Source: Oscillospiraceae bacterium
GTDB taxonomy: Bacteria > Bacillota > Clostridia > Oscillospirales > Acutalibacteraceae
Assembly (NCBI GenBank): GCA_022508805.1
Contig: JAFLUM010000001.1
Location: 182,793 to 246,792, forward strand
Direction: 5' to 3'
DNA: 64,000 nucleotides
Shown: positions 1 through 64,000 of the stretch, piece after piece
Layout: each line of letters opens with the position of its first letter
How positions within the stretch are numbered: the first letter of the stretch is position 1
The notes under the pieces: generated by a model
What the model was told of the DNA's origin: nothing
Seen by the model: only the letters and a program-made list of their open reading frames with translations
Database searches by the model: none
Position numbers and translations under genes: made by a program

Positions 1-64
1 AAGCGGAAAGTCCGAGAGTTGCAAGCATTGCAACTGCAAGTAATAAAGCAACTATCTTTTTCAT
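1..64 (-). CDS. Secreted small protein, N-terminus only (cut by window edge)
   Basis: Only the start codon and about 20 further codons are inside the window. They encode a textbook signal peptide: MKKI followed by a Leu/Ala/Val-rich core ending in GLSA. An AAAAGGAGA ribosome site precedes the ATG. Position, orientation and a signal peptide very like those of the next three genes suggest a fourth member of the same small secreted family, last in the operon that starts near 8353. The mature part is not visible, so family membership is inferred from context alone. Confidence 0.6.
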   Translation of the reverse strand, partial: MKKIVALLLAVAMLATLGLSA

Positions 65-96
65 TGTTATAAGTCTCCTTTTAAGAAATGATAGGC

Positions 97-191
97 TGTC
101 GAAAGAGAAACAATTGATAGTTTGATTGTCTCGCCTCTCCCTCTTTGAGGGAGAGGATTATGTTCCATCGCTAATTGTTACCGTTTCGACA
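97..191. repeat. Composite palindromic element
   Basis: Outer inverted arms TGTCGAAA-gag-AAACAATT (97-115) and AATTGTT-accg-TTTCGACA (173-191) enclose an inner perfect hairpin with arms CCTCTCCC and GGGAGAGG (134-156). The element fills most of the gap between two small secreted-protein genes. The inner hairpin has no T-run on either strand, so it is not a typical intrinsic terminator. The layout resembles a MITE-like or RNA-processing element inside the operon. Confidence 0.55.
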
Positions 192-206
192 AGCTCAAAG
201 AACTAA

Positions 207-713
207 TTAGTCAGCATTAACTACTGTAGCGGTGAAGGTAAGAGTATCGGAATACTCGCCAACAGGAGCAGCAGCCCACTGAGCCTCAGCAACCGTAACA
301 GAAGCAGCATAGGACTCGTTAGCAACAGCAGTAGCCGTTTTAACGTCTACATTGCCACCAAGAACATAAGCAAGTGTAGCGGTGTTAGCTGCCTCAGAAG
401 CAGACATTGTGCTATCTTCAGTAGTAACAGTTACGTTAAGTACCTTGTCATAAGCGAGCTGAGATTCTACTTTGTACTCAACAGCATTGGGAGCTGTGTC
501 GCCCCAAGCGATAACAGTCTCTGCCGGGAAAGTTACTTTGTACCATGTAGCATCCTTGCCGTCTTTGTCCACTGTGGAAGTCTTAACGATAGCGGTGTTG
601 TCCTCGCCGGCTGTGCCGTTGATGGTCTTGGGATTTTTAATCTCAGCAAAAGCCATAACGCTCATTGTGAAGAGCATTGCAACAGCAAGAACAATTGATA
701 ATACTTTTTTCAT
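207..713 (-). CDS. Small secreted protein with C-terminal W-AAP-G-YSD module (copy A)
   Basis: This 168-residue protein has a clear signal peptide (MKKVLSIVLAVAMLFTM...AFAE, cleavage near residue 23). The mature part is Thr/Val/Ala-rich and predicted all-beta. It shares a pattern with its two neighbours and with the last ~140 residues of the giant protein: V-T-F/Y-P-A near residue 66, a short YVLGG segment near 117, and a terminal W-x-A-A-P-x-G-x-Y-S-D-x-L-T-F-T motif. It lies 21 bases after the next gene upstream, with its own AGGAGG-type ribosome site, so it is co-transcribed. No sorting signal, lipobox or catalytic motif is visible. A structural surface or secreted subunit is the simplest guess; the function is unknown. 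Confidence 0.85.
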   Translation of the reverse strand: MKKVLSIVLAVAMLFTMSVMAFAEIKNPKTINGTAGEDNTAIVKTSTVDKDGKDATWYKVTFPAETVIAWGDTAPNAVEYKVESQLAYDKVLNVTVTTEDSTMSASEAANTATLAYVLGGNVDVKTATAVANESYAASVTVAEAQWAAAPVGEYSDTLTFTATVVNAD

Positions 714-734
714 TTCAATTTTCCTCCTTTATAA

Positions 735-1247
735 TTAGCCATTAACTGTGGCTGTGAATGTAAGAATGTCTGAATAAGTGCCAACGGGTGCTGCATCCCA
801 CTGTGCCTGGGGAATGTCAACGTAAACCGTCTTTGCACCTTCAGCGACAGCGCCGAGAACGAGATCCTGGAGAGCTGTTGTGCCTGCAGCGTCATCCTTG
901 AGGGTGTACTCAAGAGCATACTGGGCATCGTCAGCAAGAACCATCTTATTCGTGTCGGAAGCAACGTTTACCGTGAGGGTATGACCGAACTTGAGGTGTG
1001 TCGTTGCAGAATAGTCAACGTTTGCCTTACCTACGAGAGCGTTCCAGTCAAACTCTGTTGAAGCGGGATAAGTCACCGTGAAGGTAGCGCCGTCTTCGCC
1101 ATCAGCCGTAGTCTCTTTTGTAAGGATCGTAGATTCACCGGAAGTTGTTTTTGCATCGAGCGTGGGGTCGCCTTCTGCTGCAAATGCGGGAACTACTGCG
1201 AGAACCACCATCAAAAGAGCAACTGCGATTGAAATTACCTTTTTCAT
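735..1247 (-). CDS. Small secreted protein with C-terminal W-AAP-G-YSD module (copy B)
   Basis: This 170-residue protein has a signal peptide (MKKVISIAVALLMVVLAVV...AFAAE). The mature chain carries the family landmarks: VTYPAS then DWN near residues 60-70, ALEYTL in the middle, and QWDAAPVGTYSDILTFTATV at the end. It is more diverged from copies A and C in the middle, where it has a longer insertion before the final strand pair. An AAAGGAGG-type ribosome site precedes the ATG. It sits between copies A and C with gaps of only 21-24 bases. No transmembrane anchor or LPxTG-like motif is present. It looks like a secreted beta-sandwich subunit of unknown role. Confidence 0.85.
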   Translation of the reverse strand: MKKVISIAVALLMVVLAVVPAFAAEGDPTLDAKTTSGESTILTKETTADGEDGATFTVTYPASTEFDWNALVGKANVDYSATTHLKFGHTLTVNVASDTNKMVLADDAQYALEYTLKDDAAGTTALQDLVLGAVAEGAKTVYVDIPQAQWDAAPVGTYSDILTFTATVNG

Positions 1248-1271
1248 TTGAATAACCTCCTTTTAGAATAA

Positions 1272-1736
1272 TTATTTTTCAACATAACTGAGGGTGAACG
1301 TGAGTATATCACTGTAATCACCCGCCGGGGCTGCATTCCAATCCTCTTTTGCAACGTTAACGTTAAGCGGGAATACGGTTGTGTCATTGACTACCGTAAA
1401 CTCGATAGCATCAGCGCCGCCGAGAGTGTATGGAATGGATCCTCCGTCACCGACAAGAGCGCAGTCATTCTGAGATGTAACGGAAATTACCACTTTTTTA
1501 TGGGCGGCAATTACCATTCTCTCAGCATAAATTGTGCCGATTTCGAAGTCGCCTTCGGTATTCCACGGAATTTCAACATCTGCGGGATAAGTTACCGAGA
1601 TATCTTCCGTGCGCTCGGCATAAATTTCAGACCCACCGGTCGGTTCAGACGGAGTGGCGGTACCTGCGGACACGGGAAGCAAGCAGGAGAGAGCTATCAC
1701 CGTTACCGCAACAAGCACCGAAAGAAATTTTTTCAT
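1272..1736 (-). CDS. Small secreted protein with C-terminal W-AAP-G-YSD module (copy C)
   Basis: This 154-residue protein is the shortest complete member. It has a signal peptide (MKKFLSVLVAVTVIALSCLLPVSAG), a short Thr/Pro/Ser linker, then the shared domain: VTYPADVEIPWN near residue 50, IPYTLGGADAIEF near 105, and EDWNAAPAGDYSDILTFT at the end. It follows the giant secreted protein by 55 bases and has its own strong ribosome site (AAAGGAGA). It is the small copy nearest in position to the giant gene, whose C-terminus has the same order of landmarks. Function unknown; export is supported by the signal peptide. Confidence 0.85.
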   Translation of the reverse strand: MKKFLSVLVAVTVIALSCLLPVSAGTATPSEPTGGSEIYAERTEDISVTYPADVEIPWNTEGDFEIGTIYAERMVIAAHKKVVISVTSQNDCALVGDGGSIPYTLGGADAIEFTVVNDTTVFPLNVNVAKEDWNAAPAGDYSDILTFTLSYVEK

Positions 1737-1766
1737 ACACGGTCTCCTTTACTTGAATTTTATATT

Positions 1767-1782
1767 AACGGGAAAACCCGTT
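1767..1782 (-). other. Short hairpin between giant and small secreted genes
   Basis: AACGGG and CCCGTT arms surround a four-base loop. On the minus strand it follows the stop of the giant gene and is followed only by AATATAAAATT, not a clean U-run. It could be a weak or partial terminator, or an RNA-stabilising stem that sets the ratio of giant to small proteins. Neither reading is proven. Confidence 0.35.
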
Positions 1783-1791
1783 TATACCGTT

Positions 1792-4700
1792 TTAGGGCTG
1801 CTGATTAGGATCTGTAGCCGCTGTGTAATTCGCTGTGAAGGTCAGATTGCTGTCTTTATAACTGTTGACATAAGCCTGTTTCCACTGTGTATCCGATACC
1901 CAAACGCTTAGCGGATAATCACCGTCCTCATAGTTACCTGTACCGTTGACTGTAATGGTATTGAATGCGGTTTTCTTACTTGTATCAATTTTACCGTCTT
2001 CTAAACGGGTTACGGCTCCTCCGACCGTATATTTAATAGTCGGGGTAGGATTGGGAATGGTGATTCCTGCAAGCTTCTCATTGGTCGTGTCAAGTGTCAT
2101 CGTATGCTCTGCATTTGCACCTTGCAAATCGACCTTTAAGACGTCGTAATGGCTTGCATCATATTTATTCAAAATGCTGATGACTTTAACTGCAGGAGCT
2201 TCTGTTGCCAAGGCGTTAAAGTCAACTTCGATCTTAGCAGGAAGGCTTATTTCATAGAAGACCGAAGAGGACATAAAGCGTACGGGAATCTTCATTGTTG
2301 CAACCGCAACAGGCTTGATCACGTTACCTTCGCTATCCTTAAGCGTACCGTTTTGATATGCAGTAACATCATCTGTGTCGAATACGTCTACTGTGATGTA
2401 GCCTTCGTAAACAACGCCGGTCGGAATGTCCTTAACATCGTCTCCATTGATTTTAACCTGCATCGCCGTGAAGTAGTTAGTGCGGGCGGGATCGTCTGAT
2501 TTGTATCTGTTCGTGAATTTTCCGCCGTTGTCAATATATTTGCTGTAGTAAACGTTAACGGTTTTTTCACTGTCTCCGTCTTTTACGACTTCTTCAACCG
2601 GAGTCATGCCGTTAAGCTGTCCTACGGTAAATTTGAGCAGCTTGTTTTGCTCCTCACCGTTTACTACCTCTTTTTGTGTCTCACCGGCTACCTGCTCCAT
2701 TGTGAGATCAGAGGAAATCTGCAACGTTACGCTGTGACCGAGACGTGCCCAAACGTGGGGAAGATAGATTTGATTCGTCAAATCGGTGACGGTGGTCTCG
2801 TCATCCATTGTGAAAACGTATCCGCTTTTACTTATATCTGCCGCGCCCGGAGTCTGATCGTCTCTCAACTCCAGCTCTGCCGACGGGAACGGAATAACCA
2901 TATGCAGGTACTCGTTATACATTGAGTCCACAGTCTGATAACAATCATCAAATGCCTCGAACTTACGAATCTGATATTCGATCTCTTTAAGCTCGGTTTC
3001 ATTAATATAGTCATTCTTTCCGATTTGACCGGTTATAAAGCTGTGGATCTTGTGGACGAGTTCGGTGTAATACACGATACCGCCGGGAATCTCGCCGTCA
3101 TTCAGGTTAAGTACACCGTACTTATCGGTAACTTTGATAGGCTGACCTGTAGCGGCATCCGTAATACCCGATCTGTTACGTGCGTTGAGGTAAACCGTCA
3201 GCAATGCGTTAGACGCATCGCTCATATTACCGTAATCCGAAGATTCTGTAGAGTTTGTGATCATATACTTTGCGAAGATGGACATATAGAAATATTCCTG
3301 CATCGCATCGTATATATCCGGATTCAGCTCATCCGTGTTATACGTGCCGTCAGAATTCTTCGTGTACGCATCGATAGTCTTATCGATTTTATACTCATCG
3401 GGGATATCCTTACCCGCCAGATCCTTACCGGCTAAATTCTTGTAGACTTTGTCCGCAGTATCCGTGTAAAGAGCAATGAGCTCATTGAAGAAATTCTTCG
3501 TATTCGTGAGGTCTTCATTCAGCTCGCGGACACGCAGTGCGGCTCTGTAAGCATTCATAAGGACTGTGGTGTCGCCGAACGCCGCTTTTTCAGCTGCGCT
3601 GAGCCTTGTGTAGCCTAATTCATAGGCTTCGATCGCTTTTTTAACGATATCTTCCCAATTATCTTCGGTCAAGCCAAAGTAGCTGTAGTTTATTGTTCCC
3701 GTGGAAGAGTTATAAGCCTCCATTCTGGCGCCTTGTTTGGATGTGGCGGCAGCTTTTAACTCGTTGGGAAGAGATGCAAGAATATCTTTAATCTCTGCAG
3801 CGGTTTTATAAGGAGCATACCAATGGGAGCTTTCGTCGTTGATTAAACCGTAATTATTGTAAAGCTCTTCGTATGTGTCTAACTTATCCTTCGCAAGAAT
3901 AACGTCGGTAAGAGTTTGCTGATACTCGGAAAGAGCATTATACATATTACGCGCAGCGTCATAAGCAGCTTTAAATGCTTGTTCGCCCGCGTAGGGGTCA
4001 AGGGAATAAACCGCCTGAGTGAAGGTCTTTGAGTCGTCTGTCTTGGCGGCAAAGAACTCATCAAGGTTTGTAACTTCACTTAAGTATTGGTTCGCTGCTA
4101 TAAGATCAGCGTTAGGATCAGATGAAACTCTTGAAGCAGTAGCATTCTGGTCATAGGTGAAGCCCATACCGTCAACGGTTATGCTCTGACCACGGTTAGA
4201 GTTATCGTCGGTCCAGAACGCAATGTGAGCACGCTTGATCAGCACTTTGTCAAGGTTGTTGGCCAAGAATTGGTTGTCAACAGTACGGAATTTTGAAAGT
4301 GCGATACGGATAAAGCCCTTGTAATACTGCAATCCGCTGTAACCGGTGCTTATTGTACTTGCGTTAGCACCCTGGGGAACTGTGACCGCTTTCCACTGTC
4401 CGTCGTCGCCGATTATCCAAATTCTGTCGTTGGCATTAGCGTTGCCGGCAGCGTAGTAGTAAACCTGATCAGCTCCGGTTTGTTTATCCTGGACAATAAA
4501 CTGAAGGTTCATATATACGTTTTTAACCTGGGAGAAATCCACATACATTACAAAGGAGTTTGCCCAGAAATTATCGGTACCGCCGCCGTAACGGGTGCTG
4601 TCGGTAGCCATTGTTCCGTCTGCCCCACGATTTTGAAGCTGTATTGCGGAAAGATCAAGACCGGGCAAAGCAGATAATGTACCCGCAGTTCTTCCGTCAT

Positions 4701-7500
4701 AGGATACGGAAAGAACATTGTAAGCGCCCGTAACACTGCCGGCAAATCCGTCAAGGTTAATTGTAGCACCATGTGAGCCGTCATAGCCCTTGCCGGTTAT
4801 ATTAGCACTTACACGTGAGAATACATCGGCATTACCAAAGCCGACATCAGCACCGTATTTGCTTGTATAAGACGGATTGTAGGTACGGGGATACCAGCCG
4901 TAGCTGCCTTCTACCAGACTGTATCCATTAGTGGCATACACCGTAAAATTTCCGGCGTTATTTCGGTCTGCATCTGATGGACTGCCGTCACCCCATATAT
5001 AATTACCGTCGTTGTAATATCTGAACGCATATTCATTACTATAGTAGTTATTGTCAAAATTGTTAAACGGGATATAAGGATAAGCACCGACAGACTGACC
5101 CGTCTTTACTTCATCACCCAATACCATACGGTAAAGCTGCAGGAATTTAAGTTCACTGCCATCGCCGATAAAGTTCAGCTTATCAAGGTCAAAGCCCTTG
5201 TAAATACCTGCAAGCTCTGTTACCTCCTTGATAATATCGGGTGATTTAACATCGACAAACTCAGGGTCGGGAAGCAGCTCCACGCGCTCCTCAAATTCCC
5301 AAGCAAGGTCGTAATAGTTAGCATCAGCACCCAGATATTTCTCAATAAAGGCTTTGGCTTTTGCATATCTGTTATATGCATCCTGGTAGCCGAGATCCTT
5401 CAAGGTTCTCTCTAAATCATAGGGGAATTTGAAGCTATCGCCGTAAATCTCAACGGAATTGTCAATGAACTCCAGTGTATAGTAGTCAACCAATGACGGA
5501 ACATCACTAAAATATTCATCAATGAAAGCTGCTATAGCCGCAGGGACCTGCGTTGCTCTGTCATAATAGTTAGCCATTCTGTATCCGCGGTCAAGTGGTA
5601 GTCCCTTGGAGCCATCTTTGTCATCGTCTTTAGTATAGTCTTGGTGAAACTGAACAGGAGCGCTTGAGAGCACCTCGCCGGTATCTTTATCGTAGTCCGA
5701 TTCGCTGTTTGCGTCCGCTTTACGCATAAAGAACACCTGGTCAAAGTCAAATGAGTTGTAAACTGAATCCTCTGACCAGCCCTCAATTTCAATACCTGCG
5801 CCGACCATATCCGTTAACGGAGAGGCTCCGTTAGCTCGGTCGATATTATAATACGGAGCTCCGTTATATGTGCCGTTGAAATTAACAGATGTACCCTCTT
5901 GAAGCGCATAGCCCATGCTGGAGGTAATTTTCGATCCCCAACGGTCATAAGTTGTAAATCTGCTCTGAACTAAAAGACACTTTGAAATAGGCGTACCTGC
6001 CTTATTTACAAGAAGTCTGTAAACAGCCTTGTCGGTATTCGGAGTTGCAAAAAGATTAATTGAACCTTCCTTATTACCGCTCAAGAACTTCATTGTAACA
6101 CGTTCTCCCGGTATTGGATTACCGTTTACATCGTTTACATATATGCCGGAAGAGTACTTACTCTGCATAAACATCTGATTCTCAGCATATGCGATCTGAT
6201 TATTCGTGGCAGTAGTTTCGCTAAAAACACTATCACTATATTTATTACCGCTTTTACCCATATCCGAATTGGTTGCGGTGATATACTGGTCGACTTGGAT
6301 AATGAAATAATCAATCGGGATACGGATAAATCCTCGGTAACCGCCGAAGTTTTCAAGGTACCCGTCGGTCATAGTAATCTCTTCCCAAAGTCCCATTTCA
6401 TTTTGAATGTATATACCGCCTACGGTTCCCTCGTTTGCTCCGCCGACTGCCTTTGTGGAATAGAGTTCACCGTACATTGATTGATGGTCCTCGTCTTTAC
6501 CGTCTCTCCATACGTTACGGTATTTTTCGTTTGCTCTGAGGTTAAAGGCTATTTTATCAAAAGTAACATTACGGAAATCCACGTAGAACCAGACCTCTTC
6601 GGCACCCCCAAAATTATAGTGCTCACGGCTCCAAGTGGTGGTAAATGAGAACGGTTTACCCTTATAGGCGCTGTTTACCCAGAAATGGAAGGAGCTGGTA
6701 TTTGCAGTACTGCTGCTGTTTTCAATGCCCATATATGAGAATTTACCGTCAACATTGATACCGACATTATTGGCAGAACCATTAGTACCATCAGTACCAA
6801 AATAATCTACTCCATATGTGAGACCCGTACCGTTGCTAGAAATCGTGCCACCTTGGATAGTAGTATCATGATCGAACCTCTTCTCAAAGTTAAGCATTTC
6901 ACGGGCAACCCAGTTTTCATCGGGTGACGAGTCGACTGTAAGGTTATAATAAGGTATATCGTTAAGAACGGTATGTATGGTTTCTGAAACCCAATACTCA
7001 TTATCAACCGCGGTAATGCCGATGTCATATAATGCGCTGGGCTTAACGCCGCCTACCTTTGCAAAAGCTTCTGAAACCGAATCAGCACTGAGAGTTACCT
7101 TACGGGGATAAGAAGCATTTTCTATCTTCTCAACCATATTAAGCGGGAAATACATATCAATAAGCTTAACTTGGTTGGTCTGACCGCCGTCGATCTCAGT
7201 CAGTGTGACAATATAACCCTGAACTTCAACATTCTTGGAGATTTCACCGTCATTGTAATCATACGCAAATGCTCTGGGGAACAAAACCTCAATGGTGCCG
7301 TCGGCGTTCAAAGTAGCTGAGAACATGACCTCTTTAGAGCTTATTTTATTTGCACCGGCATCGTCCGACGCCCAATAGGGTGCGGGGTCATAGGTCCCGG
7401 CACCTGCCGCGCTCGCTATCATAAGCGGCAGCGAGGTGAGAACCATAACGACCGCCAACAGTACAGAAAGCACTCTTGTGGGAAGTATTTTTTGTTTCAT
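1792..7500 (-). CDS. Giant secreted multidomain protein (about 1902 aa)
   Basis: The chosen start is the ATG at 7500, seven bases after GGAAG; an ATG two codons earlier sits too close to that site. A signal peptide (KQKILPTRVLSVLLAVVMVL...ASAAG) opens the protein. Two Tyr/Phe/Gly-rich beta regions (about residues 215-405 and 900-1090) look like a duplicated domain: each has an xYVDF strand and, about 80-90 residues later, a GFIRI strand. A Glu/Lys/Ala-rich helical region follows (about 1130-1600). The last ~140 residues carry the module of the small secreted proteins (SLPAKIEVDFNAL, IKYTVGG, final YKDSNLTFTANY). There is no LPxTG, SLH, dockerin or C-terminal helix, so attachment is unclear. 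Probably a large surface-layer or binding scaffold; the enzymatic role, if any, is unknown. Confidence 0.85.
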   Translation of the reverse strand: MKQKILPTRVLSVLLAVVMVLTSLPLMIASAAGAGTYDPAPYWASDDAGANKISSKEVMFSATLNADGTIEVLFPRAFAYDYNDGEISKNVEVQGYIVTLTEIDGGQTNQVKLIDMYFPLNMVEKIENASYPRKVTLSADSVSEAFAKVGGVKPSALYDIGITAVDNEYWVSETIHTVLNDIPYYNLTVDSSPDENWVAREMLNFEKRFDHDTTIQGGTISSNGTGLTYGVDYFGTDGTNGSANNVGINVDGKFSYMGIENSSSTANTSSFHFWVNSAYKGKPFSFTTTWSREHYNFGGAEEVWFYVDFRNVTFDKIAFNLRANEKYRNVWRDGKDEDHQSMYGELYSTKAVGGANEGTVGGIYIQNEMGLWEEITMTDGYLENFGGYRGFIRIPIDYFIIQVDQYITATNSDMGKSGNKYSDSVFSETTATNNQIAYAENQMFMQSKYSSGIYVNDVNGNPIPGERVTMKFLSGNKEGSINLFATPNTDKAVYRLLVNKAGTPISKCLLVQSRFTTYDRWGSKITSSMGYALQEGTSVNFNGTYNGAPYYNIDRANGASPLTDMVGAGIEIEGWSEDSVYNSFDFDQVFFMRKADANSESDYDKDTGEVLSSAPVQFHQDYTKDDDKDGSKGLPLDRGYRMANYYDRATQVPAAIAAFIDEYFSDVPSLVDYYTLEFIDNSVEIYGDSFKFPYDLERTLKDLGYQDAYNRYAKAKAFIEKYLGADANYYDLAWEFEERVELLPDPEFVDVKSPDIIKEVTELAGIYKGFDLDKLNFIGDGSELKFLQLYRMVLGDEVKTGQSVGAYPYIPFNNFDNNYYSNEYAFRYYNDGNYIWGDGSPSDADRNNAGNFTVYATNGYSLVEGSYGWYPRTYNPSYTSKYGADVGFGNADVFSRVSANITGKGYDGSHGATINLDGFAGSVTGAYNVLSVSYDGRTAGTLSALPGLDLSAIQLQNRGADGTMATDSTRYGGGTDNFWANSFVMYVDFSQVKNVYMNLQFIVQDKQTGADQVYYYAAGNANANDRIWIIGDDGQWKAVTVPQGANASTISTGYSGLQYYKGFIRIALSKFRTVDNQFLANNLDKVLIKRAHIAFWTDDNSNRGQSITVDGMGFTYDQNATASRVSSDPNADLIAANQYLSEVTNLDEFFAAKTDDSKTFTQAVYSLDPYAGEQAFKAAYDAARNMYNALSEYQQTLTDVILAKDKLDTYEELYNNYGLINDESSHWYAPYKTAAEIKDILASLPNELKAAATSKQGARMEAYNSSTGTINYSYFGLTEDNWEDIVKKAIEAYELGYTRLSAAEKAAFGDTTVLMNAYRAALRVRELNEDLTNTKNFFNELIALYTDTADKVYKNLAGKDLAGKDIPDEYKIDKTIDAYTKNSDGTYNTDELNPDIYDAMQEYFYMSIFAKYMITNSTESSDYGNMSDASNALLTVYLNARNRSGITDAATGQPIKVTDKYGVLNLNDGEIPGGIVYYTELVHKIHSFITGQIGKNDYINETELKEIEYQIRKFEAFDDCYQTVDSMYNEYLHMVIPFPSAELELRDDQTPGAADISKSGYVFTMDDETTVTDLTNQIYLPHVWARLGHSVTLQISSDLTMEQVAGETQKEVVNGEEQNKLLKFTVGQLNGMTPVEEVVKDGDSEKTVNVYYSKYIDNGGKFTNRYKSDDPARTNYFTAMQVKINGDDVKDIPTGVVYEGYITVDVFDTDDVTAYQNGTLKDSEGNVIKPVAVATMKIPVRFMSSSVFYEISLPAKIEVDFNALATEAPAVKVISILNKYDASHYDVLKVDLQGANAEHTMTLDTTNEKLAGITIPNPTPTIKYTVGGAVTRLEDGKIDTSKKTAFNTITVNGTGNYEDGDYPLSVWVSDTQWKQAYVNSYKDSNLTFTANYTAATDPNQQP

Positions 7501-7525
7501 TTCCATTCTTCCTTTCTGAAAAATC

Positions 7526-8353
7526 TTACTCAGCAACTATCTTGGTGGAGACCACCATATTGTTGAGCGGGGTCCGTGCCTGGTCATAGGAATAGGGCTG
7601 TTCCATAACGAGAACGTTATATTCGCCCGCCTCCAACGCACGGTCTAAGCTGAATTTTGATATGGAATAACCCGGTCTGACCAATCCGGATTGATAAATC
7701 TTTTCATCGCCGGCATCTATCTTTTTATCGCCGTTCTTATCAATATAAATGGTAAACTCCATAAAACAGATACCATCGTTTTGTGCGGAGTTGGTAAGCA
7801 CAAAATTCTGCTCACGCTGACCTGCCTTCAAGTGCATTTCGGGAATGCCGATAATGGTGACGTTTTTCGTTGAGACATCCACTTTGTCGGGCAACTCAAG
7901 ATCTGCAAACGGATCCTGATCGCCGTCAAGTGAACCGTAAGGCTTTGTGGTATCCGGTTCATCAACATTGGCGTTCGCTTTTATGGCGTATGTGATACCC
8001 GCGATAAGCGCCGCCAAAATCGCAAGTCCTAATATTATAAAGAATATGATCAGAGCTGTAATGTCTTTTTTTACGGCTATGAAAGTGCCGTCTTCAAGCT
8101 CAACATAGCCCACGACCTTTTTGTTTGCCGCGGAACGCGCCCTGTAAACAGGTTCTTCTATGCCACCCACGGTCACTGAGCCTATAATATCCTCTTTTTT
8201 ACCGTAGCCAAACTGACCTACAACTCGCATTCCGCCACCGGGGAAGAGATCTTTCATCTCTTTTTGTGAGTAATAACCCACCGAAAGCCCCGTGTCACCG
8301 TTACGGTAGAACGCAGAATAGTGGTTATCGGTTTTTATTCTGAAATCTGCCAA
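7526..8353 (-). CDS. Single-pass membrane protein heading the secreted-protein operon
   Basis: This 275-residue protein starts at TTG (8353) after AGAGGGTGG. Residues 1-95 form a soluble Gly-rich region with no signal peptide. A strong transmembrane helix follows (about 98-125, ITALIIFFIILGLAILAALI). The C-terminal ~150 residues appear to be an external beta domain with an Asp-rich calcium-loop-like segment (DKNGDKKIDAGDE) and a terminal GEYNVLVMEQ strand. The orientation suggests the N-terminus inside and the C-terminus outside. It is first in the operon, 25 bases before the giant gene's start, so an anchor, assembly or sensing role for the secreted proteins is plausible but inferred. I do not recognise a named family. 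Confidence 0.75.
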   Translation of the reverse strand: MADFRIKTDNHYSAFYRNGDTGLSVGYYSQKEMKDLFPGGGMRVVGQFGYGKKEDIIGSVTVGGIEEPVYRARSAANKKVVGYVELEDGTFIAVKKDITALIIFFIILGLAILAALIAGITYAIKANANVDEPDTTKPYGSLDGDQDPFADLELPDKVDVSTKNVTIIGIPEMHLKAGQREQNFVLTNSAQNDGICFMEFTIYIDKNGDKKIDAGDEKIYQSGLVRPGYSISKFSLDRALEAGEYNVLVMEQPYSYDQARTPLNNMVVSTKIVAE

Positions 8354-8442
8354 AAGACCACCCTCTAAACTTATGAGTAAAGTGTGAATTATGACGTTGG
8401 TATAACTTTACACCCATTATTAAATTCTAATTCATCGTTTCG

Positions 8443-8472
8443 ATTTTACTACCAAAACGGAAGCATTGTCAA
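8443..8472 (-). promoter_or_regulatory. Sigma-A-type promoter of the secreted-protein operon
   Basis: On the minus strand, TTGACA (8467-8472) and TAAAAT (8443-8448) are separated by 18 bases. The consensus -35 box and near-consensus -10 lie about 90 bases before the TTG start of the membrane protein. No other comparable promoter is visible until the left window edge, so this probably drives all of 1-8353. Confidence 0.7.
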
Positions 8473-8662
8473 CTATTTTTTTTCGTTTTAATAGTATTTT
8501 TTTGTCTATTATATCCTATTTTCGAGCATTTTTCGTTTGTAAAACAACATTTTTTTACAAATGTGTATATTTGTTCATGATTTTTTATGGATGTTGCATA
8601 AAAATCTAAGTGAAATTTTTATAGTTAGACATTTTTACTCTCTCAAAGCTAGTAAAAATGAC
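8473..8662. other. AT-rich intergenic stretch, no gene seen
   Basis: Together with its flanks this is the roughly 355-base gap between the secreted operon and proS. It is very AT-rich, with several T- and A-runs. I see no supported coding region, tRNA or riboswitch; only the promoter and terminator listed separately. Confidence 0.5.
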
Positions 8663-8690
8663 AAAACGGCATACCGAAGTACGCCGTTTT
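8663..8690 (-). terminator. Intrinsic terminator after proS
   Basis: Arms AAAACGGC and GCCGTTTT surround a 12-base loop, with T-rich sequence on both sides. It lies just downstream of the proS stop on the minus strand. Confidence 0.7.
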
Positions 8691-8708
8691 TTGTTCTTAT
8701 ATTATATA

Positions 8709-10145
8709 TTAGTATGCTTTTCCCCAATAGAGCATTTTTTCGGCAGGCTTACCGCAGCATACGCAGGTGTCGGACACATTTTCCTGCTCAAAGGGAACAC
8801 AGCGTGAGGTGATTCCCGCTTTTTCCTTAAGAGCATCTTCACATTCGCGGCTGCCACACCACATGGCCTTGATAAAGCCCGGTTTATTCTCGGCAATGTC
8901 GCAAAGCATATCAAAATCAGTTGCAGTAAAGGTCATATTTGCCCGTCTTTCTGCCGCTGAGTCGTAAAGTCCCTTTTGAACGGCGTCAAGCAGCTCGGGA
9001 ATCCTCTCTTCTAACTCGTCAAAAGAAACAAAATACTTTTCTCTTGTATCGCGGCGGACTATAACGCACTGATTTTTCTCGATATCTCTCGGTCCTATTT
9101 CAACACGGAGGGGCACGCCCTTCATCTCATACTCGGCGTATTTCCAGCCTGGGGTATTGTCGGAGAGGTCGATTTTTGCCCTTGAGAACTTGGAAATTCT
9201 TTCGTAGATCTCCTGTGATTTTTCCTTAACGCCCTCTTTATGAGCGGCTACGGGGATAACCACCACCTGCGTGGGGGCTATTTTCGGCGGAAGGACAAGT
9301 CCGTTGTCGTCACCGTGAGTCATAATTATTGCGCCGATAAGGCGGGTCGTACAACCCCACGAGGTCTGGAACGGATGTTTAAGCTTATTGTCCCTATCTG
9401 TAAACTGAATATCAAAGGCTTTCGCAAAGCCGTCGCCGAAATAGTGGCTGGTGGCGGACTGGAGCGCCTTGCCGTCGTGCATAAGCGCCTCGACGGTGTA
9501 TGTATCCTCCGCGCCTGCAAAACGCTCTTTCTCGGTCTTAACGCCCTTTACCACGGGAATTGCAAGGTAATTCTCGCAAAAATCGGCATAGACATTCAGC
9601 ATTCTGACTGTTTCCTCCTGCGCCTCTTCTGCCGTGGCGTGGACGGTGTGACCCTCCTGCCACAAAAATTCTCTTGTACGCAAAAAGGGTCTTGTGGTCT
9701 TTTCCCAACGGACTACCGACACCCACTGGTTATAGAGTTTGGGCAAATCACGGTAGGAATGGACTATGTTAGCATAATGCTCACAGAAAAGCGTCTCGGA
9801 TGTAGGTCGAACACAAAGACGCTCCTCAAGCTTTTCACTGCCGCCGTAAGTCACCCACGCAACCTCGGGAGCAAAACCCTCTACATGGTCTTTTTCTTTG
9901 TTGAGAAGACTTTCGGGAATGAACATGGGCATACAGACGTTTTCGTGTCCCGTTGCCTTGAACATGCCGTCAAGAGTCTTTTGTATATTTTCCCAAATGG
10001 CATAGCCGTAAGGTCTTATGACCATACAGCCCTTTACGCTTGTGTACTCGGCAAGCTCAGCCTTTTTTACCACGTCGGTATACCACTTGGCAAAATCCTC
10101 GTCCATTGAGGTTATTTCCTCAACCATCTTTTTCTGTTCAGCCAT
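8709..10145 (-). CDS. proS: Prolyl-tRNA synthetase, archaeal/eukaryotic-type
   Basis: This 478-residue class II synthetase charges tRNA-Pro with proline in the cytosol. It is the short form without the bacterial editing insertion. Visible features are [11 protein letters not shown] near residue 90, the motif 2 region [12 protein letters not shown] and [11 protein letters not shown], the later [11 protein letters not shown], an anticodon-binding part ([10 protein letters not shown]), and a C-terminal CVPFEQ...CVCCGKP cysteine segment ending in a terminal Tyr, as in the ProS type 3 family. An AAGGAAG ribosome site precedes the ATG. It follows acpP by 70 bases and is probably co-transcribed with it. 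The identification is secure. Confidence 0.97.
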
Positions 10146-10171
10146 TTTCTAACTTCCTTATCTGAATAATT

Positions 10172-10195
10172 ACAGGGACAGCAGAGTGTCCCTGT
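10172..10195 (-). other. Hairpin between acpP and proS
   Basis: Perfect arms ACAGGGACA and TGTCCCTGT flank a six-base loop. No U-run follows on the minus strand (AATTATT), so it may be only a partial terminator or an RNA-stability element that lowers proS relative to acpP. Confidence 0.4.
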
Positions 10196-10215
10196 GAAAA
10201 TAAACGATTAACGAA

Positions 10216-10440
10216 TTAATGTTCTTCGATAAATTTAACAATATCGGCAACGGTCTTTATATCCTCAAGTGCCTCGTCCGATATCTCCATATCAAACTCA
10301 TCCTCAAATGTCATAACAAGATCTGCAAGGTCGATACTGTCAGCACCTAAGTCCTCAAGCAAAACGGAGTCCATAGTGACGTCCTCTGTCTCAAGCTCAA
10401 GCTGATCACAAATTATTTCCTGTACCTTTTCAAAAACCAC
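10216..10440 (-). CDS. acpP: Acyl carrier protein
   Basis: At 74 residues and strongly acidic, this is the normal length for a fatty-acid-synthesis ACP. The phosphopantetheine-attachment serine lies in DLGADSIDLADLVM near residue 36, the standard DSL-type motif. It carries growing acyl chains as thioesters in the cytosol. The start is GTG, placed just after AGGAGGTG with normal spacing. No fab genes adjoin it; it stands alone upstream of proS. An Sfp-type transferase elsewhere in the window (30189-30728) could in principle modify it, although AcpS is the usual enzyme. Confidence 0.95.
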   Translation of the reverse strand: MVFEKVQEIICDQLELETEDVTMDSVLLEDLGADSIDLADLVMTFEDEFDMEISDEALEDIKTVADIVKFIEEH

Positions 10441-10472
10441 TGTAACACCTCCTCGAGAGTTTCTTGATAATA

Positions 10473-10501
10473 ATACTAATTATTTTTATCTGCTTTGTCA
10501 A
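10473..10501 (-). promoter_or_regulatory. Sigma-A-type promoter for acpP
   Basis: On the minus strand, TTGACA (10496-10501) is separated by 17 bases from TAGTAT (10473-10478), about 35 bases before the GTG start of acpP. The -35 is perfect and the -10 only 4 of 6. Confidence 0.55.
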
Positions 10502-10505
10502 CAGT

Positions 10506-12029
10506 TTAAGGTAAATTTATGAAATCTTTGAGTGGGGTCAGATCTAAACCCTCTTCATCTTTTATCATATTATAAAAGGTTTTGCATATCTCGCGGCATC
10601 CGCCGTCGGTATCGCTTTCTGCATTGAAGGGCATAACAGGGTCGTGAACGGACAAACGCAGCAGGAACCAGCCGCATCTTTTTCCGTCGTCAAATGAGAC
10701 ACGTACCCCTTCGTAGTTATCGGGAGCAAGTCGCATTTCGCTGCTGTTAACGGCAATAACCTTGATTTTTTCGATAATTGCCTCGCCTGTGCTCTTAAAA
10801 TCAGCGGTTTTTATGTTAAAGCGAAGCTCCTTTTCCTCTTTCGGCTTTTTAAGGGATTTTATGCAGTCGCCTATCTTTCTGCCGTCACGGGCAAGGACAG
10901 CCGCCTTGATAATGATTTTGGTGACAAGATATGCACCGTCGTCAAGATAATAATTCTCTTTGAATGCGGCGTGACCCGAGGTCTCGATGGCAAGGGGCAC
11001 GTTCTCCCCTGCCGCCGTTCTGCGGACAGCCTCGTCGATCACGTTTTTATAGCCTCTTTTAAAGCGGACGTGTTTTCCGCCCAAGGTATCTTCAATAAAG
11101 CTGTGGAGTCCGTCGCCGGTGACTGAATCGGTGACCACGGTTCCGCCGAAATTCCCCTCTAAAGCGATTACGGACGCCAGCGCAACTATGGAATTGCGGT
11201 TTATCTCCTCGCCTGTTTCGTCCACGCAGGAGGCACGGTCAACGTCCGTGTCGAAAATAACGCCGAGGTCACATTTGTTCTCAACCGTGGCTTTTCTGAT
11301 GAACTCCATTGCGGTTTTGTTTTCGGGATTGGGGATATGGTTAGGGAACATTCCGTCTATATCCAAAAACTGACTTGCAGATGTGTCCGCCCCCAAAACG
11401 GCGAGCACCTTTTCGGCATAAAATCCGCCCACGCCGTTGCCTGCATCCACAGCGATTTTAAAGTCCTTTAAAGGATGCTCATAATCGTCGGCATTAACGC
11501 CTTTTTTAATCATTTCCCGCAAAATCGCGGAATATTCGGAAATATAGTCGATTTCCTCAATACTTCCGTTTTTATTTTCATTTATATACGGACTTTTTTC
11601 GGCATCAATGAGTATCTCTTTAAGCTCCTCACCTGAGAGTCCGCCGTCACGTGTGAAAAATTTAAGTCCGTTGCGGTCATAGGGATGATGGCTTGCGGTT
11701 ATCTGCACAGCTCCGTCGCAGTTTCTTGTCACGGTTGTCATAAACATTGCGGGAGTGGAGCAGTACGAGCAGTAAAGTATATGCGCTCCCATTCCCGACA
11801 GAACAGATATAACGCTGTTTTTAATGCGTATTGCCGATATTCTTGAATCGTGACCGACCGAGACGGTCAAATTATCGGCACTTTTTCCCGTCTTTTTGCA
11901 AAGAAATCTTATAAACGATGCGGTGATGTGGCTAATTACCTCATCGGTCAGCTCATATTCGGGGTGTTCCTTCGTGCTGACAGCGGTTCCTCTAACGTCA
12001 GTTCCGCTTTTAAGGTGCATAAGCTTCAT
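10506..12029 (-). CDS. Phosphoglucomutase/phosphomannomutase family protein
   Basis: This is an alpha-D-phosphohexomutase (about 507 aa) interconverting hexose 1- and 6-phosphates. The active-site phosphoserine loop is TASHHPYDRNG, the metal loop is FDTDVDRAS (DxDxDR form), the sugar loop is ETSGHAAF, and the phosphate-binding end is GWFLLRLSVHDPV. The last replaces the usual RxSGTEP and is, from memory, typical of a subgroup close to plant and cyanobacterial enzymes. The ATG at 12029 overlaps the stop of the preceding PLP-enzyme gene (ATGA) and has AAGGGGA before it, so it is preferred over longer in-frame starts. It is last in the galK operon. Glucose versus mannose preference cannot be read from sequence. 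Confidence 0.88.
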   Translation of the reverse strand: MKLMHLKSGTDVRGTAVSTKEHPEYELTDEVISHITASFIRFLCKKTGKSADNLTVSVGHDSRISAIRIKNSVISVLSGMGAHILYCSYCSTPAMFMTTVTRNCDGAVQITASHHPYDRNGLKFFTRDGGLSGEELKEILIDAEKSPYINENKNGSIEEIDYISEYSAILREMIKKGVNADDYEHPLKDFKIAVDAGNGVGGFYAEKVLAVLGADTSASQFLDIDGMFPNHIPNPENKTAMEFIRKATVENKCDLGVIFDTDVDRASCVDETGEEINRNSIVALASVIALEGNFGGTVVTDSVTGDGLHSFIEDTLGGKHVRFKRGYKNVIDEAVRRTAAGENVPLAIETSGHAAFKENYYLDDGAYLVTKIIIKAAVLARDGRKIGDCIKSLKKPKEEKELRFNIKTADFKSTGEAIIEKIKVIAVNSSEMRLAPDNYEGVRVSFDDGKRCGWFLLRLSVHDPVMPFNAESDTDGGCREICKTFYNMIKDEEGLDLTPLKDFINLP

Positions 12030-13303
12030 TGAATCAGTCCCCTTTTGTGCATTTCCTCGGCTGCGAGCATTACGCCGATTTTTCCGCTGTGGAAATTGAG
12101 TGAGCCCTGCATCCATACAGCATAAGGCTCTCTGAGCGGTGCATCTGCCGAAAGCTCTATTGACGAGCCTGATGTAAATGCCCCTGCCGACATTATGACC
12201 TGACTGTCATAGCCGGGCATATCCCACGGTTCGGGAGTCACATACGAATCAACGGGCGCGCCCTTTTGCATACCTTGACAGAAAGCAATAAGATTATCGC
12301 GGTTATCAAGGCATATTGCCTGTATTATATCGTGTCTGATCTCATTTGAACAGGGTGTAACATTAAAGCCGAGCTCCTCAAACAGCGATGCGGCAAAAAC
12401 TGCCGTTTTAAGCGCCTCACCTACCACATGGGGAGCGTTGAAAAGTCCCATAAAAATATTTCTGTTCTGACCAAGCGTTGCTCCTACCTCAACGCCTAAG
12501 CCCGGATTAGTGAGCCTGTAGCCGCACAATTTCACAAGATCGGCACGTCCTGCTATGTATCCGCCTGAGGGTGCAATACCGCCGCCTGCATTTTTAATGA
12601 GGGAGCCTGCAATAAGGTCTGCTCCCACCTCGGTAGGTTCTTTCCTCTCCGTAAACTCACCGTAGCAGTTATCCACCATAACGACTGCACGTTTATTTAC
12701 CCTATGTACTATTTCGCAGACCTTTTCTATTTCGTCTATTGAAATGCTGTGGCGAAGGGAATATCCGCGAGAGCGCTGAATATACACCATTCGCACATCC
12801 TTTGCCGCTGATGCTTTTTCGATAGAATCATAGTCGAGTCCGTCATTTTCGGTCAAATCTACTTGGCTGTAAGATATTCCGAAATCCGCCAAGCTGCCGT
12901 CGCCCATATTTTTGCCGCCGAGACCGATAACGGGATGAATTGTATCGTACGGAGTGCCCGTAACGCAAAGCATAGTATCACCCGGTCTCAAAACGCCGTA
13001 AAGGCAGACTGAAAGCGTGTGAGTTCCGCAAGCCAGCGCACCCGCACGGATTATTGCACTTTCTGCACCGAAAATATCGGCGGTAAGGCTATCCAGCTTT
13101 TCTCTGCCCCTGTCGCCGTAGCCGTAGCCCGTGGCGGTGTTAAAATCCGCCTCGTCCACACGGTTTTTGATAAATGCAGAGAGCACCTTTTGCTGATTGT
13201 ACTCCGTCACACTTTCAATTTCTCCGAACATTTTCTCCGCTTTTTTTAGAGCAGCAGCGGAAAGCTCCTTTATTTTCGGACTTATCTCAAAATAATCTGA
13301 CAT
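12026..13303 (-). CDS. Methionine gamma-lyase/aluminium-resistance family PLP enzyme
   Basis: This 425-residue fold-type I PLP protein belongs to the cystathionine/methionine lyase-like group often annotated as aluminium resistance protein (COG4100). The conserved core is visible: IQRSRGYSLRHSISIDEIE, MVDNCYGEF holding the PLP-contacting Asp, and GSLIKNAGGGIAPSGGYI holding the probable Schiff-base Lys. TNPGLGVEVGATLGQNR further supports the family. AAAGGAT precedes the ATG. It overlaps the phosphohexomutase start by four bases and follows the GNAT gene by 12. The true substrate of this family is uncertain; a carbon-sulfur lyase activity is a family-level inference. Confidence 0.88.
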   Translation of the reverse strand: MSDYFEISPKIKELSAAALKKAEKMFGEIESVTEYNQQKVLSAFIKNRVDEADFNTATGYGYGDRGREKLDSLTADIFGAESAIIRAGALACGTHTLSVCLYGVLRPGDTMLCVTGTPYDTIHPVIGLGGKNMGDGSLADFGISYSQVDLTENDGLDYDSIEKASAAKDVRMVYIQRSRGYSLRHSISIDEIEKVCEIVHRVNKRAVVMVDNCYGEFTERKEPTEVGADLIAGSLIKNAGGGIAPSGGYIAGRADLVKLCGYRLTNPGLGVEVGATLGQNRNIFMGLFNAPHVVGEALKTAVFAASLFEELGFNVTPCSNEIRHDIIQAICLDNRDNLIAFCQGMQKGAPVDSYVTPEPWDMPGYDSQVIMSAGAFTSGSSIELSADAPLREPYAVWMQGSLNFHSGKIGVMLAAEEMHKRGLIQ

Positions 13304-13315
13304 ATTTTTTATCCT

Positions 13316-14017
13316 TTATATATAATTGTATAACTCTTTCACAACAGTGAAGCCGAGTTTTTCATAAAATCCTATATTTTTCTCTTTACAAATCAAATAG
13401 ACATTTTCTTTTGAAGACAGCTTTAGAAGTTTTTTGACTAAATCCGAACCGTATCCTTTGCCACGGTATTCTTCCTTGACATATACATCCGATATAACCG
13501 AATAATCATTGCCGAAGGATACGAATCCGCCGCCGATGATCCTACCGTTTTCATAAATCACCGCACCTTGGCATAAGCCTTTGGCGTTCTGATACATTTT
13601 GACCGCCGCACCGTCCGTGGCCTTTGCAATATCCTCGGTGTCAAGATGTTTTATATCAAAATAAAGATTACGGTCAACGCCTTTTTCGCCTCGGTCGTAC
13701 TGCGACCGTGCGAGCATTAAATATTGCGTCTCTGCCGTACCAAAGGGTAAGATATCGGGAGAAATAACACTGCCGTTAACAAGAAAACTCAGCTCGTCAT
13801 AATCGGCATTTTCGTCGGTAAAAAGCAAGGTTCTGCCGCTCTCTCCCACCGCCGCGGCGGCAGTTATGCGGTCATCACGGTCATACTGTGCCCATACAAT
13901 ACCGCTGTTCAGCCGTTCATCGGTATAGTAGCCTGTTACGGCCGAAAAAATTGCGGAGTTTCCTTCGCCTAAATAGTTAAAAAACGTCTGCGGTAAAATC
14001 TCAAAGGATTTAAGCAT
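13316..14017 (-). CDS. GNAT-family N-acetyltransferase
   Basis: The C-terminal ~90 residues hold the acetyl-CoA-binding signature: DVYVKEEYRGKGYGSDLVKKL matches the R/Q-x-x-G-x-G/A motif A, and IGFYEKLGFTVV matches the closing motif. The N-terminal ~140 residues are a less typical domain that may set substrate choice. The ATG at 14017 lies seven bases after GGGAG and overlaps the M42 stop by eight bases; a TTG two codons earlier is too close to the site. The acetyl acceptor is not predictable. Confidence 0.85.
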   Translation of the reverse strand: MLKSFEILPQTFFNYLGEGNSAIFSAVTGYYTDERLNSGIVWAQYDRDDRITAAAAVGESGRTLLFTDENADYDELSFLVNGSVISPDILPFGTAETQYLMLARSQYDRGEKGVDRNLYFDIKHLDTEDIAKATDGAAVKMYQNAKGLCQGAVIYENGRIIGGGFVSFGNDYSVISDVYVKEEYRGKGYGSDLVKKLLKLSSKENVYLICKEKNIGFYEKLGFTVVKELYNYI

Positions 14018-15026
14018 CGGCAAGCTCCCTTAAAAGAGCCTTTGCGAGCCTTTCTACGCTGTCGATGTCCTTTTCACTGCAGACCGACGACGGTGAATGG
14101 ATATATCTGCACGGTACGGACACCGCGACCGTTTTTATACCGCCTGCAGCTTTATGAATAGCCGACGAATCGTTGCCGCCTGCTACGACTGTTTTTGTCT
14201 GGCAGGGAATACCGTTTTTCTCGGCAGTTTCAAAGGCTTTTTTATAAAGTTCGCGGTCATAGAGGGTACCCCTGTCCATAAAGGATACCACCGCTCCGCC
14301 GCTCACCTTGCAGACCTTTTTGTGATCCGGTGTATCGGCAATATCCGAGGCCGTGGTAGTCTCGAGCACAATTGCATAATCGGGCTTTACGGTATATGCG
14401 CTGACGGTCGCTCCGCGTGTACCTATTTCTTCCTGCACGGTGAAAACACAGGTATAGTCGAAATCCGACTCCTCATTAAGAATATTTATTAGTGTCGCCG
14501 TGCCTATTCTGTCGTCAAGTGCCTTTGATTTAACGAATCCGTCTCCGAAACATACAAAGTCCGATTTAAAATATACGAAATCGCCCAAAGCGACTTTTTC
14601 TTCCGCCTGCTCCTTATTTTCAAAGCCGAAATCAAGGGTCATATCGGTGATTTTCGGTATCTTTTTGCCCTCGTCACCACTGCACAGGTGAATCGCCTTG
14701 CCGCCGGCAACGCCGTTAACGCCGTTCACCGTGACTCTTTTACCGAACAGAGCCGAGTCGTCCATTCCGCCCACGGGAGCAACACGGACATAACCGTCGT
14801 CGGTGATGTATGTTACGATAAAGCCCACCTCGTCCATATGGGCAAAAAGGGCTACTTTCTTTTTAGGCGTTCTTTTACCTTTTTTATTGACGATAAGGTT
14901 GCCGAGAGCGTCAACGGTGTATTCGCAGTCCGCAGGGAGAAGAGAAATCAGTTCATTTCTAACATCTTTTTCGTCACCTGAGGTACCGTTTATCATACAG
15001 AGTTTTTCAATCAAATTTATATCCAT
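14010..15026 (-). CDS. M42-family aminopeptidase (first copy)
   Basis: This ~338-residue cytosolic dinuclear-metal peptidase is of the glutamyl-aminopeptidase/cellulase-M type (PF05343). Metal and catalytic residues are seen in FAHMDEVGF (HxD), KALDDRIG, the general-base pair in TVQEEIGTRGA, an E in VLETTTASD and the late His in RYIHSPSSV. These enzymes trim peptides, usually as a dodecamer. The ATG at 15026, after GAGGGTG, is preferred; it sits five bases after the stop of the second M42 gene. The two neighbouring copies are clearly paralogous but well diverged. Confidence 0.9.
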   Translation of the reverse strand: MDINLIEKLCMINGTSGDEKDVRNELISLLPADCEYTVDALGNLIVNKKGKRTPKKKVALFAHMDEVGFIVTYITDDGYVRVAPVGGMDDSALFGKRVTVNGVNGVAGGKAIHLCSGDEGKKIPKITDMTLDFGFENKEQAEEKVALGDFVYFKSDFVCFGDGFVKSKALDDRIGTATLINILNEESDFDYTCVFTVQEEIGTRGATVSAYTVKPDYAIVLETTTASDIADTPDHKKVCKVSGGAVVSFMDRGTLYDRELYKKAFETAEKNGIPCQTKTVVAGGNDSSAIHKAAGGIKTVAVSVPCRYIHSPSSVCSEKDIDSVERLAKALLRELADA

Positions 15027-15031
15027 CTGTC

Positions 15032-16024
15032 TCACACCCTCTCTAAAAATTCGGCTATGAGCCTTGCACAACTTTCAATATCTCGAAGATCCACAGTTTC
15101 AATCGGTGTGTGCATATATTTTATGGGCAGAGACACAAGAGCGGTAGGTATTCCGCTTTTTGATATTGTAATGTGGTCTGCGTTAGTGCCTGTTCTGCCG
15201 CTCATTACCTCTTTTTGATAAGGTATGTTCTTCTCTTTTGCAACACTCACAAGCATTTCGGTAAGTCCGCGGTCGAGTATGGGTGAGTAGCCTATCATTG
15301 CTCCGCCGTTCATTTTTCCGCATTCCGTGGGATTTGAGTCGGGCGTGCAGGCAAAGCTCACGTCAACTGCCAGCGAGATATCCGCATCCGTGTTATACGA
15401 TGCACAGGTGGCACCTGTACCGCCTGTTTCCTCCTGCGCAGAGCAGACAAGCGTTACTTTATTATTGGTATTTGTGTATTCAAGCGTCTTTAAGAGTACG
15501 GCAATACCTCCGCGGTCGTCAATATACGGTGAAGAAACACGCTCACCCGAAAGAACGTTAAAAGAGTTTTTGAAGGAAGCTCTGTCACCGAGTGAAAGTA
15601 TTTTTTCCGCCTGTTCTTTAGTCATTCCAATGTCTGCGACAGCCGTGCCGTCCTTTGATACACGGCTCTCACCGTCCGAAAGATGGGGCGGAACAGTGCA
15701 AACAACACCGAAAATGTTTTCCGTTCCGTGGAAAATAAGTTCAGTTCCTTCGACGACTCGCATATCAACTCCGCCAACGGAAGAAACGCGGACAAATCCG
15801 TCGTCGGTAATGCCTGTTACGATAAAACCGATAGTGTCAAGATGAGCGTCCAGCAGTATATGCTTGCCACTGCCTTCGCGTGTGACAGTGACATTTCCTG
15901 CTGTGTCAGCCGAAACAGTACCGTATTGTGAAAAAAGCTCCTTCAGCATTCCAAAGGAGCTCTGTTCCTCCCCCGACACACCTGCGAGGGAGGTAAGCTT
16001 TGATAAAAGTTCGATTGTATTCAA
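15032..16024 (-). CDS. M42-family aminopeptidase (second copy)
   Basis: This ~330-residue paralogue of the adjacent gene has LDAHLDTIGFI (HxD), SPYIDDRGG, SAQEETGGTGA, VDVSFACTPD and KYMHTPIETV for the metal and base residues. All expected ligands are present, so it should be active. The start is probably the TTG at 16024, about five bases after AAGGTGAT; an earlier TTG would overlap galK. It lies 16 bases beyond the galK stop. Two copies in tandem suggest different peptide preferences, or a mixed complex, which is inference. Confidence 0.88.
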   Translation of the reverse strand: MNTIELLSKLTSLAGVSGEEQSSFGMLKELFSQYGTVSADTAGNVTVTREGSGKHILLDAHLDTIGFIVTGITDDGFVRVSSVGGVDMRVVEGTELIFHGTENIFGVVCTVPPHLSDGESRVSKDGTAVADIGMTKEQAEKILSLGDRASFKNSFNVLSGERVSSPYIDDRGGIAVLLKTLEYTNTNNKVTLVCSAQEETGGTGATCASYNTDADISLAVDVSFACTPDSNPTECGKMNGGAMIGYSPILDRGLTEMLVSVAKEKNIPYQKEVMSGRTGTNADHITISKSGIPTALVSLPIKYMHTPIETVDLRDIESCARLIAEFLERV

Positions 16025-16040
16025 TGATATCACCTTGAAT

Positions 16041-17321
16041 TTATATTTCAACGCCGCCTACGGGACGAATTATGAGAACATAACAGGAATCTTTGCCAAA
16101 CACGCTTTCCATTATATTCTTATAGTCACTCAAAAGCTCGTTGGGCACAAACGCCTGAATAGTACCCGCAAAGCCGCCGCCGTGTACTCTCCAAGCGCCC
16201 TTGCCCGAAAGTATGCTCTCGCTCAGAGCCAGCGCAACGGAAACAGGCTGTACGGACGGCTGTTTTGTCGAAAATACATTTTGATTATACATATATGAAG
16301 AAGCTCCGCTTTCAAGTATGTATTCCTTGAACTTTTCAAAATCACCCTTTGTGAGCGCGTCCACTTCTTTCAAAACCCTGTCGTTATCAGCAAAGAAATG
16401 CATTGCACGAAGTACCGCACGGTCGCCGACTTTTTCACGGACAGCGGGAATATTTTTTCTGAATTCAGTCTCGTCAACCTCACGGAGCACTTTTTTGCCG
16501 AAAACACCTGCCACCGATTCCATCTCACTGCGTATTGCCGCATAATCGTCTGTTAAATCGGAATGGCTTCCCTTTGTGTCGACTATGCAAAGGGAATGCC
16601 CGCAGGATGCAAAATCGAACTTGACCTCGTTGATAACAGGCTCGGTCGGATCGTTAAAATCTATGGTTACAAAGCTGCCTACGGAGCAGGCAGTCTGATC
16701 CATAAGTCCGCAAGGCTTGTCAAAATAAACGTTCTCGGCATACTGCGCAATTTTTGCGATAGTGACCGCGTCAACCTTACCGTCGTTATAAAGATAATTG
16801 AGCATTGTGCCCACAAGCACCTCATACGCCGCTGAAGACGAGAGTCCCGAACCGGAAAGCACGTCCGACACCGTTGCTGCATCAAAACCGCCGATGTTAT
16901 ATCCGAACTTTTTAAATCCTGCACACATACCGCGAACGATGGCGGGCGAATGACCTTTTTCATTTTCTTTTATGGAAAGATCGGAAATATCCGCCACGTC
17001 CATATTATAGCCTCTTGATTTTACACGGACGATATTTTCATCGTTCTTGGAGGCTACAGCAATAGCGTCAAGGTTTATGCCTGCCGCCAATACTCTGCCG
17101 TGGTTGTGGTCAGTATGGTTGCCGCCCACCTCTGTTCTGCCGGGAGCGGAGAACAGGCGTACGTCGCGGTCTTCACCGTAAATTTCCGCGAAATCGTTTG
17201 CAAGACCTACGTATCTTTCATGCTGAGCCTTAACGGCCTCATCAGTCACATACACTCTTTTTAAGCGTGAATCGTATTCACCGTTTAAAATCTTTTCTTT
17301 AAGCAGGCTGATGTTTGTCAT
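16041..17321 (-). CDS. galK: Galactokinase
   Basis: This 426-residue GHMP-superfamily kinase phosphorylates galactose at C1 with ATP as the entry to the Leloir pathway. The N-terminal galactokinase signature appears as GRTEVGGNHTDHNHG near residue 62. The ATP loop is VLSGSGLSSSAAYEV, and the C-terminal motif 3 is RVHGGGFAGTIQAF. The Leu-Ile-Gly-Glu of the classic signature is replaced by TEVGGN, as in some Firmicute homologues. A strong AAGGGGAAGG ribosome site precedes the ATG. The start overlaps the VTT gene by 23 bases. galT and galE are not adjacent. Confidence 0.92.
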   Translation of the reverse strand: MTNISLLKEKILNGEYDSRLKRVYVTDEAVKAQHERYVGLANDFAEIYGEDRDVRLFSAPGRTEVGGNHTDHNHGRVLAAGINLDAIAVASKNDENIVRVKSRGYNMDVADISDLSIKENEKGHSPAIVRGMCAGFKKFGYNIGGFDAATVSDVLSGSGLSSSAAYEVLVGTMLNYLYNDGKVDAVTIAKIAQYAENVYFDKPCGLMDQTACSVGSFVTIDFNDPTEPVINEVKFDFASCGHSLCIVDTKGSHSDLTDDYAAIRSEMESVAGVFGKKVLREVDETEFRKNIPAVREKVGDRAVLRAMHFFADNDRVLKEVDALTKGDFEKFKEYILESGASSYMYNQNVFSTKQPSVQPVSVALALSESILSGKGAWRVHGGGFAGTIQAFVPNELLSDYKNIMESVFGKDSCYVLIIRPVGGVEI

Positions 17322-18039
17322 TTTTACCTTCCCCTTTTCTTTTTTCCAATATTACATTTACTACAAGTGTTGAAGTGCCCGATATAACGAGCAGTATCAC
17401 AATAGGCGCCATAAAATGCCACGTGAACGGATGGAAAATGTTGCCGCCCATATAGCTGTATGACCATATTTTCGGGAAAAATCCGATAAGCGATGCCAGC
17501 ACAAACCGCCAGTACGGAAATTTCATTCCGCCGTATATCTTACTTATGGGATTTACGGGTATAGACGGTATAAGCCTGAACGCCACAAGGCACGCCAGCT
17601 TGCCGGGACCCGCTTTATCCATCATCTCACGCACATTGTCATATTTTTTTAATGTCTTTATGGCAGTTCCGCCGCCCGATACACGACCCCACCAATATTT
17701 CGTTGTCAAAAGCATAGCAAAGCCGACGGTATTTATAATTATGGAATATTTCGTATCGAACACCATACCTGTCATAAGACAGATAAACGGTGTAGGAATG
17801 GGAATGAAATTTTTCAAAAGGAAAAAGAGGAGTATTGCCACGATGATAAGCCATTTATAGGGCAGTGCGATAATTTTATCCTCAAGCCTTAACAGCAAGT
17901 CAAGGAATTCTTTATACTTACCGTCCATGGTTTTTGTTCCCATTATAAGAGTAATGACAACGAGAATTGCGGCAAGAGTAAAAAGCCCTACGGCACTCCA
18001 ATTCATCGCCCTTTTTCTGTCAAGATTTTTTCTTTCCAT
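17299..18039 (-). CDS. VTT-domain (TVP38/TMEM64, DedA-superfamily) membrane protein
   Basis: This 246-residue protein has about five or six transmembrane segments: near residues 14-34 and 63-83, a re-entrant IPIPTPFICLMTGMVF segment, about 100-120, 165-190 and 205-230. RLIPSIPVNPISKIYGGMKF is the hallmark of the SNARE-associated/VTT family, whose members are linked to lipid scrambling or undecaprenyl-phosphate and phospholipid transport. It is the first gene of the operon running to 10506, with a promoter about 50 bases upstream. A specific substrate cannot be assigned. Confidence 0.88.
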   Translation of the reverse strand: MERKNLDRKRAMNWSAVGLFTLAAILVVITLIMGTKTMDGKYKEFLDLLLRLEDKIIALPYKWLIIVAILLFFLLKNFIPIPTPFICLMTGMVFDTKYSIIINTVGFAMLLTTKYWWGRVSGGGTAIKTLKKYDNVREMMDKAGPGKLACLVAFRLIPSIPVNPISKIYGGMKFPYWRFVLASLIGFFPKIWSYSYMGGNIFHPFTWHFMAPIVILLVISGTSTLVVNVILEKRKGEGKNDKHQPA

Positions 18040-18083
18040 TAAAATTCACCGAAATCGTCAGAATTTTCCATGTTAACTATCTA

Positions 18084-18112
18084 ATTTTATAATATTTATG
18101 CCGAAAGGTCAA
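18084..18112 (-). promoter_or_regulatory. Sigma-A-type promoter of the VTT-galK operon
   Basis: On the minus strand, TTGACC (18107-18112) and TAAAAT (18084-18089) have 17-base spacing, about 45 bases before the VTT start. No other clear promoter interrupts the overlapping genes down to 10506. Confidence 0.65.
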
Positions 18113-18215
18113 TATTTTTGTTTCTATATTATCCGAAATGTGATAGAATGTATTCACTGAAAAGTTCAAATATAATATTTTATAAAAATTTTTTTATTTA
18201 TATGCGGAGGGCAGT

Positions 18216-19190
18216 ATGAAAATAGTCGTTCTTGATTCATATGCGTTAAATCCGGGGGATCTGTCGTGGGATTGGCTTGAACGTTTAGGTGAGTGTGAAA
18301 TATATGACCGCACTCCGAAGGAAAAGATCCTTGAACGGTCAGCCAATGCCGATATTATTTTAACCAATAAAACTCCCCTGACCCGCGAAACGCTGTCACA
18401 GCTTAAAAATCTTAAATATATCGCTCTGCTGTCGACAGGCTATAACATAGCCGACATTGAATACGCAGGGAAAATGGGAGTTCCCGTATCAAATATCCCC
18501 TCATACTCCACCGACGCGGTGGCTCAGCTTACTTTTTCATTAATACTTGAGATAACCAACGGTGTGGGAATTCATTCCGACAGCGTAAAGAGCGGTGAAT
18601 GGAGTCGCTGCCCTGATTTTTGCTATTGGAAAACACCGCTGACTGAGCTATGCGGCAAAACCTTGGGCATTATCGGCTTTGGGAAGATAGGTCAAAGAGT
18701 TGCAGATATTGCCGAGGCTTTTAATATGAATATCCTTGCCGTATCGGGGCACGAAACCGACCAGGACTCACGCAAAAGCTTCCGTTGGGTAGATATGGAT
18801 ACTCTCGCCGCCCAAAGTGACATAATAACACTTCACTGTCCGCTGACGGAAAAGACGACGGGACTTGTGAACGGTAAATTTATTGAAAAATGTAAGAACG
18901 GTGCCATAATAATAAACACCTCCCGAGGTCCCGTTGTGGACGACAAAGCACTTGCAGATGCCCTTAACAGCGGCAAGCTGGGCGGTGCAGGACTTGATGT
19001 ACTGACAACCGAGCCGCCAAGCTTCGATAACCCTTTGCTCAGCGCAAGAAACTGCTTTATCACACCACACATCGCGTGGGCAGGCTTTGAGACACGCGAA
19101 AGACTTATGAGCATTTTGCGTGACAATGTTGAAGCCTTTCTTCGCGGAGAAATAAAAAACGCGGTAAATTCTGATTTTTTACCGCATTGA
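18216..19190 (+). CDS. D-2-hydroxyacid dehydrogenase (glycerate dehydrogenase-like)
   Basis: This 324-residue NAD-dependent oxidoreductase carries a Rossmann motif (GKTLGIIGFGKIGQRVADIA) near residue 148. The catalytic Arg is in INTSRGPVVDD, the Glu in LTTEPP, and the His in TPHIAWAGFETRERL. The sequence resembles glycerate/hydroxypyruvate reductases more than D-lactate or phosphoglycerate dehydrogenases, and it lacks an ACT domain. GGAGGGC precedes the ATG. The gene stands alone, divergent from the VTT operon, and ends at a bidirectional terminator. The exact substrate is unproven. Confidence 0.9.
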   Translation: MKIVVLDSYALNPGDLSWDWLERLGECEIYDRTPKEKILERSANADIILTNKTPLTRETLSQLKNLKYIALLSTGYNIADIEYAGKMGVPVSNIPSYSTDAVAQLTFSLILEITNGVGIHSDSVKSGEWSRCPDFCYWKTPLTELCGKTLGIIGFGKIGQRVADIAEAFNMNILAVSGHETDQDSRKSFRWVDMDTLAAQSDIITLHCPLTEKTTGLVNGKFIEKCKNGAIIINTSRGPVVDDKALADALNSGKLGGAGLDVLTTEPPSFDNPLLSARNCFITPHIAWAGFETRERLMSILRDNVEAFLRGEIKNAVNSDFLPH

Positions 19191-19224
19191 TAAAATTTAT
19201 TTATTTTTTTCAGTTTGTAAAAAA

Positions 19225-19251
19225 GTCGGGGTCGCTCACTGCGATCCCGAC
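19225..19251. terminator. Bidirectional intrinsic terminator
   Basis: The GTCGGGGTCGC / GCGATCCCGAC stem (one G-U-type mismatch) has a five-base loop, with A-runs on the left and T-rich sequence on the right. It separates the convergent dehydrogenase and BY-kinase genes and can serve both. Confidence 0.75.
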
Positions 19252-19262
19252 AAATTTGTGTT

Positions 19263-20762
19263 TTATTTTTTCTTTTTACTGTCCTTACTGCTGCCGTAGC
19301 CGTAACCATAGCCGTAGCCATAGCCATAGCCATAGCCGTAACCATAACCGTAGCCGTAGCCTTTTCGTCTATTTTTAGCAAGCTTGATAAACTTAGAGGT
19401 AACTCCAGAATCGGCATCGTTGTAAATGCAGCCGATAATCTCGGTTCCCGTTCCGGTGACGTCATCCATAGTTCTTCTTATTCTGCGCTTGGAAGAACGG
19501 TCCTTGCGGATGATCATAACACACGCATCGGCATACTGTGCAATGACTGATGCGTCGGTAACAATACTTCCGGGAGGAGTGTCTATGATAACATAATCAA
19601 ACTCATTGCGAACAGCCTCAATAGCTTCAGCAGCCTCGTCCAATGAGAGCAGCTCTGCAGGATCGGTTATCGCCTTGCCCGAGATCAGAAGGAAAAGATT
19701 AAGCTTTTCATAATATTTTATTGAATCACTGAGTGATTTATCTCCGCGTATAACGCCGGCAAGACCGAGCTCGTCGGTTGCAGATACGCCCAGTACGGAC
19801 GCAACGGAAGGCTTTCGGAGGTCTGCGTCGATAAGCAGAACCGATTTTCCGTTTTGAGCCAGTGCCAGCGCAGTATTTGTGGCTATCGTGGTCTTGCCCT
19901 CATTTTCAGATGCACTGGTGAAAATGAATACCTTGTATCTTTGACGCTTTGCAATATTCTCTATCTTGGTGCGTAAGAGCTTAAAGGATTCAATAAACAT
20001 AAATCCTGTTTTTTTATCCGTTATCAAAAGGTGGTCGGCATCGTTTTTCTTAAGATGAATTATGGAGCCGATAACCTTGCTCTCCAGCTTGCCGGTTATG
20101 TCCTCAGGATCCTTTACCGTATCTCTGATGAAAATGTTCATACACAAAACAAGTATGACTAATGCCGCACCCAACATAAAGCCGAGAATCGTATAAAGCA
20201 CAATCGTTCTGTCCGAATTCGGAGCCTGCGGCAGTGTGGGCGGATCAATAACGATGGCTCTTGAGCCGGCAAGATTATCCAGCACCTGACCGTAATTATT
20301 TATATAGCTTTGTGCAACGGCGTATGATACTTCCGGATCGGAGCTGGTCACACGCAGTGAAATTATGGAGGTATCCTCCATAAGCGTTGTACTTATCATA
20401 CCCTTGACTTCTGCACCGCTGACATCATACCCGCTTCCCTGCGCAACGAGATTCATAAGTTGTGACGTCTGAGTCATCAAATACTGGTAATTCCTTGCAA
20501 GACCTATTCTCGCGCTGATATCCGACGAAGACTGTCCGCCTATAACGGTATTTTCGCCTTTATTATCAATAACAAAAAGTATGTTGCTCGTATACATCGG
20601 CACATAATTGAGTCTTGCTATGCCGAAACCGACACCTGCAAAAATCAGTGCGCTCAAAAGTATTGCCCACCATTTTTGAACAACACGGACTGCATACTGT
20701 GCAACGGTTTGAAGGTTTATTCCGCTCTCCACCGGGGCGTTTTTTGCATTATATTCCATCAT
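19263..20762 (-). CDS. Wzz-like/BY-kinase fusion for polysaccharide synthesis
   Basis: This ~499-residue protein joins a chain-length-determinant (Wzz) part, with helices at about residues 33-51 and 186-212 and an external loop between them, to a bacterial tyrosine kinase. The kinase has Walker A ASENEGKTT (about 284-292), Walker A' VLLIDADLRKP and Walker B YVIIDTPP. Such proteins control capsule or exopolysaccharide length at the membrane and autophosphorylate on a C-terminal tyrosine cluster. Here that cluster is a perfect Gly-Tyr run with 11 tyrosines, followed by SSKDSKKKK. The ATG at 20762 is five bases after GGGAG. It has its own promoter. No wzx/wzy genes are near. Confidence 0.92.
   Translation of the reverse strand: MMEYNAKNAPVESGINLQTVAQYAVRVVQKWWAILLSALIFAGVGFGIARLNYVPMYTSNILFVIDNKGENTVIGGQSSSDISARIGLARNYQYLMTQTSQLMNLVAQGSGYDVSGAEVKGMISTTLMEDTSIISLRVTSSDPEVSYAVAQSYINNYGQVLDNLAGSRAIVIDPPTLPQAPNSDRTIVLYTILGFMLGAALVILVLCMNIFIRDTVKDPEDITGKLESKVIGSIIHLKKNDADHLLITDKKTGFMFIESFKLLRTKIENIAKRQRYKVFIFTSASENEGKTTIATNTALALAQNGKSVLLIDADLRKPSVASVLGVSATDELGLAGVIRGDKSLSDSIKYYEKLNLFLLISGKAITDPAELLSLDEAAEAIEAVRNEFDYVIIDTPPGSIVTDASVIAQYADACVMIIRKDRSSKRRIRRTMDDVTGTGTEIIGCIYNDADSGVTSKFIKLAKNRRKGYGYGYGYGYGYGYGYGYGYGYGSSKDSKKKK
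19293..19361 (-). repeat. Gly-Tyr-coding hexanucleotide repeat in the BY-kinase tail
   Basis: There are 69 bases of GGY-TAY units encoding G-(Y-G) x 11. Synonymous TAC/TAT and GGC/GGT variation is mixed through the array, with three identical units in a row in the middle. Unit gain or loss would keep frame and change the number of phospho-acceptor tyrosines. Confidence 0.9.
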
Positions 20763-20802
20763 TTGGACTCCCATCGCCGTAGTAGTTCATAAAAGTATAA
20801 AC

Positions 20803-20831
20803 ATTATATCAAACTAATTTGTGTTATGCAA
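20803..20831 (-). promoter_or_regulatory. Sigma-A-type promoter of the BY-kinase gene
   Basis: On the minus strand, TTGCAT (20826-20831), a 17-base spacer and a perfect TATAAT (20803-20808) lie about 40 bases before the start. It falls between the ABC-transporter stop and the kinase gene, so the kinase can be expressed independently. Confidence 0.7.
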
Positions 20832-20848
20832 TAATTTTAACAAACTTT

Positions 20849-22504
20849 TTAATTATTTTTGACACTTTCCGACGCTTCGCCATCCGAAAGCGTTATAACT
20901 CTGTCGCATTTGTCGATAACCGCCTCACGGTGAGTAATAAAAATCACCGTAAGTTCCCGAATATTTTTGATATTCCCGAGAAGTTTCTGCTCTGTTTGTG
21001 TATCAAGCGCACTTGTTGCCTCATCCATCAGCAATATTTTGCCGCATCCCAGCAAAGCACGGGCGATGGCAAGCCTTTGCGCCTGCCCTTCCGAGATTCC
21101 GGAACCGCTCTCGTTAAGCTGCGTGTCAAGTCCGTTGTCAAGCTCATACACAAACTCGGCACAGGCGAGAGTCAGCGCTCTTTTGACCTCATTTTCGTCG
21201 GCATCAGGTCTTAGAAGCATTACGTTCTCGCGCACTGTTCCGCTGAACAGCATATTCCCCTGCGGAACTATGGAGATAAGTCCGTGAATATCCTCGGGCG
21301 GTCGTTCGCCGCCGAATGTATCCACCGTGATATTACCGCTATCCGGACGGTAAAGTCCCGTAAGAAGCTTAAATACCGTCGTTTTACCGATGCCCGACTG
21401 TCCTTTTACACCTACAAATTCGCCTTTTTTGACTGTAAACGATGCGTTTTTAAGAACGGTCTCTCCGCCGTAACCGAATGTTACGCCATCAAATTTTATC
21501 GAATTAAAATCCCCGTACTTTATTCCGTCGCCGCCGTGAGTCTCGATTTCAGCCTCCGGAACGGTTTCTATAAGGCGCTGGGCGGATGCAGTCATTGCAA
21601 AAAAAGTAGGTATGATTCCCGTTATGCCTGCGGCGGGACTTTGAAGCTGATTGACAAGCTGTATGAGTGCCGCCACCGTGCCGAAAGACATTGTGCCCTT
21701 AAGTATTCCGTACGAGCCGTATGACACCGCTGCCAAAAATCCAACTGCAAAGGCTATGGAAAAGCCCATTGTCGCCGCTATTGAAAAACTGCGTCTGCGT
21801 AATTTCTCACGGTAAAGATCTTTTTGCAAAACCGATGCACGGTCGATTATCTTTTTCTCTATTCTGAAAACCTTGACGGCAAAAAGATTTTCCACCATTT
21901 CCTGCATAAAGGAACGCACGGCGGAGTCCTTTTCCTGTACTCTGCGGTGAAAGCTTTTAAGCGGTTTTCTGAATAATGCGGCCGCAAAAACTATCAGTAT
22001 TCCGCAGCCTATAAAAATCAGCGCAAAGCTCCTGTCGAGCGCCAAGAGTGCGGCTGCCGCACTGATGATCCTTACAACATAAGATACCGCCGCGGGCAAA
22101 ATACTTACGGCAGTATCGCCCACGACCGTCACATCAGCCGTGAGACGTGTCATAATGTCGCCGCTGTGACGTTCCGCCGCGGCCGAGTACTCGCCGCACA
22201 GCACATTTGAAAATATTTTGGTTTTAAGACTGATTTCAGCCTTGCCCTGACTTACCGTCTCAATAAAAGATGACAGCACGCGGGCAAGCATCTGTGAAAA
22301 AATCAGTAAAAGCAGCGAGACGGCATTTTTGAGCAGCGCATCGCCGTCCCCGTTCTGAGCACAGTCGATAACCGTTTTTGAAAGCAATGCGAACATAGTT
22401 ACGCACACGGCCGACCACGCGTTCAGCAAAATGAGCGCGGCTATCTCTGCCCTGCGTTTTCCGCAGCTTTTATATATCCATTTTAAAACCGATATATCCC
22501 TCAT
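20849..22504 (-). CDS. ABC transporter, fused permease/ATPase exporter
   Basis: This ~550-residue half-transporter has a six-helix membrane domain (about residues 15-300) followed by an ATPase domain. Walker A is GQSGIGKTTVFKLL, the signature is GSGISEGQAQRLAIARALL, Walker B is KILLMDEATSALD and the H-loop is VIFITHR. It should form a homodimeric exporter of peptide, lipid or drug type; there is no N-terminal C39 peptidase. The ATG at 22504, six bases after GGGAAAG, is preferred; an ATG at 22519 lacks a ribosome site. It is last in the M23/HprK-like/PqqD operon, which suggests export of a modified peptide, but no substrate is visible. Confidence 0.9.
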   Translation of the reverse strand: MRDISVLKWIYKSCGKRRAEIAALILLNAWSAVCVTMFALLSKTVIDCAQNGDGDALLKNAVSLLLLIFSQMLARVLSSFIETVSQGKAEISLKTKIFSNVLCGEYSAAAERHSGDIMTRLTADVTVVGDTAVSILPAAVSYVVRIISAAAALLALDRSFALIFIGCGILIVFAAALFRKPLKSFHRRVQEKDSAVRSFMQEMVENLFAVKVFRIEKKIIDRASVLQKDLYREKLRRRSFSIAATMGFSIAFAVGFLAAVSYGSYGILKGTMSFGTVAALIQLVNQLQSPAAGITGIIPTFFAMTASAQRLIETVPEAEIETHGGDGIKYGDFNSIKFDGVTFGYGGETVLKNASFTVKKGEFVGVKGQSGIGKTTVFKLLTGLYRPDSGNITVDTFGGERPPEDIHGLISIVPQGNMLFSGTVRENVMLLRPDADENEVKRALTLACAEFVYELDNGLDTQLNESGSGISEGQAQRLAIARALLGCGKILLMDEATSALDTQTEQKLLGNIKNIRELTVIFITHREAVIDKCDRVITLSDGEASESVKNN

Positions 22505-22530
22505 ATGTCGCTTTCCCATTGGCTACGTGA

Positions 22531-22797
22531 TTATTCTTCGATAAGTCCGTACCGTTTCATTTTTTCAATCAGCGTGTTCACGTCTTTTTTCACTGTTTCA
22601 AGGTCTGCATTATAATCGGCGGCAATTTTTTTAGCTATATTTTCCACCGTATAGGTGCCGTCAAGGAGCTTAAACACCGCCGCCCCCACCTCATTAAAGG
22701 TCATAACGCCGTTAAAGCTTATTTTCTGCTCGCCTGTCGCAATAACAATATTATTGCCTGCGACCTCTTTTAAAATAAATCCGTCTTTGATTTTCAT
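22531..22797 (-). CDS. PqqD-family peptide-recognition protein
   Basis: This 88-residue protein has the PqqD fold pattern: GFILKEVAGNNIVIATGE strands, then NEVGAAVFKLLDGTYTVENIA and a helix pair ending KMKRYGLIEE. PqqD-like proteins, the RiPP recognition elements, bind leader peptides and present them to modifying enzymes. The ATG overlaps the preceding HPr-kinase-like stop (ATGA), indicating coupled translation. No radical-SAM, cyclase or protease gene adjoins it, and no precursor peptide gene was found in the short gaps of the operon. Confidence 0.88.
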   Translation of the reverse strand: MKIKDGFILKEVAGNNIVIATGEQKISFNGVMTFNEVGAAVFKLLDGTYTVENIAKKIAADYNADLETVKKDVNTLIEKMKRYGLIEE

Positions 22798-23507
22798 TCG
22801 TTTATCAGCCTTTCTATTCCCTCATACGATGCATAAGCCGCTTGGTCCGACATATTGCACTCAAGGGCGAATACGGGTACGTTTCTTAATAATCTGTCCA
22901 AATTATCAAGCATTTTTTCCGAAAGCTCGCGTGTACTTGGGTTTATCGTCTGCGGTAAAAACCGCGTTGCCGCTTCTGCGCTATTCAGTCGTGTAACGGT
23001 ATTTTTTTCGCCTCGGCTCAAAAACGTTATGGCCCTCACGGGAACGCGAACGTCTATATTTTCATCGGTCTTTCCCGAAAAAGGCGTTCCGCAGGCGTAC
23101 CATTTGCCGCCGTCATATATCAGTGCGGGTTTATCGTCATTGATTATGCGCGTATTGGGAAGATTTTTCAGCCAAAGATGTGTATGTGTGGACTTTCCCG
23201 TACCGCTTTTTGCCGAAAACAGGTAGGCGTACCCGTCCTTTTCCACGCAGGAGGCGTGGAGCATCATTCCGTTATGCTTCAAGAGCTCGCTGTAAAATGC
23301 CTCGCAGGTCCATATATATTCGACTTCACTCATAGACAGATTGGGATGTTCCTCTTTTCTGTCGCGCAGAAATTCTTCCTTGATATTGAGTCTTACCTGT
23401 GTCTCAGTACTGTCAAAATCCGCTCTGTATTTTTCGGAACGGCTTCGCAAAAGCCCGCCGCGCACAAGATATTCTGTTTTAAGTCCTGCTATTATAAACT
23501 TTTCCAT
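22794..23507 (-). CDS. HPr kinase/PEPCK-like P-loop protein
   Basis: This 237-residue protein has Walker A at about residues 98-107 (SAKSGTGKST) followed by HTHLW and INDDKPAL, the layout of HPr-kinase C-terminal-domain relatives. It is not the true HPr kinase HprK, which is longer and has an N-terminal domain. Relatives occur beside PqqD-like genes in peptide-modification clusters, including lasso-peptide kinases, which suggests phosphorylation of a peptide or protein; this is inferred from context. It is coupled to the PqqD gene by a four-base overlap and follows the M23 gene by eight bases. Confidence 0.82.
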   Translation of the reverse strand: MEKFIIAGLKTEYLVRGGLLRSRSEKYRADFDSTETQVRLNIKEEFLRDRKEEHPNLSMSEVEYIWTCEAFYSELLKHNGMMLHASCVEKDGYAYLFSAKSGTGKSTHTHLWLKNLPNTRIINDDKPALIYDGGKWYACGTPFSGKTDENIDVRVPVRAITFLSRGEKNTVTRLNSAEAATRFLPQTINPSTRELSEKMLDNLDRLLRNVPVFALECNMSDQAAYASYEGIERLINE

Positions 23508-23515
23508 GATTCTTC

Positions 23516-25249
23516 CTAACTGTTGACTTTAGTCGACACTCCGAGATACGGTGCGGGGTTTACCTTTGTTCCGTTTACACGCACCTCAAAGTGAAGATGC
23601 GGTCCCGTAACGTTACCCGTTGAACCTATTCTACCTATGGGCTGACCTCTTGAAACATGCTGTCCTGCTGAAACCATCAATGAGCCTGCCTGCATATGAC
23701 CGTAAAGCGTAACAATTCCGTTACCGTGGTTTATCATTACACAGTATCCGTACGCTCCGTTGAGCTTTGCAAGGGTGACCGTTCCAGATTCAGCCGCAAC
23801 AACCGTGAGTCCTGTGCTTCTGCCGCCCGGACGGACAATATCCATACCGCCGTGCCAGCCGCCGAGGCTTCGCTTGCCGTAATAAGAGGAAACCGAGTTC
23901 GCCCCTATGGTCGGCCACAGGAACCGACCGCCGTAAGAGGTGACCGAGCCGCCGGAGCCGCCGTAAGAATAGTTCTTTGTGCCGACCTGTATTTTTTCGT
24001 CTACCGTCTCGCGCACCGTTTCCCGTGAGATCTCTTTTGCTGAGACACGAACGCCGTCCACGTACGTCACAAGCTCGGTAATCTCTTCAATGCCGTTCAC
24101 GCCCTTAGTTACAATGCGGCTGTCGCCGATATAAAGGCTGTCGGTATTTACTTTTACAGTGCTGTAAGGGATCTCCACTGTGCGTTTTTCCGTTTTTGTT
24201 ATCTGAACGCGGACAAAATTGACCTCTTTAGAGACAAGTAAGTCTTGTCCCACGTATATATTTGACCCAAGCTCGGGATTCAACGCATAAAGCTGTGCGG
24301 ATGTTATATCGTTACTTTGCGCAATTCCGGAAATAGTATCTCCCAATCTGACGGTATAATATTTTGCCTCGCTCTTTTTAGAGTGCAGCTTTTCGTCAAG
24401 ATATGACGCATCACGGACTGTGTTCTCATTATCCGGATAAAGTCCCTGTACGTACTCGATATCCTCAACAAAGCTCACCGTCGCGTTATCCTCATCCGTC
24501 TCATACTCAGAAAGGATAGAATCGAACACGCTCAGCGCATCGGTCTCGTTTTTAACGGCGCATATAAATGCATTGTCAACATATATTCCGCAGGCGTTGG
24601 TTATCTTACTGTCGGAATTGGCGATAAGCTTGTCACAGATCGTCGCAGAGTCGTTTATCTGGCTCAACTTTACGGTTTTAAGCTTATATTCGGCATTGCC
24701 GATAAGATCCTTTTCGCCTTTATCGGCGCTGATGGGAGCAGCTGAGGCGGCGGAAATGTCAAGACGGTTCAGGGCCTCCGAACGTGCCTCCTTATAAATC
24801 GCCTCCGTACGGACATAGCCTATTACCCTGTCGTTATAATTTATTTCAAGGGCAAATGTCCTGCCAGACCAGGAATTTATTACGGAAAGCAACAGCACAA
24901 GTGACGCTATAGGCATAATAATATTAAGAACATAGGCAAAAGACTTTTTATATCTTTTCACCGCCACCTTGAAAAGGCGTATAAATCCGCCTGACGGTGC
25001 GGCAGATCCTTCAGTCGAACGTTCTCTGACACGTCTGATTTGGCGGTTCAGCGCTTTAAAATCCTCAGTGACCTCGTGAAAGGTTCTCAGCGCAAATTTG
25101 TCGATAATTATAGCCGCAGTGAAAACGAGCGTACCCACGGCCTTTACAGGCTTTAAAAGAAGTGCGGCAAGCCATTTCGCAAAACGCTTCGAGTACCGTA
25201 TGGTTTGCAAGCCGAGGAGATATATTACGTTGTATAGCTTTTCAAACAT
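23516..25249 (-). CDS. Membrane-anchored M23 peptidase with LysM and G5 domains
   Basis: This 577-residue protein opens with a basic ~100-residue cytosolic part and a transmembrane helix (about 104-124). The long external region contains a LysM domain (YYTVRLGDTISGIAQ... near 296-340), a G5 domain (about 350-430) and a C-terminal M23 domain. Zinc ligands of the peptidase appear in GWHGGMDI and HLHFEV, with YGHM between, so it should be an active peptidoglycan endopeptidase. A Gly/Ser linker (YGGSGGS) precedes the catalytic domain. A GAGGAAG site precedes the ATG. It heads the operon with the HPr-kinase-like, PqqD and ABC genes; that may be simple co-transcription. Confidence 0.92.
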   Translation of the reverse strand: MFEKLYNVIYLLGLQTIRYSKRFAKWLAALLLKPVKAVGTLVFTAAIIIDKFALRTFHEVTEDFKALNRQIRRVRERSTEGSAAPSGGFIRLFKVAVKRYKKSFAYVLNIIMPIASLVLLLSVINSWSGRTFALEINYNDRVIGYVRTEAIYKEARSEALNRLDISAASAAPISADKGEKDLIGNAEYKLKTVKLSQINDSATICDKLIANSDSKITNACGIYVDNAFICAVKNETDALSVFDSILSEYETDEDNATVSFVEDIEYVQGLYPDNENTVRDASYLDEKLHSKKSEAKYYTVRLGDTISGIAQSNDITSAQLYALNPELGSNIYVGQDLLVSKEVNFVRVQITKTEKRTVEIPYSTVKVNTDSLYIGDSRIVTKGVNGIEEITELVTYVDGVRVSAKEISRETVRETVDEKIQVGTKNYSYGGSGGSVTSYGGRFLWPTIGANSVSSYYGKRSLGGWHGGMDIVRPGGRSTGLTVVAAESGTVTLAKLNGAYGYCVMINHGNGIVTLYGHMQAGSLMVSAGQHVSRGQPIGRIGSTGNVTGPHLHFEVRVNGTKVNPAPYLGVSTKVNS

Positions 25250-25403
25250 TTTTCTTCCTCATTTTGTTTTTGTCAAAATCCTAAAAAAGTCGCAACTTAC
25301 CAATTATACCCGTATTCTATCACATATTATAAAAAAACGCAAGCGACGCAATATTTGAGGTGCGCCGTAACGCGTTAAGGAATAACAATATAGCTTCAAA
25401 TTG

Positions 25404-25432
25404 TTGATTTTAAATGAGAATTCGTGTATAAT
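25404..25432 (+). promoter_or_regulatory. Sigma-A-type promoter of the AT-rich island
   Basis: TTGATT (25404-25409), a 17-base spacer and a perfect TATAAT (25427-25432) lie about 90 bases before the amidohydrolase gene. No operator was recognised in the leader. Confidence 0.65.
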
Positions 25433-25521
25433 GACAATGATTATTGAAAACGAGATGTTACAGTTTTATTAAGAAAAATACGGTTTTCGTCCTATAATAC
25501 AGAAAGGTTTTGCGATGAAAG

Positions 25522-26352
25522 ATGAAGGATGATATGCGATACTTTGATGCACATTTCCATTTGTTTGAGAATTCAGCGTTTGGTAATCAGTTAGCTGACA
25601 ATATAGGTGACACAGCTGATAAGGACCTTTTTTTTGATAAATACTACCGTAACGGAAATATGATCGGCGGAATTCTTATGGGGAACGGTCCTCTTGAGCA
25701 CCAAGGAGTAGAACTGCCTGCTAATTTCTATTATTGCCTTGGATTGGATGAGGAAAAATATTTTGAAGAGTTCGACGATACATTGAAGATTATTGAAAAT
25801 CGTCTCAGCGAAAACAAGTGCGTCGGAGTAAAGTTATACCCGGGTTATATATCCAGATATCCAAACGATGAAATATACTATCCTCTGTTTGAATTATTAT
25901 GCAAGCATAATAAAGTATTGGCTGTACATACCGGAATGCTTGCCGGCTCAAGCGGAAAGCTCAAGTATGCTAAACCGATTTATCTGGATGATATTGCAGT
26001 AGACTTCCCGCAGTTAAAAATTATTATGTGCCATTTCGGAAATCCCTTTCTTTCAGAGGCCGCAGCCGTTATGGAAAGCAATTCAAATGTTTATGCGGAT
26101 TTATCCGGATTGATAGAGGGAAGCTTCTCTTTAAACGCTTTTGGTGAATCACAGAAAAATTATATAAAAGCACTGAAAACATGGATACAATATGTGGGGA
26201 CATATGATAGATTTATGTTTGGAACAGATTGGCCTGCCGTAAACGGAAACAACTATTATGATTTTATTTCCTCTTTATTTCCAAAAAAATTTACAGATAA
26301 CATTATGTATAAAAATGCATTGAAAATTTATCAAATCAAGGAGATTGTTTGA
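25522..26352 (+). CDS. Amidohydrolase-family protein (TIM barrel)
   Basis: This 276-residue metal-dependent hydrolase is of the amidohydrolase-2 type (PF04909-like). Expected ligands are visible: the N-terminal HxH in DAHFHLF (residue 10 region), GVKLYPGY, AVHTGM, IIMCHFGNP and a late Asp in MFGTDWP. Substrate unknown. DNA is clearly more AT-rich than its flanks, suggesting transfer. The start is ambiguous: the good AAAGG site points to an ATG at 25515 that opens only a five-codon frame, whereas the gene's own ATGs are at 25522 and 25534. The stop overlaps the next gene's ATG (TGATG), so the two are coupled. Confidence 0.82.
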   Translation: MKDDMRYFDAHFHLFENSAFGNQLADNIGDTADKDLFFDKYYRNGNMIGGILMGNGPLEHQGVELPANFYYCLGLDEEKYFEEFDDTLKIIENRLSENKCVGVKLYPGYISRYPNDEIYYPLFELLCKHNKVLAVHTGMLAGSSGKLKYAKPIYLDDIAVDFPQLKIIMCHFGNPFLSEAAAVMESNSNVYADLSGLIEGSFSLNAFGESQKNYIKALKTWIQYVGTYDRFMFGTDWPAVNGNNYYDFISSLFPKKFTDNIMYKNALKIYQIKEIV

Positions 26353-28562
26353 TGAATGCTACACTTATCAAATCAAAAAAAGAGTTTGAAGGTTGTTTGA
26401 ATCATTTTAAAGATTCCAATTGCATTCATTTGGGAATAAATGAAGAAACAGTTTTTTTATTGGACAATTTTGACGATATTCACGAGAAGCTTGACGGCAA
26501 ATATATATTTTTTGAAAACGGATTTTCAAATATGATTATCTGTTTAATGGATTTTAATTATATTTACTCCAAGAAAAATACAAACGGAATATCAGACAAT
26601 TTGATTCGACAGATATCTAATGATGTTTCCAAGAAAATTAAGACTATTGAAAATGATGTTTTTATAGTTTCTGCACGCCTTCTTCTGTCTAAAGAAGCCG
26701 ATAACCTGTTTTTTAGTGAGTGTATTGCGAAATTAAAGCAAATATACAGAGAATACCATTTTATATTCTGTCAGTCTGACAAAACGGATTTCATAACAGA
26801 TAATATCAAATATTTTCATCATAGAATTGCTTCCGGACATATATATCATTTTATGCCCGAAATCGATATGACTCAAATAAATTTTGAGAATAGCGAAAAT
26901 GAGTTTATATATTTAGCATTACCTGAAACAGCAAATGCTGAGGTCTTGTTTCAAGAAAGTGAAATACTAATTTCGAAGTATACTTTAGCCAACTATAAAT
27001 ATTCGCCGGATAATTCTTTGGTGTTCATGCGTGAAGAGTTTTCTGAGTGTTATGTTAAAATTTTAAAAATCACATATGATAAATTACTTACTTATCAGCG
27101 TTATTTAAATATCTTTAATCTGAAAGAACACTTTGAAGCATTCAATTGCAACAGTTCTGAATTTTCACAAATTAAAGATATTCTTGTTTATACTGTCGCA
27201 AAAGCATCCGATCAAAAATCCATATTAAACAAGCGGCTTGAAGAAATGATATCGACGCGTAAAAATGAGTGGTCGCTTATTCCGGATATCGTATTGATGT
27301 ATCCTGTATGTGTGTTGGATAAAAGTAAAATTCAAAACTGTAGCAATGAATATGATTCCGATATGAATGCTTATATGCATTATTTGGATATGCGATTACA
27401 ATGCGAGACAGGCGTTCCTTATGGCTATGACGGAGCAGATATGATGGCCAGGTTTAAAAAACGGGTCTCCAGGCACTACTTAGGCACTGCTAAGTTTAGG
27501 ATCACCGAAGAGATGATAATGGATATACTTGACAAAGAAGATATATCCGTCGGAGCAGACATATATATGCATATGATGGTTGCTGTAGATGCAGAATCTG
27601 ACGTAGGAGTGTTGTATGTTATTTCATTGTCAAGTCCTTTCCTGTTGAGCCATTTATTAGATAATGTTGTCAGAAATCAGCTCATGGTTGTAACGCAAGA
27701 CGGCATAAGGAATCTATATGAGCATATACTGAAAAGCTGGAATTTGAAAATCAGCGGAACCCCTAAAAGCTATGTTACTATACCAAGAGATAAAGATTCA
27801 CTTGAACATCAACAGTTAGCATCCCTTTTAATGTCTGAGACTATTTACGAAGAAGGAGAAGATTTCAGCCAAATAGTAGATAAGGGAATTATTCAAATTG
27901 TAAATGAGCCATACGGTATGGGGCAATATGATATAGCATATGTGGGTGCTACATCGAATGCGTTTATTCAATTTTACCCATCATATAGAGGCAGTAAACA
28001 ATATCGGTTATTTTGGAATGCGGTTACGGCTTTTTATATAGAATTGATATTGTTTGAAGAAGCTGCAGTTACAAGATTCAATAGATCATTAGTCGAATTA
28101 ATGTCTGATGCAAATAAAGAATCACCGGAAGCGTTTTTGGAGAAAAACAGAAATATTACCAACGATTATTTAAGATCTGTGGAGTTTTGGGATGTACAAC
28201 TGAACTATCCTTCTTCTCAACGCTCCATAAAAATGATAAGAGATGCTTTCAATGAGAATGATTTGCTGTCAAGGATGGAACGATACCAAACCCAAGTGCA
28301 AAACATCTTTGAAATCAACAAGGAGTTAATTGACAGGGAAGCAGAAAAAGCCGAAAAGAAAAGCAATGATAATATGAATTTTATTCTCTTTGTGCTGACC
28401 GTTGTCAGTACCGTTTCGGCTATCTATCAAATCGTTGACTATATAATAAACTATATATCTACGAACCCTATTCAGAACCTTTTCCCAATTGTTATGAATT
28501 TAATTGTAATAATCGGAATGGTTATAATATATTCATATAGAAAAAGAAAGCGTAATCAATAG
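26352..28562 (+). CDS. Large protein with coiled coil and two C-terminal membrane helices
   Basis: This ~736-residue protein is not recognised as a named family. Residues 1-640 are soluble and mixed alpha/beta, without signal peptide, Walker motif or evident catalytic signature. A charged helix (about 640-672, ending DREAEKAEKKSND) leads into two transmembrane helices (about 675-697 and 707-729) and a basic YSYRKRKRNQ tail. This order of cytosolic domain, coiled helix and paired C-terminal helices is CorA-like in shape, though there is no GMN motif. The ATG at 26352 has AAGGAG and is coupled to the amidohydrolase. Codon use is AT-biased. A membrane-acting effector or sensor is possible; this is inference. 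Confidence 0.8.
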   Translation: MNATLIKSKKEFEGCLNHFKDSNCIHLGINEETVFLLDNFDDIHEKLDGKYIFFENGFSNMIICLMDFNYIYSKKNTNGISDNLIRQISNDVSKKIKTIENDVFIVSARLLLSKEADNLFFSECIAKLKQIYREYHFIFCQSDKTDFITDNIKYFHHRIASGHIYHFMPEIDMTQINFENSENEFIYLALPETANAEVLFQESEILISKYTLANYKYSPDNSLVFMREEFSECYVKILKITYDKLLTYQRYLNIFNLKEHFEAFNCNSSEFSQIKDILVYTVAKASDQKSILNKRLEEMISTRKNEWSLIPDIVLMYPVCVLDKSKIQNCSNEYDSDMNAYMHYLDMRLQCETGVPYGYDGADMMARFKKRVSRHYLGTAKFRITEEMIMDILDKEDISVGADIYMHMMVAVDAESDVGVLYVISLSSPFLLSHLLDNVVRNQLMVVTQDGIRNLYEHILKSWNLKISGTPKSYVTIPRDKDSLEHQQLASLLMSETIYEEGEDFSQIVDKGIIQIVNEPYGMGQYDIAYVGATSNAFIQFYPSYRGSKQYRLFWNAVTAFYIELILFEEAAVTRFNRSLVELMSDANKESPEAFLEKNRNITNDYLRSVEFWDVQLNYPSSQRSIKMIRDAFNENDLLSRMERYQTQVQNIFEINKELIDREAEKAEKKSNDNMNFILFVLTVVSTVSAIYQIVDYIINYISTNPIQNLFPIVMNLIVIIGMVIIYSYRKRKRNQ

Positions 28563-28628
28563 CTCCCTTTGATTTATTTGTTTTTTTCTGTTTCGGGCCG
28601 TATATTTTCTGCACAGCATACCGAATTA

Positions 28629-28653
28629 AAAAGGGTCACACCGTGACCCTTTT
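28629..28653. terminator. Bidirectional intrinsic terminator
   Basis: Perfect 11-base arms AAAAGGGTCAC / GTGACCCTTTT flank a three-base loop, followed by TCTTT. It lies between the convergent island operon and lexA. Confidence 0.85.
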
Positions 28654-28680
28654 CTTTAAGTTGATTTTCTTTAAGTTAAA

Positions 28681-29271
28681 TCAATAATATCTGTATACTG
28701 CAACGACCTTGCCGAGAATAACTACCTCGTCGGTGATTATCGGCTCGTAAGCGTCGTTTTCAGGCTGAAGTCTGAAATGCCCCTTTTCCTTATAAAAGCG
28801 CTTTACGGTTGCCTCATCGCCTATCATGGCGATAACTATCTCTCCGTTTGCGGCTACGGGAGTTTTTTCAGCCACCACGATGTCGCCGTCAAGGATCCCC
28901 GCCCAAAGCATACTTTCGCCGCGAACCTTTAGGGCAAACAGCGACTTGTCACGCGATACCCTGCCGTTATAGGCGATATAGCCCTCTATCTGCTCCACAG
29001 CGAGAATGGGCATACCTGCCGTGACGGTTCCCAACAGCGGAACGCTCGTCACATTTTCAGCCTGACCTATAACGCGTATGGAACGCTTTAAGAGCGGGTC
29101 GCGTTCAATGTATCCCGCCTCCTCCAACGCATCAAGATTTGCCTGCACGGACGAGGTGGAGCGAAGTCCCACTGCCGAGCCTATCTCACGTACCGACGGC
29201 GGAACACCGCACTGCGAACGCTCGCAGAGAAACTCATAAATTTTTTGCTGTGTATCGTTAATGGGGCGCAT
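28681..29271 (-). CDS. lexA: SOS repressor LexA
   Basis: This ~196-residue repressor has an N-terminal winged helix-turn-helix (GVPPSVREIGSAVGLRSTSS) for operator binding. Its C-terminal self-cleaving domain shows the Ala-Gly cleavage site in TVTAGMPI, the catalytic Ser in RGESM and the Lys in ATVKRFY. RecA filaments trigger its autoproteolysis after DNA damage. The ATG at 29271, directly after AGGAGG, is preferred over one six codons upstream. A palindromic operator overlaps its promoter, indicating autoregulation. Confidence 0.96.
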   Translation of the reverse strand: MRPINDTQQKIYEFLCERSQCGVPPSVREIGSAVGLRSTSSVQANLDALEEAGYIERDPLLKRSIRVIGQAENVTSVPLLGTVTAGMPILAVEQIEGYIAYNGRVSRDKSLFALKVRGESMLWAGILDGDIVVAEKTPVAANGEIVIAMIGDEATVKRFYKEKGHFRLQPENDAYEPIITDEVVILGKVVAVYRYY

Positions 29272-29312
29272 AAAAATCCTCCTGATCACACTTCTCGGCT
29301 ATACTTTTCTAT

Positions 29313-29341
29313 ATAATAACACACTTTTTTCAAAAAAGCAA
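29313..29341 (-). promoter_or_regulatory. lexA promoter
   Basis: On the minus strand, TTGCTT (29336-29341) is 17 bases from TATTAT (29313-29318). The -35 box overlaps the operator-like palindrome. Confidence 0.6.
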
Positions 29342-29352
29342 ACATTTGTTTG
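29339..29352. promoter_or_regulatory. Probable LexA operator
   Basis: CAAAC-ATTT-GTTTG is a perfect 5+4+5 inverted repeat. It matches the Gram-positive LexA box (CGAAC-N4-GTTCG) except for the second base of each arm. It lies over the lexA -35 box and between divergent genes. Confidence 0.6.
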
Positions 29353-29359
29353 TTGTTTT

Positions 29360-29390
29360 TTGAAATTTTTTCTTCATTCGGATGTATAAT
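29360..29390 (+). promoter_or_regulatory. Possible promoter of the SpoIIQ-like gene
   Basis: A perfect TATAAT (29385-29390) is preceded at 19 bases by TTGAAA (29360-29365). The spacing is long for sigma-A. If the gene is sporulation-specific, another sigma factor may act here instead. Confidence 0.4.
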
Positions 29391-29432
29391 GCATCGCCTT
29401 TTCGGGTCAAAATACCTTCGGAGGTGCTTATA

Positions 29433-30113
29433 TTGAAAAAATCCGTAAGCAAGGAGAAATTTAAAAAATCGGCATATTCCGCCGCGGCGCTGGGACTTTG
29501 CGTAACGGCACTTTTGGCATTTTGGATGTCTAACAGAAACAACAATCTTGCCCTTCCCGAAGAAACAGAGACCGTCGGATTTGACACTGTTGAGACTAAA
29601 AAGGAAGAGGAAGCGGTAAATACGCCTGTCACCGATGTACCGGATGAGCGATACACCGCCTCGCCTGTGACTGAAGCGGAGATGCCCGCTCAAAGCGTAT
29701 ATTTTGCAATGCCCATGGACAGCGGCGTAAGCCGTGAATATTCAAACGGTGAGATCGTGAAAAACAGCACGACAGACGACTGGAGAACACACGACGGCGT
29801 GGATTTCAGCGGTGTGGCAGGCGATGCGGTCAAGGCCATAAACAGCGGCACGGTGACAGCCGTACGTCAAGATGCTCTGTGGGGGACTGTAGTCACCGTA
29901 GACCACGGCAACGGGATAATCGCTGAATACCGAGGACTTGCCGATGCCGGCGCCGCTCAGCCCGGCGACACGGTTGATACAAACGGTAAGGTGGGAGTTC
30001 TTGGCGAAATTCCCGTTGAAAAAAACGACGGCGCTCACCTGCACCTTGAAATATATAAGGACGGAAAGCTCGTTTCGCCGTCCGATTATATCGGAAAAAC
30101 AGTTGAGCAATAA
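29433..30113 (+). CDS. SpoIIQ-like M23-domain sporulation protein
   Basis: This ~226-residue protein has a transmembrane helix near the N-terminus (about residues 14-33), an acidic/Thr-rich linker and one M23 domain. Zinc-ligand positions are kept in HDGVDFSG and AHLHLEIY. The pattern VRQDALWGTVVTVDHGNGI followed by a tyrosine-containing strand resembles SpoIIQ, the forespore protein that pairs with SpoIIIAH across the septum. Clostridial SpoIIQ proteins keep the catalytic residues, unlike that of B. subtilis. The start is TTG at 29433, six bases after GGAGGTG. An ordinary cell-wall M23 protein is the alternative. Confidence 0.7.
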   Translation: MKKSVSKEKFKKSAYSAAALGLCVTALLAFWMSNRNNNLALPEETETVGFDTVETKKEEEAVNTPVTDVPDERYTASPVTEAEMPAQSVYFAMPMDSGVSREYSNGEIVKNSTTDDWRTHDGVDFSGVAGDAVKAINSGTVTAVRQDALWGTVVTVDHGNGIIAEYRGLADAGAAQPGDTVDTNGKVGVLGEIPVEKNDGAHLHLEIYKDGKLVSPSDYIGKTVEQ

Positions 30114-30119
30114 TTTATG

Positions 30120-30142
30120 CGGCAGTTTTACTGCCGTTTTTT
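30120..30142 (+). terminator. Intrinsic terminator after the SpoIIQ-like gene
   Basis: The arms CGGCAG / CTGCCG with a five-base loop are followed by TTTTTT. Confidence 0.85.
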
Positions 30143-30188
30143 ATTGCTTATTTCAAAAAATTATGATACTATTTATGCGGTGATAAAA

Positions 30189-30728
30189 TTGATTTCGGTT
30201 TCTTTTTTTGAGATAACTGGGCATACAGATCTGTCGGGTCTGAACAAGCTGCCCGAAAGCGTAAGGACCCATTGCAAAAAGCGTGAAAGCGCCGCTGCAG
30301 CTTTGGCACTTACCGAAATGGGCATTTCGCATCTGCAATATGAAAAAAGCGGTAAGCCCATAGCCGATAACTGCTTTGTCAGCATTTCTCACAGCGGCTC
30401 AGCAGTCGCCGTATGCAAAAGCGATACGCCCGTGGGAATAGATATTGAGAAAATTGACAGAGAACGAAATTTTGAAAGAATTGTAAAAAGGTTTTATCAC
30501 GGCGAGGAAGTAAAAAATTTATTTAAAAATCCGTCTGCTGAAAAATTTTATGAGATATGGACCAAAAAAGAGGCTTACAGCAAAATATTTGGCGGAGGAC
30601 TTGCGGATATTATGAACGGATTTGACGTGTATTCGCCTGACGGCGTCAAATTTCAGACATACAAAATAAACGAATATATAATCACAGTTTGCGAAAAAAT
30701 ACGAAAAGAGGATAGATCATGCACATAA
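30189..30728 (+). CDS. Sfp-type 4'-phosphopantetheinyl transferase
   Basis: This ~179-residue enzyme transfers phosphopantetheine from CoA to carrier-protein serines. The magnesium/CoA motifs are VGIDIEKI near residue 82 and the WTKKEAYSK block near 122, with SISHSGSAVAV before them. It is shorter than classic Sfp (about 225 aa), as is common in clostridia. The likely start is the TTG at 30189, preceded by GCGGTGAT; a GTG three codons earlier has no ribosome site. The last 10 bases overlap the next gene. No NRPS/PKS genes are present, so acpP or an unseen carrier protein may be the partner. Confidence 0.85.
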   Translation: MISVSFFEITGHTDLSGLNKLPESVRTHCKKRESAAAALALTEMGISHLQYEKSGKPIADNCFVSISHSGSAVAVCKSDTPVGIDIEKIDRERNFERIVKRFYHGEEVKNLFKNPSAEKFYEIWTKKEAYSKIFGGGLADIMNGFDVYSPDGVKFQTYKINEYIITVCEKIRKEDRSCT

Positions 30729-31375
30729 AAAGCAATATTTTCAAATCGGTTTACAGGCTTTTATTCTTAATATGCTGTGAGGCGGGAATCATTTTACAGT
30801 ACGGTTTTGTTTCCGATCTCCACAGTATAGCGATGCTGTCCTGTTATTATACCATTATAAGCAATGTCATCTGCTTTCTGTATTTTTCGTATCTTTTAGT
30901 CGCCCGCCCCAAATCCGAACGTCCCGTCGTCAAGGGCGCTATCACCATGTGCATCGCGTTGACGGGCATTGTGTACCATCTGCTTTTATCCGGCGCTATG
31001 GAATCGAGCGGATATACGGGTGCGGCACTCACCGTCGCCAATCAAATTTTACATACGGTCGTACCGCTGATGGTTTTCTTTGATTATCTTTTCTTTACAC
31101 CCAAAGGTTCGTTTAAAAGTCTTGACCCCCTGATGTGGACGCTTATACCCATAGCCTATCTCATTTTCGCAATGGTACGCGCCGAGGTAAGCAGTGCCAC
31201 ATTTACGGGCTTCGGCAAACCGAGCCGTTATCCGTATCCCTTTATGGATGTTGACGCTATCGGTGCAGGTAAGGTCGCGCTTATAATATTTATAATCACC
31301 GTGGCTTACATTGCAATGGGGTATCTGTTCTATGTAGCCGACAGCCTGCTGGGCGGTAAACTGAGGAGAAAATAA
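30719..31375 (+). CDS. Pr6Pr-family membrane protein
   Basis: This 218-residue protein has about six transmembrane helices and short loops. Conserved-looking landmarks include SCYYTIISNVICFLYF, TGIVYHLLLSG, QILHTVVPLMVFFDYLFF and a late YPYPFMDVDAIG. These match the family annotated Pr6Pr, whose function is unknown. The start overlaps the Sfp gene by 10 bases and has AGAGGAT before it. The gene ends before a strong terminator. Confidence 0.75.
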   Translation: MHIKSNIFKSVYRLLFLICCEAGIILQYGFVSDLHSIAMLSCYYTIISNVICFLYFSYLLVARPKSERPVVKGAITMCIALTGIVYHLLLSGAMESSGYTGAALTVANQILHTVVPLMVFFDYLFFTPKGSFKSLDPLMWTLIPIAYLIFAMVRAEVSSATFTGFGKPSRYPYPFMDVDAIGAGKVALIIFIITVAYIAMGYLFYVADSLLGGKLRRK

Positions 31376-31390
31376 TATTACACGCGTTTA

Positions 31391-31416
31391 CCCGTCCGTT
31401 TGCGCGGACGGGTTTT
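31391..31416 (+). terminator. Intrinsic terminator
   Basis: The arms CCCGTCCG / CGGACGGG with a six-base loop are followed by TTTTATTT, ending the Sfp/Pr6Pr unit. Confidence 0.88.
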
Positions 31417-31433
31417 ATTTGTGTTGTCGGCAG

Positions 31434-31462
31434 TTGACATACATTAAAAAACAGAGTAAAAT
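31434..31462 (+). promoter_or_regulatory. Strong sigma-A promoter for the CapD/PglF-like gene
   Basis: Perfect TTGACA (31434-31439), a 17-base spacer and TAAAAT (31457-31462) lie about 45 bases before the start. Confidence 0.8.
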
Positions 31463-31507
31463 AAATAAGATTACAAAAAAATACAACACGGTTCAGAGGT
31501 GTTATTT

Positions 31508-33385
31508 TTGAAAAAATTGTTTGTGACCTTAAGGCCTTATCAGCTTTTACTGTTAATATTTGACTTTCTTATTGTAAACGGCTCGTATTATCTTTCACTT
31601 TTTTTACACAGGCAGTTTACGTTTTCATTGGCGCTTATCAAATTTTTACTTGTCCGCGTGCCATTTGTCACCGTAATTTACCTTGTTTTGTTCACACTGT
31701 TCCATCTATATAATAATGTATGGAAATATATGGGATTTTACGAGATCATCCGCACGGTGTTCTGCGCCGGCTTCGGTACTGCCCTTTGCTGGATCATTGA
31801 TTACATCGGAATGAAAGCGAACTATTTTCTCGGTCTTAACGTTATGCCTTTTGTCGTCTATGTAGACGCGATTATGATAATCGCATTTTGCTCGGTTGGT
31901 ATACGCGTAATGATAAGAGCATACCGAACCCTTAAAACCGAGTCTCAGATGTCGAGAGCAACCGCAAACAAGCGTATTATGATCATCGGCGCAGGCAATA
32001 TGGGCTGCTCTTTGCTTTATGAAATGGGCATCAGCGGATACAGATACGGCTTACCTGTTGTTCTTGTTGACGATGACAACAGCAAGCAAAAAATGCGTGT
32101 CAGAGGAATTCCCGTAGCGGGAAAAATCAACGATATCCCTGCTCTCGTCAAAAAATATGATGTGAATGAGATAATTTTCTGTATCCCATCTGCATCCGCA
32201 GAGCGAAAAAGAGAAATATTTGAGATCGCAATGTCCACCGGCTGCAGTCTTAAAACCGCTCCCGACATCAACGAATTCAAAAATATGACTGCAAACGAAT
32301 CTTTCAGCGACAAAATCAAGGACGTAGATATTATCGATCTGCTTTCCCGTCCCGAGGTAAAGCTCAACACCGAGGTTTGCAGCTACCTTAAAGGGCAGAC
32401 GGTTCTTGTTACGGGCGGCGGCGGATCTATCGGCAGTGAGCTGTGCCGTCAGATCGCTCGCTACGAACCCGACAGAATAGTTATATTTGATATTTACGAA
32501 AATAATGCTTTTTCGTTAAAGCTGTCTTTGGACAGGCGTTACTGCGGTTCGCCTGCAGTGGATATACGCATCGGTTCGGTACGGGATATTGAAAGACTGC
32601 GTGAGGTTTTTGAGGAATATCATCCGTCATCCGTATTCCACGCGGCAGCTCACAAGCATGTGCCTCTTATGGAGGACAGCCCTTACGAAGCTGTAAAAAA
32701 CAATGTTTTGGGCACATATAACACTGCTCTTTGCGCAAACGAGTACGGCGTTAAGAATTTTATTCTTCTCTCCACCGACAAGGCGGTCAATCCCACTAAC
32801 GTAATGGGCGCTACAAAACGCGTGGCGGAGCTTATTGTTCAGCATTTCAGCAAAATATCAAAGGGCACGAAATTTGCCGCAGTACGCTTTGGAAACGTGC
32901 TTGGCTCAAACGGAAGTGTTATTCCGATTTTTAAAGAGCAGCTGGCAAACGGCGGTCCGCTTACCGTTACGCACCCTGATATAACGCGTTATTTTATGAC
33001 CATTCCCGAGGCGAGCCAGCTTGTGGTTCAGGCAGGCGGACTTGCAAATGGCGGCGAAATATTCGTGCTTGATATGGGCGAGCCGGTAAAAATAGTCACG
33101 CTGGCAGAAAAGCTTATCACTCTGTCGGGGTTTGAGCCGTATAAAGATATTGAGATACAGTTCACGGGGCTTCGCCCGGGCGAAAAGCTTTACGAAGAGC
33201 TTTCTATGGAAGAGGAGCTTGACGGCAGAAAGAAGACGGAAAACGATAAGATCTTCATCACCTCTCCCCTGCCCATAGACGATGAACAGCTTGAAAGGGA
33301 TATTAAGTTTATTCCCGATATTACACCCGACAACGTGAGAGATTTCCTTAAACGTCTTGTCCCCAATTACCAACCTAAAAAATAA
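31508..33385 (+). CDS. Polysaccharide-biosynthesis nucleotide-sugar dehydratase (CapD/PglF/WbpM-like)
   Basis: This ~625-residue protein has four N-terminal transmembrane helices (about residues 10-140), a first Rossmann domain (IMIIGAGNMGCSLL) and a second SDR domain (VLVTGGGGSIGSELC near 297). The modified catalytic triad is in LLSTDKAV and NVMGATKR (Ser-Met-Lys, as in membrane-bound UDP-GlcNAc 4,6-dehydratases). It likely makes a 4-keto-6-deoxy sugar nucleotide for capsule, S-layer glycan or protein glycosylation. The start is TTG at 31508, six bases after AGAGGTG. No glycosyltransferases adjoin it; the BY-kinase lies 11 kb away. Confidence 0.93.
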   Translation: MKKLFVTLRPYQLLLLIFDFLIVNGSYYLSLFLHRQFTFSLALIKFLLVRVPFVTVIYLVLFTLFHLYNNVWKYMGFYEIIRTVFCAGFGTALCWIIDYIGMKANYFLGLNVMPFVVYVDAIMIIAFCSVGIRVMIRAYRTLKTESQMSRATANKRIMIIGAGNMGCSLLYEMGISGYRYGLPVVLVDDDNSKQKMRVRGIPVAGKINDIPALVKKYDVNEIIFCIPSASAERKREIFEIAMSTGCSLKTAPDINEFKNMTANESFSDKIKDVDIIDLLSRPEVKLNTEVCSYLKGQTVLVTGGGGSIGSELCRQIARYEPDRIVIFDIYENNAFSLKLSLDRRYCGSPAVDIRIGSVRDIERLREVFEEYHPSSVFHAAAHKHVPLMEDSPYEAVKNNVLGTYNTALCANEYGVKNFILLSTDKAVNPTNVMGATKRVAELIVQHFSKISKGTKFAAVRFGNVLGSNGSVIPIFKEQLANGGPLTVTHPDITRYFMTIPEASQLVVQAGGLANGGEIFVLDMGEPVKIVTLAEKLITLSGFEPYKDIEIQFTGLRPGEKLYEELSMEEELDGRKKTENDKIFITSPLPIDDEQLERDIKFIPDITPDNVRDFLKRLVPNYQPKK

Positions 33386-33474
33386 TTTTTTAGTAAGCGA
33401 CGGTTAAATCGGCAAGAGCGGTTGACACCGCAGTCACATTTAATCAGCGGTTACTTTAACTGGAGATGTTTACA

Positions 33475-34539
33475 ATGCAAATCAGAACGGAGCTTACTTC
33501 GACTCCCAAAACAAAGCCCGATGAAAAGCATCTCGGCTTCGGAAACCACTATACCGACCATATGTTTATAATGGACTACGAGAAGGGTCAGGGCTGGCAC
33601 GACGCCAGAATAGTGCCTTATCAGCCTATCATCCTCGACCCCTCGGCGCTGGTTTTTCACTATGCTCAGGAATGCTTTGAGGGACTTAAGGCATACCGCT
33701 GTCCCGACGGAAGCGTTCAGCTTTTCAGGCCCGACAAAAACGCTGAAAGAATGCAATCCACACACCGACGCCTTTGTATTCCCGAAATCCCCGTTGAGGA
33801 TTTTGTCGAGGCAGTCAAGGCACTTGTATCAGTGGATAAGGACTGGGTACCCTCAGAGCCCGAAACAAGCCTTTACATAAGACCCTTTACCATAGCCACC
33901 GAGCCCGTTCTCGGCGTTAAAGCGTCCGACAAATATCAGTTCATTATAATCTGCTCTCCCTCAGGCGCTTATTATGAAGAGGGTATGAATCCCGTCAAAA
34001 TATACGTTGAGGACGAGTTCGTCCGCGCTGCTCCCGGAGGAACGGGGTACATCAAATGCGGCGGCAACTATGCGGCATCTATCATCGCAGGCGAGAAGGC
34101 TCACAAAATGGGTTACTCTCAGGTTTTGTGGCTCGACGGTGTTGAGCGCAAATACGTTGAAGAAGTCGGCTCAATGAACATTATGTTCAAGATAGGCGGA
34201 GAAATATATACTGCCGCGACTGTAGGCACGGTTCTTCCCGGAATAACAAGGATGAGCTGCTTAGAGCTTCTCAAAGAATGGGGCTATACGGTGCACGAAG
34301 GCAAGCTCGCCATAACCGACGTTATGCAGGCAGGGCGTGACGGCAGCCTTGAAGAAGTGTTCGGCACGGGTACTGCCGCTGTTATAAGCCCTGTCGGCGG
34401 ACTTATGTATGAGAATGAGACTGTTGAAATCAACGGTTTCGAAACAGGAGAACTCACACAGCGTCTTTATGACACGCTTACGGGCATTCAGTTCGGCACC
34501 CTGGACGACACAATGGGCTGGACGGTCAAGGTAGATTGA
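33475..34539 (+). CDS. ilvE: Branched-chain amino acid aminotransferase
   Basis: This ~354-residue fold-type IV PLP enzyme interconverts Leu/Ile/Val and their 2-oxo acids. It is of the longer BCAT type II. Landmarks are FHYAQECFEGLKAYR, RPDKNAERM, SLYIRPF and the PLP-lysine region GTGYIKCGGNYAAS, with EEVGSMNIMF and TGTAAVISPVGG following. The ATG at 33475, eight bases after GGAG, is preferred over one three codons upstream that touches the ribosome site. It is monocistronic, with a terminator directly after it. Confidence 0.95.
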   Translation: MQIRTELTSTPKTKPDEKHLGFGNHYTDHMFIMDYEKGQGWHDARIVPYQPIILDPSALVFHYAQECFEGLKAYRCPDGSVQLFRPDKNAERMQSTHRRLCIPEIPVEDFVEAVKALVSVDKDWVPSEPETSLYIRPFTIATEPVLGVKASDKYQFIIICSPSGAYYEEGMNPVKIYVEDEFVRAAPGGTGYIKCGGNYAASIIAGEKAHKMGYSQVLWLDGVERKYVEEVGSMNIMFKIGGEIYTAATVGTVLPGITRMSCLELLKEWGYTVHEGKLAITDVMQAGRDGSLEEVFGTGTAAVISPVGGLMYENETVEINGFETGELTQRLYDTLTGIQFGTLDDTMGWTVKVD

Positions 34540-34562
34540 TTTAAACATCTTAAACAATATAA

Positions 34563-34593
34563 AAACTTCCGTTTGTAAAAGCGGAAGTTTTTT
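34563..34593 (+). terminator. Intrinsic terminator after ilvE
   Basis: The arms AAACTTCCG / CGGAAGTTT with a 10-base loop are followed by further T residues. Confidence 0.85.
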
Positions 34594-34616
34594 GAGCGGT
34601 TTTACGAGGTTTACAA

Positions 34617-35747
34617 ATGCAATTAAAGAAATTACCCAACATGGACAAAAATAAACTTGCGATCATCGTGTCTGCGGGCGCGACGGTGCTTGCCGCCATA
34701 GTGGGAATCTCAGGATTTTTCGCGGCAAGGCACGGTGAACCCACTGTCGTTCCCGATACTACGGCGGAAATTATATCGACCTCAGAGCTTGTTACCGAGA
34801 CTGAGACTACAACCGAACCCGAAACGGAAACGGAAACCGAAACCGATACCGAGACTGAAACCGCCACCGAAACGACCACAAAACCCCCTGCCGCGCCTGT
34901 CACCAAGCCGTATACTCCCCCGACAACTGCGCCCGCACCAAAGCCTACATCCACGGCTAAAAGCGTAAGGTTAAACGTGACACCGATAAAGCAATTTCCG
35001 AATTATCCCACGGGATGCGAGGCGGCTTCGGCTGCAACGCTGCTCAAATATTACGGCTACAACGTCTCACTTGACGAGATGGTCGCGGCGATACCCCGCG
35101 AAGATCTGTATGAAGAAAACGGCAGAGTCTACGGACCGAGTATTTATGAAAAATTTGTTGGAGATCCCCGTCAGAGATATACCGACGAACGCCCCGGCTA
35201 CGGTGCTTTTTCGCCTGTTATAACAAAATCGTTAAACTCGGTTATCGCTAAAAAAGGCGGTAAACACACGGCGAAGAACATCACGGGATGTTCATTTTCA
35301 ACTCTGCTGGGGCAGCTTGACAGCGGACGTCCCGTTATAGTTTGGGCAACGTCGAAAATGCAGACCCCTAAATACGTCAATAGCTGGTATATTAAAAATC
35401 CCGGCGGAGAGGATATTTATTTTGAGTATCCCCGCGGTACGCACGTTATGGTACTTACGGGATACGACGGAAGCTACGTCTATATTTCCGATCCGATCTA
35501 CGGACAGGTGAAATACACGAAAGCGGAGTTTAATGACAAGTGGGTGCTCTTAGGTAAACAGGCGATCATTCTTGAAAATAAGCCGCAGGAGACAACGACG
35601 GAATCGACCACCGCCGCTCCTACTACGACTGAACCTACCACCGAACCCGTGACAGAGCCTACTACGGAACCTGTGACCGAACCAACCACCGAGGAAATTA
35701 CAACGGATACGCCTACCGAGAACCCCTCTGAGGATACTGATGAATAA
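34617..35747 (+). CDS. Secreted/anchored C39-like cysteine peptidase with Thr/Glu-rich linkers
   Basis: This 376-residue protein has an N-terminal hydrophobic segment (about residues 14-37) acting as signal or anchor. It continues with a TETE/TTEP linker, a C39-like papain-fold domain (about 115-320) and a TTEP/VTEP tail. The catalytic Cys lies in NYPTGCEAASAATLL, the His in GTHVMVLTGYD and the Asp in YISDPIYG, so it appears active (Peptidase_C39_2 type). The Thr/Pro/Glu repeats are probably O-glycosylated or wall-spanning. GAGG lies seven bases before the ATG. It stands alone between two terminated genes. Confidence 0.85.
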   Translation: MQLKKLPNMDKNKLAIIVSAGATVLAAIVGISGFFAARHGEPTVVPDTTAEIISTSELVTETETTTEPETETETETDTETETATETTTKPPAAPVTKPYTPPTTAPAPKPTSTAKSVRLNVTPIKQFPNYPTGCEAASAATLLKYYGYNVSLDEMVAAIPREDLYEENGRVYGPSIYEKFVGDPRQRYTDERPGYGAFSPVITKSLNSVIAKKGGKHTAKNITGCSFSTLLGQLDSGRPVIVWATSKMQTPKYVNSWYIKNPGGEDIYFEYPRGTHVMVLTGYDGSYVYISDPIYGQVKYTKAEFNDKWVLLGKQAIILENKPQETTTESTTAAPTTTEPTTEPVTEPTTEPVTEPTTEEITTDTPTENPSEDTDE

Positions 35748-35783
35748 ACAGACAAATTTTAGCTTTGTTTCTTGCGGGACATA

Positions 35784-35811
35784 TTGATTTTTTACATCAA
35801 CTTGCTATAAT
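35784..35811 (+). promoter_or_regulatory. Sigma-A-type promoter for the SDR gene
   Basis: TTGATT (35784-35789), a 16-base spacer and a perfect TATAAT (35806-35811) are followed by a ~75-base leader containing a CTGAG/CTCAG stem near the ribosome site. Confidence 0.65.
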
Positions 35812-35885
35812 ATAAGCGGTCGTATAGCGCGACTGTATTTATAATAACGGGCTGAGGCGATGCAGCTCAGAAAGAAGGTATTTTT

Positions 35886-36632
35886 ATGAATTTGAAAGAT
35901 AAAGTAGCTATTGTTACCGGCGGCAGCCGCGGCATCGGTCTGGCCGTTGTTGAGACTTTTTTAGAAGAGGGTGCGACTGTAGTTTTGTGCGCCAGCCGTC
36001 AGGAAACCGCAGAACAGGCGGTTGCACATATCAAGGATAAGAACCCTAACGCCAAGGTAGAAGGCATTTGGCCGAATTTGTCCGATTATGCGGACGTGAA
36101 AACTGCTTTTGACACGGTGGCGGAAAAATACGGCCGCATCGACATTCTTGTCAATAACGCAGGTGTTTCCGAAAATACTCCCTTTGTAAATTATACTGAG
36201 GAGGTATTTGACCGCGTAATGGATCTTAACGTCAAGGGAGTATATAACTGCTCCAAGGCAGCAGCCGATTGGATGGTCAAGCAGGCTGACGGATCCATTT
36301 TGAATGTTTCTTCTATGGTCAGCCGTTACGGTCAGCCGGCTGGTATTGCTTATCCCACATCTAAATTTGCAGTCAACGGCTTTACGCTGTCTTTGGCCCG
36401 TGAGTTGGCGCCTAAGGGCGTGCGCGTAAACGCTGTTGCCCCCGGCATCACCGAAACTGATATGGTCAAGGCGTTGCCTGCGCAGGTCATTGAGCCGATG
36501 ATCAATTCCATCCCCCTGCGCCGCATCGGCAAGCCTGAGGACATTGCAAATGCACTTGTATTTCTTGCTTCAGATAAAGCCAACTACATCACCGGCGTAG
36601 TACTGAGCGTTGACGGACTTGCCAGAACCTAA
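35886..36632 (+). CDS. Short-chain dehydrogenase/reductase (FabG-like)
   Basis: This 248-residue classical SDR has the cofactor loop VTGGSRGIGLAV, the NNAG motif (DILVNNAGVS), a catalytic Ser in LNVSSMVSRYG, and Tyr and Lys in IAYPTSKFAV. The C-terminal PGITETDM and ITGVVLSVDGL are typical of 3-oxoacyl-ACP reductase and hydroxysteroid-dehydrogenase relatives. The substrate is undetermined: with no fab neighbours, a fatty-acid role is not assured. An AGAAAGAAGG site precedes the ATG. It is monocistronic, between its own promoter and a terminator. Confidence 0.9.
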   Translation: MNLKDKVAIVTGGSRGIGLAVVETFLEEGATVVLCASRQETAEQAVAHIKDKNPNAKVEGIWPNLSDYADVKTAFDTVAEKYGRIDILVNNAGVSENTPFVNYTEEVFDRVMDLNVKGVYNCSKAAADWMVKQADGSILNVSSMVSRYGQPAGIAYPTSKFAVNGFTLSLARELAPKGVRVNAVAPGITETDMVKALPAQVIEPMINSIPLRRIGKPEDIANALVFLASDKANYITGVVLSVDGLART

Positions 36633-36674
36633 CGCTGTCGCATAAATTATATAAAAATACAACAAACGCAGAAA

Positions 36675-36712
36675 CAGGGCAAGCGTAGCTTTCGTTACAC
36701 TTGCCCTGTTTG
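36675..36712. terminator. Bidirectional terminator between SDR gene and galU
   Basis: The arms CAGGGCAAG / CTTGCCCTG have a longer loop with an inner GTA/TAC pairing, then TTTGTTTT. The genes on both sides converge here. Confidence 0.75.
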
Positions 36713-36728
36713 TTTTATTATGCAAATT

Positions 36729-37604
36729 TTAGAATGTCTTTACAAGTTCTTTAAGATATTCTTTGAAATCCTCGCCGATCTCCTCATGATTCAGGGCGAC
36801 TTCGCAGTTGGCTTTCATAATACCCAGCTTATTGCCCATATCGTAACGGATACCGTCAAAATCAACAGCATTCAGCTCGCCTCTTTTTGCAAGCTCGCAC
36901 ATAGCGTCAGTAAGATATACCTCGCCGCTCTTTTTGTCGGGCGGAGTCTGCTCAATAAGATCAAAGACCTCGGGCGGAAGAACGACCCTGCCGAGTATTG
37001 AATAGCATGACATTATCTCCTCAGGGGTGGGCTTTTCAATGATATCGTGTACCGCCATGGTGCTGCCCTCAAGGGGAGTTACATCCAGTGAGCAGTACTT
37101 CGGAACATCTTCTCTCGGAACTTCCTTAACGCCGACTACGCCGTGACCGTATTTTTCATAAGCACGGCAAAGCTGACCTACAACGGGATCTTCGGAAATA
37201 ATAACATCGTCGCCGTACATAACCGCAAAGGGCTCATCGCCTACAAAGCTCTTAGCGCAAAGAACAGCATGACCGAGACCCTTTGTCTCTTTCTGACGGA
37301 TAAAATAGATATTTGCAAGATTTGCGCACGCCTTAACGTCCTCAAGGATCTTTGCCTTGCTTGCATTTCCCTCAAGCTTTGTTTCAAGCTCAAAGGCGTG
37401 GTCAAAGTGATCCTCAATAACGCCCTTACCGCGGTTTGTTATGATAAGAATGTCGGTGATACCCGCCGCAACAGCCTCCTCGACGATGTACTGTATTGCA
37501 GGCTTGTCAACGATATTGAGCATTTCCTTTGGAACAGCCTTTGACGCAGGCAGAACTCTTGTTCCCATACCTGCGGCAGGAATTATTGCCTTTGTGATTT
37601 TCAT
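36729..37604 (-). CDS. galU: UTP-glucose-1-phosphate uridylyltransferase
   Basis: This 291-residue nucleotidyltransferase makes UDP-glucose for glycans and the Leloir cycle. The nucleotide-binding start is PAAGMGTRVLPASKAVPKEML. FVGDEPFAVMYGDDVI and EKPTPEEI are the expected GalU landmarks. AAGGAG precedes the ATG. It is the last gene of the ahcY unit, 28 bases after the zinc-ribbon protein gene. It connects functionally with galK and the phosphohexomutase elsewhere in the window. Confidence 0.96.
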   Translation of the reverse strand: MKITKAIIPAAGMGTRVLPASKAVPKEMLNIVDKPAIQYIVEEAVAAGITDILIITNRGKGVIEDHFDHAFELETKLEGNASKAKILEDVKACANLANIYFIRQKETKGLGHAVLCAKSFVGDEPFAVMYGDDVIISEDPVVGQLCRAYEKYGHGVVGVKEVPREDVPKYCSLDVTPLEGSTMAVHDIIEKPTPEEIMSCYSILGRVVLPPEVFDLIEQTPPDKKSGEVYLTDAMCELAKRGELNAVDFDGIRYDMGNKLGIMKANCEVALNHEEIGEDFKEYLKELVKTF

Positions 37605-37632
37605 AGTTTTATCTCCTTAATTAAAGAATTTG

Positions 37633-38583
37633 CTAAATCAGTAAACCGAGCGCCATATTCACGGCAAAATATGCCAAAGCCGAAAGCACTGCCGCCGACA
37701 TGGAGGTTCCGCCCTTTTTATATATGTTCAGTTTTCGAAGATTCGGGTCTTCGGTTTCGGACTTTATCTGTCTTACATTCTTAACGGTTTGGTCGTAATA
37801 CCACTTATTTCCCTTTATCCCTGCGATTATGCCGATTATAATTAAAACCGCTTGCGGCATAAGGCTCAAGGCGGCACCAACGGGATTTTCTTTTATGAGT
37901 GCTTTCTCGTCTTCATACATTTCCGCTGACGATGCCGTTCCCATAGTGCTGTATTTTTCGGACAGTGCCAAAGATTCGCGCTGATACTTAATATACGGTG
38001 ACTGTACGGAGCATATGGCCACGACAACTATCAGCAAACTCATGAATATAACGCCGAGTTTATACATTTTTCTGTAAAAGAACCAGTACGGTGCAAAAAA
38101 GAACGCCGCCCAATTCCACGTTTTTCTGTTGGATTTTGCATAGAAAAAGTTGCGCAGGTACTTAAATGCGTTAACTCTCACAAACGATGCGGCTTCTTCA
38201 GTGGAAACCTCGTTGTCAATCTCTTTCGGAAAAAGCGAAAACGGGTCCTGTACGGCTTGACCGCCGAAAAACGGATTGCCCGTGTTATTACCGCTGTTTT
38301 CCGTTTGAGGTCTGAAAGGCTCCGGGTTTTCTGTTCTGCTTTGCTGTTCAGCCTTATTTTCAAAGGGTGAAAACGGTTGTTCCGACTGCTCTATCCCCTC
38401 GGGTTCCCAGAAAAAGCCCTCGTTATGCCTGTCGGTATTTTTACATTCGCCGTTTTTCTTATAGCAGTCTCGATGATGAGGCGTGCCACACATGGGGCAG
38501 ACGACTATATCGTCGTCGCCTTTAAAAGTTTCGCCGCAAACGGGACATTTTTGATTTGTATATCTGAAATAATTGTTATCCAT
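37633..38583 (-). CDS. Zinc-ribbon/RING-like membrane protein with DUF2628-type region
   Basis: This 316-residue protein starts with a Cys/His cluster (CPVCGETF, VVCPMCGTPHHRDC, then a further Cys) like a prokaryotic RING-type finger (Prok-RING). A Gln/Asn/Pro-rich linker follows (about residues 60-130). The WNWAAFFFAPYWFFYRKMYKLG block is characteristic of DUF2628 membrane proteins, with helices around 180-200, 235-255 and 295-315. Topology puts the zinc part in the cytosol. The function is unknown. It sits between ahcY and galU with short gaps; this is probably only co-transcription. Confidence 0.82.
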   Translation of the reverse strand: MDNNYFRYTNQKCPVCGETFKGDDDIVVCPMCGTPHHRDCYKKNGECKNTDRHNEGFFWEPEGIEQSEQPFSPFENKAEQQSRTENPEPFRPQTENSGNNTGNPFFGGQAVQDPFSLFPKEIDNEVSTEEAASFVRVNAFKYLRNFFYAKSNRKTWNWAAFFFAPYWFFYRKMYKLGVIFMSLLIVVVAICSVQSPYIKYQRESLALSEKYSTMGTASSAEMYEDEKALIKENPVGAALSLMPQAVLIIIGIIAGIKGNKWYYDQTVKNVRQIKSETEDPNLRKLNIYKKGGTSMSAAVLSALAYFAVNMALGLLI

Positions 38584-38604
38584 TTTGTCAGCCGTCCTTT
38601 TAAT

Positions 38605-39849
38605 TTATACATTCCAGCTGTTGACGTATTCTTCCTGCTCATAAGTAAGCGTGTCAATATGCGTTCCCCAGCTACGGAGCTTTCTCAGCGCTACCTTTTT
38701 GTCGATCTCCTCGGGAACGTCATTTACCGCCACGTTAAGTTTTCCGCCGCTTTTGGCGATATATTCGGCACAGAGAGCCTGAATTGAAAAGCTCATATCC
38801 ATAATCTCGGCGGGGTGTCCGTCGCCGGCGGCGAGATTCACAAGTCTGCCCTCGGCAATGACACTTATCACCCGACCGTCGGACATTTCATAGCCCATAA
38901 TATTTTTTCTTTGCTCGAATGACTTTACCGACAGCTTTTCAAGGTCGTTTAAGTTTATTTCCACATTAAAATGACCCGCATTGCAAAGTATTGCGCCATC
39001 CTTCATATTAACAATGTCTTTTTTCGTTATAACGTCCTTACAGCCTGTAACGGTGATAAAGAAATCGCCGTGCTTTGCAGCTTCTTCCATTTTCATAACG
39101 CCGAAGCCGTCCATACGTGCCTCCATCGCCTTTATGGGGTCGATCTCGGTCACTATTACCTGGGCTCCCAGTGCCTTTGCACGCATAGCGACGCCCTTAC
39201 CGCACCAGCCGTAGCCTGCAACGACAACGGTTTTACCTGCCACGATAAGATTTGTAGTTCTGTTTATACCGTCCCACACAGACTGACCCGTGCCGTAACG
39301 GTTATCGAAAAGATATTTACATTTGGCATTATTAACCGCGACCATTGGGAAACGAAGCTTATTTTCCCTTGCCATTGACTTGAGGCGGATTATACCCGTC
39401 GTAGTCTCCTCACAGCCGCCTAAAACCTCTGAAATAAGCTCAGGGTACTCGTTATGAATAAGGTTTACAAGATCGCCGCCGTCGTCAATAATTATATTGG
39501 GGCGCGCCTCAATAACCCCTTTAAGGTGCTCCTTATACTCCTCTGCCGTGGCGTTATACCAAGCAAAGACCTCCATACCGTTTTGTGTGAGCGCCGCCGC
39601 CACATCATCCTGCGTGGAAAGAGGATTTGAGCCTGTAACATACATTTTCGCCCCGCCTGCCGCAAGGACAGTACAAAGATATGCGGTTTTTGCCTCAAGA
39701 TGTATGGAAAGCGCCACACGAAGTCCCTCAAACGGTTTACTTGCGGCAAAATCCTTTTCTATGCCGGAAAGTACGGGCATATGCGATTTTACCCAATCAA
39801 TTTTTTGTTGTCCGCTCTTAAAAAGTGAAGCATCTCTTACAAGGCTCAT
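38605..39849 (-). CDS. ahcY: Adenosylhomocysteinase
   Basis: This ~414-residue NAD-dependent enzyme reversibly splits S-adenosylhomocysteine into adenosine and homocysteine, recycling the product of methylation. The NAD fold is VVVAGYGWCGKGVAMRAKALG; substrate-site landmarks include IDDGGDLVNLIH, LFDNRYGTGQS and CNAGHFNVEI. The length fits the shorter bacterial/archaeal form. The ATG at 39849, after GGAGAAT, is chosen over a longer frame lacking a ribosome site. It is first in an operon with the zinc-ribbon protein and galU. Some relatives act on S-inosylhomocysteine instead, which sequence alone cannot exclude. Confidence 0.93.
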   Translation of the reverse strand: MSLVRDASLFKSGQQKIDWVKSHMPVLSGIEKDFAASKPFEGLRVALSIHLEAKTAYLCTVLAAGGAKMYVTGSNPLSTQDDVAAALTQNGMEVFAWYNATAEEYKEHLKGVIEARPNIIIDDGGDLVNLIHNEYPELISEVLGGCEETTTGIIRLKSMARENKLRFPMVAVNNAKCKYLFDNRYGTGQSVWDGINRTTNLIVAGKTVVVAGYGWCGKGVAMRAKALGAQVIVTEIDPIKAMEARMDGFGVMKMEEAAKHGDFFITVTGCKDVITKKDIVNMKDGAILCNAGHFNVEINLNDLEKLSVKSFEQRKNIMGYEMSDGRVISVIAEGRLVNLAAGDGHPAEIMDMSFSIQALCAEYIAKSGGKLNVAVNDVPEEIDKKVALRKLRSWGTHIDTLTYEQEEYVNSWNV

Positions 39850-39885
39850 TTTTATTCTCCGATATTCCCTGCTGTTTTTTAATTC

Positions 39886-39914
39886 ATAATACCACATATT
39901 ACCTTAAAAATCAA
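39886..39914 (-). promoter_or_regulatory. ahcY operon promoter
   Basis: On the minus strand, TTGATT (39909-39914), a 17-base spacer and TATTAT (39886-39891) lie about 35 bases before the ATG. Confidence 0.65.
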
Positions 39915-39954
39915 TAGAAACAGCCTTTATGCAGTAAAATGAATATTTTTCTGA

Positions 39955-39983
39955 TTGACTTTGCTATTTCTTTATGTCATAAT
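39955..39983 (+). promoter_or_regulatory. Promoter of the DUF4474 lipoprotein gene
   Basis: TTGACT (39955-39960), a 17-base spacer and CATAAT (39978-39983) lie about 40 bases before the start, divergent from the ahcY promoter. Confidence 0.65.
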
Positions 39984-40023
39984 GATTGTAGATATATATA
40001 AGTATATATTTGGAGGGAAAAGT

Positions 40024-41052
40024 ATGAAATCGACTTTATTCAAAATACTGGCTGCTGTCCTCGCAGTTTCGATGATGGTCTGCACATTTGCGTCTTGTAA
40101 AAGTAACAGTGACGGCGGTGAAGATATAACAAAGCCCCCTTCAGTGGAGGCGCCCGTCGACAATGATGTGCTTGTTGATTTCGGCGATTTCGGCGATGAC
40201 CCCGATGTGACCGAAGCGCCGACGGAACCCACGACTGCTGAGGAACCCACCACAAGCACACCGCCCGTAACTCCCACCTCTCCTGTCGGCGGAAGCACAG
40301 GATCCGGAAGCGGATCAAGCGGCAATTCCGGCAGTACGGGAAGCTCCGGCAACACCGGCACAGTGGCTCCTTCGACAACGCTTCCCACATCATCAACCGG
40401 ACTTTCTCAAGAGGATCTTTACACGATTCTTGAGGCTGCGGGATATGAATATGACGAGGAGCAGCAGGTCTTCTATTCAACGCTTAATCCCTGGCAGCGC
40501 GGCTTCGGCTTCGGCGACGTGTACGATCAGGCTGCCGTTTTGGCGAATATGAGATATATTACCATTAAGATAGACTTTGTTTATCAAGGACTTTTATGGA
40601 GGATTCAATGCTGGAAGGGTCAGTACGGAGTTCTTAACGGCGGTGAAATGGGCGTTTATACAAAGAATCCGGACGATACAACGGATTTTTATGAGTGCGC
40701 CTCCGACGAAAACCTGTTGGAAATGCATTTTAAATTCTACAAGACAACAAACGATTTCAACAAAAAACGGCCGCTCTTTGAAAGACAGCTTCAGGAACAC
40801 TGGTGGCTGACCGGCTTTAAAATGGGTTACTGTGACCCGGCGCGCACGGTTATGGAAATGACCCTTATCGCAAGAGATAAGGTTATGGCGGACGGCATTG
40901 AGGAAGGACTTAAAAACGTTACCGACAGAAGCGGTAAACCCAACGGCTTTAAGCAGTATACATCAACCTCTAAGGGCACTGATTTCTATATAAGACAGGA
41001 CAATACCTTTAAGATCATTTGGGTGTCTGCCGGCTATCCTAATTATAACTGA
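40024..41052 (+). CDS. Lipoprotein with DUF4474 domain
   Basis: This ~342-residue protein has a lipoprotein signal (KILAAVLAVSMMVCTFASC, lipid-modified Cys about 20). A Pro/Thr- then Gly/Ser-rich linker (about 60-125) leads to a C-terminal ~200-residue domain. The segment YITIKIDFVYQGLLWRIQCW followed by KGQYGVLNGGEMGVY matches DUF4474, a clostridial domain of unknown function. The ATG at 40024 follows GGAGGG; a longer frame would spoil the signal peptide. It is displayed outside the membrane; no enzymatic residues can be named. Confidence 0.85.
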   Translation: MKSTLFKILAAVLAVSMMVCTFASCKSNSDGGEDITKPPSVEAPVDNDVLVDFGDFGDDPDVTEAPTEPTTAEEPTTSTPPVTPTSPVGGSTGSGSGSSGNSGSTGSSGNTGTVAPSTTLPTSSTGLSQEDLYTILEAAGYEYDEEQQVFYSTLNPWQRGFGFGDVYDQAAVLANMRYITIKIDFVYQGLLWRIQCWKGQYGVLNGGEMGVYTKNPDDTTDFYECASDENLLEMHFKFYKTTNDFNKKRPLFERQLQEHWWLTGFKMGYCDPARTVMEMTLIARDKVMADGIEEGLKNVTDRSGKPNGFKQYTSTSKGTDFYIRQDNTFKIIWVSAGYPNYN

Positions 41053-41070
41053 TTTTAAAAATATTTTATT

Positions 41071-41100
41071 TCACCCGCTGTAAAAGAATACGGCGGGTGA
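41071..41100 (+). terminator. Probable terminator after the lipoprotein gene
   Basis: The arms TCACCCGC / GCGGGTGA surround a loop of about 14 bases. The following T-tract is short (TTTCATAG), so efficiency is uncertain. Confidence 0.55.
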
Positions 41101-41190
41101 TTTCATAGTCTGTTTTCACCTAAAAACAAGCATACCGTACAGTATAAATATATGTAATAAAACTATTTTTTATAAAAAGTTCTATTACTG

Positions 41191-41219
41191 TTGAAAATAA
41201 GGCTATTTTAGTGTAAAAT
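41191..41219 (+). promoter_or_regulatory. glgP promoter
   Basis: TTGAAA (41191-41196), a 17-base spacer and TAAAAT (41214-41219) lie about 55 bases before the glgP start. Confidence 0.65.
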
Positions 41220-41274
41220 ATACAAAGAGAACTTAATATCAACCGTTTTTAATAATTTTTTTTGGAGGATTTGT

Positions 41275-43689
41275 ATGAATTATACCCTTAAAAAGAAGCA
41301 AGCAAAGGAGCTTATTGAGGCAAAGCTTTCACACTTTATCGGCGTAAATCCCAGTGAAGCCACAAACGAGCAGTTTTACAAGGCCATTGCCCTTATCGTG
41401 AGGGATATGATGAGCCGCGGCAGAGCAGAATTTTCACGTGAATGCTCCGAAAAAGGCGCAAAAAGAGTTTATTACTTATGCATGGAATTCCTTATGGGGC
41501 GCTCCCTTAAAAACAATCTGTATAACCTTAATTTGACCGACGTCTTTGAAAGCGTTTTAAAGGATTACGGCGTAAAGCTTGAGAGCATATACGAGTGTGA
41601 GCCTGATGCGGGACTGGGCAACGGAGGCTTAGGCAGACTTGCCGCCTGCTATCTTGACGGACTTGCGACCCAAGGGTATGTTTCAAAGGGATATTCCATA
41701 CGCTATGAGTACGGCATCTTTAAGCAGAAGCTGGTTGACGGCTGGCAGACGGAGCTGCCCGATTTTTGGCTTCCCGGCGGTGAAGTATGGCTTGTCCCCC
41801 ATGAGGAGAGCACCTATGAGGTTCAATTTGAGGGAGAAGTCAAGGATACGTGGGAGGGTCAGTACCACCACGTGGAAATTGAAAATGCAAACACCATACA
41901 GGCTGTCCCCTATGATATGCACGTGGCAGGTAAGGACGGCAAGGGCATTTCAGTGCTTCGGCTATGGGCGGCAAGAGCCCCCTGGCTTGATATGACGGCG
42001 TTTGGTCAGGGTGACTATATGCGTGCTATGGAACGTAATGCCATGGCGGAGGTCATCAGCAAGGTGCTGTACCCTGCCGACAATCACCCCGAGGGAAAAT
42101 CCCTTCGCCTGCGCCAGCAGTATTTCCTTGTTTCCGCATCAATTCAGGATATAGTTAAGCATCACCTGCGCGAGTTCGGCACTATGGACAATTTTGCCGA
42201 AAAGGTCGCAATACACATAAACGACACACATCCCACAATGGCTATCCCGGAGCTTATGCGAATCTTGCTTGACGAGTGCGGCTACGGCTGGGACGATGCG
42301 TGGAATATCGTTACGAATTCCATCGCATATACCAATCATACCGTTATGAAAGAGGCTCTTGAGTGCTGGCCGGAGGACCTTTACCGCCGTTTGATGCCGA
42401 GAATTTGGCAGATCACCAAAGAAATCGACAACCGCTTCCGCTCCTTCGTATGGCAAGGTACAGGCAACGCCGAAACAGTGGAGAGAATGGCTATCATCTC
42501 CAACGGAATCGTCAGAATGGCTAATCTTTGCGTTGCAGGCTCGCACAGCGTAAACGGCGTATCCGCGCTTCACAGCGATATTCTCAAGGATACGGTTTTC
42601 TCTGACTTCTACGCCCTCACTCCCAACAAATTTACAAATGTGACTAACGGCATAGCCCACCGCCGCTGGCTATGCCAGTCCAATCCGGGACTCTCCAACT
42701 ACCTGACTGAGCTTATCGGCGACGGATTTGTCAAAAATGCCGATAAACTGCTTGATTTAAGAAAATACAAGGACGACAAAGCCGTTCTCGAAGAGCTTGG
42801 CAAAATCAAACGTGCTAATAAGGAACGTTTTGCCGATTATGTTAAAAAGCAAACGGGAACAGTTCTCGACCCCGACTCGATTTTCGACGTTCAGGTCAAG
42901 AGACTGCACGAATACAAGCGCCAGCACTTGAATGCGCTTAATATTCTCTCGCAGTATCTTGCAATCAAAGAAAATCCCAACGGCGAGTTTATTCCTCACA
43001 CATATATTTTCGGCGCAAAGGCGGCATCAGGCTACTTTATTGCAAAGAAAATCATCTCATTCATCTGCACGCTGGCAAACGTTATCAACAACGACCCCGA
43101 TGTAAGAGGCAGACTTAAAGTGGTTTATGTTGAGGATTACAATGTGACAATGGCTGAAAGGCTGATGCCCGCCGCAGACATCTCCGAGCAGATCTCCCTT
43201 GCGGGAACCGAGGCAAGCGGCACGGGAAATATGAAGCTGATGCTCAACGGTGCGATTACTCTCGGCACTATGGACGGTGCAAACGTTGAGATTTATGACG
43301 CAGTCGGTAAGGATAATATCTTCATTTTCGGTATGACTACTCCCGAGGTTCGCGAGCTGCAACGCTGCGGATATGAACCGCAAAATTACTACAACAATAA
43401 TTATGAGATACGCAAGATCCTCGACTTTGCAAATCAGCAGGGCATTGGCGGTCAGTTCTTCCACGAGGTAACAGCGTCAATAATCCATCACGACCCGTAT
43501 ATGGTGCTTGCGGATTTTGAGGATTACAGAAACACTCAGCAGAAAATCGCCAAAGAGTACCTTGACCGTGAAAGCTGGAACAGAATGTCGCTTATGAACA
43601 TTTCGGGTGCAGGGCGCTTTGCCGCTGACCGCGCGGTCAATGAATATGCCGCAGATATATGGAACGTAAAATCACTTTTTAAGAAGTAA
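41275..43689 (+). CDS. glgP: Glycogen/starch phosphorylase
   Basis: This 804-residue GT35 enzyme releases glucose 1-phosphate from alpha-1,4-glucans in the cytosol using PLP. Landmarks are YYLCMEFLMGRSLKNNL, GNGGLGRLAACYLD, HINDTHPTMA, VKRLHEYKRQHLNAL and the PLP-lysine signature TEASGTGNMKLMLNGA. The length is typical and the protein appears complete. A strong TTTGGAGGA ribosome site and its own promoter and terminator make it monocistronic. Its product feeds the phosphohexomutase at 10506-12029 and galU. Confidence 0.97.
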   Translation: MNYTLKKKQAKELIEAKLSHFIGVNPSEATNEQFYKAIALIVRDMMSRGRAEFSRECSEKGAKRVYYLCMEFLMGRSLKNNLYNLNLTDVFESVLKDYGVKLESIYECEPDAGLGNGGLGRLAACYLDGLATQGYVSKGYSIRYEYGIFKQKLVDGWQTELPDFWLPGGEVWLVPHEESTYEVQFEGEVKDTWEGQYHHVEIENANTIQAVPYDMHVAGKDGKGISVLRLWAARAPWLDMTAFGQGDYMRAMERNAMAEVISKVLYPADNHPEGKSLRLRQQYFLVSASIQDIVKHHLREFGTMDNFAEKVAIHINDTHPTMAIPELMRILLDECGYGWDDAWNIVTNSIAYTNHTVMKEALECWPEDLYRRLMPRIWQITKEIDNRFRSFVWQGTGNAETVERMAIISNGIVRMANLCVAGSHSVNGVSALHSDILKDTVFSDFYALTPNKFTNVTNGIAHRRWLCQSNPGLSNYLTELIGDGFVKNADKLLDLRKYKDDKAVLEELGKIKRANKERFADYVKKQTGTVLDPDSIFDVQVKRLHEYKRQHLNALNILSQYLAIKENPNGEFIPHTYIFGAKAASGYFIAKKIISFICTLANVINNDPDVRGRLKVVYVEDYNVTMAERLMPAADISEQISLAGTEASGTGNMKLMLNGAITLGTMDGANVEIYDAVGKDNIFIFGMTTPEVRELQRCGYEPQNYYNNNYEIRKILDFANQQGIGGQFFHEVTASIIHHDPYMVLADFEDYRNTQQKIAKEYLDRESWNRMSLMNISGAGRFAADRAVNEYAADIWNVKSLFKK

Positions 43690-43699
43690 TTAGAGACGC

Positions 43700-43734
43700 A
43701 AAAAAGGACGGAGAAATGTTCTCCGTCCTTTTTT
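43700..43734. terminator. Strong bidirectional terminator
   Basis: Perfect 16-base arms (AAAAAAGGACGGAGAA and its complement) flank a three-base loop, with A-run and T-run at the ends. It serves glgP and the convergent Cys-rich gene. Confidence 0.92.
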
Positions 43735-43753
43735 CGTCTTATGAGTTTATGAA

Positions 43754-44587
43754 TTATTCACCGCAACCGCAGGAACCGCCAATTGGATAGCTGTCTCTAA
43801 GGTTTCCCTCTCTGGGTGGGAAAAATTCGTCGATGGGGAACTCGATTCTGCGGAACGCGTCACAGGGATCGTCGGTCTCGCAGTTGCATTCCTTACTGGG
43901 TATGCAGAAGTCGTATGCAGGTATGAGCATTTGAACGTCACGCTCAAGCTGAACGATGGTGAATATACCAAGGGTCACCGTAACCGCTTTTTGCGGTTCC
44001 TGCTCATAATTTGCAAAATCTCCGTTGAAGGCACGGGCAACGCCGCCGGGCACTCTTGAAATGTTACATCCATCCTCACAGCAGTCGCACGGACGGCACA
44101 GCTTTGCCTCCAGACACAGCGGATCAACTGTCTGCACCTTTGCTCTCGGGTTAGTATTGACCATATCAAGCTGATTGTCGATTGCATCTGACGAGAATTC
44201 TGACGAGAATACCTTTACATTGCCCTCTGAGCCGTAAAGGATACATTTTTTAGAGAATGTGCAAAGCCCCTCAACCGTTGTGGGCGGCGTGGCGGCACCG
44301 CAGAAAACATCGAGATACACCTTGAAGAAGTATGTTATATCAACCGAGTAAAATCCTCTGTTGAAGGGAACTCTCTCTACTTCGATAAAGGCGTTAAGTA
44401 CCTCGCATCCGCGGCAGCGTACGTTTGTGGCTCTGTCTATTATGCGCTGTGCAGGAGCTGTGAAATACACCCGCAGACCCTCAAGACAATCCTTGTCGGC
44501 ACAGGAATCATACACCCTGTTTGTGTCAATACACACGGCTTCTTTTATTTTTGACGGCATATTATTGCAGTTTCTGTTTTCCGACAT
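43754..44587 (-). CDS. Cysteine-rich conserved clostridial protein, possible spore-coat component
   Basis: This 277-residue protein has about 20 cysteines and no signal peptide or membrane helix. Its N-terminal block (KIKEAVCIDTNRVYDSCADK) is followed by VRCRGCEVLNAF, an all-beta-looking centre with NPRAKVQTVDPLCLEAKLC, a CRPCDCCEDGC cluster and a C-terminal GGSCGCGE. High Cys and Gly at the end recall cross-linked spore-coat or exosporium proteins, but I know of no assigned function, so this is inference. AGGAGG precedes the ATG. It is monocistronic, with a gap of almost 250 bases upstream. Confidence 0.75.
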   Translation of the reverse strand: MSENRNCNNMPSKIKEAVCIDTNRVYDSCADKDCLEGLRVYFTAPAQRIIDRATNVRCRGCEVLNAFIEVERVPFNRGFYSVDITYFFKVYLDVFCGAATPPTTVEGLCTFSKKCILYGSEGNVKVFSSEFSSDAIDNQLDMVNTNPRAKVQTVDPLCLEAKLCRPCDCCEDGCNISRVPGGVARAFNGDFANYEQEPQKAVTVTLGIFTIVQLERDVQMLIPAYDFCIPSKECNCETDDPCDAFRRIEFPIDEFFPPREGNLRDSYPIGGSCGCGE

Positions 44588-44753
44588 TTATATTCCTCCT
44601 ATAATAATATTATCGAACTGACAGTACCATTGTATGAGGCAAGTCACGAATTGTTACATATACAAGAGTTTACGGTGAATTATTTTCCTCAGATTGGTAA
44701 AAAATAAAACATAAAATTTTACCGTCTTTGTCACAGTTTTGTCAATTTAACTA

Positions 44754-44782
44754 TTGAAAATAGGTCTTAGTAATTGTATAAT
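44754..44782 (+). promoter_or_regulatory. Promoter of the NifU-like/GGGtGRT operon
   Basis: TTGAAA (44754-44759), a 17-base spacer and a perfect TATAAT (44777-44782) lie about 50 bases before the start. Confidence 0.7.
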
Positions 44783-44833
44783 TAACAAGATAGGAATAAT
44801 TTTCCGACTAAAAGAAAGGAGTTTAAATCTATT

Positions 44834-45529
44834 ATGATTAACTATTCACATGAAGTTGAAAAAATGTGCTGTGTTAAAAAAGGTCCTCATCACGGTCCTG
44901 CTCCCATCCCTGAAGAGGGTCAGTGGGTAAAGGCTTATGAGATCAAGGACATTTCCGGTTTTTCACACGGTATCGGCTGGTGTGCTCCCCAACAGGGCAC
45001 CTGCAAGCTCTCCCTTAACGTAAAGGGCGGTATTGTTGAGGAGGCTCTTGTTGAGACGATCGGCTGTTCCGGTATGACTCACTCCGCCGCTATGGCAGCA
45101 GAGATCCTTCCCGGCAAAACTCTGCTTGAGTGCCTTAACACAGACCTTGTTTGCGACGCTATCAACGTTGCAATGCGTGAGATATTCCTCCAGTTCGTTT
45201 ACGGCAGAACACAGTCGGCTTTCTCTGAGGACGGTCTTACCGTCGGCGCAGGACTTGAAGATCTCGGAAAGGGGCTTCGCTCACAGGTAGGTACAATGTT
45301 CTCCACAAAGGTCAAGGGCGTTCGCTATATGGAAATGGCTGAGGGCTATGTTACGAGAATGGCTCTCGACAGCGACGACCAAGTGATCGGCTATGAGTTC
45401 ATTAAGCTTGGCAAAATGCTTGAGGACATCCGTCACGGTACACCCGCTGACGTTGCTCTTAAAAACAACACGGGTTCATACGGTCGCTTTGCGGATGCCG
45501 CAAAGTACATTGATCCAAGAGAAGAATAA
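44834..45529 (+). CDS. NifU-N-like iron-sulfur scaffold-type protein
   Basis: This 231-residue protein's central region resembles IscU/NifU scaffolds: WCAPQQGTCKLSLNVKGG, then ETIGCSGMTHSAAMAAEIL with PGKTLLECL, matching the conserved GC-x-x-x-x-S-A and G-K-T spacing. Three or four cysteines (near residues 12-13, about 50, 57 and 78) could bind a cluster or metal. A C-terminal ~90-residue extension is not part of standard IscU. It is always found, to my knowledge, with the following GGGtGRT gene. No cysteine desulfurase is adjacent, so a dedicated rather than general scaffold role is inferred. AAAGGAG precedes the ATG. Confidence 0.8.
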   Translation: MINYSHEVEKMCCVKKGPHHGPAPIPEEGQWVKAYEIKDISGFSHGIGWCAPQQGTCKLSLNVKGGIVEEALVETIGCSGMTHSAAMAAEILPGKTLLECLNTDLVCDAINVAMREIFLQFVYGRTQSAFSEDGLTVGAGLEDLGKGLRSQVGTMFSTKVKGVRYMEMAEGYVTRMALDSDDQVIGYEFIKLGKMLEDIRHGTPADVALKNNTGSYGRFADAAKYIDPREE

Positions 45530-45551
45530 TTAGAAAGGGAGGACATTGAAA

Positions 45552-46559
45552 ATGGCTAACGATATTAAATTTGAAGGCAAAGAAAGAAGAATGGCCAAAA
45601 TCGAGAAGTGTCTTGCTGAGTACGGTATTGCTTCTCTTGAGGATGCCAAGGCTCTTTGCGAGTCAAAGGGCATTGACGTTGAAGGCATAGTTAAGGGCGT
45701 TCAGCCCATCGCATTTGACAACGCAGTTTGGGCATATACTCTCGGCGTGGCTCTTGCGCTCAAATCAGGCGTTAAGACCGCTTCCGAGGCTGCCGCAACC
45801 ATCGGTAAGGGACTTCAGGCGTTCTGCATCCCCGGTTCTGTTGCTGAGCAGAGAAACGTAGGCCTCGGTCACGGTAACCTTGGCGCAATGCTCTTAAAAG
45901 AAGAGACAAAGTGCTTTGCATTCCTTGCAGGTCACGAATCCTTTGCAGCCGCTGAGGGCGCTATCGGTATTGCAAGAACCGCTAATAAGGTTCGTAAAGA
46001 GCCGCTCCGCGTTATTCTTAACGGTCTTGGCAAGGATGCCGCAATGATCATTTCAAGAATCAACGGCTTCACATACGTTCAGACAGATTACGATTTCTTC
46101 ACAGGCGAGCTTAAGGTTGTTGCTGAAACTCCTTATTCTGACGGCGAAAGAGCAAAGGTTAAGTGCTACGGCGCTAATGACGTGCTCGAGGGCGTTGCCA
46201 TAATGAAGAAAGAGGGAGTTGACGTTTCCATTACCGGTAACTCCACCAACCCCACACGCTTCCAGCACCTTGTTGCAGGCACATATAAGAAATGGGCTAT
46301 GGAAAACGGCGTTGACTACTTCTCAGTTGCATCGGGCGGCGGCACAGGCCGTACCCTTCACCCCGACAACGTTGCTGCAGGTCCCGCTTCCTACGGTTTG
46401 ACCGACTCAATGGGCAGAATGCACGGCGACGCTCAGTTCGCAGGTTCATCTTCAGTTCCCGCTCACGTTGAGATGATGGGACTTATCGGCATGGGTAACA
46501 ACCCCATGGTCGGCGCTACAGTTGCTTGCGCAGTTGCAGTTGAAGAGGCAATGAAATAA
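45552..46559 (+). CDS. GGGtGRT protein
   Basis: This ~335-residue conserved protein of unknown function is named for the motif seen here as ASGGGTGRTLHPDNVAAGPA near residue 265. Further Gly-rich blocks are NVGLGHGNLGAMLL (about 100) and ENGVDYFSVASGG, and an AEGAIGIARTANKVRKEP stretch; several look like phosphate- or nucleotide-binding turns. The ATG at 45552 lies nine bases after GGGAGG; a TTG two codons upstream is too close. It is 22 bases downstream of the NifU-like gene, so the two are translated together. No reaction can be assigned. Confidence 0.9.
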   Translation: MANDIKFEGKERRMAKIEKCLAEYGIASLEDAKALCESKGIDVEGIVKGVQPIAFDNAVWAYTLGVALALKSGVKTASEAAATIGKGLQAFCIPGSVAEQRNVGLGHGNLGAMLLKEETKCFAFLAGHESFAAAEGAIGIARTANKVRKEPLRVILNGLGKDAAMIISRINGFTYVQTDYDFFTGELKVVAETPYSDGERAKVKCYGANDVLEGVAIMKKEGVDVSITGNSTNPTRFQHLVAGTYKKWAMENGVDYFSVASGGGTGRTLHPDNVAAGPASYGLTDSMGRMHGDAQFAGSSSVPAHVEMMGLIGMGNNPMVGATVACAVAVEEAMK

Positions 46560-46595
46560 GCCTCACAAACCGCTATATTACTGCATTTTATAGAG

Positions 46596-46626
46596 AAAAG
46601 GGCTGCTTTTTCGGCGGCTCTTTTTT
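46596..46626 (+). terminator. Terminator after the GGGtGRT gene
   Basis: The AAAAGGGCTGC / GCGGCTCTTTT stem has two G-U pairs and a seven-base loop, followed by TT. Confidence 0.75.
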
Positions 46627-46639
46627 GTTGCCGAAAAAC

Positions 46640-46668
46640 TTGACTGATTTTAACCTTTTGGATATACT
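46640..46668 (+). promoter_or_regulatory. Promoter of the MNT/HEPN pair
   Basis: TTGACT (46640-46645), a 17-base spacer and TATACT (46663-46668) lie 24 bases before the MNT start. Confidence 0.65.
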
Positions 46669-46692
46669 ATAAATGTGATGGGAGGTCATGTT

Positions 46693-47034
46693 ATGTGTAC
46701 CAAAAATCAATTAAATATTATTACAGAGAGCATCGCAAAGCTTGCTAAAGAGATTTTTGGTGACAAGCTTCGCTCCGTTATACTCTACGGCTCATACGCC
46801 CGCGGTGATTACGACGACGAATCAGATATTGATATAATGATCCTTGTGGATATTCCCCGTGAGGAAATCCATCTGTATGATGATCCGTTTGTATTACTTG
46901 CCAGTGATTTGGGACTTGAATATAACATTTTAGTCTCACCGTATATAAAGGATACCGAAACCTTTGACAAATATTTCGATGTTATGCCTTTTTATCAAAA
47001 CGTGCAGGAAGAGGGTGTTTTGATTGCTGTCTGA
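46693..47034 (+). CDS. MNT-type nucleotidyltransferase (antitoxin-like)
   Basis: This ~113-residue minimal nucleotidyltransferase carries the full catalytic signature GSYARGDYDDESDIDIM near residue 37 (GSxARG...SDxD). Such proteins pair with HEPN proteins; in the MntA/HepT type VII system the MNT enzyme AMPylates and neutralises the HEPN RNase. The ATG at 46693 is six bases after GGAGGT and is preferred over two nearby ATGs. The 3' end overlaps the HEPN gene by 11 bases, as expected for a paired module. Confidence 0.85.
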   Translation: MCTKNQLNIITESIAKLAKEIFGDKLRSVILYGSYARGDYDDESDIDIMILVDIPREEIHLYDDPFVLLASDLGLEYNILVSPYIKDTETFDKYFDVMPFYQNVQEEGVLIAV

Positions 47035-47434
47035 TAACGCAATAAACTTATCGAAAGCCAGATTAAATATTGCAAAAGAAAGAATTATAGTAGCTGAACA
47101 AAATCTTGAACTTGGCTATTATACAACGGTTGCCAACCGGGCTTATTATGCTGCTTTCTCGGCTATGCGCGCTGTATTAGCGCTACAGGGCTTTGATTCA
47201 AAAAAGCATTCGGGCGTTATTGCAAAATTTCGTCAGGACTACATTGCTACTGAAACGCTGCCAAAAGATTTATCGCCCATCATTAACCAGTTGACTAAAA
47301 TTCGGCAAGGCAGCGATTACGACGATTTTTATTTTATTTCTAAAGAGGAAGTAACAAAGCAGCTCCAAGATGCTAAAAAGTTCGTTGAGACCGTTGAACA
47401 ATATCTGCTGACTCAGTATGAGCAAAATATTTGA
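47024..47434 (+). CDS. HEPN-domain protein (toxin-like partner)
   Basis: This 136-residue, all-helical PF05168-type HEPN protein has the family helix as NRAYYAAFSAMRAV near residue 39, followed by KKHSGVIAKF. In RNase-active members the Arg is followed six residues later by His (Rx6H); here that position is Ser, so activity may be lost or differ. It starts with TTG six bases after GAGGGTG and overlaps the MNT gene. Possible roles are toxin, regulator or substrate-binding partner; direct evidence is lacking. Confidence 0.82.
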   Translation: MLSDNAINLSKARLNIAKERIIVAEQNLELGYYTTVANRAYYAAFSAMRAVLALQGFDSKKHSGVIAKFRQDYIATETLPKDLSPIINQLTKIRQGSDYDDFYFISKEEVTKQLQDAKKFVETVEQYLLTQYEQNI

Positions 47435-47462
47435 AAGAGTATCCTGATCCACAACAAAAATG

Positions 47463-47489
47463 ATCCCGCTCACGTTAAATGAGCGGGAT
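47463..47489 (+). terminator. Terminator after the MNT/HEPN pair
   Basis: The arms ATCCCGCTCA / TGAGCGGGAT flank a seven-base loop, then TTTGGTTTTAG. Confidence 0.75.
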
Positions 47490-47516
47490 TTTGGTTTTAG
47501 TATTCTGTTTTACTTA

Positions 47517-47565
47517 TTTAACTTTTCTGTACCTTCAGTTTTTTCTCTTTTTCATCGCTTGCATT
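47517..47565 (-). repeat. Direct repeat copy 1: stranded copy of a gene tail
   Basis: These 49 bases match 48862-48910 at 45 positions; all four differences are transitions. In the minus frame it reads as the last ~15 codons of the membrane protein at 48863-49561 (ASDEKEKKLK, then V and S changes), with the same stop, but no gene body precedes it. It marks one side of an AT-rich patch. Confidence 0.8.
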
Positions 47566-47614
47566 TGCTTAAATTAAAATGTACTGTGTTTTAGATTTAT
47601 AACGAAATAACTTT

Positions 47615-48220
47615 TTAATATTCTGCGCCATCAACGGTTTTAATTTCGAACTTTTCGCCATTTTCGTCTGCGCAAATCACTTGTATATCATCAGGATATT
47701 CATCTTGCTTAAGTATGCAATAATACAAATAGAAATCTGCCTTATTCCCGTTTATATCAAAGGTCATTCTTTCCATATTTGCTCTTTCCCCGTCAATTAT
47801 TATTTCATTACAATTGATCGGAGCTATTCCGCAATATACGGAACCATAATATTTAGACCCAGTTTTAATTTCATATTCAGGGAAATTTACAATGTTTTCA
47901 TATTGGGGATCAATAATAAAATCATCTGACTGCGGATTATATGATATTAAATCGTACTTGTTTTTTAAAATTCCCTTAACTTCAATTACGGAAATGACAA
48001 ATTCATCGTTGCCTGTATCTGTTGCATTTTCATTTAAAAATGCATAAACACCGTATTTTTTGTTTCCGACGTCAATAAGCTCACTTTGATATTCAACAGA
48101 ATTGATGCCGGAAATATCAAAAAATCCGTCCTCTAAATCACGCGGAAGAAAAGAGTTTATAAGCACTGCAATTGCAATTATTATAAATATTGATATAACA
48201 AATGTTAGGCCCTTTTTCAT
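47615..48220 (-). CDS. Unknown protein with N-terminal membrane anchor
   Basis: This 201-residue protein has one N-terminal hydrophobic helix (about residues 5-24) and an external acidic domain rich in Tyr, Asn and Asp, with no recognised motif. Its two cysteines, in SVYCGIAPINC, could form a disulfide. AAAGGAG precedes the ATG. It follows the next gene by 13 bases, so the two form a small operon. DNA is AT-rich and the block lies inside a duplicated gene-tail repeat, suggesting a recently acquired patch. Function unknown. Confidence 0.65.
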   Translation of the reverse strand: MKKGLTFVISIFIIIAIAVLINSFLPRDLEDGFFDISGINSVEYQSELIDVGNKKYGVYAFLNENATDTGNDEFVISVIEVKGILKNKYDLISYNPQSDDFIIDPQYENIVNFPEYEIKTGSKYYGSVYCGIAPINCNEIIIDGERANMERMTFDINGNKADFYLYYCILKQDEYPDDIQVICADENGEKFEIKTVDGAEY

Positions 48221-48233
48221 AAGAAAACTCCTT

Positions 48234-48659
48234 TTAATCCTGATCTTTCTTTATGAATTGTTTGATTTTTGCTATAGATGTTCTTTTCCAAAATAATATT
48301 AGAGAAATAAAAACTGAAATAATGGTTAAATCAACCAAATCGCCCAAATAGATAGAATGTAAAATCCAAATTATTATTGGTAAGACGATCCAAAGTTCTA
48401 TTGAAATAAAGCCAATCAAGAAAGTCTTATGAGAATATCTTACTATCAAACCGTAAAATCTGCAAAAACTTGGCGAGCAAGCTGAATCGTAGGAGTTTTG
48501 ATCAGCATACATTAAAGTCATTAAATTGCGAGTAAACTTTGAATACATTCCTTTCGTGTGATGTGAAAACAGACTTGGCATCGGATCAGAACCAGCTATT
48601 ATTCTGTTTTTGAAATTATTAAAATCATCTTGCGACTTAAATCTTAAGAAAAAAAACAT
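48234..48659 (-). CDS. Unknown small membrane protein
   Basis: This 141-residue protein has a polar N-terminal ~75 residues (KSQDDFNNFKNRIIAG...) and two transmembrane helices (about 80-100 and 105-123), ending in a Lys-rich tail. The family is not recognised. An AGGCGG site about nine bases before the ATG is acceptable but weak. It is upstream of, and probably co-transcribed with, the anchored protein at 47615-48220. AT-rich composition matches that gene. Possibly a partner or immunity-type membrane protein, but nothing in the sequence proves this. Confidence 0.6.
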   Translation of the reverse strand: MFFFLRFKSQDDFNNFKNRIIAGSDPMPSLFSHHTKGMYSKFTRNLMTLMYADQNSYDSACSPSFCRFYGLIVRYSHKTFLIGFISIELWIVLPIIIWILHSIYLGDLVDLTIISVFISLILFWKRTSIAKIKQFIKKDQD

Positions 48660-48671
48660 AATCTTATGCCG

Positions 48672-48900
48672 CCTATACTTTTTGAATTATAGGTAGTGCA
48701 GCTATAATTAGTGATTTAGCAACTATTAACGCTTTTGTAACTGAGGATATTACAGGAGTTAAAGCATAGCATAGTGCTACTGCACCTATGAAAATCCATG
48801 TATAGCTATTCTAAAATTAACAGCGAAGACATATGCAGTTGCTGTCGTTCCTAATATGTTGTTTAATTTTTCTGTGCTTTCAGTTTTTTCTCTTTTTCAT
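48672..48900 (-). pseudogene. Decayed small hydrophobic-protein gene
   Basis: Reading on the minus strand from an ATG at 48900 with two frame changes gives a coherent small protein. It has a charged start (KRK-TESTEKLNN), ILGTTATAYVFAVN, then NSYTWIFIGAVALCYALTP and VISSVTKALIVAKSLIIAAL before a TAG at 48672. One shift falls in an A-run, the other near 48810. The start overlaps the tail of the gene at 48863-49561 and the direct repeat. It resembles a small holin- or peptide-like membrane protein. Chance open reading in AT-rich DNA cannot be fully excluded. Confidence 0.35.
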
Positions 48901-48910
48901 CGCTTGCGTT
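48862..48910 (-). repeat. Direct repeat copy 2: tail of the membrane-protein gene
   Basis: This is the partner of 47517-47565 (45 of 49 identical). It forms the C-terminal codons and stop of the gene at 48863-49561, and the charged start of the decayed small frame. Confidence 0.8.
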
Positions 48911-49561
48911 GACGACAATTACTGAAACTGACCAAATAAGCAGTCCCAACATCAAGAACAGCACTGCGAAAAATGCGCTGTCAAGGCGCAGAACCGAAAT
49001 ATCTGCTACGAATTCAATTATTAAGGACATTAAGGAGCCTTCGGCGTTGAAAAGCTGAGCGAGCGAAATATCTCCGCTGACCACACGGTTCGCGAAAAAG
49101 TTCGTGAAGGATATATACGATGCCCCCGTGAAAAGCAGTCCCGCTCCCGAAAGAACCGCGACGATCTTGGCTCTGTTTGAAAACAGCGCAAAGCAGAAAA
49201 TAACAAGACCTATCACCAGCGCAAGTGCCAAAAATGCGGCGGCAACGATAGCGGGTCGGTACGCAGCGTTTGACCAGAGCTGCGACATATTAAAGCTTAC
49301 GTCATCGCCCGTAAAGGATTTGAGCATATCCACATAATCGCCCAATTTGGCAAGGGAAATATAATCGTATGTTATACCAAGGTCGGCTTCGCCCGTGAGC
49401 AGGCTTAAAATTCCCGAAATATTTGAGTGATCTATCTCAAAATAGATCAAATTCATAAAATATACCAGCGGAAACATGGCTGCTGCCATTGCGGCGGCAA
49501 CCACCCTGTACAGGATATCAAAGCCTGTGGTTTTTTGTTTAAGTTTTTTTGTTTTGCTCAT
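48863..49561 (-). CDS. Four-helix membrane protein of unknown function
   Basis: This 232-residue protein has a basic N-terminus (SKTKKLKQKT), helices at about residues 20-40, 103-125, 133-152 and 197-218, an external loop of ~55 residues between helices 1 and 2, and a charged cytosolic tail (SDEKEKKLKAQKN). No family motif is recognised. It follows glnS by 10 bases and ends the GDPD-gltX-glnS transcription unit. Its extreme 3' end is duplicated at 47517-47565. A ribosome site of the GAGTGG type precedes the ATG. Confidence 0.75.
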   Translation of the reverse strand: MSKTKKLKQKTTGFDILYRVVAAAMAAAMFPLVYFMNLIYFEIDHSNISGILSLLTGEADLGITYDYISLAKLGDYVDMLKSFTGDDVSFNMSQLWSNAAYRPAIVAAAFLALALVIGLVIFCFALFSNRAKIVAVLSGAGLLFTGASYISFTNFFANRVVSGDISLAQLFNAEGSLMSLIIEFVADISVLRLDSAFFAVLFLMLGLLIWSVSVIVVNASDEKEKKLKAQKN

Positions 49562-49571
49562 TATCTACCAC

Positions 49572-51233
49572 TCACTTTCCCCAAGAGGAATTTAGCTGAA
49601 CTGTTCTGTTGAATACGATATTTTCATCAGTCGAGGTCGTATCCACGCAGAAATATCCCTGACGCATAAACTGGAAGGTGTCCCCGGGCTTTAATCCATC
49701 TCTGAGTCCGCCCTCTATAAGGCAGTCTTTTAAGATAACCAGCGAATTCGGATTCAAATTATCCGTAAAGCTGCCGGAACTCTCATCCGACGGATTTTCC
49801 GCATTGAAAAGTCTGTCGTAAAGCCGGATTTCGGCGTTAAAGCTGTCCGCCTCACTGACCCAATGAAGAGTTCCCTTGACCTTTCTGCCGTCAGGAGAGT
49901 TGCCGCCTCGGCTTTCGGGGTCATATGTGCAGTGAACGCAGGTCACGTTGCCGTTTTCGTCAGTGTCGTAGCCAACGCATTTTGCGAAATATGCACTTTT
50001 GAGTCTTACCTCATTGCCCGGGAAAAGTCGGAAGTATTTTTTGACGGGTTCCGCCATAAAATCCTCTTGTTCGACATAAATCACCTTTGAGAAGGTGACT
50101 TTTCGCGTGCCCATTTCAGGGTGATCGGGGTGAATTTCCACCTCTAACTCTTCGGTCTTGTCATCGGGATAATTGTCGATGACCACCTTGAGAGGACGGA
50201 GCACCGCCATAGCTCTGGGAGCGTTGGCATTAAGCTCGTCGCGTACACAGGCCTCCAACAGTCCGTAATCCACAACGGAATACGCCTTTGAAACGCCGAT
50301 TTTCTCACAGAAATTACGGATAGCCGCCGCAGGGTAGCCTCGGCGTCTCATTCCGCTGAGTGTCGCCATTCTCGGGTCGTTCCAGCCGTCCACAATACCG
50401 CCGTTTACAAGGGCAAGGCACTTTCTTTTGCTGGTAAGGCAATAGTTGAGATTAAGCCTTGCAAACTCGATTTGGCGCGGAGGAGTCTGGATATCCGCCG
50501 CCCAAAGCACCCAATCATACAGCGGACGGTGATTTTCAAATTCAAGAGAGCAGAGAGAGTGTGTTACGCCTTCTTTTGCATCCGACAGCGGATGAGCAAA
50601 GTCGTACATTGGGTAAACACACCATTTGTCGCCCGTTTGATGATGCGGAATATGGGCGATACGGTAAATAACAGGGTCGCGCATATTTATGTTGGGCGAC
50701 GCCATATCTATCTTCGCACGCAGAACTCTCGCTCCGTTTTCGAACTCGCCCTCGGTCATTCTGCGGAACAGGTCGAGATTTTCCTCCACACTGCGGTCAC
50801 GGTATGGGCTGTTTTTACCCGCCTCGGTGAGCGTTCCGCGGTACTCGCGTATCTCGTCGGCGGTGAGGTCATCAACATAGGCAAGACCTTTTTCAATAAG
50901 CCTTACTGCACAGTCATAGATAAAATCAAAATAGCTGGAGGCAAAAAGGCACTTTTCCCATTTAAAGCCCAGCCACTCGATGTCCTCTTTAATGGCCTCA
51001 ACGTATTCGGTGTCTTCTTTTTGAGGATTTGTGTCGTCTAAACGAAGGTTGCACACACCGCCGTATTTTTTAGCCGTGCTGAAATTTATGCATATTGCCT
51101 TTGCGTGACCGATGTGCAGATATCCGTTAGGCTCCGGCGGAAAACGCGTCTGTACCTCAGAATAAACGCCCTTTTCCAAATCCTCGTCGATAAAATCGTG
51201 TATAAAATTTGAACCGGTTATGATTTCTTCCAT
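49572..51233 (-). CDS. glnS: Glutaminyl-tRNA synthetase
   Basis: This 553-residue class I synthetase charges tRNA-Gln directly with glutamine. The HIGH motif is present as [15 protein letters not shown] near residue 38. [11 protein letters not shown] follows, the KMSKS-equivalent is [10 protein letters not shown], and [17 protein letters not shown] and the two beta-barrel anticodon domains follow. The length is normal. AAAGGAT precedes the ATG, six bases after the gltX stop. Its presence beside gatB in the same window implies that the amidotransferase is needed mainly for Asn-tRNA or is retained redundantly. Confidence 0.96.
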
Positions 51234-51239
51234 ATTTTT

Positions 51240-52895
51240 CTATCCTTTTATGCTGTCTATTACGCTGTCGATTCTTCTTATTACCTCGCCTTTACCCAAA
51301 ATCTGCATTATATAATACAGGTCGGGCGTATTGACGCGGGAAGTCACCGCAACGCGTATCACCGATGAAACGTCACCGACATGACCCTTGAAGGCATCGG
51401 GGTTTTGCTTGTATTCCTTGACGTTGGGAGCGTATCCGCATTGCTCACAAAGCTCTTTTATCTTTGCAAACCATTCATCTTTAGAATCGCTGTCAGAATA
51501 CATATCCTTATATTTTCCCAGTATCTCCGCGACGCTCTGCTTATCCATACGGTAGGGAAGAGTGAACTCGGGAGTATAAAGCTCATTATAAAAATACGTT
51601 ACATAATCGCGAACCTCTGACCAGCAGGCAATATCCTTTCTCGGCTTGGGATTTTCACGGTCGATATTGAGTATTGCCTTCGCCTTTTCGCTGTCTGCTG
51701 TGAAGAGCTCATAAAGCTCTTTATCGTAATCCTGCGCCCATTTTTCGACAAGCTCATAGACCTTTTGAGCGCTCATAACGGATATGGCGTTTTTGGAAAC
51801 ATCGTTGAACTTGACTATATCAAACAGTGCGCCCGAAAGGCTCATTTTTTTGAGATTGAACGGGAATTTTGAAATGTCCTCTGTTTTATTGGCTCTGCGC
51901 CAATCCTCAAAATCGGAATTAAGTATTGTGAGAATATACTCCCTCACGCTCTCCTCAGGATAACCCTTTTCAATATAAAAAGTGACGTTTGCCTCGGGGT
52001 CTTTACGTTTGGATATCTTACGCTTTCCGCCGTTTTCCTCTTTCATTATGGGGGCAAAATGGGCATATTTCACAGGCTTAAAGCCAAGTGCTCGGAAAAG
52101 CTCCAAATGCAGTGGAACTGAGGCTATCCACTCGTCACCGCGGACCACGTGAGTAGTACGCATAAGGTGGTCGTCCACGGCGTGGGCAAAATGATAAGTG
52201 GGAATACCGTCTGTTTTGAGAATGACGATATCATTGACATTCTCGCTCATTTCGATTTTGCCCTTTATCATATCGTCAAAGCGGATCTTTCTTAAAATAT
52301 CGCCCTCCGAACGGAGTCTGACAGTAAAGGGAGTACCGTTTTTTATCTTTTCTTCGATCTCTTCGTCGCTTAAATCACGGCATTTTGCATATTTTCCGTA
52401 ATAGCCTTTGATGTCCTCATTTTCCTGACGGTTTCTGATGTCCTCAAGCTCCTCGGGAGTGCAGAAGCAGGGGTATGCTCTGCCCTCTTCCACCAGTTTT
52501 TTGGCAAAGGCTCTGTAAATCTCACGGCGCAAGCTTTGAGTATACGGACCGTAATTACCTTTTTCGGTTCCCTCGCCTGTAACGCCCTCATCTGGGGCTA
52601 CGCCGAAAGCGGCAAGTCCGTTGATTATGCAGTCAACACCGCCCTCGACCTCTCTTTTTTTATCCGTATCCTCAATACGCAGCATAAAGAGTCCGCCGGA
52701 GCGCTCTGCAGTAAGCTTTGACGCGTAAGACGCATACAGTCCGCCAAAATGCAGATATCCTGTGGGGCTTGGGCTGAAACGCGTTACCCTTGCCCCCTCG
52801 GGAAGCTCTCTCGGAGGATAAAGCTCCTCATAATATTCAGTGGTTTTCTCCACGTCGGGAAAAATAAGCTGTGCTGTTCTCTTATGGTCCGTCAC
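51240..52895 (-). CDS. gltX: Glutamyl-tRNA synthetase
   Basis: This 551-residue class I synthetase charges tRNA-Glu. The HIGH-type site is PSPTGYLHFGGLYAS, with Phe-Gly-Gly in place of Ile-Gly-His; RIEDTDKKREVEGG and the KMSKS-type loop KRKISKRKDPEA follow. The C-terminal helical cage is present. The start is GTG (52895) after GAGGT, as no nearer ATG is suitable. It lies six bases before glnS and 30 bases after the glycerophosphodiesterase gene. Confidence 0.95.
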   Translation of the reverse strand: MTDHKRTAQLIFPDVEKTTEYYEELYPPRELPEGARVTRFSPSPTGYLHFGGLYASYASKLTAERSGGLFMLRIEDTDKKREVEGGVDCIINGLAAFGVAPDEGVTGEGTEKGNYGPYTQSLRREIYRAFAKKLVEEGRAYPCFCTPEELEDIRNRQENEDIKGYYGKYAKCRDLSDEEIEEKIKNGTPFTVRLRSEGDILRKIRFDDMIKGKIEMSENVNDIVILKTDGIPTYHFAHAVDDHLMRTTHVVRGDEWIASVPLHLELFRALGFKPVKYAHFAPIMKEENGGKRKISKRKDPEANVTFYIEKGYPEESVREYILTILNSDFEDWRRANKTEDISKFPFNLKKMSLSGALFDIVKFNDVSKNAISVMSAQKVYELVEKWAQDYDKELYELFTADSEKAKAILNIDRENPKPRKDIACWSEVRDYVTYFYNELYTPEFTLPYRMDKQSVAEILGKYKDMYSDSDSKDEWFAKIKELCEQCGYAPNVKEYKQNPDAFKGHVGDVSSVIRVAVTSRVNTPDLYYIMQILGKGEVIRRIDSVIDSIKG

Positions 52896-52925
52896 TTATC
52901 ATACCTCATCGTTATATTTTTTCGT

Positions 52926-53780
52926 TTAATCGGGCAAAATTGCATTTGTTGTAATGTATTTTACCCCGTTCTTGAGCATCTCATTAAGTCTTTCGCCTGT
53001 ATCCACCGTCCAGCAGGCGGCAGTCAGACCGTTGTCGTGGATTTTTTGAATCATTTCGGGCGTCTTTGCAGCTTTCGAAGCCTCAAATGCCACGCCGAAG
53101 TCATGCTCTATGCACTCAAGCAGCTTGTCGTCGGTGATGGTATGTACAAGATACCAAAGCTCCATATCAGGCGCCAGCTTTCTGAACTCGCGCAGTACGG
53201 CGGCGTGGAAGGAGATCAGAATAACGCTTTCCTCAATGCCGTACTCGCAGATTATTCTGTAAAGATCCTCGACCTTATCCGTACGCTTGTCCTTGACCTC
53301 GATCATGGGGCGCTTGCCGCTCTCTTTGCAGATGTCAATAAACTCCTCTACCGTGCACATTCTTGCATCAGGGAAGCTCTCAATATTAGCTCCGTTAGTA
53401 AACTTAATTTCCTTAAGCTCTTCATATGTAAACTTTTTAACATCGCCGCGGCGGTCGGTCATAGACTGCATATTGTAATCGTGGATTATTACCCATTTTC
53501 CGTCGGTGGTGTAATGCACGTCACATTCAATTGCATAATAATCCTCTTTTGCCGCCTCGCGGAATGCCTCTAAGGTGTTTTCGGGAGCGATCGACGAAAG
53601 TCCGCGGTGTGCCGTAAGATGAACGCCTTCAGTATCCCCTTTTGCTATTTCGGAGAAATGAAGAAGCTCTTTAGGCATCTTTTTGGGATACCTTTTTTTG
53701 ACATAAAAACGGTTGAGCCCGATAGCTGCCCCCACGGATGCCGCAAAAACAGAGAGAGCAACCTTTGATCCTTTTTTCAT
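52926..53780 (-). CDS. Glycerophosphodiester phosphodiesterase
   Basis: This 284-residue TIM-barrel enzyme hydrolyses glycerophosphodiesters to glycerol 3-phosphate and an alcohol. Catalytic and metal residues are seen in LTAHRGLSSIAPENTLEAF, IECDVHYTTDGKWVIIHD and MIEVKDKR. An N-terminal hydrophobic segment (KVALSVFAASVGAAIGLNRF) suggests membrane tethering or export. AAAGGGGA precedes the ATG. It is first in the unit with gltX, glnS and the membrane protein, with its own promoter 40 bases upstream. Confidence 0.93.
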   Translation of the reverse strand: MKKGSKVALSVFAASVGAAIGLNRFYVKKRYPKKMPKELLHFSEIAKGDTEGVHLTAHRGLSSIAPENTLEAFREAAKEDYYAIECDVHYTTDGKWVIIHDYNMQSMTDRRGDVKKFTYEELKEIKFTNGANIESFPDARMCTVEEFIDICKESGKRPMIEVKDKRTDKVEDLYRIICEYGIEESVILISFHAAVLREFRKLAPDMELWYLVHTITDDKLLECIEHDFGVAFEASKAAKTPEMIQKIHDNGLTAACWTVDTGERLNEMLKNGVKYITTNAILPD

Positions 53781-53819
53781 TATAAATTTCCCCTTTCACT
53801 TGACACTACAATTAAGATT

Positions 53820-53848
53820 ATTATACCCCAACTAAAAATAAATGTAAA
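53820..53848 (-). promoter_or_regulatory. Promoter of the GDPD-gltX-glnS operon
   Basis: On the minus strand, TTTACA (53843-53848), a 17-base spacer and a perfect TATAAT (53820-53825) lie about 40 bases before the ATG. Confidence 0.68.
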
Positions 53849-53910
53849 CCGCATATTTTACATTTTTTGACGGATAATAGTGTTAACTAAACGCAAAAGG
53901 AGAAATAAAT

Positions 53911-54360
53911 ATGCAGCAAAATACTCAGGCAAACAGAAACACGGAATTCCTTAATAAAATCTATAAAAATTCCGCGGCAGGCAGCGAATCAATATCGTTT
54001 ATAAAAGAAAAAGTCGATGACAAAAACCTTTTAAACGATCTTCAATATCAGCATATGGAGTACCAAAATATTCAGAACAGAGCCTCCACCGAGCTTTCAA
54101 AGTTAGGTGAGGTCCCCAAGGAGCAAACACCCTTTGCGGAGCTGGGTATGTGGTCAGGCATACAGATGAACACCATCTTAGACAAAAGCCCCGATAAAAT
54201 TGCAGAAATGATGATCCAGGGCAGTACAATGGGAATTATCGATATGGTTCGTACCATAAAGCAGTTCCCCGACGTACCGCAGGCTTCAAAGCAAATCGGC
54301 GAGGATCTTATAAAGCTTGAAGAAAACAGTATGCAGAAGATGAAACAGTATCTTGCATAA
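53911..54360 (+). CDS. Helical protein of unknown function
   Basis: This 149-residue, hydrophilic, predicted all-helical protein has no signal peptide, membrane helix or cysteine. It is Gln/Met/Ile/Lys-rich, with NTEFLNKIYKNSAAGSESI at the start, LQYQHMEYQNIQNRASTELS in the middle and a helical C-terminus (EENSMQKMKQYLA). The spacing of Glu/His residues is vaguely ferritin-like, but no metal motif is firm. A strong AAAAGGAG site precedes the ATG and a strong terminator follows, so it is a real monocistronic gene. Confidence 0.8.
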   Translation: MQQNTQANRNTEFLNKIYKNSAAGSESISFIKEKVDDKNLLNDLQYQHMEYQNIQNRASTELSKLGEVPKEQTPFAELGMWSGIQMNTILDKSPDKIAEMMIQGSTMGIIDMVRTIKQFPDVPQASKQIGEDLIKLEENSMQKMKQYLA

Positions 54361-54365
54361 CATCC

Positions 54366-54402
54366 AAAAGAGCAGTTCCCCATAAAGAGGAACTGCTCTT
54401 TT
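54366..54402. terminator. Bidirectional terminator
   Basis: Perfect 14-base arms AAAAGAGCAGTTCC / GGAACTGCTCTTTT flank a nine-base loop, between two convergent genes. Confidence 0.9.
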
Positions 54403-54414
54403 ATAATTAGGCGA

Positions 54415-54660
54415 TCATTTGTCTCGGTGGATTTCGCCATTGCGCTTTTTTACACGCTTTTCGCGTATTTTTTCCACCGCAATTTCTAAGGCGACAAAAG
54501 CGATTATTACGAGTACCGCAAAAAATATTCTAAGCGGGGAGACTGTGAGCTCGTTGGAATATCTGATCTCACCGTTTTCGGCAAAGGCGGTCACGGCAAA
54601 TAACACCGTTATTACGGCGGACAAAACCGTCGTTATATTGAATTTAAGCAACCGTTTCAT
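54415..54660 (-). CDS. Small membrane protein of unknown function
   Basis: This ~81-residue protein has a signal-like first helix (KFNITTVLSAVITVLFAVTA then FAE), a short external stretch, a second helix (RIFFAVLVIIAFVALEIAV) and a Lys/Arg-rich tail. The ATG at 54660 follows GAGGTGG at normal spacing; an earlier ATG does not. It overlaps the GH43-like gene by 17 bases and is last in the hisS-aspS operon. It may be an extracytoplasmic-loop protein; no family is recognised. Confidence 0.7.
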   Translation of the reverse strand: MKRLLKFNITTVLSAVITVLFAVTAFAENGEIRYSNELTVSPLRIFFAVLVIIAFVALEIAVEKIREKRVKKRNGEIHRDK

Positions 54661-55456
54661 CGCTTTCCACCTCAATTATACTGAAATGCTTACAGTCAGC
54701 AGGAAAATCAATTCTACCCGATATATTTTCAAAGCTTTTAAAATCCTCGGTATAAAGCCCGTTGTAATAATGCTCAATAAACGACTCGAAGAAAATATAA
54801 TATCCGCTGTCCTTTTTTACCATACATGGACCTTCACAGAGATGCTGTGAAATCGGCTTTGTAATATCGCCGTAAGGTCCTGCCGCTTTGTCGGAAAAAG
54901 CAAGGTGGATATCCTTTGAGTCCGTGTCCTTTTTATGGGTTCCGCGCTCATCCTTAAACGCCATTATGTATTTGCCGCCGACCTTTATAATTGACGCATC
55001 TATCACACTGTAACCGGGGTCAAAGAAAATTTCAGCCTGTGAAAAGCTCTCAAAATCCTTGGTTTTACAGTGCCATATACGGTGGTCGTAGTCATCTTCA
55101 TCCACAGTCGACGACCAAAAAATGATATATTCGTCATTTTCTTCATCATAAATACATTCGGGTGCCCACACGTTTTTCGCATTTTCGGGCATTACGGGGA
55201 TAAACCGTGTATCCGAGAAATCCGTAAGCGTTTTACCGACACAGTGACCCAAAAGATTACCGTTCCAATTTACCGTGAAAAGCATATGATACAGTCCGTC
55301 TTTATCACGGATCATAAACGGGTCGCGGATAAGCGTGTCCTCTGTTTTATAAACAACGGGTTTACCGCCGTTCATATCCTCCCAATGAAGCAGGTCTTCA
55401 CTTTTGGCGAGGCGGGCGCAAAGCTCGCTGTCGGTAAAATAAGACATTATATACAT
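54644..55456 (-). CDS. GH43-like five-bladed beta-propeller protein
   Basis: This 270-residue cytosolic protein's repeats match the GH43/GH32-type propeller: RDPFMIRDKDGLYHMLFT (blade 1, with the Asp), NVWAPECIYDEENDEYIIFW (blade 2) and EGPCMVKKDSGYYIFFE (with the probable acid Glu). It could hydrolyse arabinose-, xylose- or galactose-containing oligosaccharides. The N-terminus may lack part of the first blade compared with typical members, so activity is unproven. There is no signal peptide. It begins eight bases after aspS, an unusual neighbour for a translation gene. Confidence 0.8.
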   Translation of the reverse strand: MYIMSYFTDSELCARLAKSEDLLHWEDMNGGKPVVYKTEDTLIRDPFMIRDKDGLYHMLFTVNWNGNLLGHCVGKTLTDFSDTRFIPVMPENAKNVWAPECIYDEENDEYIIFWSSTVDEDDYDHRIWHCKTKDFESFSQAEIFFDPGYSVIDASIIKVGGKYIMAFKDERGTHKKDTDSKDIHLAFSDKAAGPYGDITKPISQHLCEGPCMVKKDSGYYIFFESFIEHYYNGLYTEDFKSFENISGRIDFPADCKHFSIIEVESDETVA

Positions 55457-55464
55457 AAAATAAG

Positions 55465-57252
55465 CTACTCCGTTTTGTCTTTTGCAATACTTATTCCCAG
55501 CTCGTCAAGCTGTATTCCGTCAACGGGGGACGGACATTCAGTCATAGGCTCTGATGCATTTTGCAGCTTGGGGAAGGCTATAACGTCACGGAGCGACTCA
55601 CAGCCTATCATTTGCATACAAAGTCTGTCAAGACCTATGCCCATTCCGCCGTGGGGAGGAGGTCCGAAACGGAAAGCATCCGTAAGGAATCCGAATTTCT
55701 CATATGCCTCTTCGTCGGAAAGTCCTAAAAGCGAGAACATTCTCTTTTGCAGTGCAGGGTCGGTGATACGGATAGAGCCGCTGGACAGCTCCACGCCGTT
55801 AAGCACAAGGTCATAAGCCTTTGCTCTGACTGCCGCCTTATCGGTCTCAAGATATTCAAGGCACTCGTCGAGAGGAGACGTGAAGGGATGGTGCATTGCA
55901 ACGAACTGCCCTGCCTCCTCATCATACTCAAAGAACGGGAATTCGGTTATCCACAAAAGGTTGAATTTGCCCTCGGGGATAATTCCCAGCTTGTCGGCAA
56001 CCTCACGGCGAAGAGCGCCGAGAGTGGTGAGTGCGTGAGTCTTATTCGTATCGGCAACTATCAAAATAACGTCGCCTGTCTGGGCTCCTGCTTTTTCGAT
56101 TATCTTATTCATTTCATCTTCAGACAGGAACTTTGCGAATGAGGATGCAACGCCGTCGGGCATAAGACGTGCAAAGGCAAGTCCCTTTGCGCCGATTCCC
56201 CTTACAAACTCGGTAAGTCTGTCGATTTCCTTACGCGTGAGGACGGAAACGCTGTCCTTTGCGGTGATGGCGCAAACAGCACCTCCGCCTGCCACAGCCG
56301 AGCTGAACACGCCGAAGCCGCAGTCCTTTGCAATATCGCTTAAATCGGTGATCTCCATACCGTAACGGGTATCGGGCTTGTCGGAGCCGTAACGCTCCAT
56401 AGCCTCTTTATAGGTAAGACGGGGCAGCGGGAGCTCAATATCAACGCCCAAAGCATCTTTGAATACACGTTTAATATATCCTTCACCGATGTTCATAACG
56501 TCATCGGTATCAACGAATGACATTTCAAGGTCTATCTGTGTGAATTCCGGCTGACGGTCCGCACGAAGATCCTCGTCGCGGAAACAACGGGCGATCTGCA
56601 TATAGCGGTCAAAGCCGGCAACCATTGAAAGCTGTTTATAAAGCTGCGGTGACTGGGGAAGAGCGTAAAACTCACCCTGATGAAGTCTTGACGGCACAAG
56701 GAAGTCTCTTGCTCCCTCGGGAGTGGAACGGATAAGCATAGGAGTTTCTATCTCAATAAATCCGTTCTCGTCAAAATAATCACGGGTAATTTTCGTTATT
56801 TTATGGCGAAGGAGTATGTTTTTCTGCAAATCGGGACGGCGAAGGTCAAGATATCTGTATTTAAGGCGTGTGACCTCCGAGGTCTGGCAATTCTCCACTA
56901 TTTCAAAGGGCGGAGTTTCGCTGGCGGCGAGAACTTTAAGGGTTTTTACCTCCAGTTCAATGTCGCCCGTGGGAATTTCCTTGTTTTTGGAGGCTCTTTC
57001 ACGGACAACACCCTGTGCCATAAGCACGTATTCGCTTCTGGAGGAAAAAGCCTTCTCAAAAACGTCTTTATCCGTATTCTCGTCAAAGGCGAGCTGAATT
57101 ATGCCCGTTCTGTCGCGCAGGTCGATAAAAATAAGCGCTCCCAAGTCCCTTTGCCGCTGCACCCAGCCGCATACGGTTATTTCTCTGCCGATATCGGCGG
57201 CGGTCAGTGTTCCGCAGTAATCTGTTCTTTTCATTCCGTTCATTGTGTCCAT
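55465..57252 (-). CDS. aspS: Aspartyl-tRNA synthetase
   Basis: This 595-residue bacterial-type class II enzyme charges tRNA-Asp. It has an N-terminal OB anticodon domain (ICGWVQRQRDLGALIFIDLRDR-like strands), motif 2 FRDEDLRADRQPEFTQ, the bacterial GAD insertion (about residues 290-420) and motif 3 GMGIGLDRLCM. Its stop lies eight bases from the GH43-like gene, and its ATG overlaps the hisS stop (TAATG), so translation is coupled. GGAGGTG is inside the end of hisS. Whether it also charges tRNA-Asn for GatCAB is not readable here. Confidence 0.97.
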   Translation of the reverse strand: MDTMNGMKRTDYCGTLTAADIGREITVCGWVQRQRDLGALIFIDLRDRTGIIQLAFDENTDKDVFEKAFSSRSEYVLMAQGVVRERASKNKEIPTGDIELEVKTLKVLAASETPPFEIVENCQTSEVTRLKYRYLDLRRPDLQKNILLRHKITKITRDYFDENGFIEIETPMLIRSTPEGARDFLVPSRLHQGEFYALPQSPQLYKQLSMVAGFDRYMQIARCFRDEDLRADRQPEFTQIDLEMSFVDTDDVMNIGEGYIKRVFKDALGVDIELPLPRLTYKEAMERYGSDKPDTRYGMEITDLSDIAKDCGFGVFSSAVAGGGAVCAITAKDSVSVLTRKEIDRLTEFVRGIGAKGLAFARLMPDGVASSFAKFLSEDEMNKIIEKAGAQTGDVILIVADTNKTHALTTLGALRREVADKLGIIPEGKFNLLWITEFPFFEYDEEAGQFVAMHHPFTSPLDECLEYLETDKAAVRAKAYDLVLNGVELSSGSIRITDPALQKRMFSLLGLSDEEAYEKFGFLTDAFRFGPPPHGGMGIGLDRLCMQMIGCESLRDVIAFPKLQNASEPMTECPSPVDGIQLDELGISIAKDKTE

Positions 57253-58604
57253 TATTTTGCACCTCCTAAAATTTCCGCAAGGTCGGTGGCATCAATGCCG
57301 TCAAATCCAAGCGATTCGAAATCGGCTACAGCATCCTTTATCACAACGGACTGGAAATTATCGATAAAATCCGCAAGTGTCATTTCACGCTGTTCGCCGC
57401 TGTTCATATTTTTAAGCTTAATATTGCCCGTTTCAAGCTCGCTGTCACCTAAAACAAGCGTATAAAGAGCATTTATTTTGTTGGCATATTTCATTTGGGC
57501 TTTTAAGCCCCTGCCCACCGTATCCATCTGAACCTGCAAGCCCTCACCGCGAAGCTCTTTGGCTATCGCCGCCGCCTTAAGACTTGCGTTTTCGCCCATA
57601 GAGGCGATAAACAAATCGCACTTTTTACGCTCGGGGAACGGGACATTTTGAGCATTCATTAAAAGCAACAATCTTTCAAGGCCCAAGCCAAAGCCGCAGG
57701 CAGGAAGGGGATTTCCGCCCATCTCGGCTACAAGTCCGTCATACCGTCCGCCGCCGCAGACCGTACCCTGAGCGCCTATCTCGTCCGACACAAATTCAAA
57801 AACCGTGCGCGTGTAATAATCAAGTCCGCGAACTATCTGCGGATTGACCGTATATGCAATGTCCATAGCGTCAAGATATTTTTTCACACCCTCAAAATGC
57901 TCGCGGCAGTCGTCGCACAGGTAGTCAAGCACCGTGGGAGCGTTTGCGGCAATCCCCCGGCACACGGGACTTTTGCAGTCGAGTATTCTCATGGGATTGC
58001 GCTCTAATCTACCGAGACATGTCTCGCAAAGGTCATTTTTATACTGCTCAAAATAGGCTTTAAGCGCTTTATGGTATTCCTTGCGACATTCGGGACAGCC
58101 TATGGAATTTATTTCCAGCCGCAGTCCGTTTATTCCGAGATAATTGAACACCTCATTGGCTAAACTTATGACCTCAGCGTCAGCAGACGGCTGACCTGCG
58201 CCGAAGCACTCAATGCCGAACTGATGGAACTCACGAAGTCTGCCCGCCTGAGGCTTTTCATAACGGTAGCAAGAGGTGATGTAGTAAATCTTCTGCGGAA
58301 GAGCATCGTTAAAAAGACCGTGTTCCAGAAAAGCTCTTACGGCACCCGCTGTTCCCTCGGGACGGAGAGTTATTGATCTGCCGCCCTTATCGCTAAAGGT
58401 GTACATTTCCTTTTGCACAACGTCCGTTGTCTCCCCCACACCGCGCTGAAAAAGTTCAGTGTGCTCGAAAACGGGAGTCCTCAGCTCATAAAAGCCGAAA
58501 TTTTCCGCCGTCTCACGCACGGCAGACTCAACGTACTGTATTTTATAGCTTTCAGAAGGGAGCGTGTCCTGTGTTCCCTTTACAGCATTTGTAATTAAAG
58601 CCAT
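57252..58604 (-). CDS. hisS: Histidyl-tRNA synthetase
   Basis: This 450-residue class II enzyme charges tRNA-His. Motif 2 is CYRYEKPQAGRLREFHQFG; the histidine-specific loop is RGLDYYTRTVFEF, and GFGLGLERLLLL is motif 3. It has four cysteines in a mid-domain (ETCLGRL...CPECR) as in many clostridial HisRS. The upstream region has no good ribosome site (ACGGTAATTGACAT before the ATG) because a palindromic repeat abuts the start. It is first in the operon with aspS. Confidence 0.95.
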   Translation of the reverse strand: MALITNAVKGTQDTLPSESYKIQYVESAVRETAENFGFYELRTPVFEHTELFQRGVGETTDVVQKEMYTFSDKGGRSITLRPEGTAGAVRAFLEHGLFNDALPQKIYYITSCYRYEKPQAGRLREFHQFGIECFGAGQPSADAEVISLANEVFNYLGINGLRLEINSIGCPECRKEYHKALKAYFEQYKNDLCETCLGRLERNPMRILDCKSPVCRGIAANAPTVLDYLCDDCREHFEGVKKYLDAMDIAYTVNPQIVRGLDYYTRTVFEFVSDEIGAQGTVCGGGRYDGLVAEMGGNPLPACGFGLGLERLLLLMNAQNVPFPERKKCDLFIASMGENASLKAAAIAKELRGEGLQVQMDTVGRGLKAQMKYANKINALYTLVLGDSELETGNIKLKNMNSGEQREMTLADFIDNFQSVVIKDAVADFESLGFDGIDATDLAEILGGAK

Positions 58605-58832
58605 ATGTCAATTACCGTAGCCTTTCCGGCTACAAAAGTTTTGAAACATCACGTTTGCTCCTTGCGTAGCCGGACAAGGCGTGACGGTAATTTCGTCCAT
58701 CTCAAAATTTGTACTAGTGCAAATTTTGAGGGACATACAATTTGTTAGCGTGATTTTTCACGCTAACTTCCTCAAATATATAATGTGTGCCTCCCCAAAA
58801 TCCGAGGAGGCATAAAGAAAACATAAACTAAC
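58605..58832. repeat. Mosaic palindromic region between hisS and mgsA
   Basis: Several stacked inverted repeats fill this gap. GTAGCC/GGCTAC lies at about 58617-58632. TTACCGT (58612-58618) pairs with ACGGTAA (58684-58690). A near-perfect 30-base palindrome centred on ACTAGT lies at 58701-58730. GTTAGCGTGA (58744-58753) pairs with TCACGCTAAC (58758-58767), and GCCTCC (58789) with GGAGGC (58811). The flanks AATTTCGTCCATCT and GGGACATA around the 30-base palindrome recur at 60122-60173. No gene is seen; no T-box motif was found. Confidence 0.65.
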
Positions 58833-59237
58833 TTAAGCTTTAGGATTGATAATATCACGCCAATCCAAATCACCGCGGTCAAGGCTGTGAATGAGCGCCT
58901 CGGCAGTGGCGATATTTGTTGCGACAGGAATATTATGGACGTCGCACAAGCGAAGCAAGGTATTCTCTTTAGGCTCGTGTGGTTTGGGATTCAGAGGATC
59001 ACGGAAAATTAAAAGCAGATCGATTTCATTGCAGGCTATTCTTGAGCTTATTTGCTGATCGCCGCCCTGCGGACCGCTTAAAAACTGTTGGATTTTAAGT
59101 CCCGTTGCCTCGGCAACCATTTTTCCCGTTGTGCCCGTTGCGCAAAGGGAATGACGCGACAAAATCCCGCAGTAAGCAATGCAGAACTGTGTCATAAGCT
59201 CTTTTTTTGAGTCGTGCGCCATAAGTGCTATATTCAT
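58833..59237 (-). CDS. mgsA: Methylglyoxal synthase
   Basis: This 134-residue enzyme converts dihydroxyacetone phosphate to methylglyoxal and phosphate, a bypass that relieves sugar-phosphate overload. The phosphate loop is [15 protein letters not shown], the catalytic Asp is in [13 protein letters not shown], and [15 protein letters not shown] is the family signature. The length is typical. An AAAGGAGG site precedes the ATG, and its own promoter lies behind it. Proximity to minD has no obvious functional meaning. Confidence 0.96.
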
Positions 59238-59268
59238 AAGTGAGCCTCCTTTAATTGGGTTATATTAT

Positions 59269-59297
59269 ATGATAACAAACATTTCTTTCTTTTTCAA
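59269..59297 (-). promoter_or_regulatory. Possible mgsA promoter
   Basis: On the minus strand, TTGAAA (59292-59297), a 17-base spacer and TATCAT (59269-59274) lie just upstream of mgsA; an alternative TATAAT overlaps slightly downstream. Confidence 0.5.
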
Positions 59298-59303
59298 CAC
59301 ATT

Positions 59304-60035
59304 TTATATAGAAAGTTCTGTTTCTTTTCCGATTATTCTTTGGGCAATATTGCTGAACGCTGTCTGTGCGCCGCTGTATTCGGGCACCGACTGTGATGTT
59401 ACTGATGAATATATAAGCTCCGGCTCTTCAGGGATAACGCCCAAAAGCCGAAGATACGTTTTGTCGATCATCTCGTCTATATTAAGAAGCTTTCCCCGCC
59501 GTACGGCTTTTTCATCAAATCTGTTGATAATAAGCCTTAAATTTTCTTCCTTTATACCGAGCGAGATAAGCTCATTGCCCGTTATAAACGCCGCCCTTGC
59601 GCTGATTTCATCAGGCGTGGCAACGATTATGCCGCCGTCTGAATGTTTCGCATAAATTTTCATAAGCTGACTCAGTCCCGCAGGAGCGTCGATGAAAATG
59701 TAGTCGTAATCTTCGCGGTAATCGTCAAGCATTTTGCCGAAGCCCAAGACCGTCAGCGTTTCGGGGTGTTTCGTCGGTGCGGGCAAAAGATCCGCATTAT
59801 CACTGAAATTCAGCTTTGCTTTTTCTGAGGTGCAGTAAAGCTCAATCACGTCCATCCAGTCATAGACGACTATTTCTCCGACACCCAAAAGAACGTCCAA
59901 GCTTCTCATCCCTGCATCACCGTCGATAAGCAGAACCTTTTTGCCGAGAGCTGCAAGCGAAAGCGCCGCGTTTACGCAAAAGGTAGACTTGCCGACTCCG
60001 CCCTTGCCCGAGGCAACGGTAAATATGTATGCCAT
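59304..60035 (-). CDS. minD: MinD-like septum-site/ParA ATPase
   Basis: This 243-residue deviant-Walker ATPase has the nucleotide site SGKGGVGKSTFCVN, VLLIDGDAGMRSLDVLLG (switch I region) and YIFIDAPAG (Walker B). The order and sequence match MinD, which oscillates or localises on the membrane and helps place the septum. The terminal membrane-targeting helix is not as clearly amphipathic as in E. coli MinD. No minC or minE is adjacent, so a ParA/MinD-like protein with another cargo is possible. GAAAGGAG precedes the ATG. Confidence 0.82.
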   Translation of the reverse strand: MAYIFTVASGKGGVGKSTFCVNAALSLAALGKKVLLIDGDAGMRSLDVLLGVGEIVVYDWMDVIELYCTSEKAKLNFSDNADLLPAPTKHPETLTVLGFGKMLDDYREDYDYIFIDAPAGLSQLMKIYAKHSDGGIIVATPDEISARAAFITGNELISLGIKEENLRLIINRFDEKAVRRGKLLNIDEMIDKTYLRLLGVIPEEPELIYSSVTSQSVPEYSGAQTAFSNIAQRIIGKETELSI

Positions 60036-60058
60036 ACGCCCACGCTCCTTTCAAAAAC

Positions 60059-60210
60059 GGACATAAAATCTAAAATAAATGCCTGCTTTTATTTTAACAT
60101 AACGCTACAGCGTTATGTTAAAATTTCGTCCATCTTTGCCGGTATGCCGTAAGGCATAGGCAAAGGGACATAAAAATCTAAAATAAATGCTTGCATTTAT
60201 TTTAACATAA
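60059..60210. repeat. Mosaic palindromic repeat element upstream of minD
   Basis: Two ~45-base direct repeats (60059-60102 and 60166-60210) share GGACATAAA, TCTAAAATAAATG and TTTATTTTAACATAA. Between them lie a perfect 34-base palindrome (60091-60124) with 16-base arms and a two-base centre, and a GCC-rich hairpin (60135-60164). The right repeat contains a perfect AAAATAAATGC/GCATTTATTTT inverted repeat. The flanks AATTTCGTCCATCT and GGGACATA also flank the palindrome near 58701-58730. Confidence 0.7.
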
Positions 60211-60326
60211 TTGCCGTCGGTTTCAAAGCACTTTTTTACAGCGAATCTCAATGATTTACGCATTTTAATAAAAAAATATATAATTCTGCATATTGTGATA
60301 AAACCTTGTAAATTTTGTTGCCACTA
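60211..60326. other. Intergenic stretch, no gene seen
   Basis: This AT-rich stretch lies between the palindromic element and the spoIIE promoter. No supported coding region or RNA was recognised. Confidence 0.45.
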
Positions 60327-60360
60327 TTCGCCAAATTTATCGGCGGGACAAGACTATAAT
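60327..60360 (+). promoter_or_regulatory. Possible Spo0A-dependent promoter of spoIIE
   Basis: TTCGCCA (60327-60333) matches the Spo0A box (TTCGNCA) and is 21 bases from a perfect TATAAT (60355-60360). This long spacing is the arrangement known for sigma-A promoters activated by Spo0A, such as spoIIE and spoIIG. The leader of about 100 bases has two small hairpins. Confidence 0.5.
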
Positions 60361-60463
60361 TCAGTAAGGATCAAAAGTGGCTCCACCTGTCAGGAGAGCC
60401 GAAAAAACTCCCCGAAGAGGGAGCGGAAATATCTAACAACAAAAAAACGGAGTTAAATTAAAT

Positions 60464-62776
60464 ATGAACGATCAGGAATTCAGCATATCCGAGGGCGGCG
60501 AAAAAATACGGCTTTCCGCCCTTGGGCGTTCGGCACTGCTGCAGGCCGTGCATTTCGGCGCCGCTGCTCTTACCGCATCGGCATCGTCAGCGCAATATTT
60601 TTCACCTCTCGGCATCGCATTCTGCAGCGGCACAGAGCGTGAATACACGCTTTTTTCGTGCCTCGGCGCAATGCTCGGGTATATTGTATCAAACGAATAT
60701 CTGTCGGCGTTCCGCTACGTTATGGCGCTTATTATCGTGTATATTCTTAAAATATACGCCAACAGCTTTAAAAAGCTTCGAGGTAAGGTCATTATTCAAC
60801 CTGTGATTTCAGTTTTTGCCACGGCGGCAACGGGAATAATTGTGACCGTTACCTCCTCATTCGATATGCAGCAGGTTTTTTTGCGTATTGCTGAATCCGT
60901 AACCGCTTTCGGCGGAGCATATTTTTTCGCCGCCGCGGTCATCACGGCAAAAAGGCTCCGAATCGGCGAGCACATAACGCACCGTGAGCTGACTGCGCTG
61001 ATAATATCGGTGATGATCCTTATTTTATCAATGAGACGGCTCTCATTTTTCGGCGTATCTCCTGCGGGAGCGGTCTGCTCGTATATAGTTCTGTCCTCGT
61101 CATATATTTTCCGCGAATACGGCGGTGCGATGATCGGAACAGGCGCATCTTTGGGCTTTGCTATGACGGGAGCCGACACGCCCACTGCCTTTTGCTACAG
61201 TGCGGCGGGACTTTTTTCGGGAATATTCTCTTATTCCGGCAGAGTGCTTTGCGCCATGGCGTATATTTTTTCATACGGAGCTACTTTTTTGTATTTCGGC
61301 GGCGGCGAGTCCTTAGCGCCCCTTGCCGAGACCGCCATAGCGTCTGTGCTCTTTATTCTCACTCCGCAAAGTGTCTTTTTAAAAACCAAATCGTTTTTAT
61401 CGCTGTCCTCCCTTTCGGGAGACGGAACTGCTGTAAAAAATATGATGGTCTCACGGCTGAAAATGGCAAAAGAGGCTGTGGTCGGAATGTCCGAGACCGT
61501 TTCCCGCGTTTCCGAAATCTTAAGAGAAAAGGCGGCTCCCGACACCACGGGCATTTATCTGCGTGTGCGAGACAGTGTGTGCACAGGATGTGCCACCTTT
61601 GACAGATGCTGGAAAAGCGGTTTCCCTGGTACTGCAAATGAGTTTGATGCAGTAATTGAGGAAATCAGACGAAGCGGACAGATTACGCCATCCTTTGCTC
61701 CGGCCTCACTTCAAAACCGATGTATAAGAATAATGTCACTGTGCGACAGCTTTAATAAAAATTACTCGTCATATTCCGCAAGGCTCGCATCTGAAGGGAG
61801 GATAAACGAAATGAGGAAAATTACCGCTGATCAGTTTGAAACCGTTTGCGATATGATCGACGACCTGCTTTACGACTTTGAGGACGGCGTAAAGCCTTTA
61901 GGCAACCGTGCAGAGGATTTGAAAAGCAGCTTAAGTGATATCGGTGTTGATGCGTTTGTAAACTGCTATGAGGACGGTAAAGGGAATATGCTGATAAGTC
62001 TTTCGCTGAATTCGGATTGCAATATCTCAGACGAAGACATAAAGGCGTGTATTGAAAAAGAGACCGAAAAGGAGTTTGCCGCCCCAGCCTCATTGGAGAA
62101 CAGCAGTGAAAGAATACTGCTGTTCTGGGAAACACCCGAATACTTTGCGGAATGTGATTATTTTCAGCTCTCAGGCGAAAGCGGAGAGATCTGCGGTGAC
62201 TGCTTTGACTCGTTTTTTGACGGCAGAGGGAATTTTATCGCCATTCTCAGCGACGGAATGGGTACGGGCGGACGTGCCGCCATTGACGGAGCTATGGCAT
62301 CATCACTTTTCTCTCGACTTATCGTTGCGGGGTTCTCTTTCCCCTGTGCGTTAAGGCTTGTAAACTCCGCTATGCTTGTAAAAAGCCGTGACGAGTCCCT
62401 TGCCACGCTGGACATTTTAAAAATAAATCTTTATACGGGACAAGCCGCCATATACAAGGCAGGAGCATCGGTATCCCTTATGAAGCGGCGCGGAAAGGTC
62501 AGCGAAATTAAAAAATCCGCCATGCCCATAGGAATTTTAAGGCAGGCGGAGTTTGCGACCGTGCGCGGCGGACTGCACGAGGACGATTTGATAATTATGA
62601 TGTCGGACGGCGCGGCAGACAGCAGTATTGACGAAATCAAAAAATTTGTTATGGACAACAAATTTTCTCACGATCTGCCGCAAAAGCTCTGTGTATTGGC
62701 AAAAAGCCGTAATGTGGGCAGATGTGACGATATAACCGTCGCCGCAGTGAAAATTAAAAGAAATGTAGAGTCATAA
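60464..62776 (+). CDS. spoIIE: Stage II sporulation protein E
   Basis: This 770-residue sporulation phosphatase has an N-terminal membrane domain with about 8-10 helices (residues ~25-310), a central helical region with cysteines (VCTGCATFDRCW) and a C-terminal PP2C-like phosphatase domain. Metal-binding Asp residues appear in AILSDGMGTGGRAA and IIMMSDGAADSS. It dephosphorylates SpoIIAA-P in the forespore, releasing sigma-F, and also acts at the septum. CGGAG precedes the ATG. Its presence shows that the host lineage sporulates. It is monocistronic, opposite in direction to its neighbours. Confidence 0.93.
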   Translation: MNDQEFSISEGGEKIRLSALGRSALLQAVHFGAAALTASASSAQYFSPLGIAFCSGTEREYTLFSCLGAMLGYIVSNEYLSAFRYVMALIIVYILKIYANSFKKLRGKVIIQPVISVFATAATGIIVTVTSSFDMQQVFLRIAESVTAFGGAYFFAAAVITAKRLRIGEHITHRELTALIISVMILILSMRRLSFFGVSPAGAVCSYIVLSSSYIFREYGGAMIGTGASLGFAMTGADTPTAFCYSAAGLFSGIFSYSGRVLCAMAYIFSYGATFLYFGGGESLAPLAETAIASVLFILTPQSVFLKTKSFLSLSSLSGDGTAVKNMMVSRLKMAKEAVVGMSETVSRVSEILREKAAPDTTGIYLRVRDSVCTGCATFDRCWKSGFPGTANEFDAVIEEIRRSGQITPSFAPASLQNRCIRIMSLCDSFNKNYSSYSARLASEGRINEMRKITADQFETVCDMIDDLLYDFEDGVKPLGNRAEDLKSSLSDIGVDAFVNCYEDGKGNMLISLSLNSDCNISDEDIKACIEKETEKEFAAPASLENSSERILLFWETPEYFAECDYFQLSGESGEICGDCFDSFFDGRGNFIAILSDGMGTGGRAAIDGAMASSLFSRLIVAGFSFPCALRLVNSAMLVKSRDESLATLDILKINLYTGQAAIYKAGASVSLMKRRGKVSEIKKSAMPIGILRQAEFATVRGGLHEDDLIIMMSDGAADSSIDEIKKFVMDNKFSHDLPQKLCVLAKSRNVGRCDDITVAAVKIKRNVES

Positions 62777-62781
62777 AAAAG

Positions 62782-62805
62782 GCGTCTCGTGTGAGACGCT
62801 TTTTT
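62782..62805. terminator. Bidirectional terminator between spoIIE and gatB
   Basis: The arms GCGTCTC / GAGACGC with a four-base GTGT loop are followed by TTTTTT and preceded by AAAAAAG. Confidence 0.88.
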
Positions 62806-62825
62806 ATTTAATAACATATGCAATT

Positions 62826-64000
62826 TTATCCAAGCAGTTCTTTGAGTATACGCTGGACCTCCTGAGCAGGGGCTTTGCCGCGGAGAGCGCGCATGGACTG
62901 ACCTATAAGATACTGAAACGCCTGTGTTTTGCCGCCCTTATATTCGTTCACGCTCTTCTCGTTTTCGGCAATCACCTGCTCGATTACCGACTTGATAGCT
63001 CCCGTATCGGTCACTGCGGCAAGATTGTTGTCCTTAATATATTTTTCGGGGTCAACGTTCTCGCTGAACACCTTTTCAAGCACCTTTTTGCCTGTGCCGC
63101 GGTTGATTTTTCCGCTGTTTACAAGATTGATTATTTTACCCAGCGAATCAAAATCAAACGCCATATTCTCGGGGAGCGTCTGACTGTCGTTAAGCAGCTT
63201 CATTAAATCTCCCATTATCCAGTTGGCGCTGTCCTTGGGACTGCCCGTGACCTCCACGGTACGCTCAAACAGGCGAACAAAATAAACACTGCCTGTTATT
63301 ATGTTCGTATCGTACTCAGGGAGACCCAGCTCAGTCATATATCTTTGCTTTTTCTCCTCGGGCAGTTCAGGGAGATTATTTTTAACGCCCTCAATATATT
63401 CGTCGCTTATCTCGATAGGCGGTAAATCGGGTTCGGGGAAATATTTATAATCCTGTGCATCCTCTTTTGAACGCATAGCGGTTGAAATACCTTTGCTGTC
63501 GTCCCAACGTCGGGTTTCCTGCACCACTGTGCCGCCGTCCTCCAAAAGCTCTATCTGGCGCTGTGCCTCGTACTCGATAGCTCGCCCTATAGCCTTAAAG
63601 GAGTTCATATTTTTCATTTCGGTGCGAACGCCGAATTTTTCTTCGCCCTTTTTCCGTACGGAAAGGTTTATATCCGCACGAAGTGAACCTTCCTGCATTT
63701 TGCAGTCGGAAACGCCGATGTACTGAAGTATTGCGCGCAGCTTTTCAAGATACTGCAAGACCTCATCCGCACTGCGGAAATCGGGCTCGGAGACTATTTC
63801 CAAAAGCGGAACACCGCAGCGGTTATAATCCACCAGCGTGCAATCCTCCCACTCGTCGTGAATGAGCTTGCCCGCGTCCTCCTCCATATGAATTTCGTGA
63901 ATACGTATTTTTTTCGTTTCGCCGTCATCGCCCTTGATCTCAATATATCCGTTACGGCATATAGGCAGATAAAGCTGTGAAATCTGATAAGCCTTAGGCA
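62826..64000 (-). CDS. gatB: Aspartyl/glutamyl-tRNA amidotransferase subunit B (partial)
   Basis: The first part of the gene lies beyond the right edge; about 391 of an expected ~475 residues are seen. GatB with GatA and GatC converts Asp-tRNA-Asn or Glu-tRNA-Gln to the amidated form. The frame runs open to the edge and reads PKAYQISQLYLPICRNGYI, RIHEIHMEEDAGKLIHD and DYNRCGVPLLEIVSEPD, the family's conserved N-terminal blocks. The C-terminal YqeY-like domain (YLIGQSMRALRGKAPAQE) closes the protein. Confidence 0.95.
   Translation of the reverse strand, partial: PKAYQISQLYLPICRNGYIEIKGDDGETKKIRIHEIHMEEDAGKLIHDEWEDCTLVDYNRCGVPLLEIVSEPDFRSADEVLQYLEKLRAILQYIGVSDCKMQEGSLRADINLSVRKKGEEKFGVRTEMKNMNSFKAIGRAIEYEAQRQIELLEDGGTVVQETRRWDDSKGISTAMRSKEDAQDYKYFPEPDLPPIEISDEYIEGVKNNLPELPEEKKQRYMTELGLPEYDTNIITGSVYFVRLFERTVEVTGSPKDSANWIMGDLMKLLNDSQTLPENMAFDFDSLGKIINLVNSGKINRGTGKKVLEKVFSENVDPEKYIKDNNLAAVTDTGAIKSVIEQVIAENEKSVNEYKGGKTQAFQYLIGQSMRALRGKAPAQEVQRILKELLG

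Follow-up and report, generated by a model that had tools for sequence, protein, structure and literature searches.

The DNA analysed here (the window) is a 64,000-nt stretch of contig C1 (G000:C1:182793–246792) of the 1.96 Mb genome, in 30 contigs, of a gut clostridium. Its left end carries part of an eight-gene operon on the minus strand, with the order head, giant, small3, small2, small1, small4, small5, anchor. This order follows from the left flank (locus L005), which carries the operon on with small4, small5 and a 334-aa anchor-like protein. The open reading frames of the initial annotation are present where it placed them, and the operon is bigger than described: the fourth small gene, noted as cut by the window edge, starts at position 64 and runs on outside, and inspecting the left flank, as that annotation had asked, showed this gene to be followed by a fifth small gene and by a protein with a membrane anchor at its C-terminus. 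The names tip, adaptor, shaft and chaperone used for the products are our proposals. The features are as follows.

8472–8443, minus strand: promoter-like site upstream of the head gene (11 of 12 consensus positions)
7526–8353, minus strand: head protein, 275 aa, the operon's first gene, with one match in its own genome (ORF listing)
8000–8056, minus strand: transmembrane (TM) segment of the head, residues 100–118 (hydropathy scan)
7529–7876, minus strand: external domain of the head, the part matched across Clostridia
1792–7500, minus strand: giant secreted protein, 1902 aa from ATG or 1914 aa from an upstream TTG (ORF listing)
1795–2235, minus strand: C-terminal shared module of the giant, about its last 145–147 residues (HMM, shuffles)
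1272–1736, minus strand: small3, 154 aa, adjacent to the giant, proposed adaptor (ORF listing; in the clade of first small genes)
735–1247, minus strand: small2, 170 aa, proposed shaft subunit (ORF listing; module HMM)
207–713, minus strand: small1, 168 aa, proposed shaft subunit (ORF listing; module HMM)
1–64, minus strand: start of small4, continuing in the left flank at L005 16177–16857 (left-flank sequence)
L005 15627–16151, outside the window: small5, 174 aa, after small4
L005 14572–15576, outside the window: anchor-like protein, 334 aa, after small5

The genes are closely packed, with spacings calculated from the coordinates of 25, 55, 24 and 21 nt inside the window and then 142 nt before small4, and from this spacing and the common strand we infer that all eight are probably carried on a single transcript. 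The promoter upstream of the head is only suggestive, as promoter-like sites of all scores number 21 in 8.8 kb against 14.8 expected by shuffling, and a GC-rich hairpin followed by a T run, read by eye, lies 3′ of the anchor gene. Within small4, just left of window position 1, there is a run of 100 N (L005 16694–16793), which is probably an assembly gap between overlapping ends rather than lost sequence, because both of its flanks carry the same ~47 bases. The 142-nt gap between small1 and small4, whose counterpart in L037 is 44 nt, contains a palindromic hairpin at 134–156 (10 pairs, loop of 3), possibly a REP-like element; its 17-base core occurs once in the window, and a similar one lies near L005 14360–14390. 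Adjoining the operon in L005 are genes that we take to be HydF/HydG/HydE-like hydrogenase maturation genes and a SpoVAD-like gene (8725–12450 and 13122–14150). The anchor end is adjoined in two close relatives by large proteins with what are presumably response-regulator-receiver-like ends (L037 3659–6625 and L038 11905–14835), making these possible regulators.

The three small proteins complete in the window share a common order of elements, VT[FY]PA, then a YTLGG-like strand, then a final strand, and the giant presents ISLPA and YTVGG in the first two positions. We built an HMM on 36 small proteins taken from other genomes, leaving out giants and all sequences from the window's own genome, and it matched four of the 191 window ORFs of at least 60 aa, namely the three small proteins (E = 1.7e-38, 1.2e-34 and 1e-33) and the giant (8.6e-8). 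The initial annotation had proposed that the three small proteins (168, 170 and 154 aa) share a module, as the matches of this outside profile to all three bear out, and that the giant's C-terminus follows in the same motif order; the latter stands for the order and the profile match, but the giant's version of the final motif (WKQAYVNSYKDSNLTFT) is weaker. The last 160 residues of the giant score 34.4 bits versus 12.3 for the best of 1000 shuffles, so that, as judged from sequence, the likeness between its module and those of the small proteins is beyond chance. The same holds among the relatives, where a small-protein HMM, with its first 45 columns and all giants removed but including small proteins of some of the same genomes, matched the module in 17 of 17 other giants (E from 6e-10 to 4e-25), always ending 1–8 residues before the C-terminus. 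Five giants contain further short module-like stretches, although only that of L068, located just before the module, reaches an independent E below 0.01 (2.4e-3). Sharing of the module by giant and small proteins is thus established, and we consider that the module is best interpreted as a putative interaction or assembly domain.

The proteins of the operon also carry hydrophobic secretion and membrane segments. A hydrophobic N-terminal segment is present in the three window small proteins and small5 (residues 4–22 or 5–23) and in the giant (residues 10–28), and the giant shows no internal repeats when compared with itself by BLAST. Early in the mature small proteins lies a short alternating strand (VkTsT or MxIST). 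With mature starts placed by a crude regex, most middle types have a tail of very roughly 10–20 residues after the signal peptide and then the strand (VkTsT), whereas 8 of 11 first-type small proteins begin within ~5 residues of it, among the 60 of 80 rows listed; small3 of the window does not begin directly with it. The anchor-like protein has a hydrophobic N-terminus or signal peptide, a C-terminal TM segment and then KRKK, and starts with a QLSTVVP-like strand resembling that of the small proteins. This common N-terminal strand is only suggestive, because the anchor HMM also matches five whole small proteins, in part probably via similar signal peptides. The anchor-like protein further contains a carboxypeptidase-regulatory-like stretch (PF13620, E = 1e-5, 26.2 bits against a cut-off of 32.3), and its C-terminus weakly matches the EF2685/EF0750 family of sortase-dependent surface proteins (NCBIfam, E = 0.0092, 16.5 bits against a cut-off of 47).

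This tail could bring to mind a pilus assembled by sortase, with a degenerate sorting signal in its base protein: the TM segment and KRKK tail of the anchor are preceded by an I-[PS]-x-[TLM]-[GDS]-A-like stretch, and the window's own genome has seven sortase-family matches above cut-off (G000 C1:69783, C12:197294, C12:198720, C13:5588, C28:29192, C28:85555 and C28:87294). None of these lies in the operon, however, and the stretch varies among 16 anchors. The giant and the four small proteins examined have neither a C-terminal TM segment nor an LPxTG outside the signal peptide; a loose LPxTG regex over seven operon proteins had LPVSA, where small3's signal peptide ends, as its sole match, and Pfam gave neither SLH nor dockerin domains for the five window proteins at E ≤ 1, in agreement with the earlier remark that all three features are missing. 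We therefore regard a sortase-built pilus as highly improbable, and favour an assembly that does without sortase.

The initial annotation had also placed a one-pass membrane protein at the head of the operon, and the hydropathy scan indeed detects a single hydrophobic segment in this protein, at residues 100–118. By inference, its N-terminal part of ~97 residues is cytoplasmic and its C-terminal part would form an external beta domain on the outer face of the membrane, with the wide consensus I-P-G-Y … N-P-x-x-N-x-C-Y-F … Y-x-S-x-L-x-x-P-G … P-L-N. Distant heads mostly consist of the TM helix and the external domain alone. Residues ~10–100 (window ~8056–8326) are, conversely, matched elsewhere in proteins without the external domain, with no domain name attached (G063:C1:841172, G1145:C44:20003, G1002:C19:30899, G824:C69:7526 and G833:C36:56036).

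To place these genes among their relatives, we considered the 21 loci found by scanning genomes with the head alignment, four of which break off at a contig end after the head. In all 17 uncut loci the head is followed by the giant and then by the first small gene on one strand, with a head–giant gap of −4 to 86 nt in 14 loci and 563–1036 nt in three. An anchor gene, whole or cut by the locus end, lies within the flank covered in 13 of the 17, a count that omits the anchor HMM's matches to small genes, five of them whole and one cut at the end of L063. Matches to the giant occur in 21 of the 147 genomes searched, 20 in the genus (the window's own included) and one in another genus. Among the 39 genomes of the genus, 20 have both a full-length head (E < 1e-90, 21 genomes) and a giant, one has the head only, none the giant only and 18 neither (Fisher 3e-10). 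With any head-alignment match (E ≤ 0.001, 23 of the 39 genomes) the same classes count 20, 3, 0 and 16 (Fisher 2.6e-8), and two of the 18 genomes with neither full-length head nor giant have a distant head-domain match. The elaborate system is thus patchy but gained and lost whole, and failure of the genes to co-occur in related genomes, which the initial annotation had named as grounds for dropping its proposal, is not what we observed.

Loci differ in how many small genes they have, from 3 (L072, which belongs to another genus) to at least 10 (L041). We placed 115 modules in a tree, from which one small protein of fewer than 100 residues, cut by the locus end, was omitted, and in which the bootstrap had not settled and 43 of 112 inner branches stay open. 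There, the small genes directly following the giant group in a single clade in 18 of 18 loci (small3 and 17 others; support 99/82). The small gene that directly precedes the anchor belongs to small5's clade (98/90) in 9 of the 14 loci in which the anchor is seen and outside it in L065, L068, L072, L074 and L075; this clade also includes small4 and some inner genes. The remaining small genes are divergent paralogues of variable number. Most giant modules (14 of 18) group with the first-small and small5 types (97/91), whereas the window's giant module is divergent, sharing a branch of length 1.2 with those of three close giants apart from the other 14. Taken together, the profile matches, synteny, co-presence and position-specific clade show that giant and small proteins carry one module, as proposed earlier, and that they form one co-inherited unit. 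A series of subunits that has a tip and an invariant first member would be expected to leave such a tree pattern, though the pattern is not proof of one.

The same tree might be produced by tandem duplication of independent secreted adhesins or decoys, which would have the module in common with the giant by descent and not for assembly, as the middle genes vary in number and diverge strongly and the last type is not constant. Such independence fits poorly with a first type that holds both its position and its clade in 18 of 18 loci, with a system gained and lost as a unit, and with a pairing of head domain and module that recurs outside the genus (see below), and we judge it decidedly unlikely. 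We accordingly prefer to see the small proteins as members of a common assembly with the giant.

Searches of known families gave little guidance. In per-protein Pfam and NCBIfam scans GLUG, found in the L091 giant, was the only family to reach its curated cut-off, and because neither the external head domain nor the small module has a match above cut-off, the genes of the operon are likely annotated as hypothetical proteins. Alignment scans, which state no cut-offs, reached best E-values of 2.9e-4 for small proteins (SCPU, DUF1616), 0.0098 for heads and 9e-4 for wider heads (CARDB), and a PHROGs scan 0.0085. We did not assign the small proteins to SCPU (PF05229): only small2 of 41 small proteins matches it, at 21.6 bits below the cut-off of 22.4; a scan of phylum genomes gave 0 of 398, with no match to the positive control either. 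A search of PDB sequences with the small modules yielded chance or signal-peptide matches (best E 0.79 and 0.022), likewise set aside. The heads have one weak match to Mfa_like_1 (E = 0.084), and Pfam/NCBIfam scans of the window proteins at E ≤ 1 revealed no Peptidase_M73/camelysin-type domain. No usher family appeared in Pfam scans of all eight operon proteins, the small-protein scan being read among the 25 of 45 families listed.

The external domain of the head shows a faint resemblance to PapD-like chaperones. Searched alone against 177635 distinct PDB sequences, it has FimC as its best match, in the first strand (E = 0.23, not significant); with the full-length wide head alignment FimC is third among molecules (E = 0.39), behind two TM matches, and with the genus-head alignment it is absent at E ≤ 10. 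By hhalign, heads against six K-12 chaperones gave 17.8% and small proteins against 14 K-12 pilins gave 20.1% over only 11 columns, neither significant alone, while the crossed pairs gave 0.2% and 1.3%.

The closest parallel in gene plan lies with the WxL/csc clusters, which, going by the portions of PMC10599100 and PMC1534035 available to us, comprise a small WxL protein, a large WxL protein, a WxLIP (DUF916-DUF3324-TM) and a short LPxTG protein. Here as there, one cluster combines module-only small proteins, a large protein with the common C-terminal module, a membrane partner and a short anchor-like protein. A wall-complex arrangement has been proposed for small and large WxL proteins with WxLIP. 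By analogy, the operon could encode a wall complex with no polymer, in which each module attaches to the wall or to the head, so that the small proteins cover the cell surface and the giant exposes its binding portion there. The resemblance extends to the final strand, the only segment that hhalign aligns between the operon module and the WxL module, and to the anchor's weak EF2685/EF0750 match. None of the WxL/csc families was matched here, however, and no LPxTG. The WxL family (PF13731) was rejected for the module: it has no match at E ≤ 1 in the window small proteins and giant and none in the own genome, while an L. lactis control matched; it is not among the 25 of 45 families listed for the 41 small proteins; and hhalign gave 0.5%. 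A W-x-[LIV] regex over four small proteins, giant and anchor found only one WII, in the giant, and no W-x-L in the small proteins. Likewise, DUF916/DUF3324 were found neither in the window head nor in 15 heads nor, among the 25 of 35 families listed, in 31 heads. According to PMC1534035, CscA has a C-terminal TM segment, after its external domain, whereas the TM segment of the head precedes its external domain. WxL/csc clusters typically have one small gene as opposed to 3 to at least 10 here, and Siezen et al. 2006, as far as the text available goes, reports csc clusters to be absent from clostridia. A WxL-like coat is nonetheless the main rival, accounting for the gene plan nearly as well as assembly in series does; ordered paralogues with a constant first type suit a series better than a coat, and we hold the coat to be somewhat doubtful.

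Returning to assembly in series, we read the operon as a kind of multi-component adhesive surface assembly, most likely one that builds an undescribed surface fibre or complex. More specifically, and tentatively, the operon may encode one sortase-independent fibre or complex made up of a giant tip, an adaptor, a shaft, an anchor and a chaperone-like head. In such a scheme the head's external domain would lie outside the membrane and there receive or chaperone the secreted module proteins; these would afterwards link up end to end via the shared module, most plausibly with each mature subunit donating its short N-terminal beta strand. Both strand donation and polymerisation are conjectural, the leads towards them being the weak FimC match of the head domain and the hhalign values given above. 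Counting against the scheme are the last small gene being of another type in 5 of 14 loci, the absence of FimC with the genus heads, the mature start of the window's small3, the divergent module of its giant and the 23 of 40 head loci outside the genus that gave no module match within 4 kb. The giant would cap the outer end, as suggested by the C-terminal position of its module and by its having no free N-terminal strand of that kind, and its large N-terminal part would be the binding portion. Next would come small3 as adaptor, the middle small proteins as shaft and small5 last, with the 334-aa protein anchoring the base in the membrane. A bolder version, which we think unlikely, is a donor-strand pilus of monoderm Clostridia, in which tip, adaptor, shaft and anchor are polymerised at the cytoplasmic membrane by a one-pass PapD-like chaperone without usher or sortase, with simpler forms, consisting of the head domain and one or a few small modules, in other gut Clostridia.

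This scheme has points in common with several known fibres. Adaptor and shaft subunits of chaperone-usher pili are ~150 aa in length, and in the archaic (SCPU-type) and type 1 systems, as proposed here, the tip protein has an N-terminal binding part and a C-terminal subunit domain; further likenesses are the adaptor and shaft subunits and, more tentatively, a chaperone-like partner with its weak FimC resemblance and the one SCPU match below cut-off. The operon differs in several ways: the scans showed no usher family, an outer membrane is not expected, and the putative chaperone is tethered to the membrane and has just one external domain. In Porphyromonas, the Mfa1 fimbriae (type V pili) are Gram-negative structures that arise from lipoprotein precursors by protease-triggered strand exchange. 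They resemble the operon, in the source excerpts available, in encoding shaft, anchor and several tip or accessory proteins in one cluster, but show no sequence relation to its proteins beyond the weak Mfa_like_1 match. The Bacillus TasA/CalY/TapA or CapP filaments are not known to include a giant tip protein or to have several paralogous subunits encoded in a single operon. No family match links these filaments to the operon, and their likeness to it, going for CapP by part of PMC13082335, lies in a sortase-independent Gram-positive fibre with small secreted subunits and a dedicated assembly protein. The pili of Pseudoruminococcus (PMC8726730) are type IV pili according to the part of that source available, and are not the system of the operon. 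Since the tests for WxL, DUF916/DUF3324 and LPxTG failed, no usher was found in the operon and features of the TasA/CalY and sortase types did not appear, we file the operon under no known family; the titles and abstract openings returned by literature searches contained no description of such a system.

If the strand-donation reading is true, bacteria that lack an outer membrane would join those with pilus assembly of the chaperone type. The recurring pair of head and module is in any case a testable candidate for the means by which these commensal Clostridia present their giant binding proteins. This combination is found well beyond the window, its elaborate form being found in the genus of Candidatus Fimenecus. 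The head alignment matches 61 of 300 genomes (41 of 135 genera) in the family and 24 of 391 genomes (18 of 223 genera) across the class, five of these 24 in the N-terminal part only. Around head matches outside the genus, 17 of 40 loci, chosen from the scan matches and several of them from one genome, have a module HMM match within 4 kb and 23 do not. Module-matching ORFs number 24 of 794 near heads versus 6 of 827 far from them (Fisher 6.6e-4), and all 24 near matches lie on the head's strand. This HMM version is fairer than an earlier near/far comparison (31 of 301 versus 10 of 347), for which the motif had been picked after viewing the loci. In L090, L092 and L097 we observed small proteins ending in an AGxYxDTVTF-like sequence together with a small protein bearing a C-terminal TM segment, and L091 has the same set and a 1363-aa protein with GLUG motifs, its small genes lying just past 4 kb. 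A 4.4-Mb single-contig genome of the class (G1147:C1, L135–L139) has six head-domain matches, some beside small module proteins, which suggests several parallel systems in one genome.
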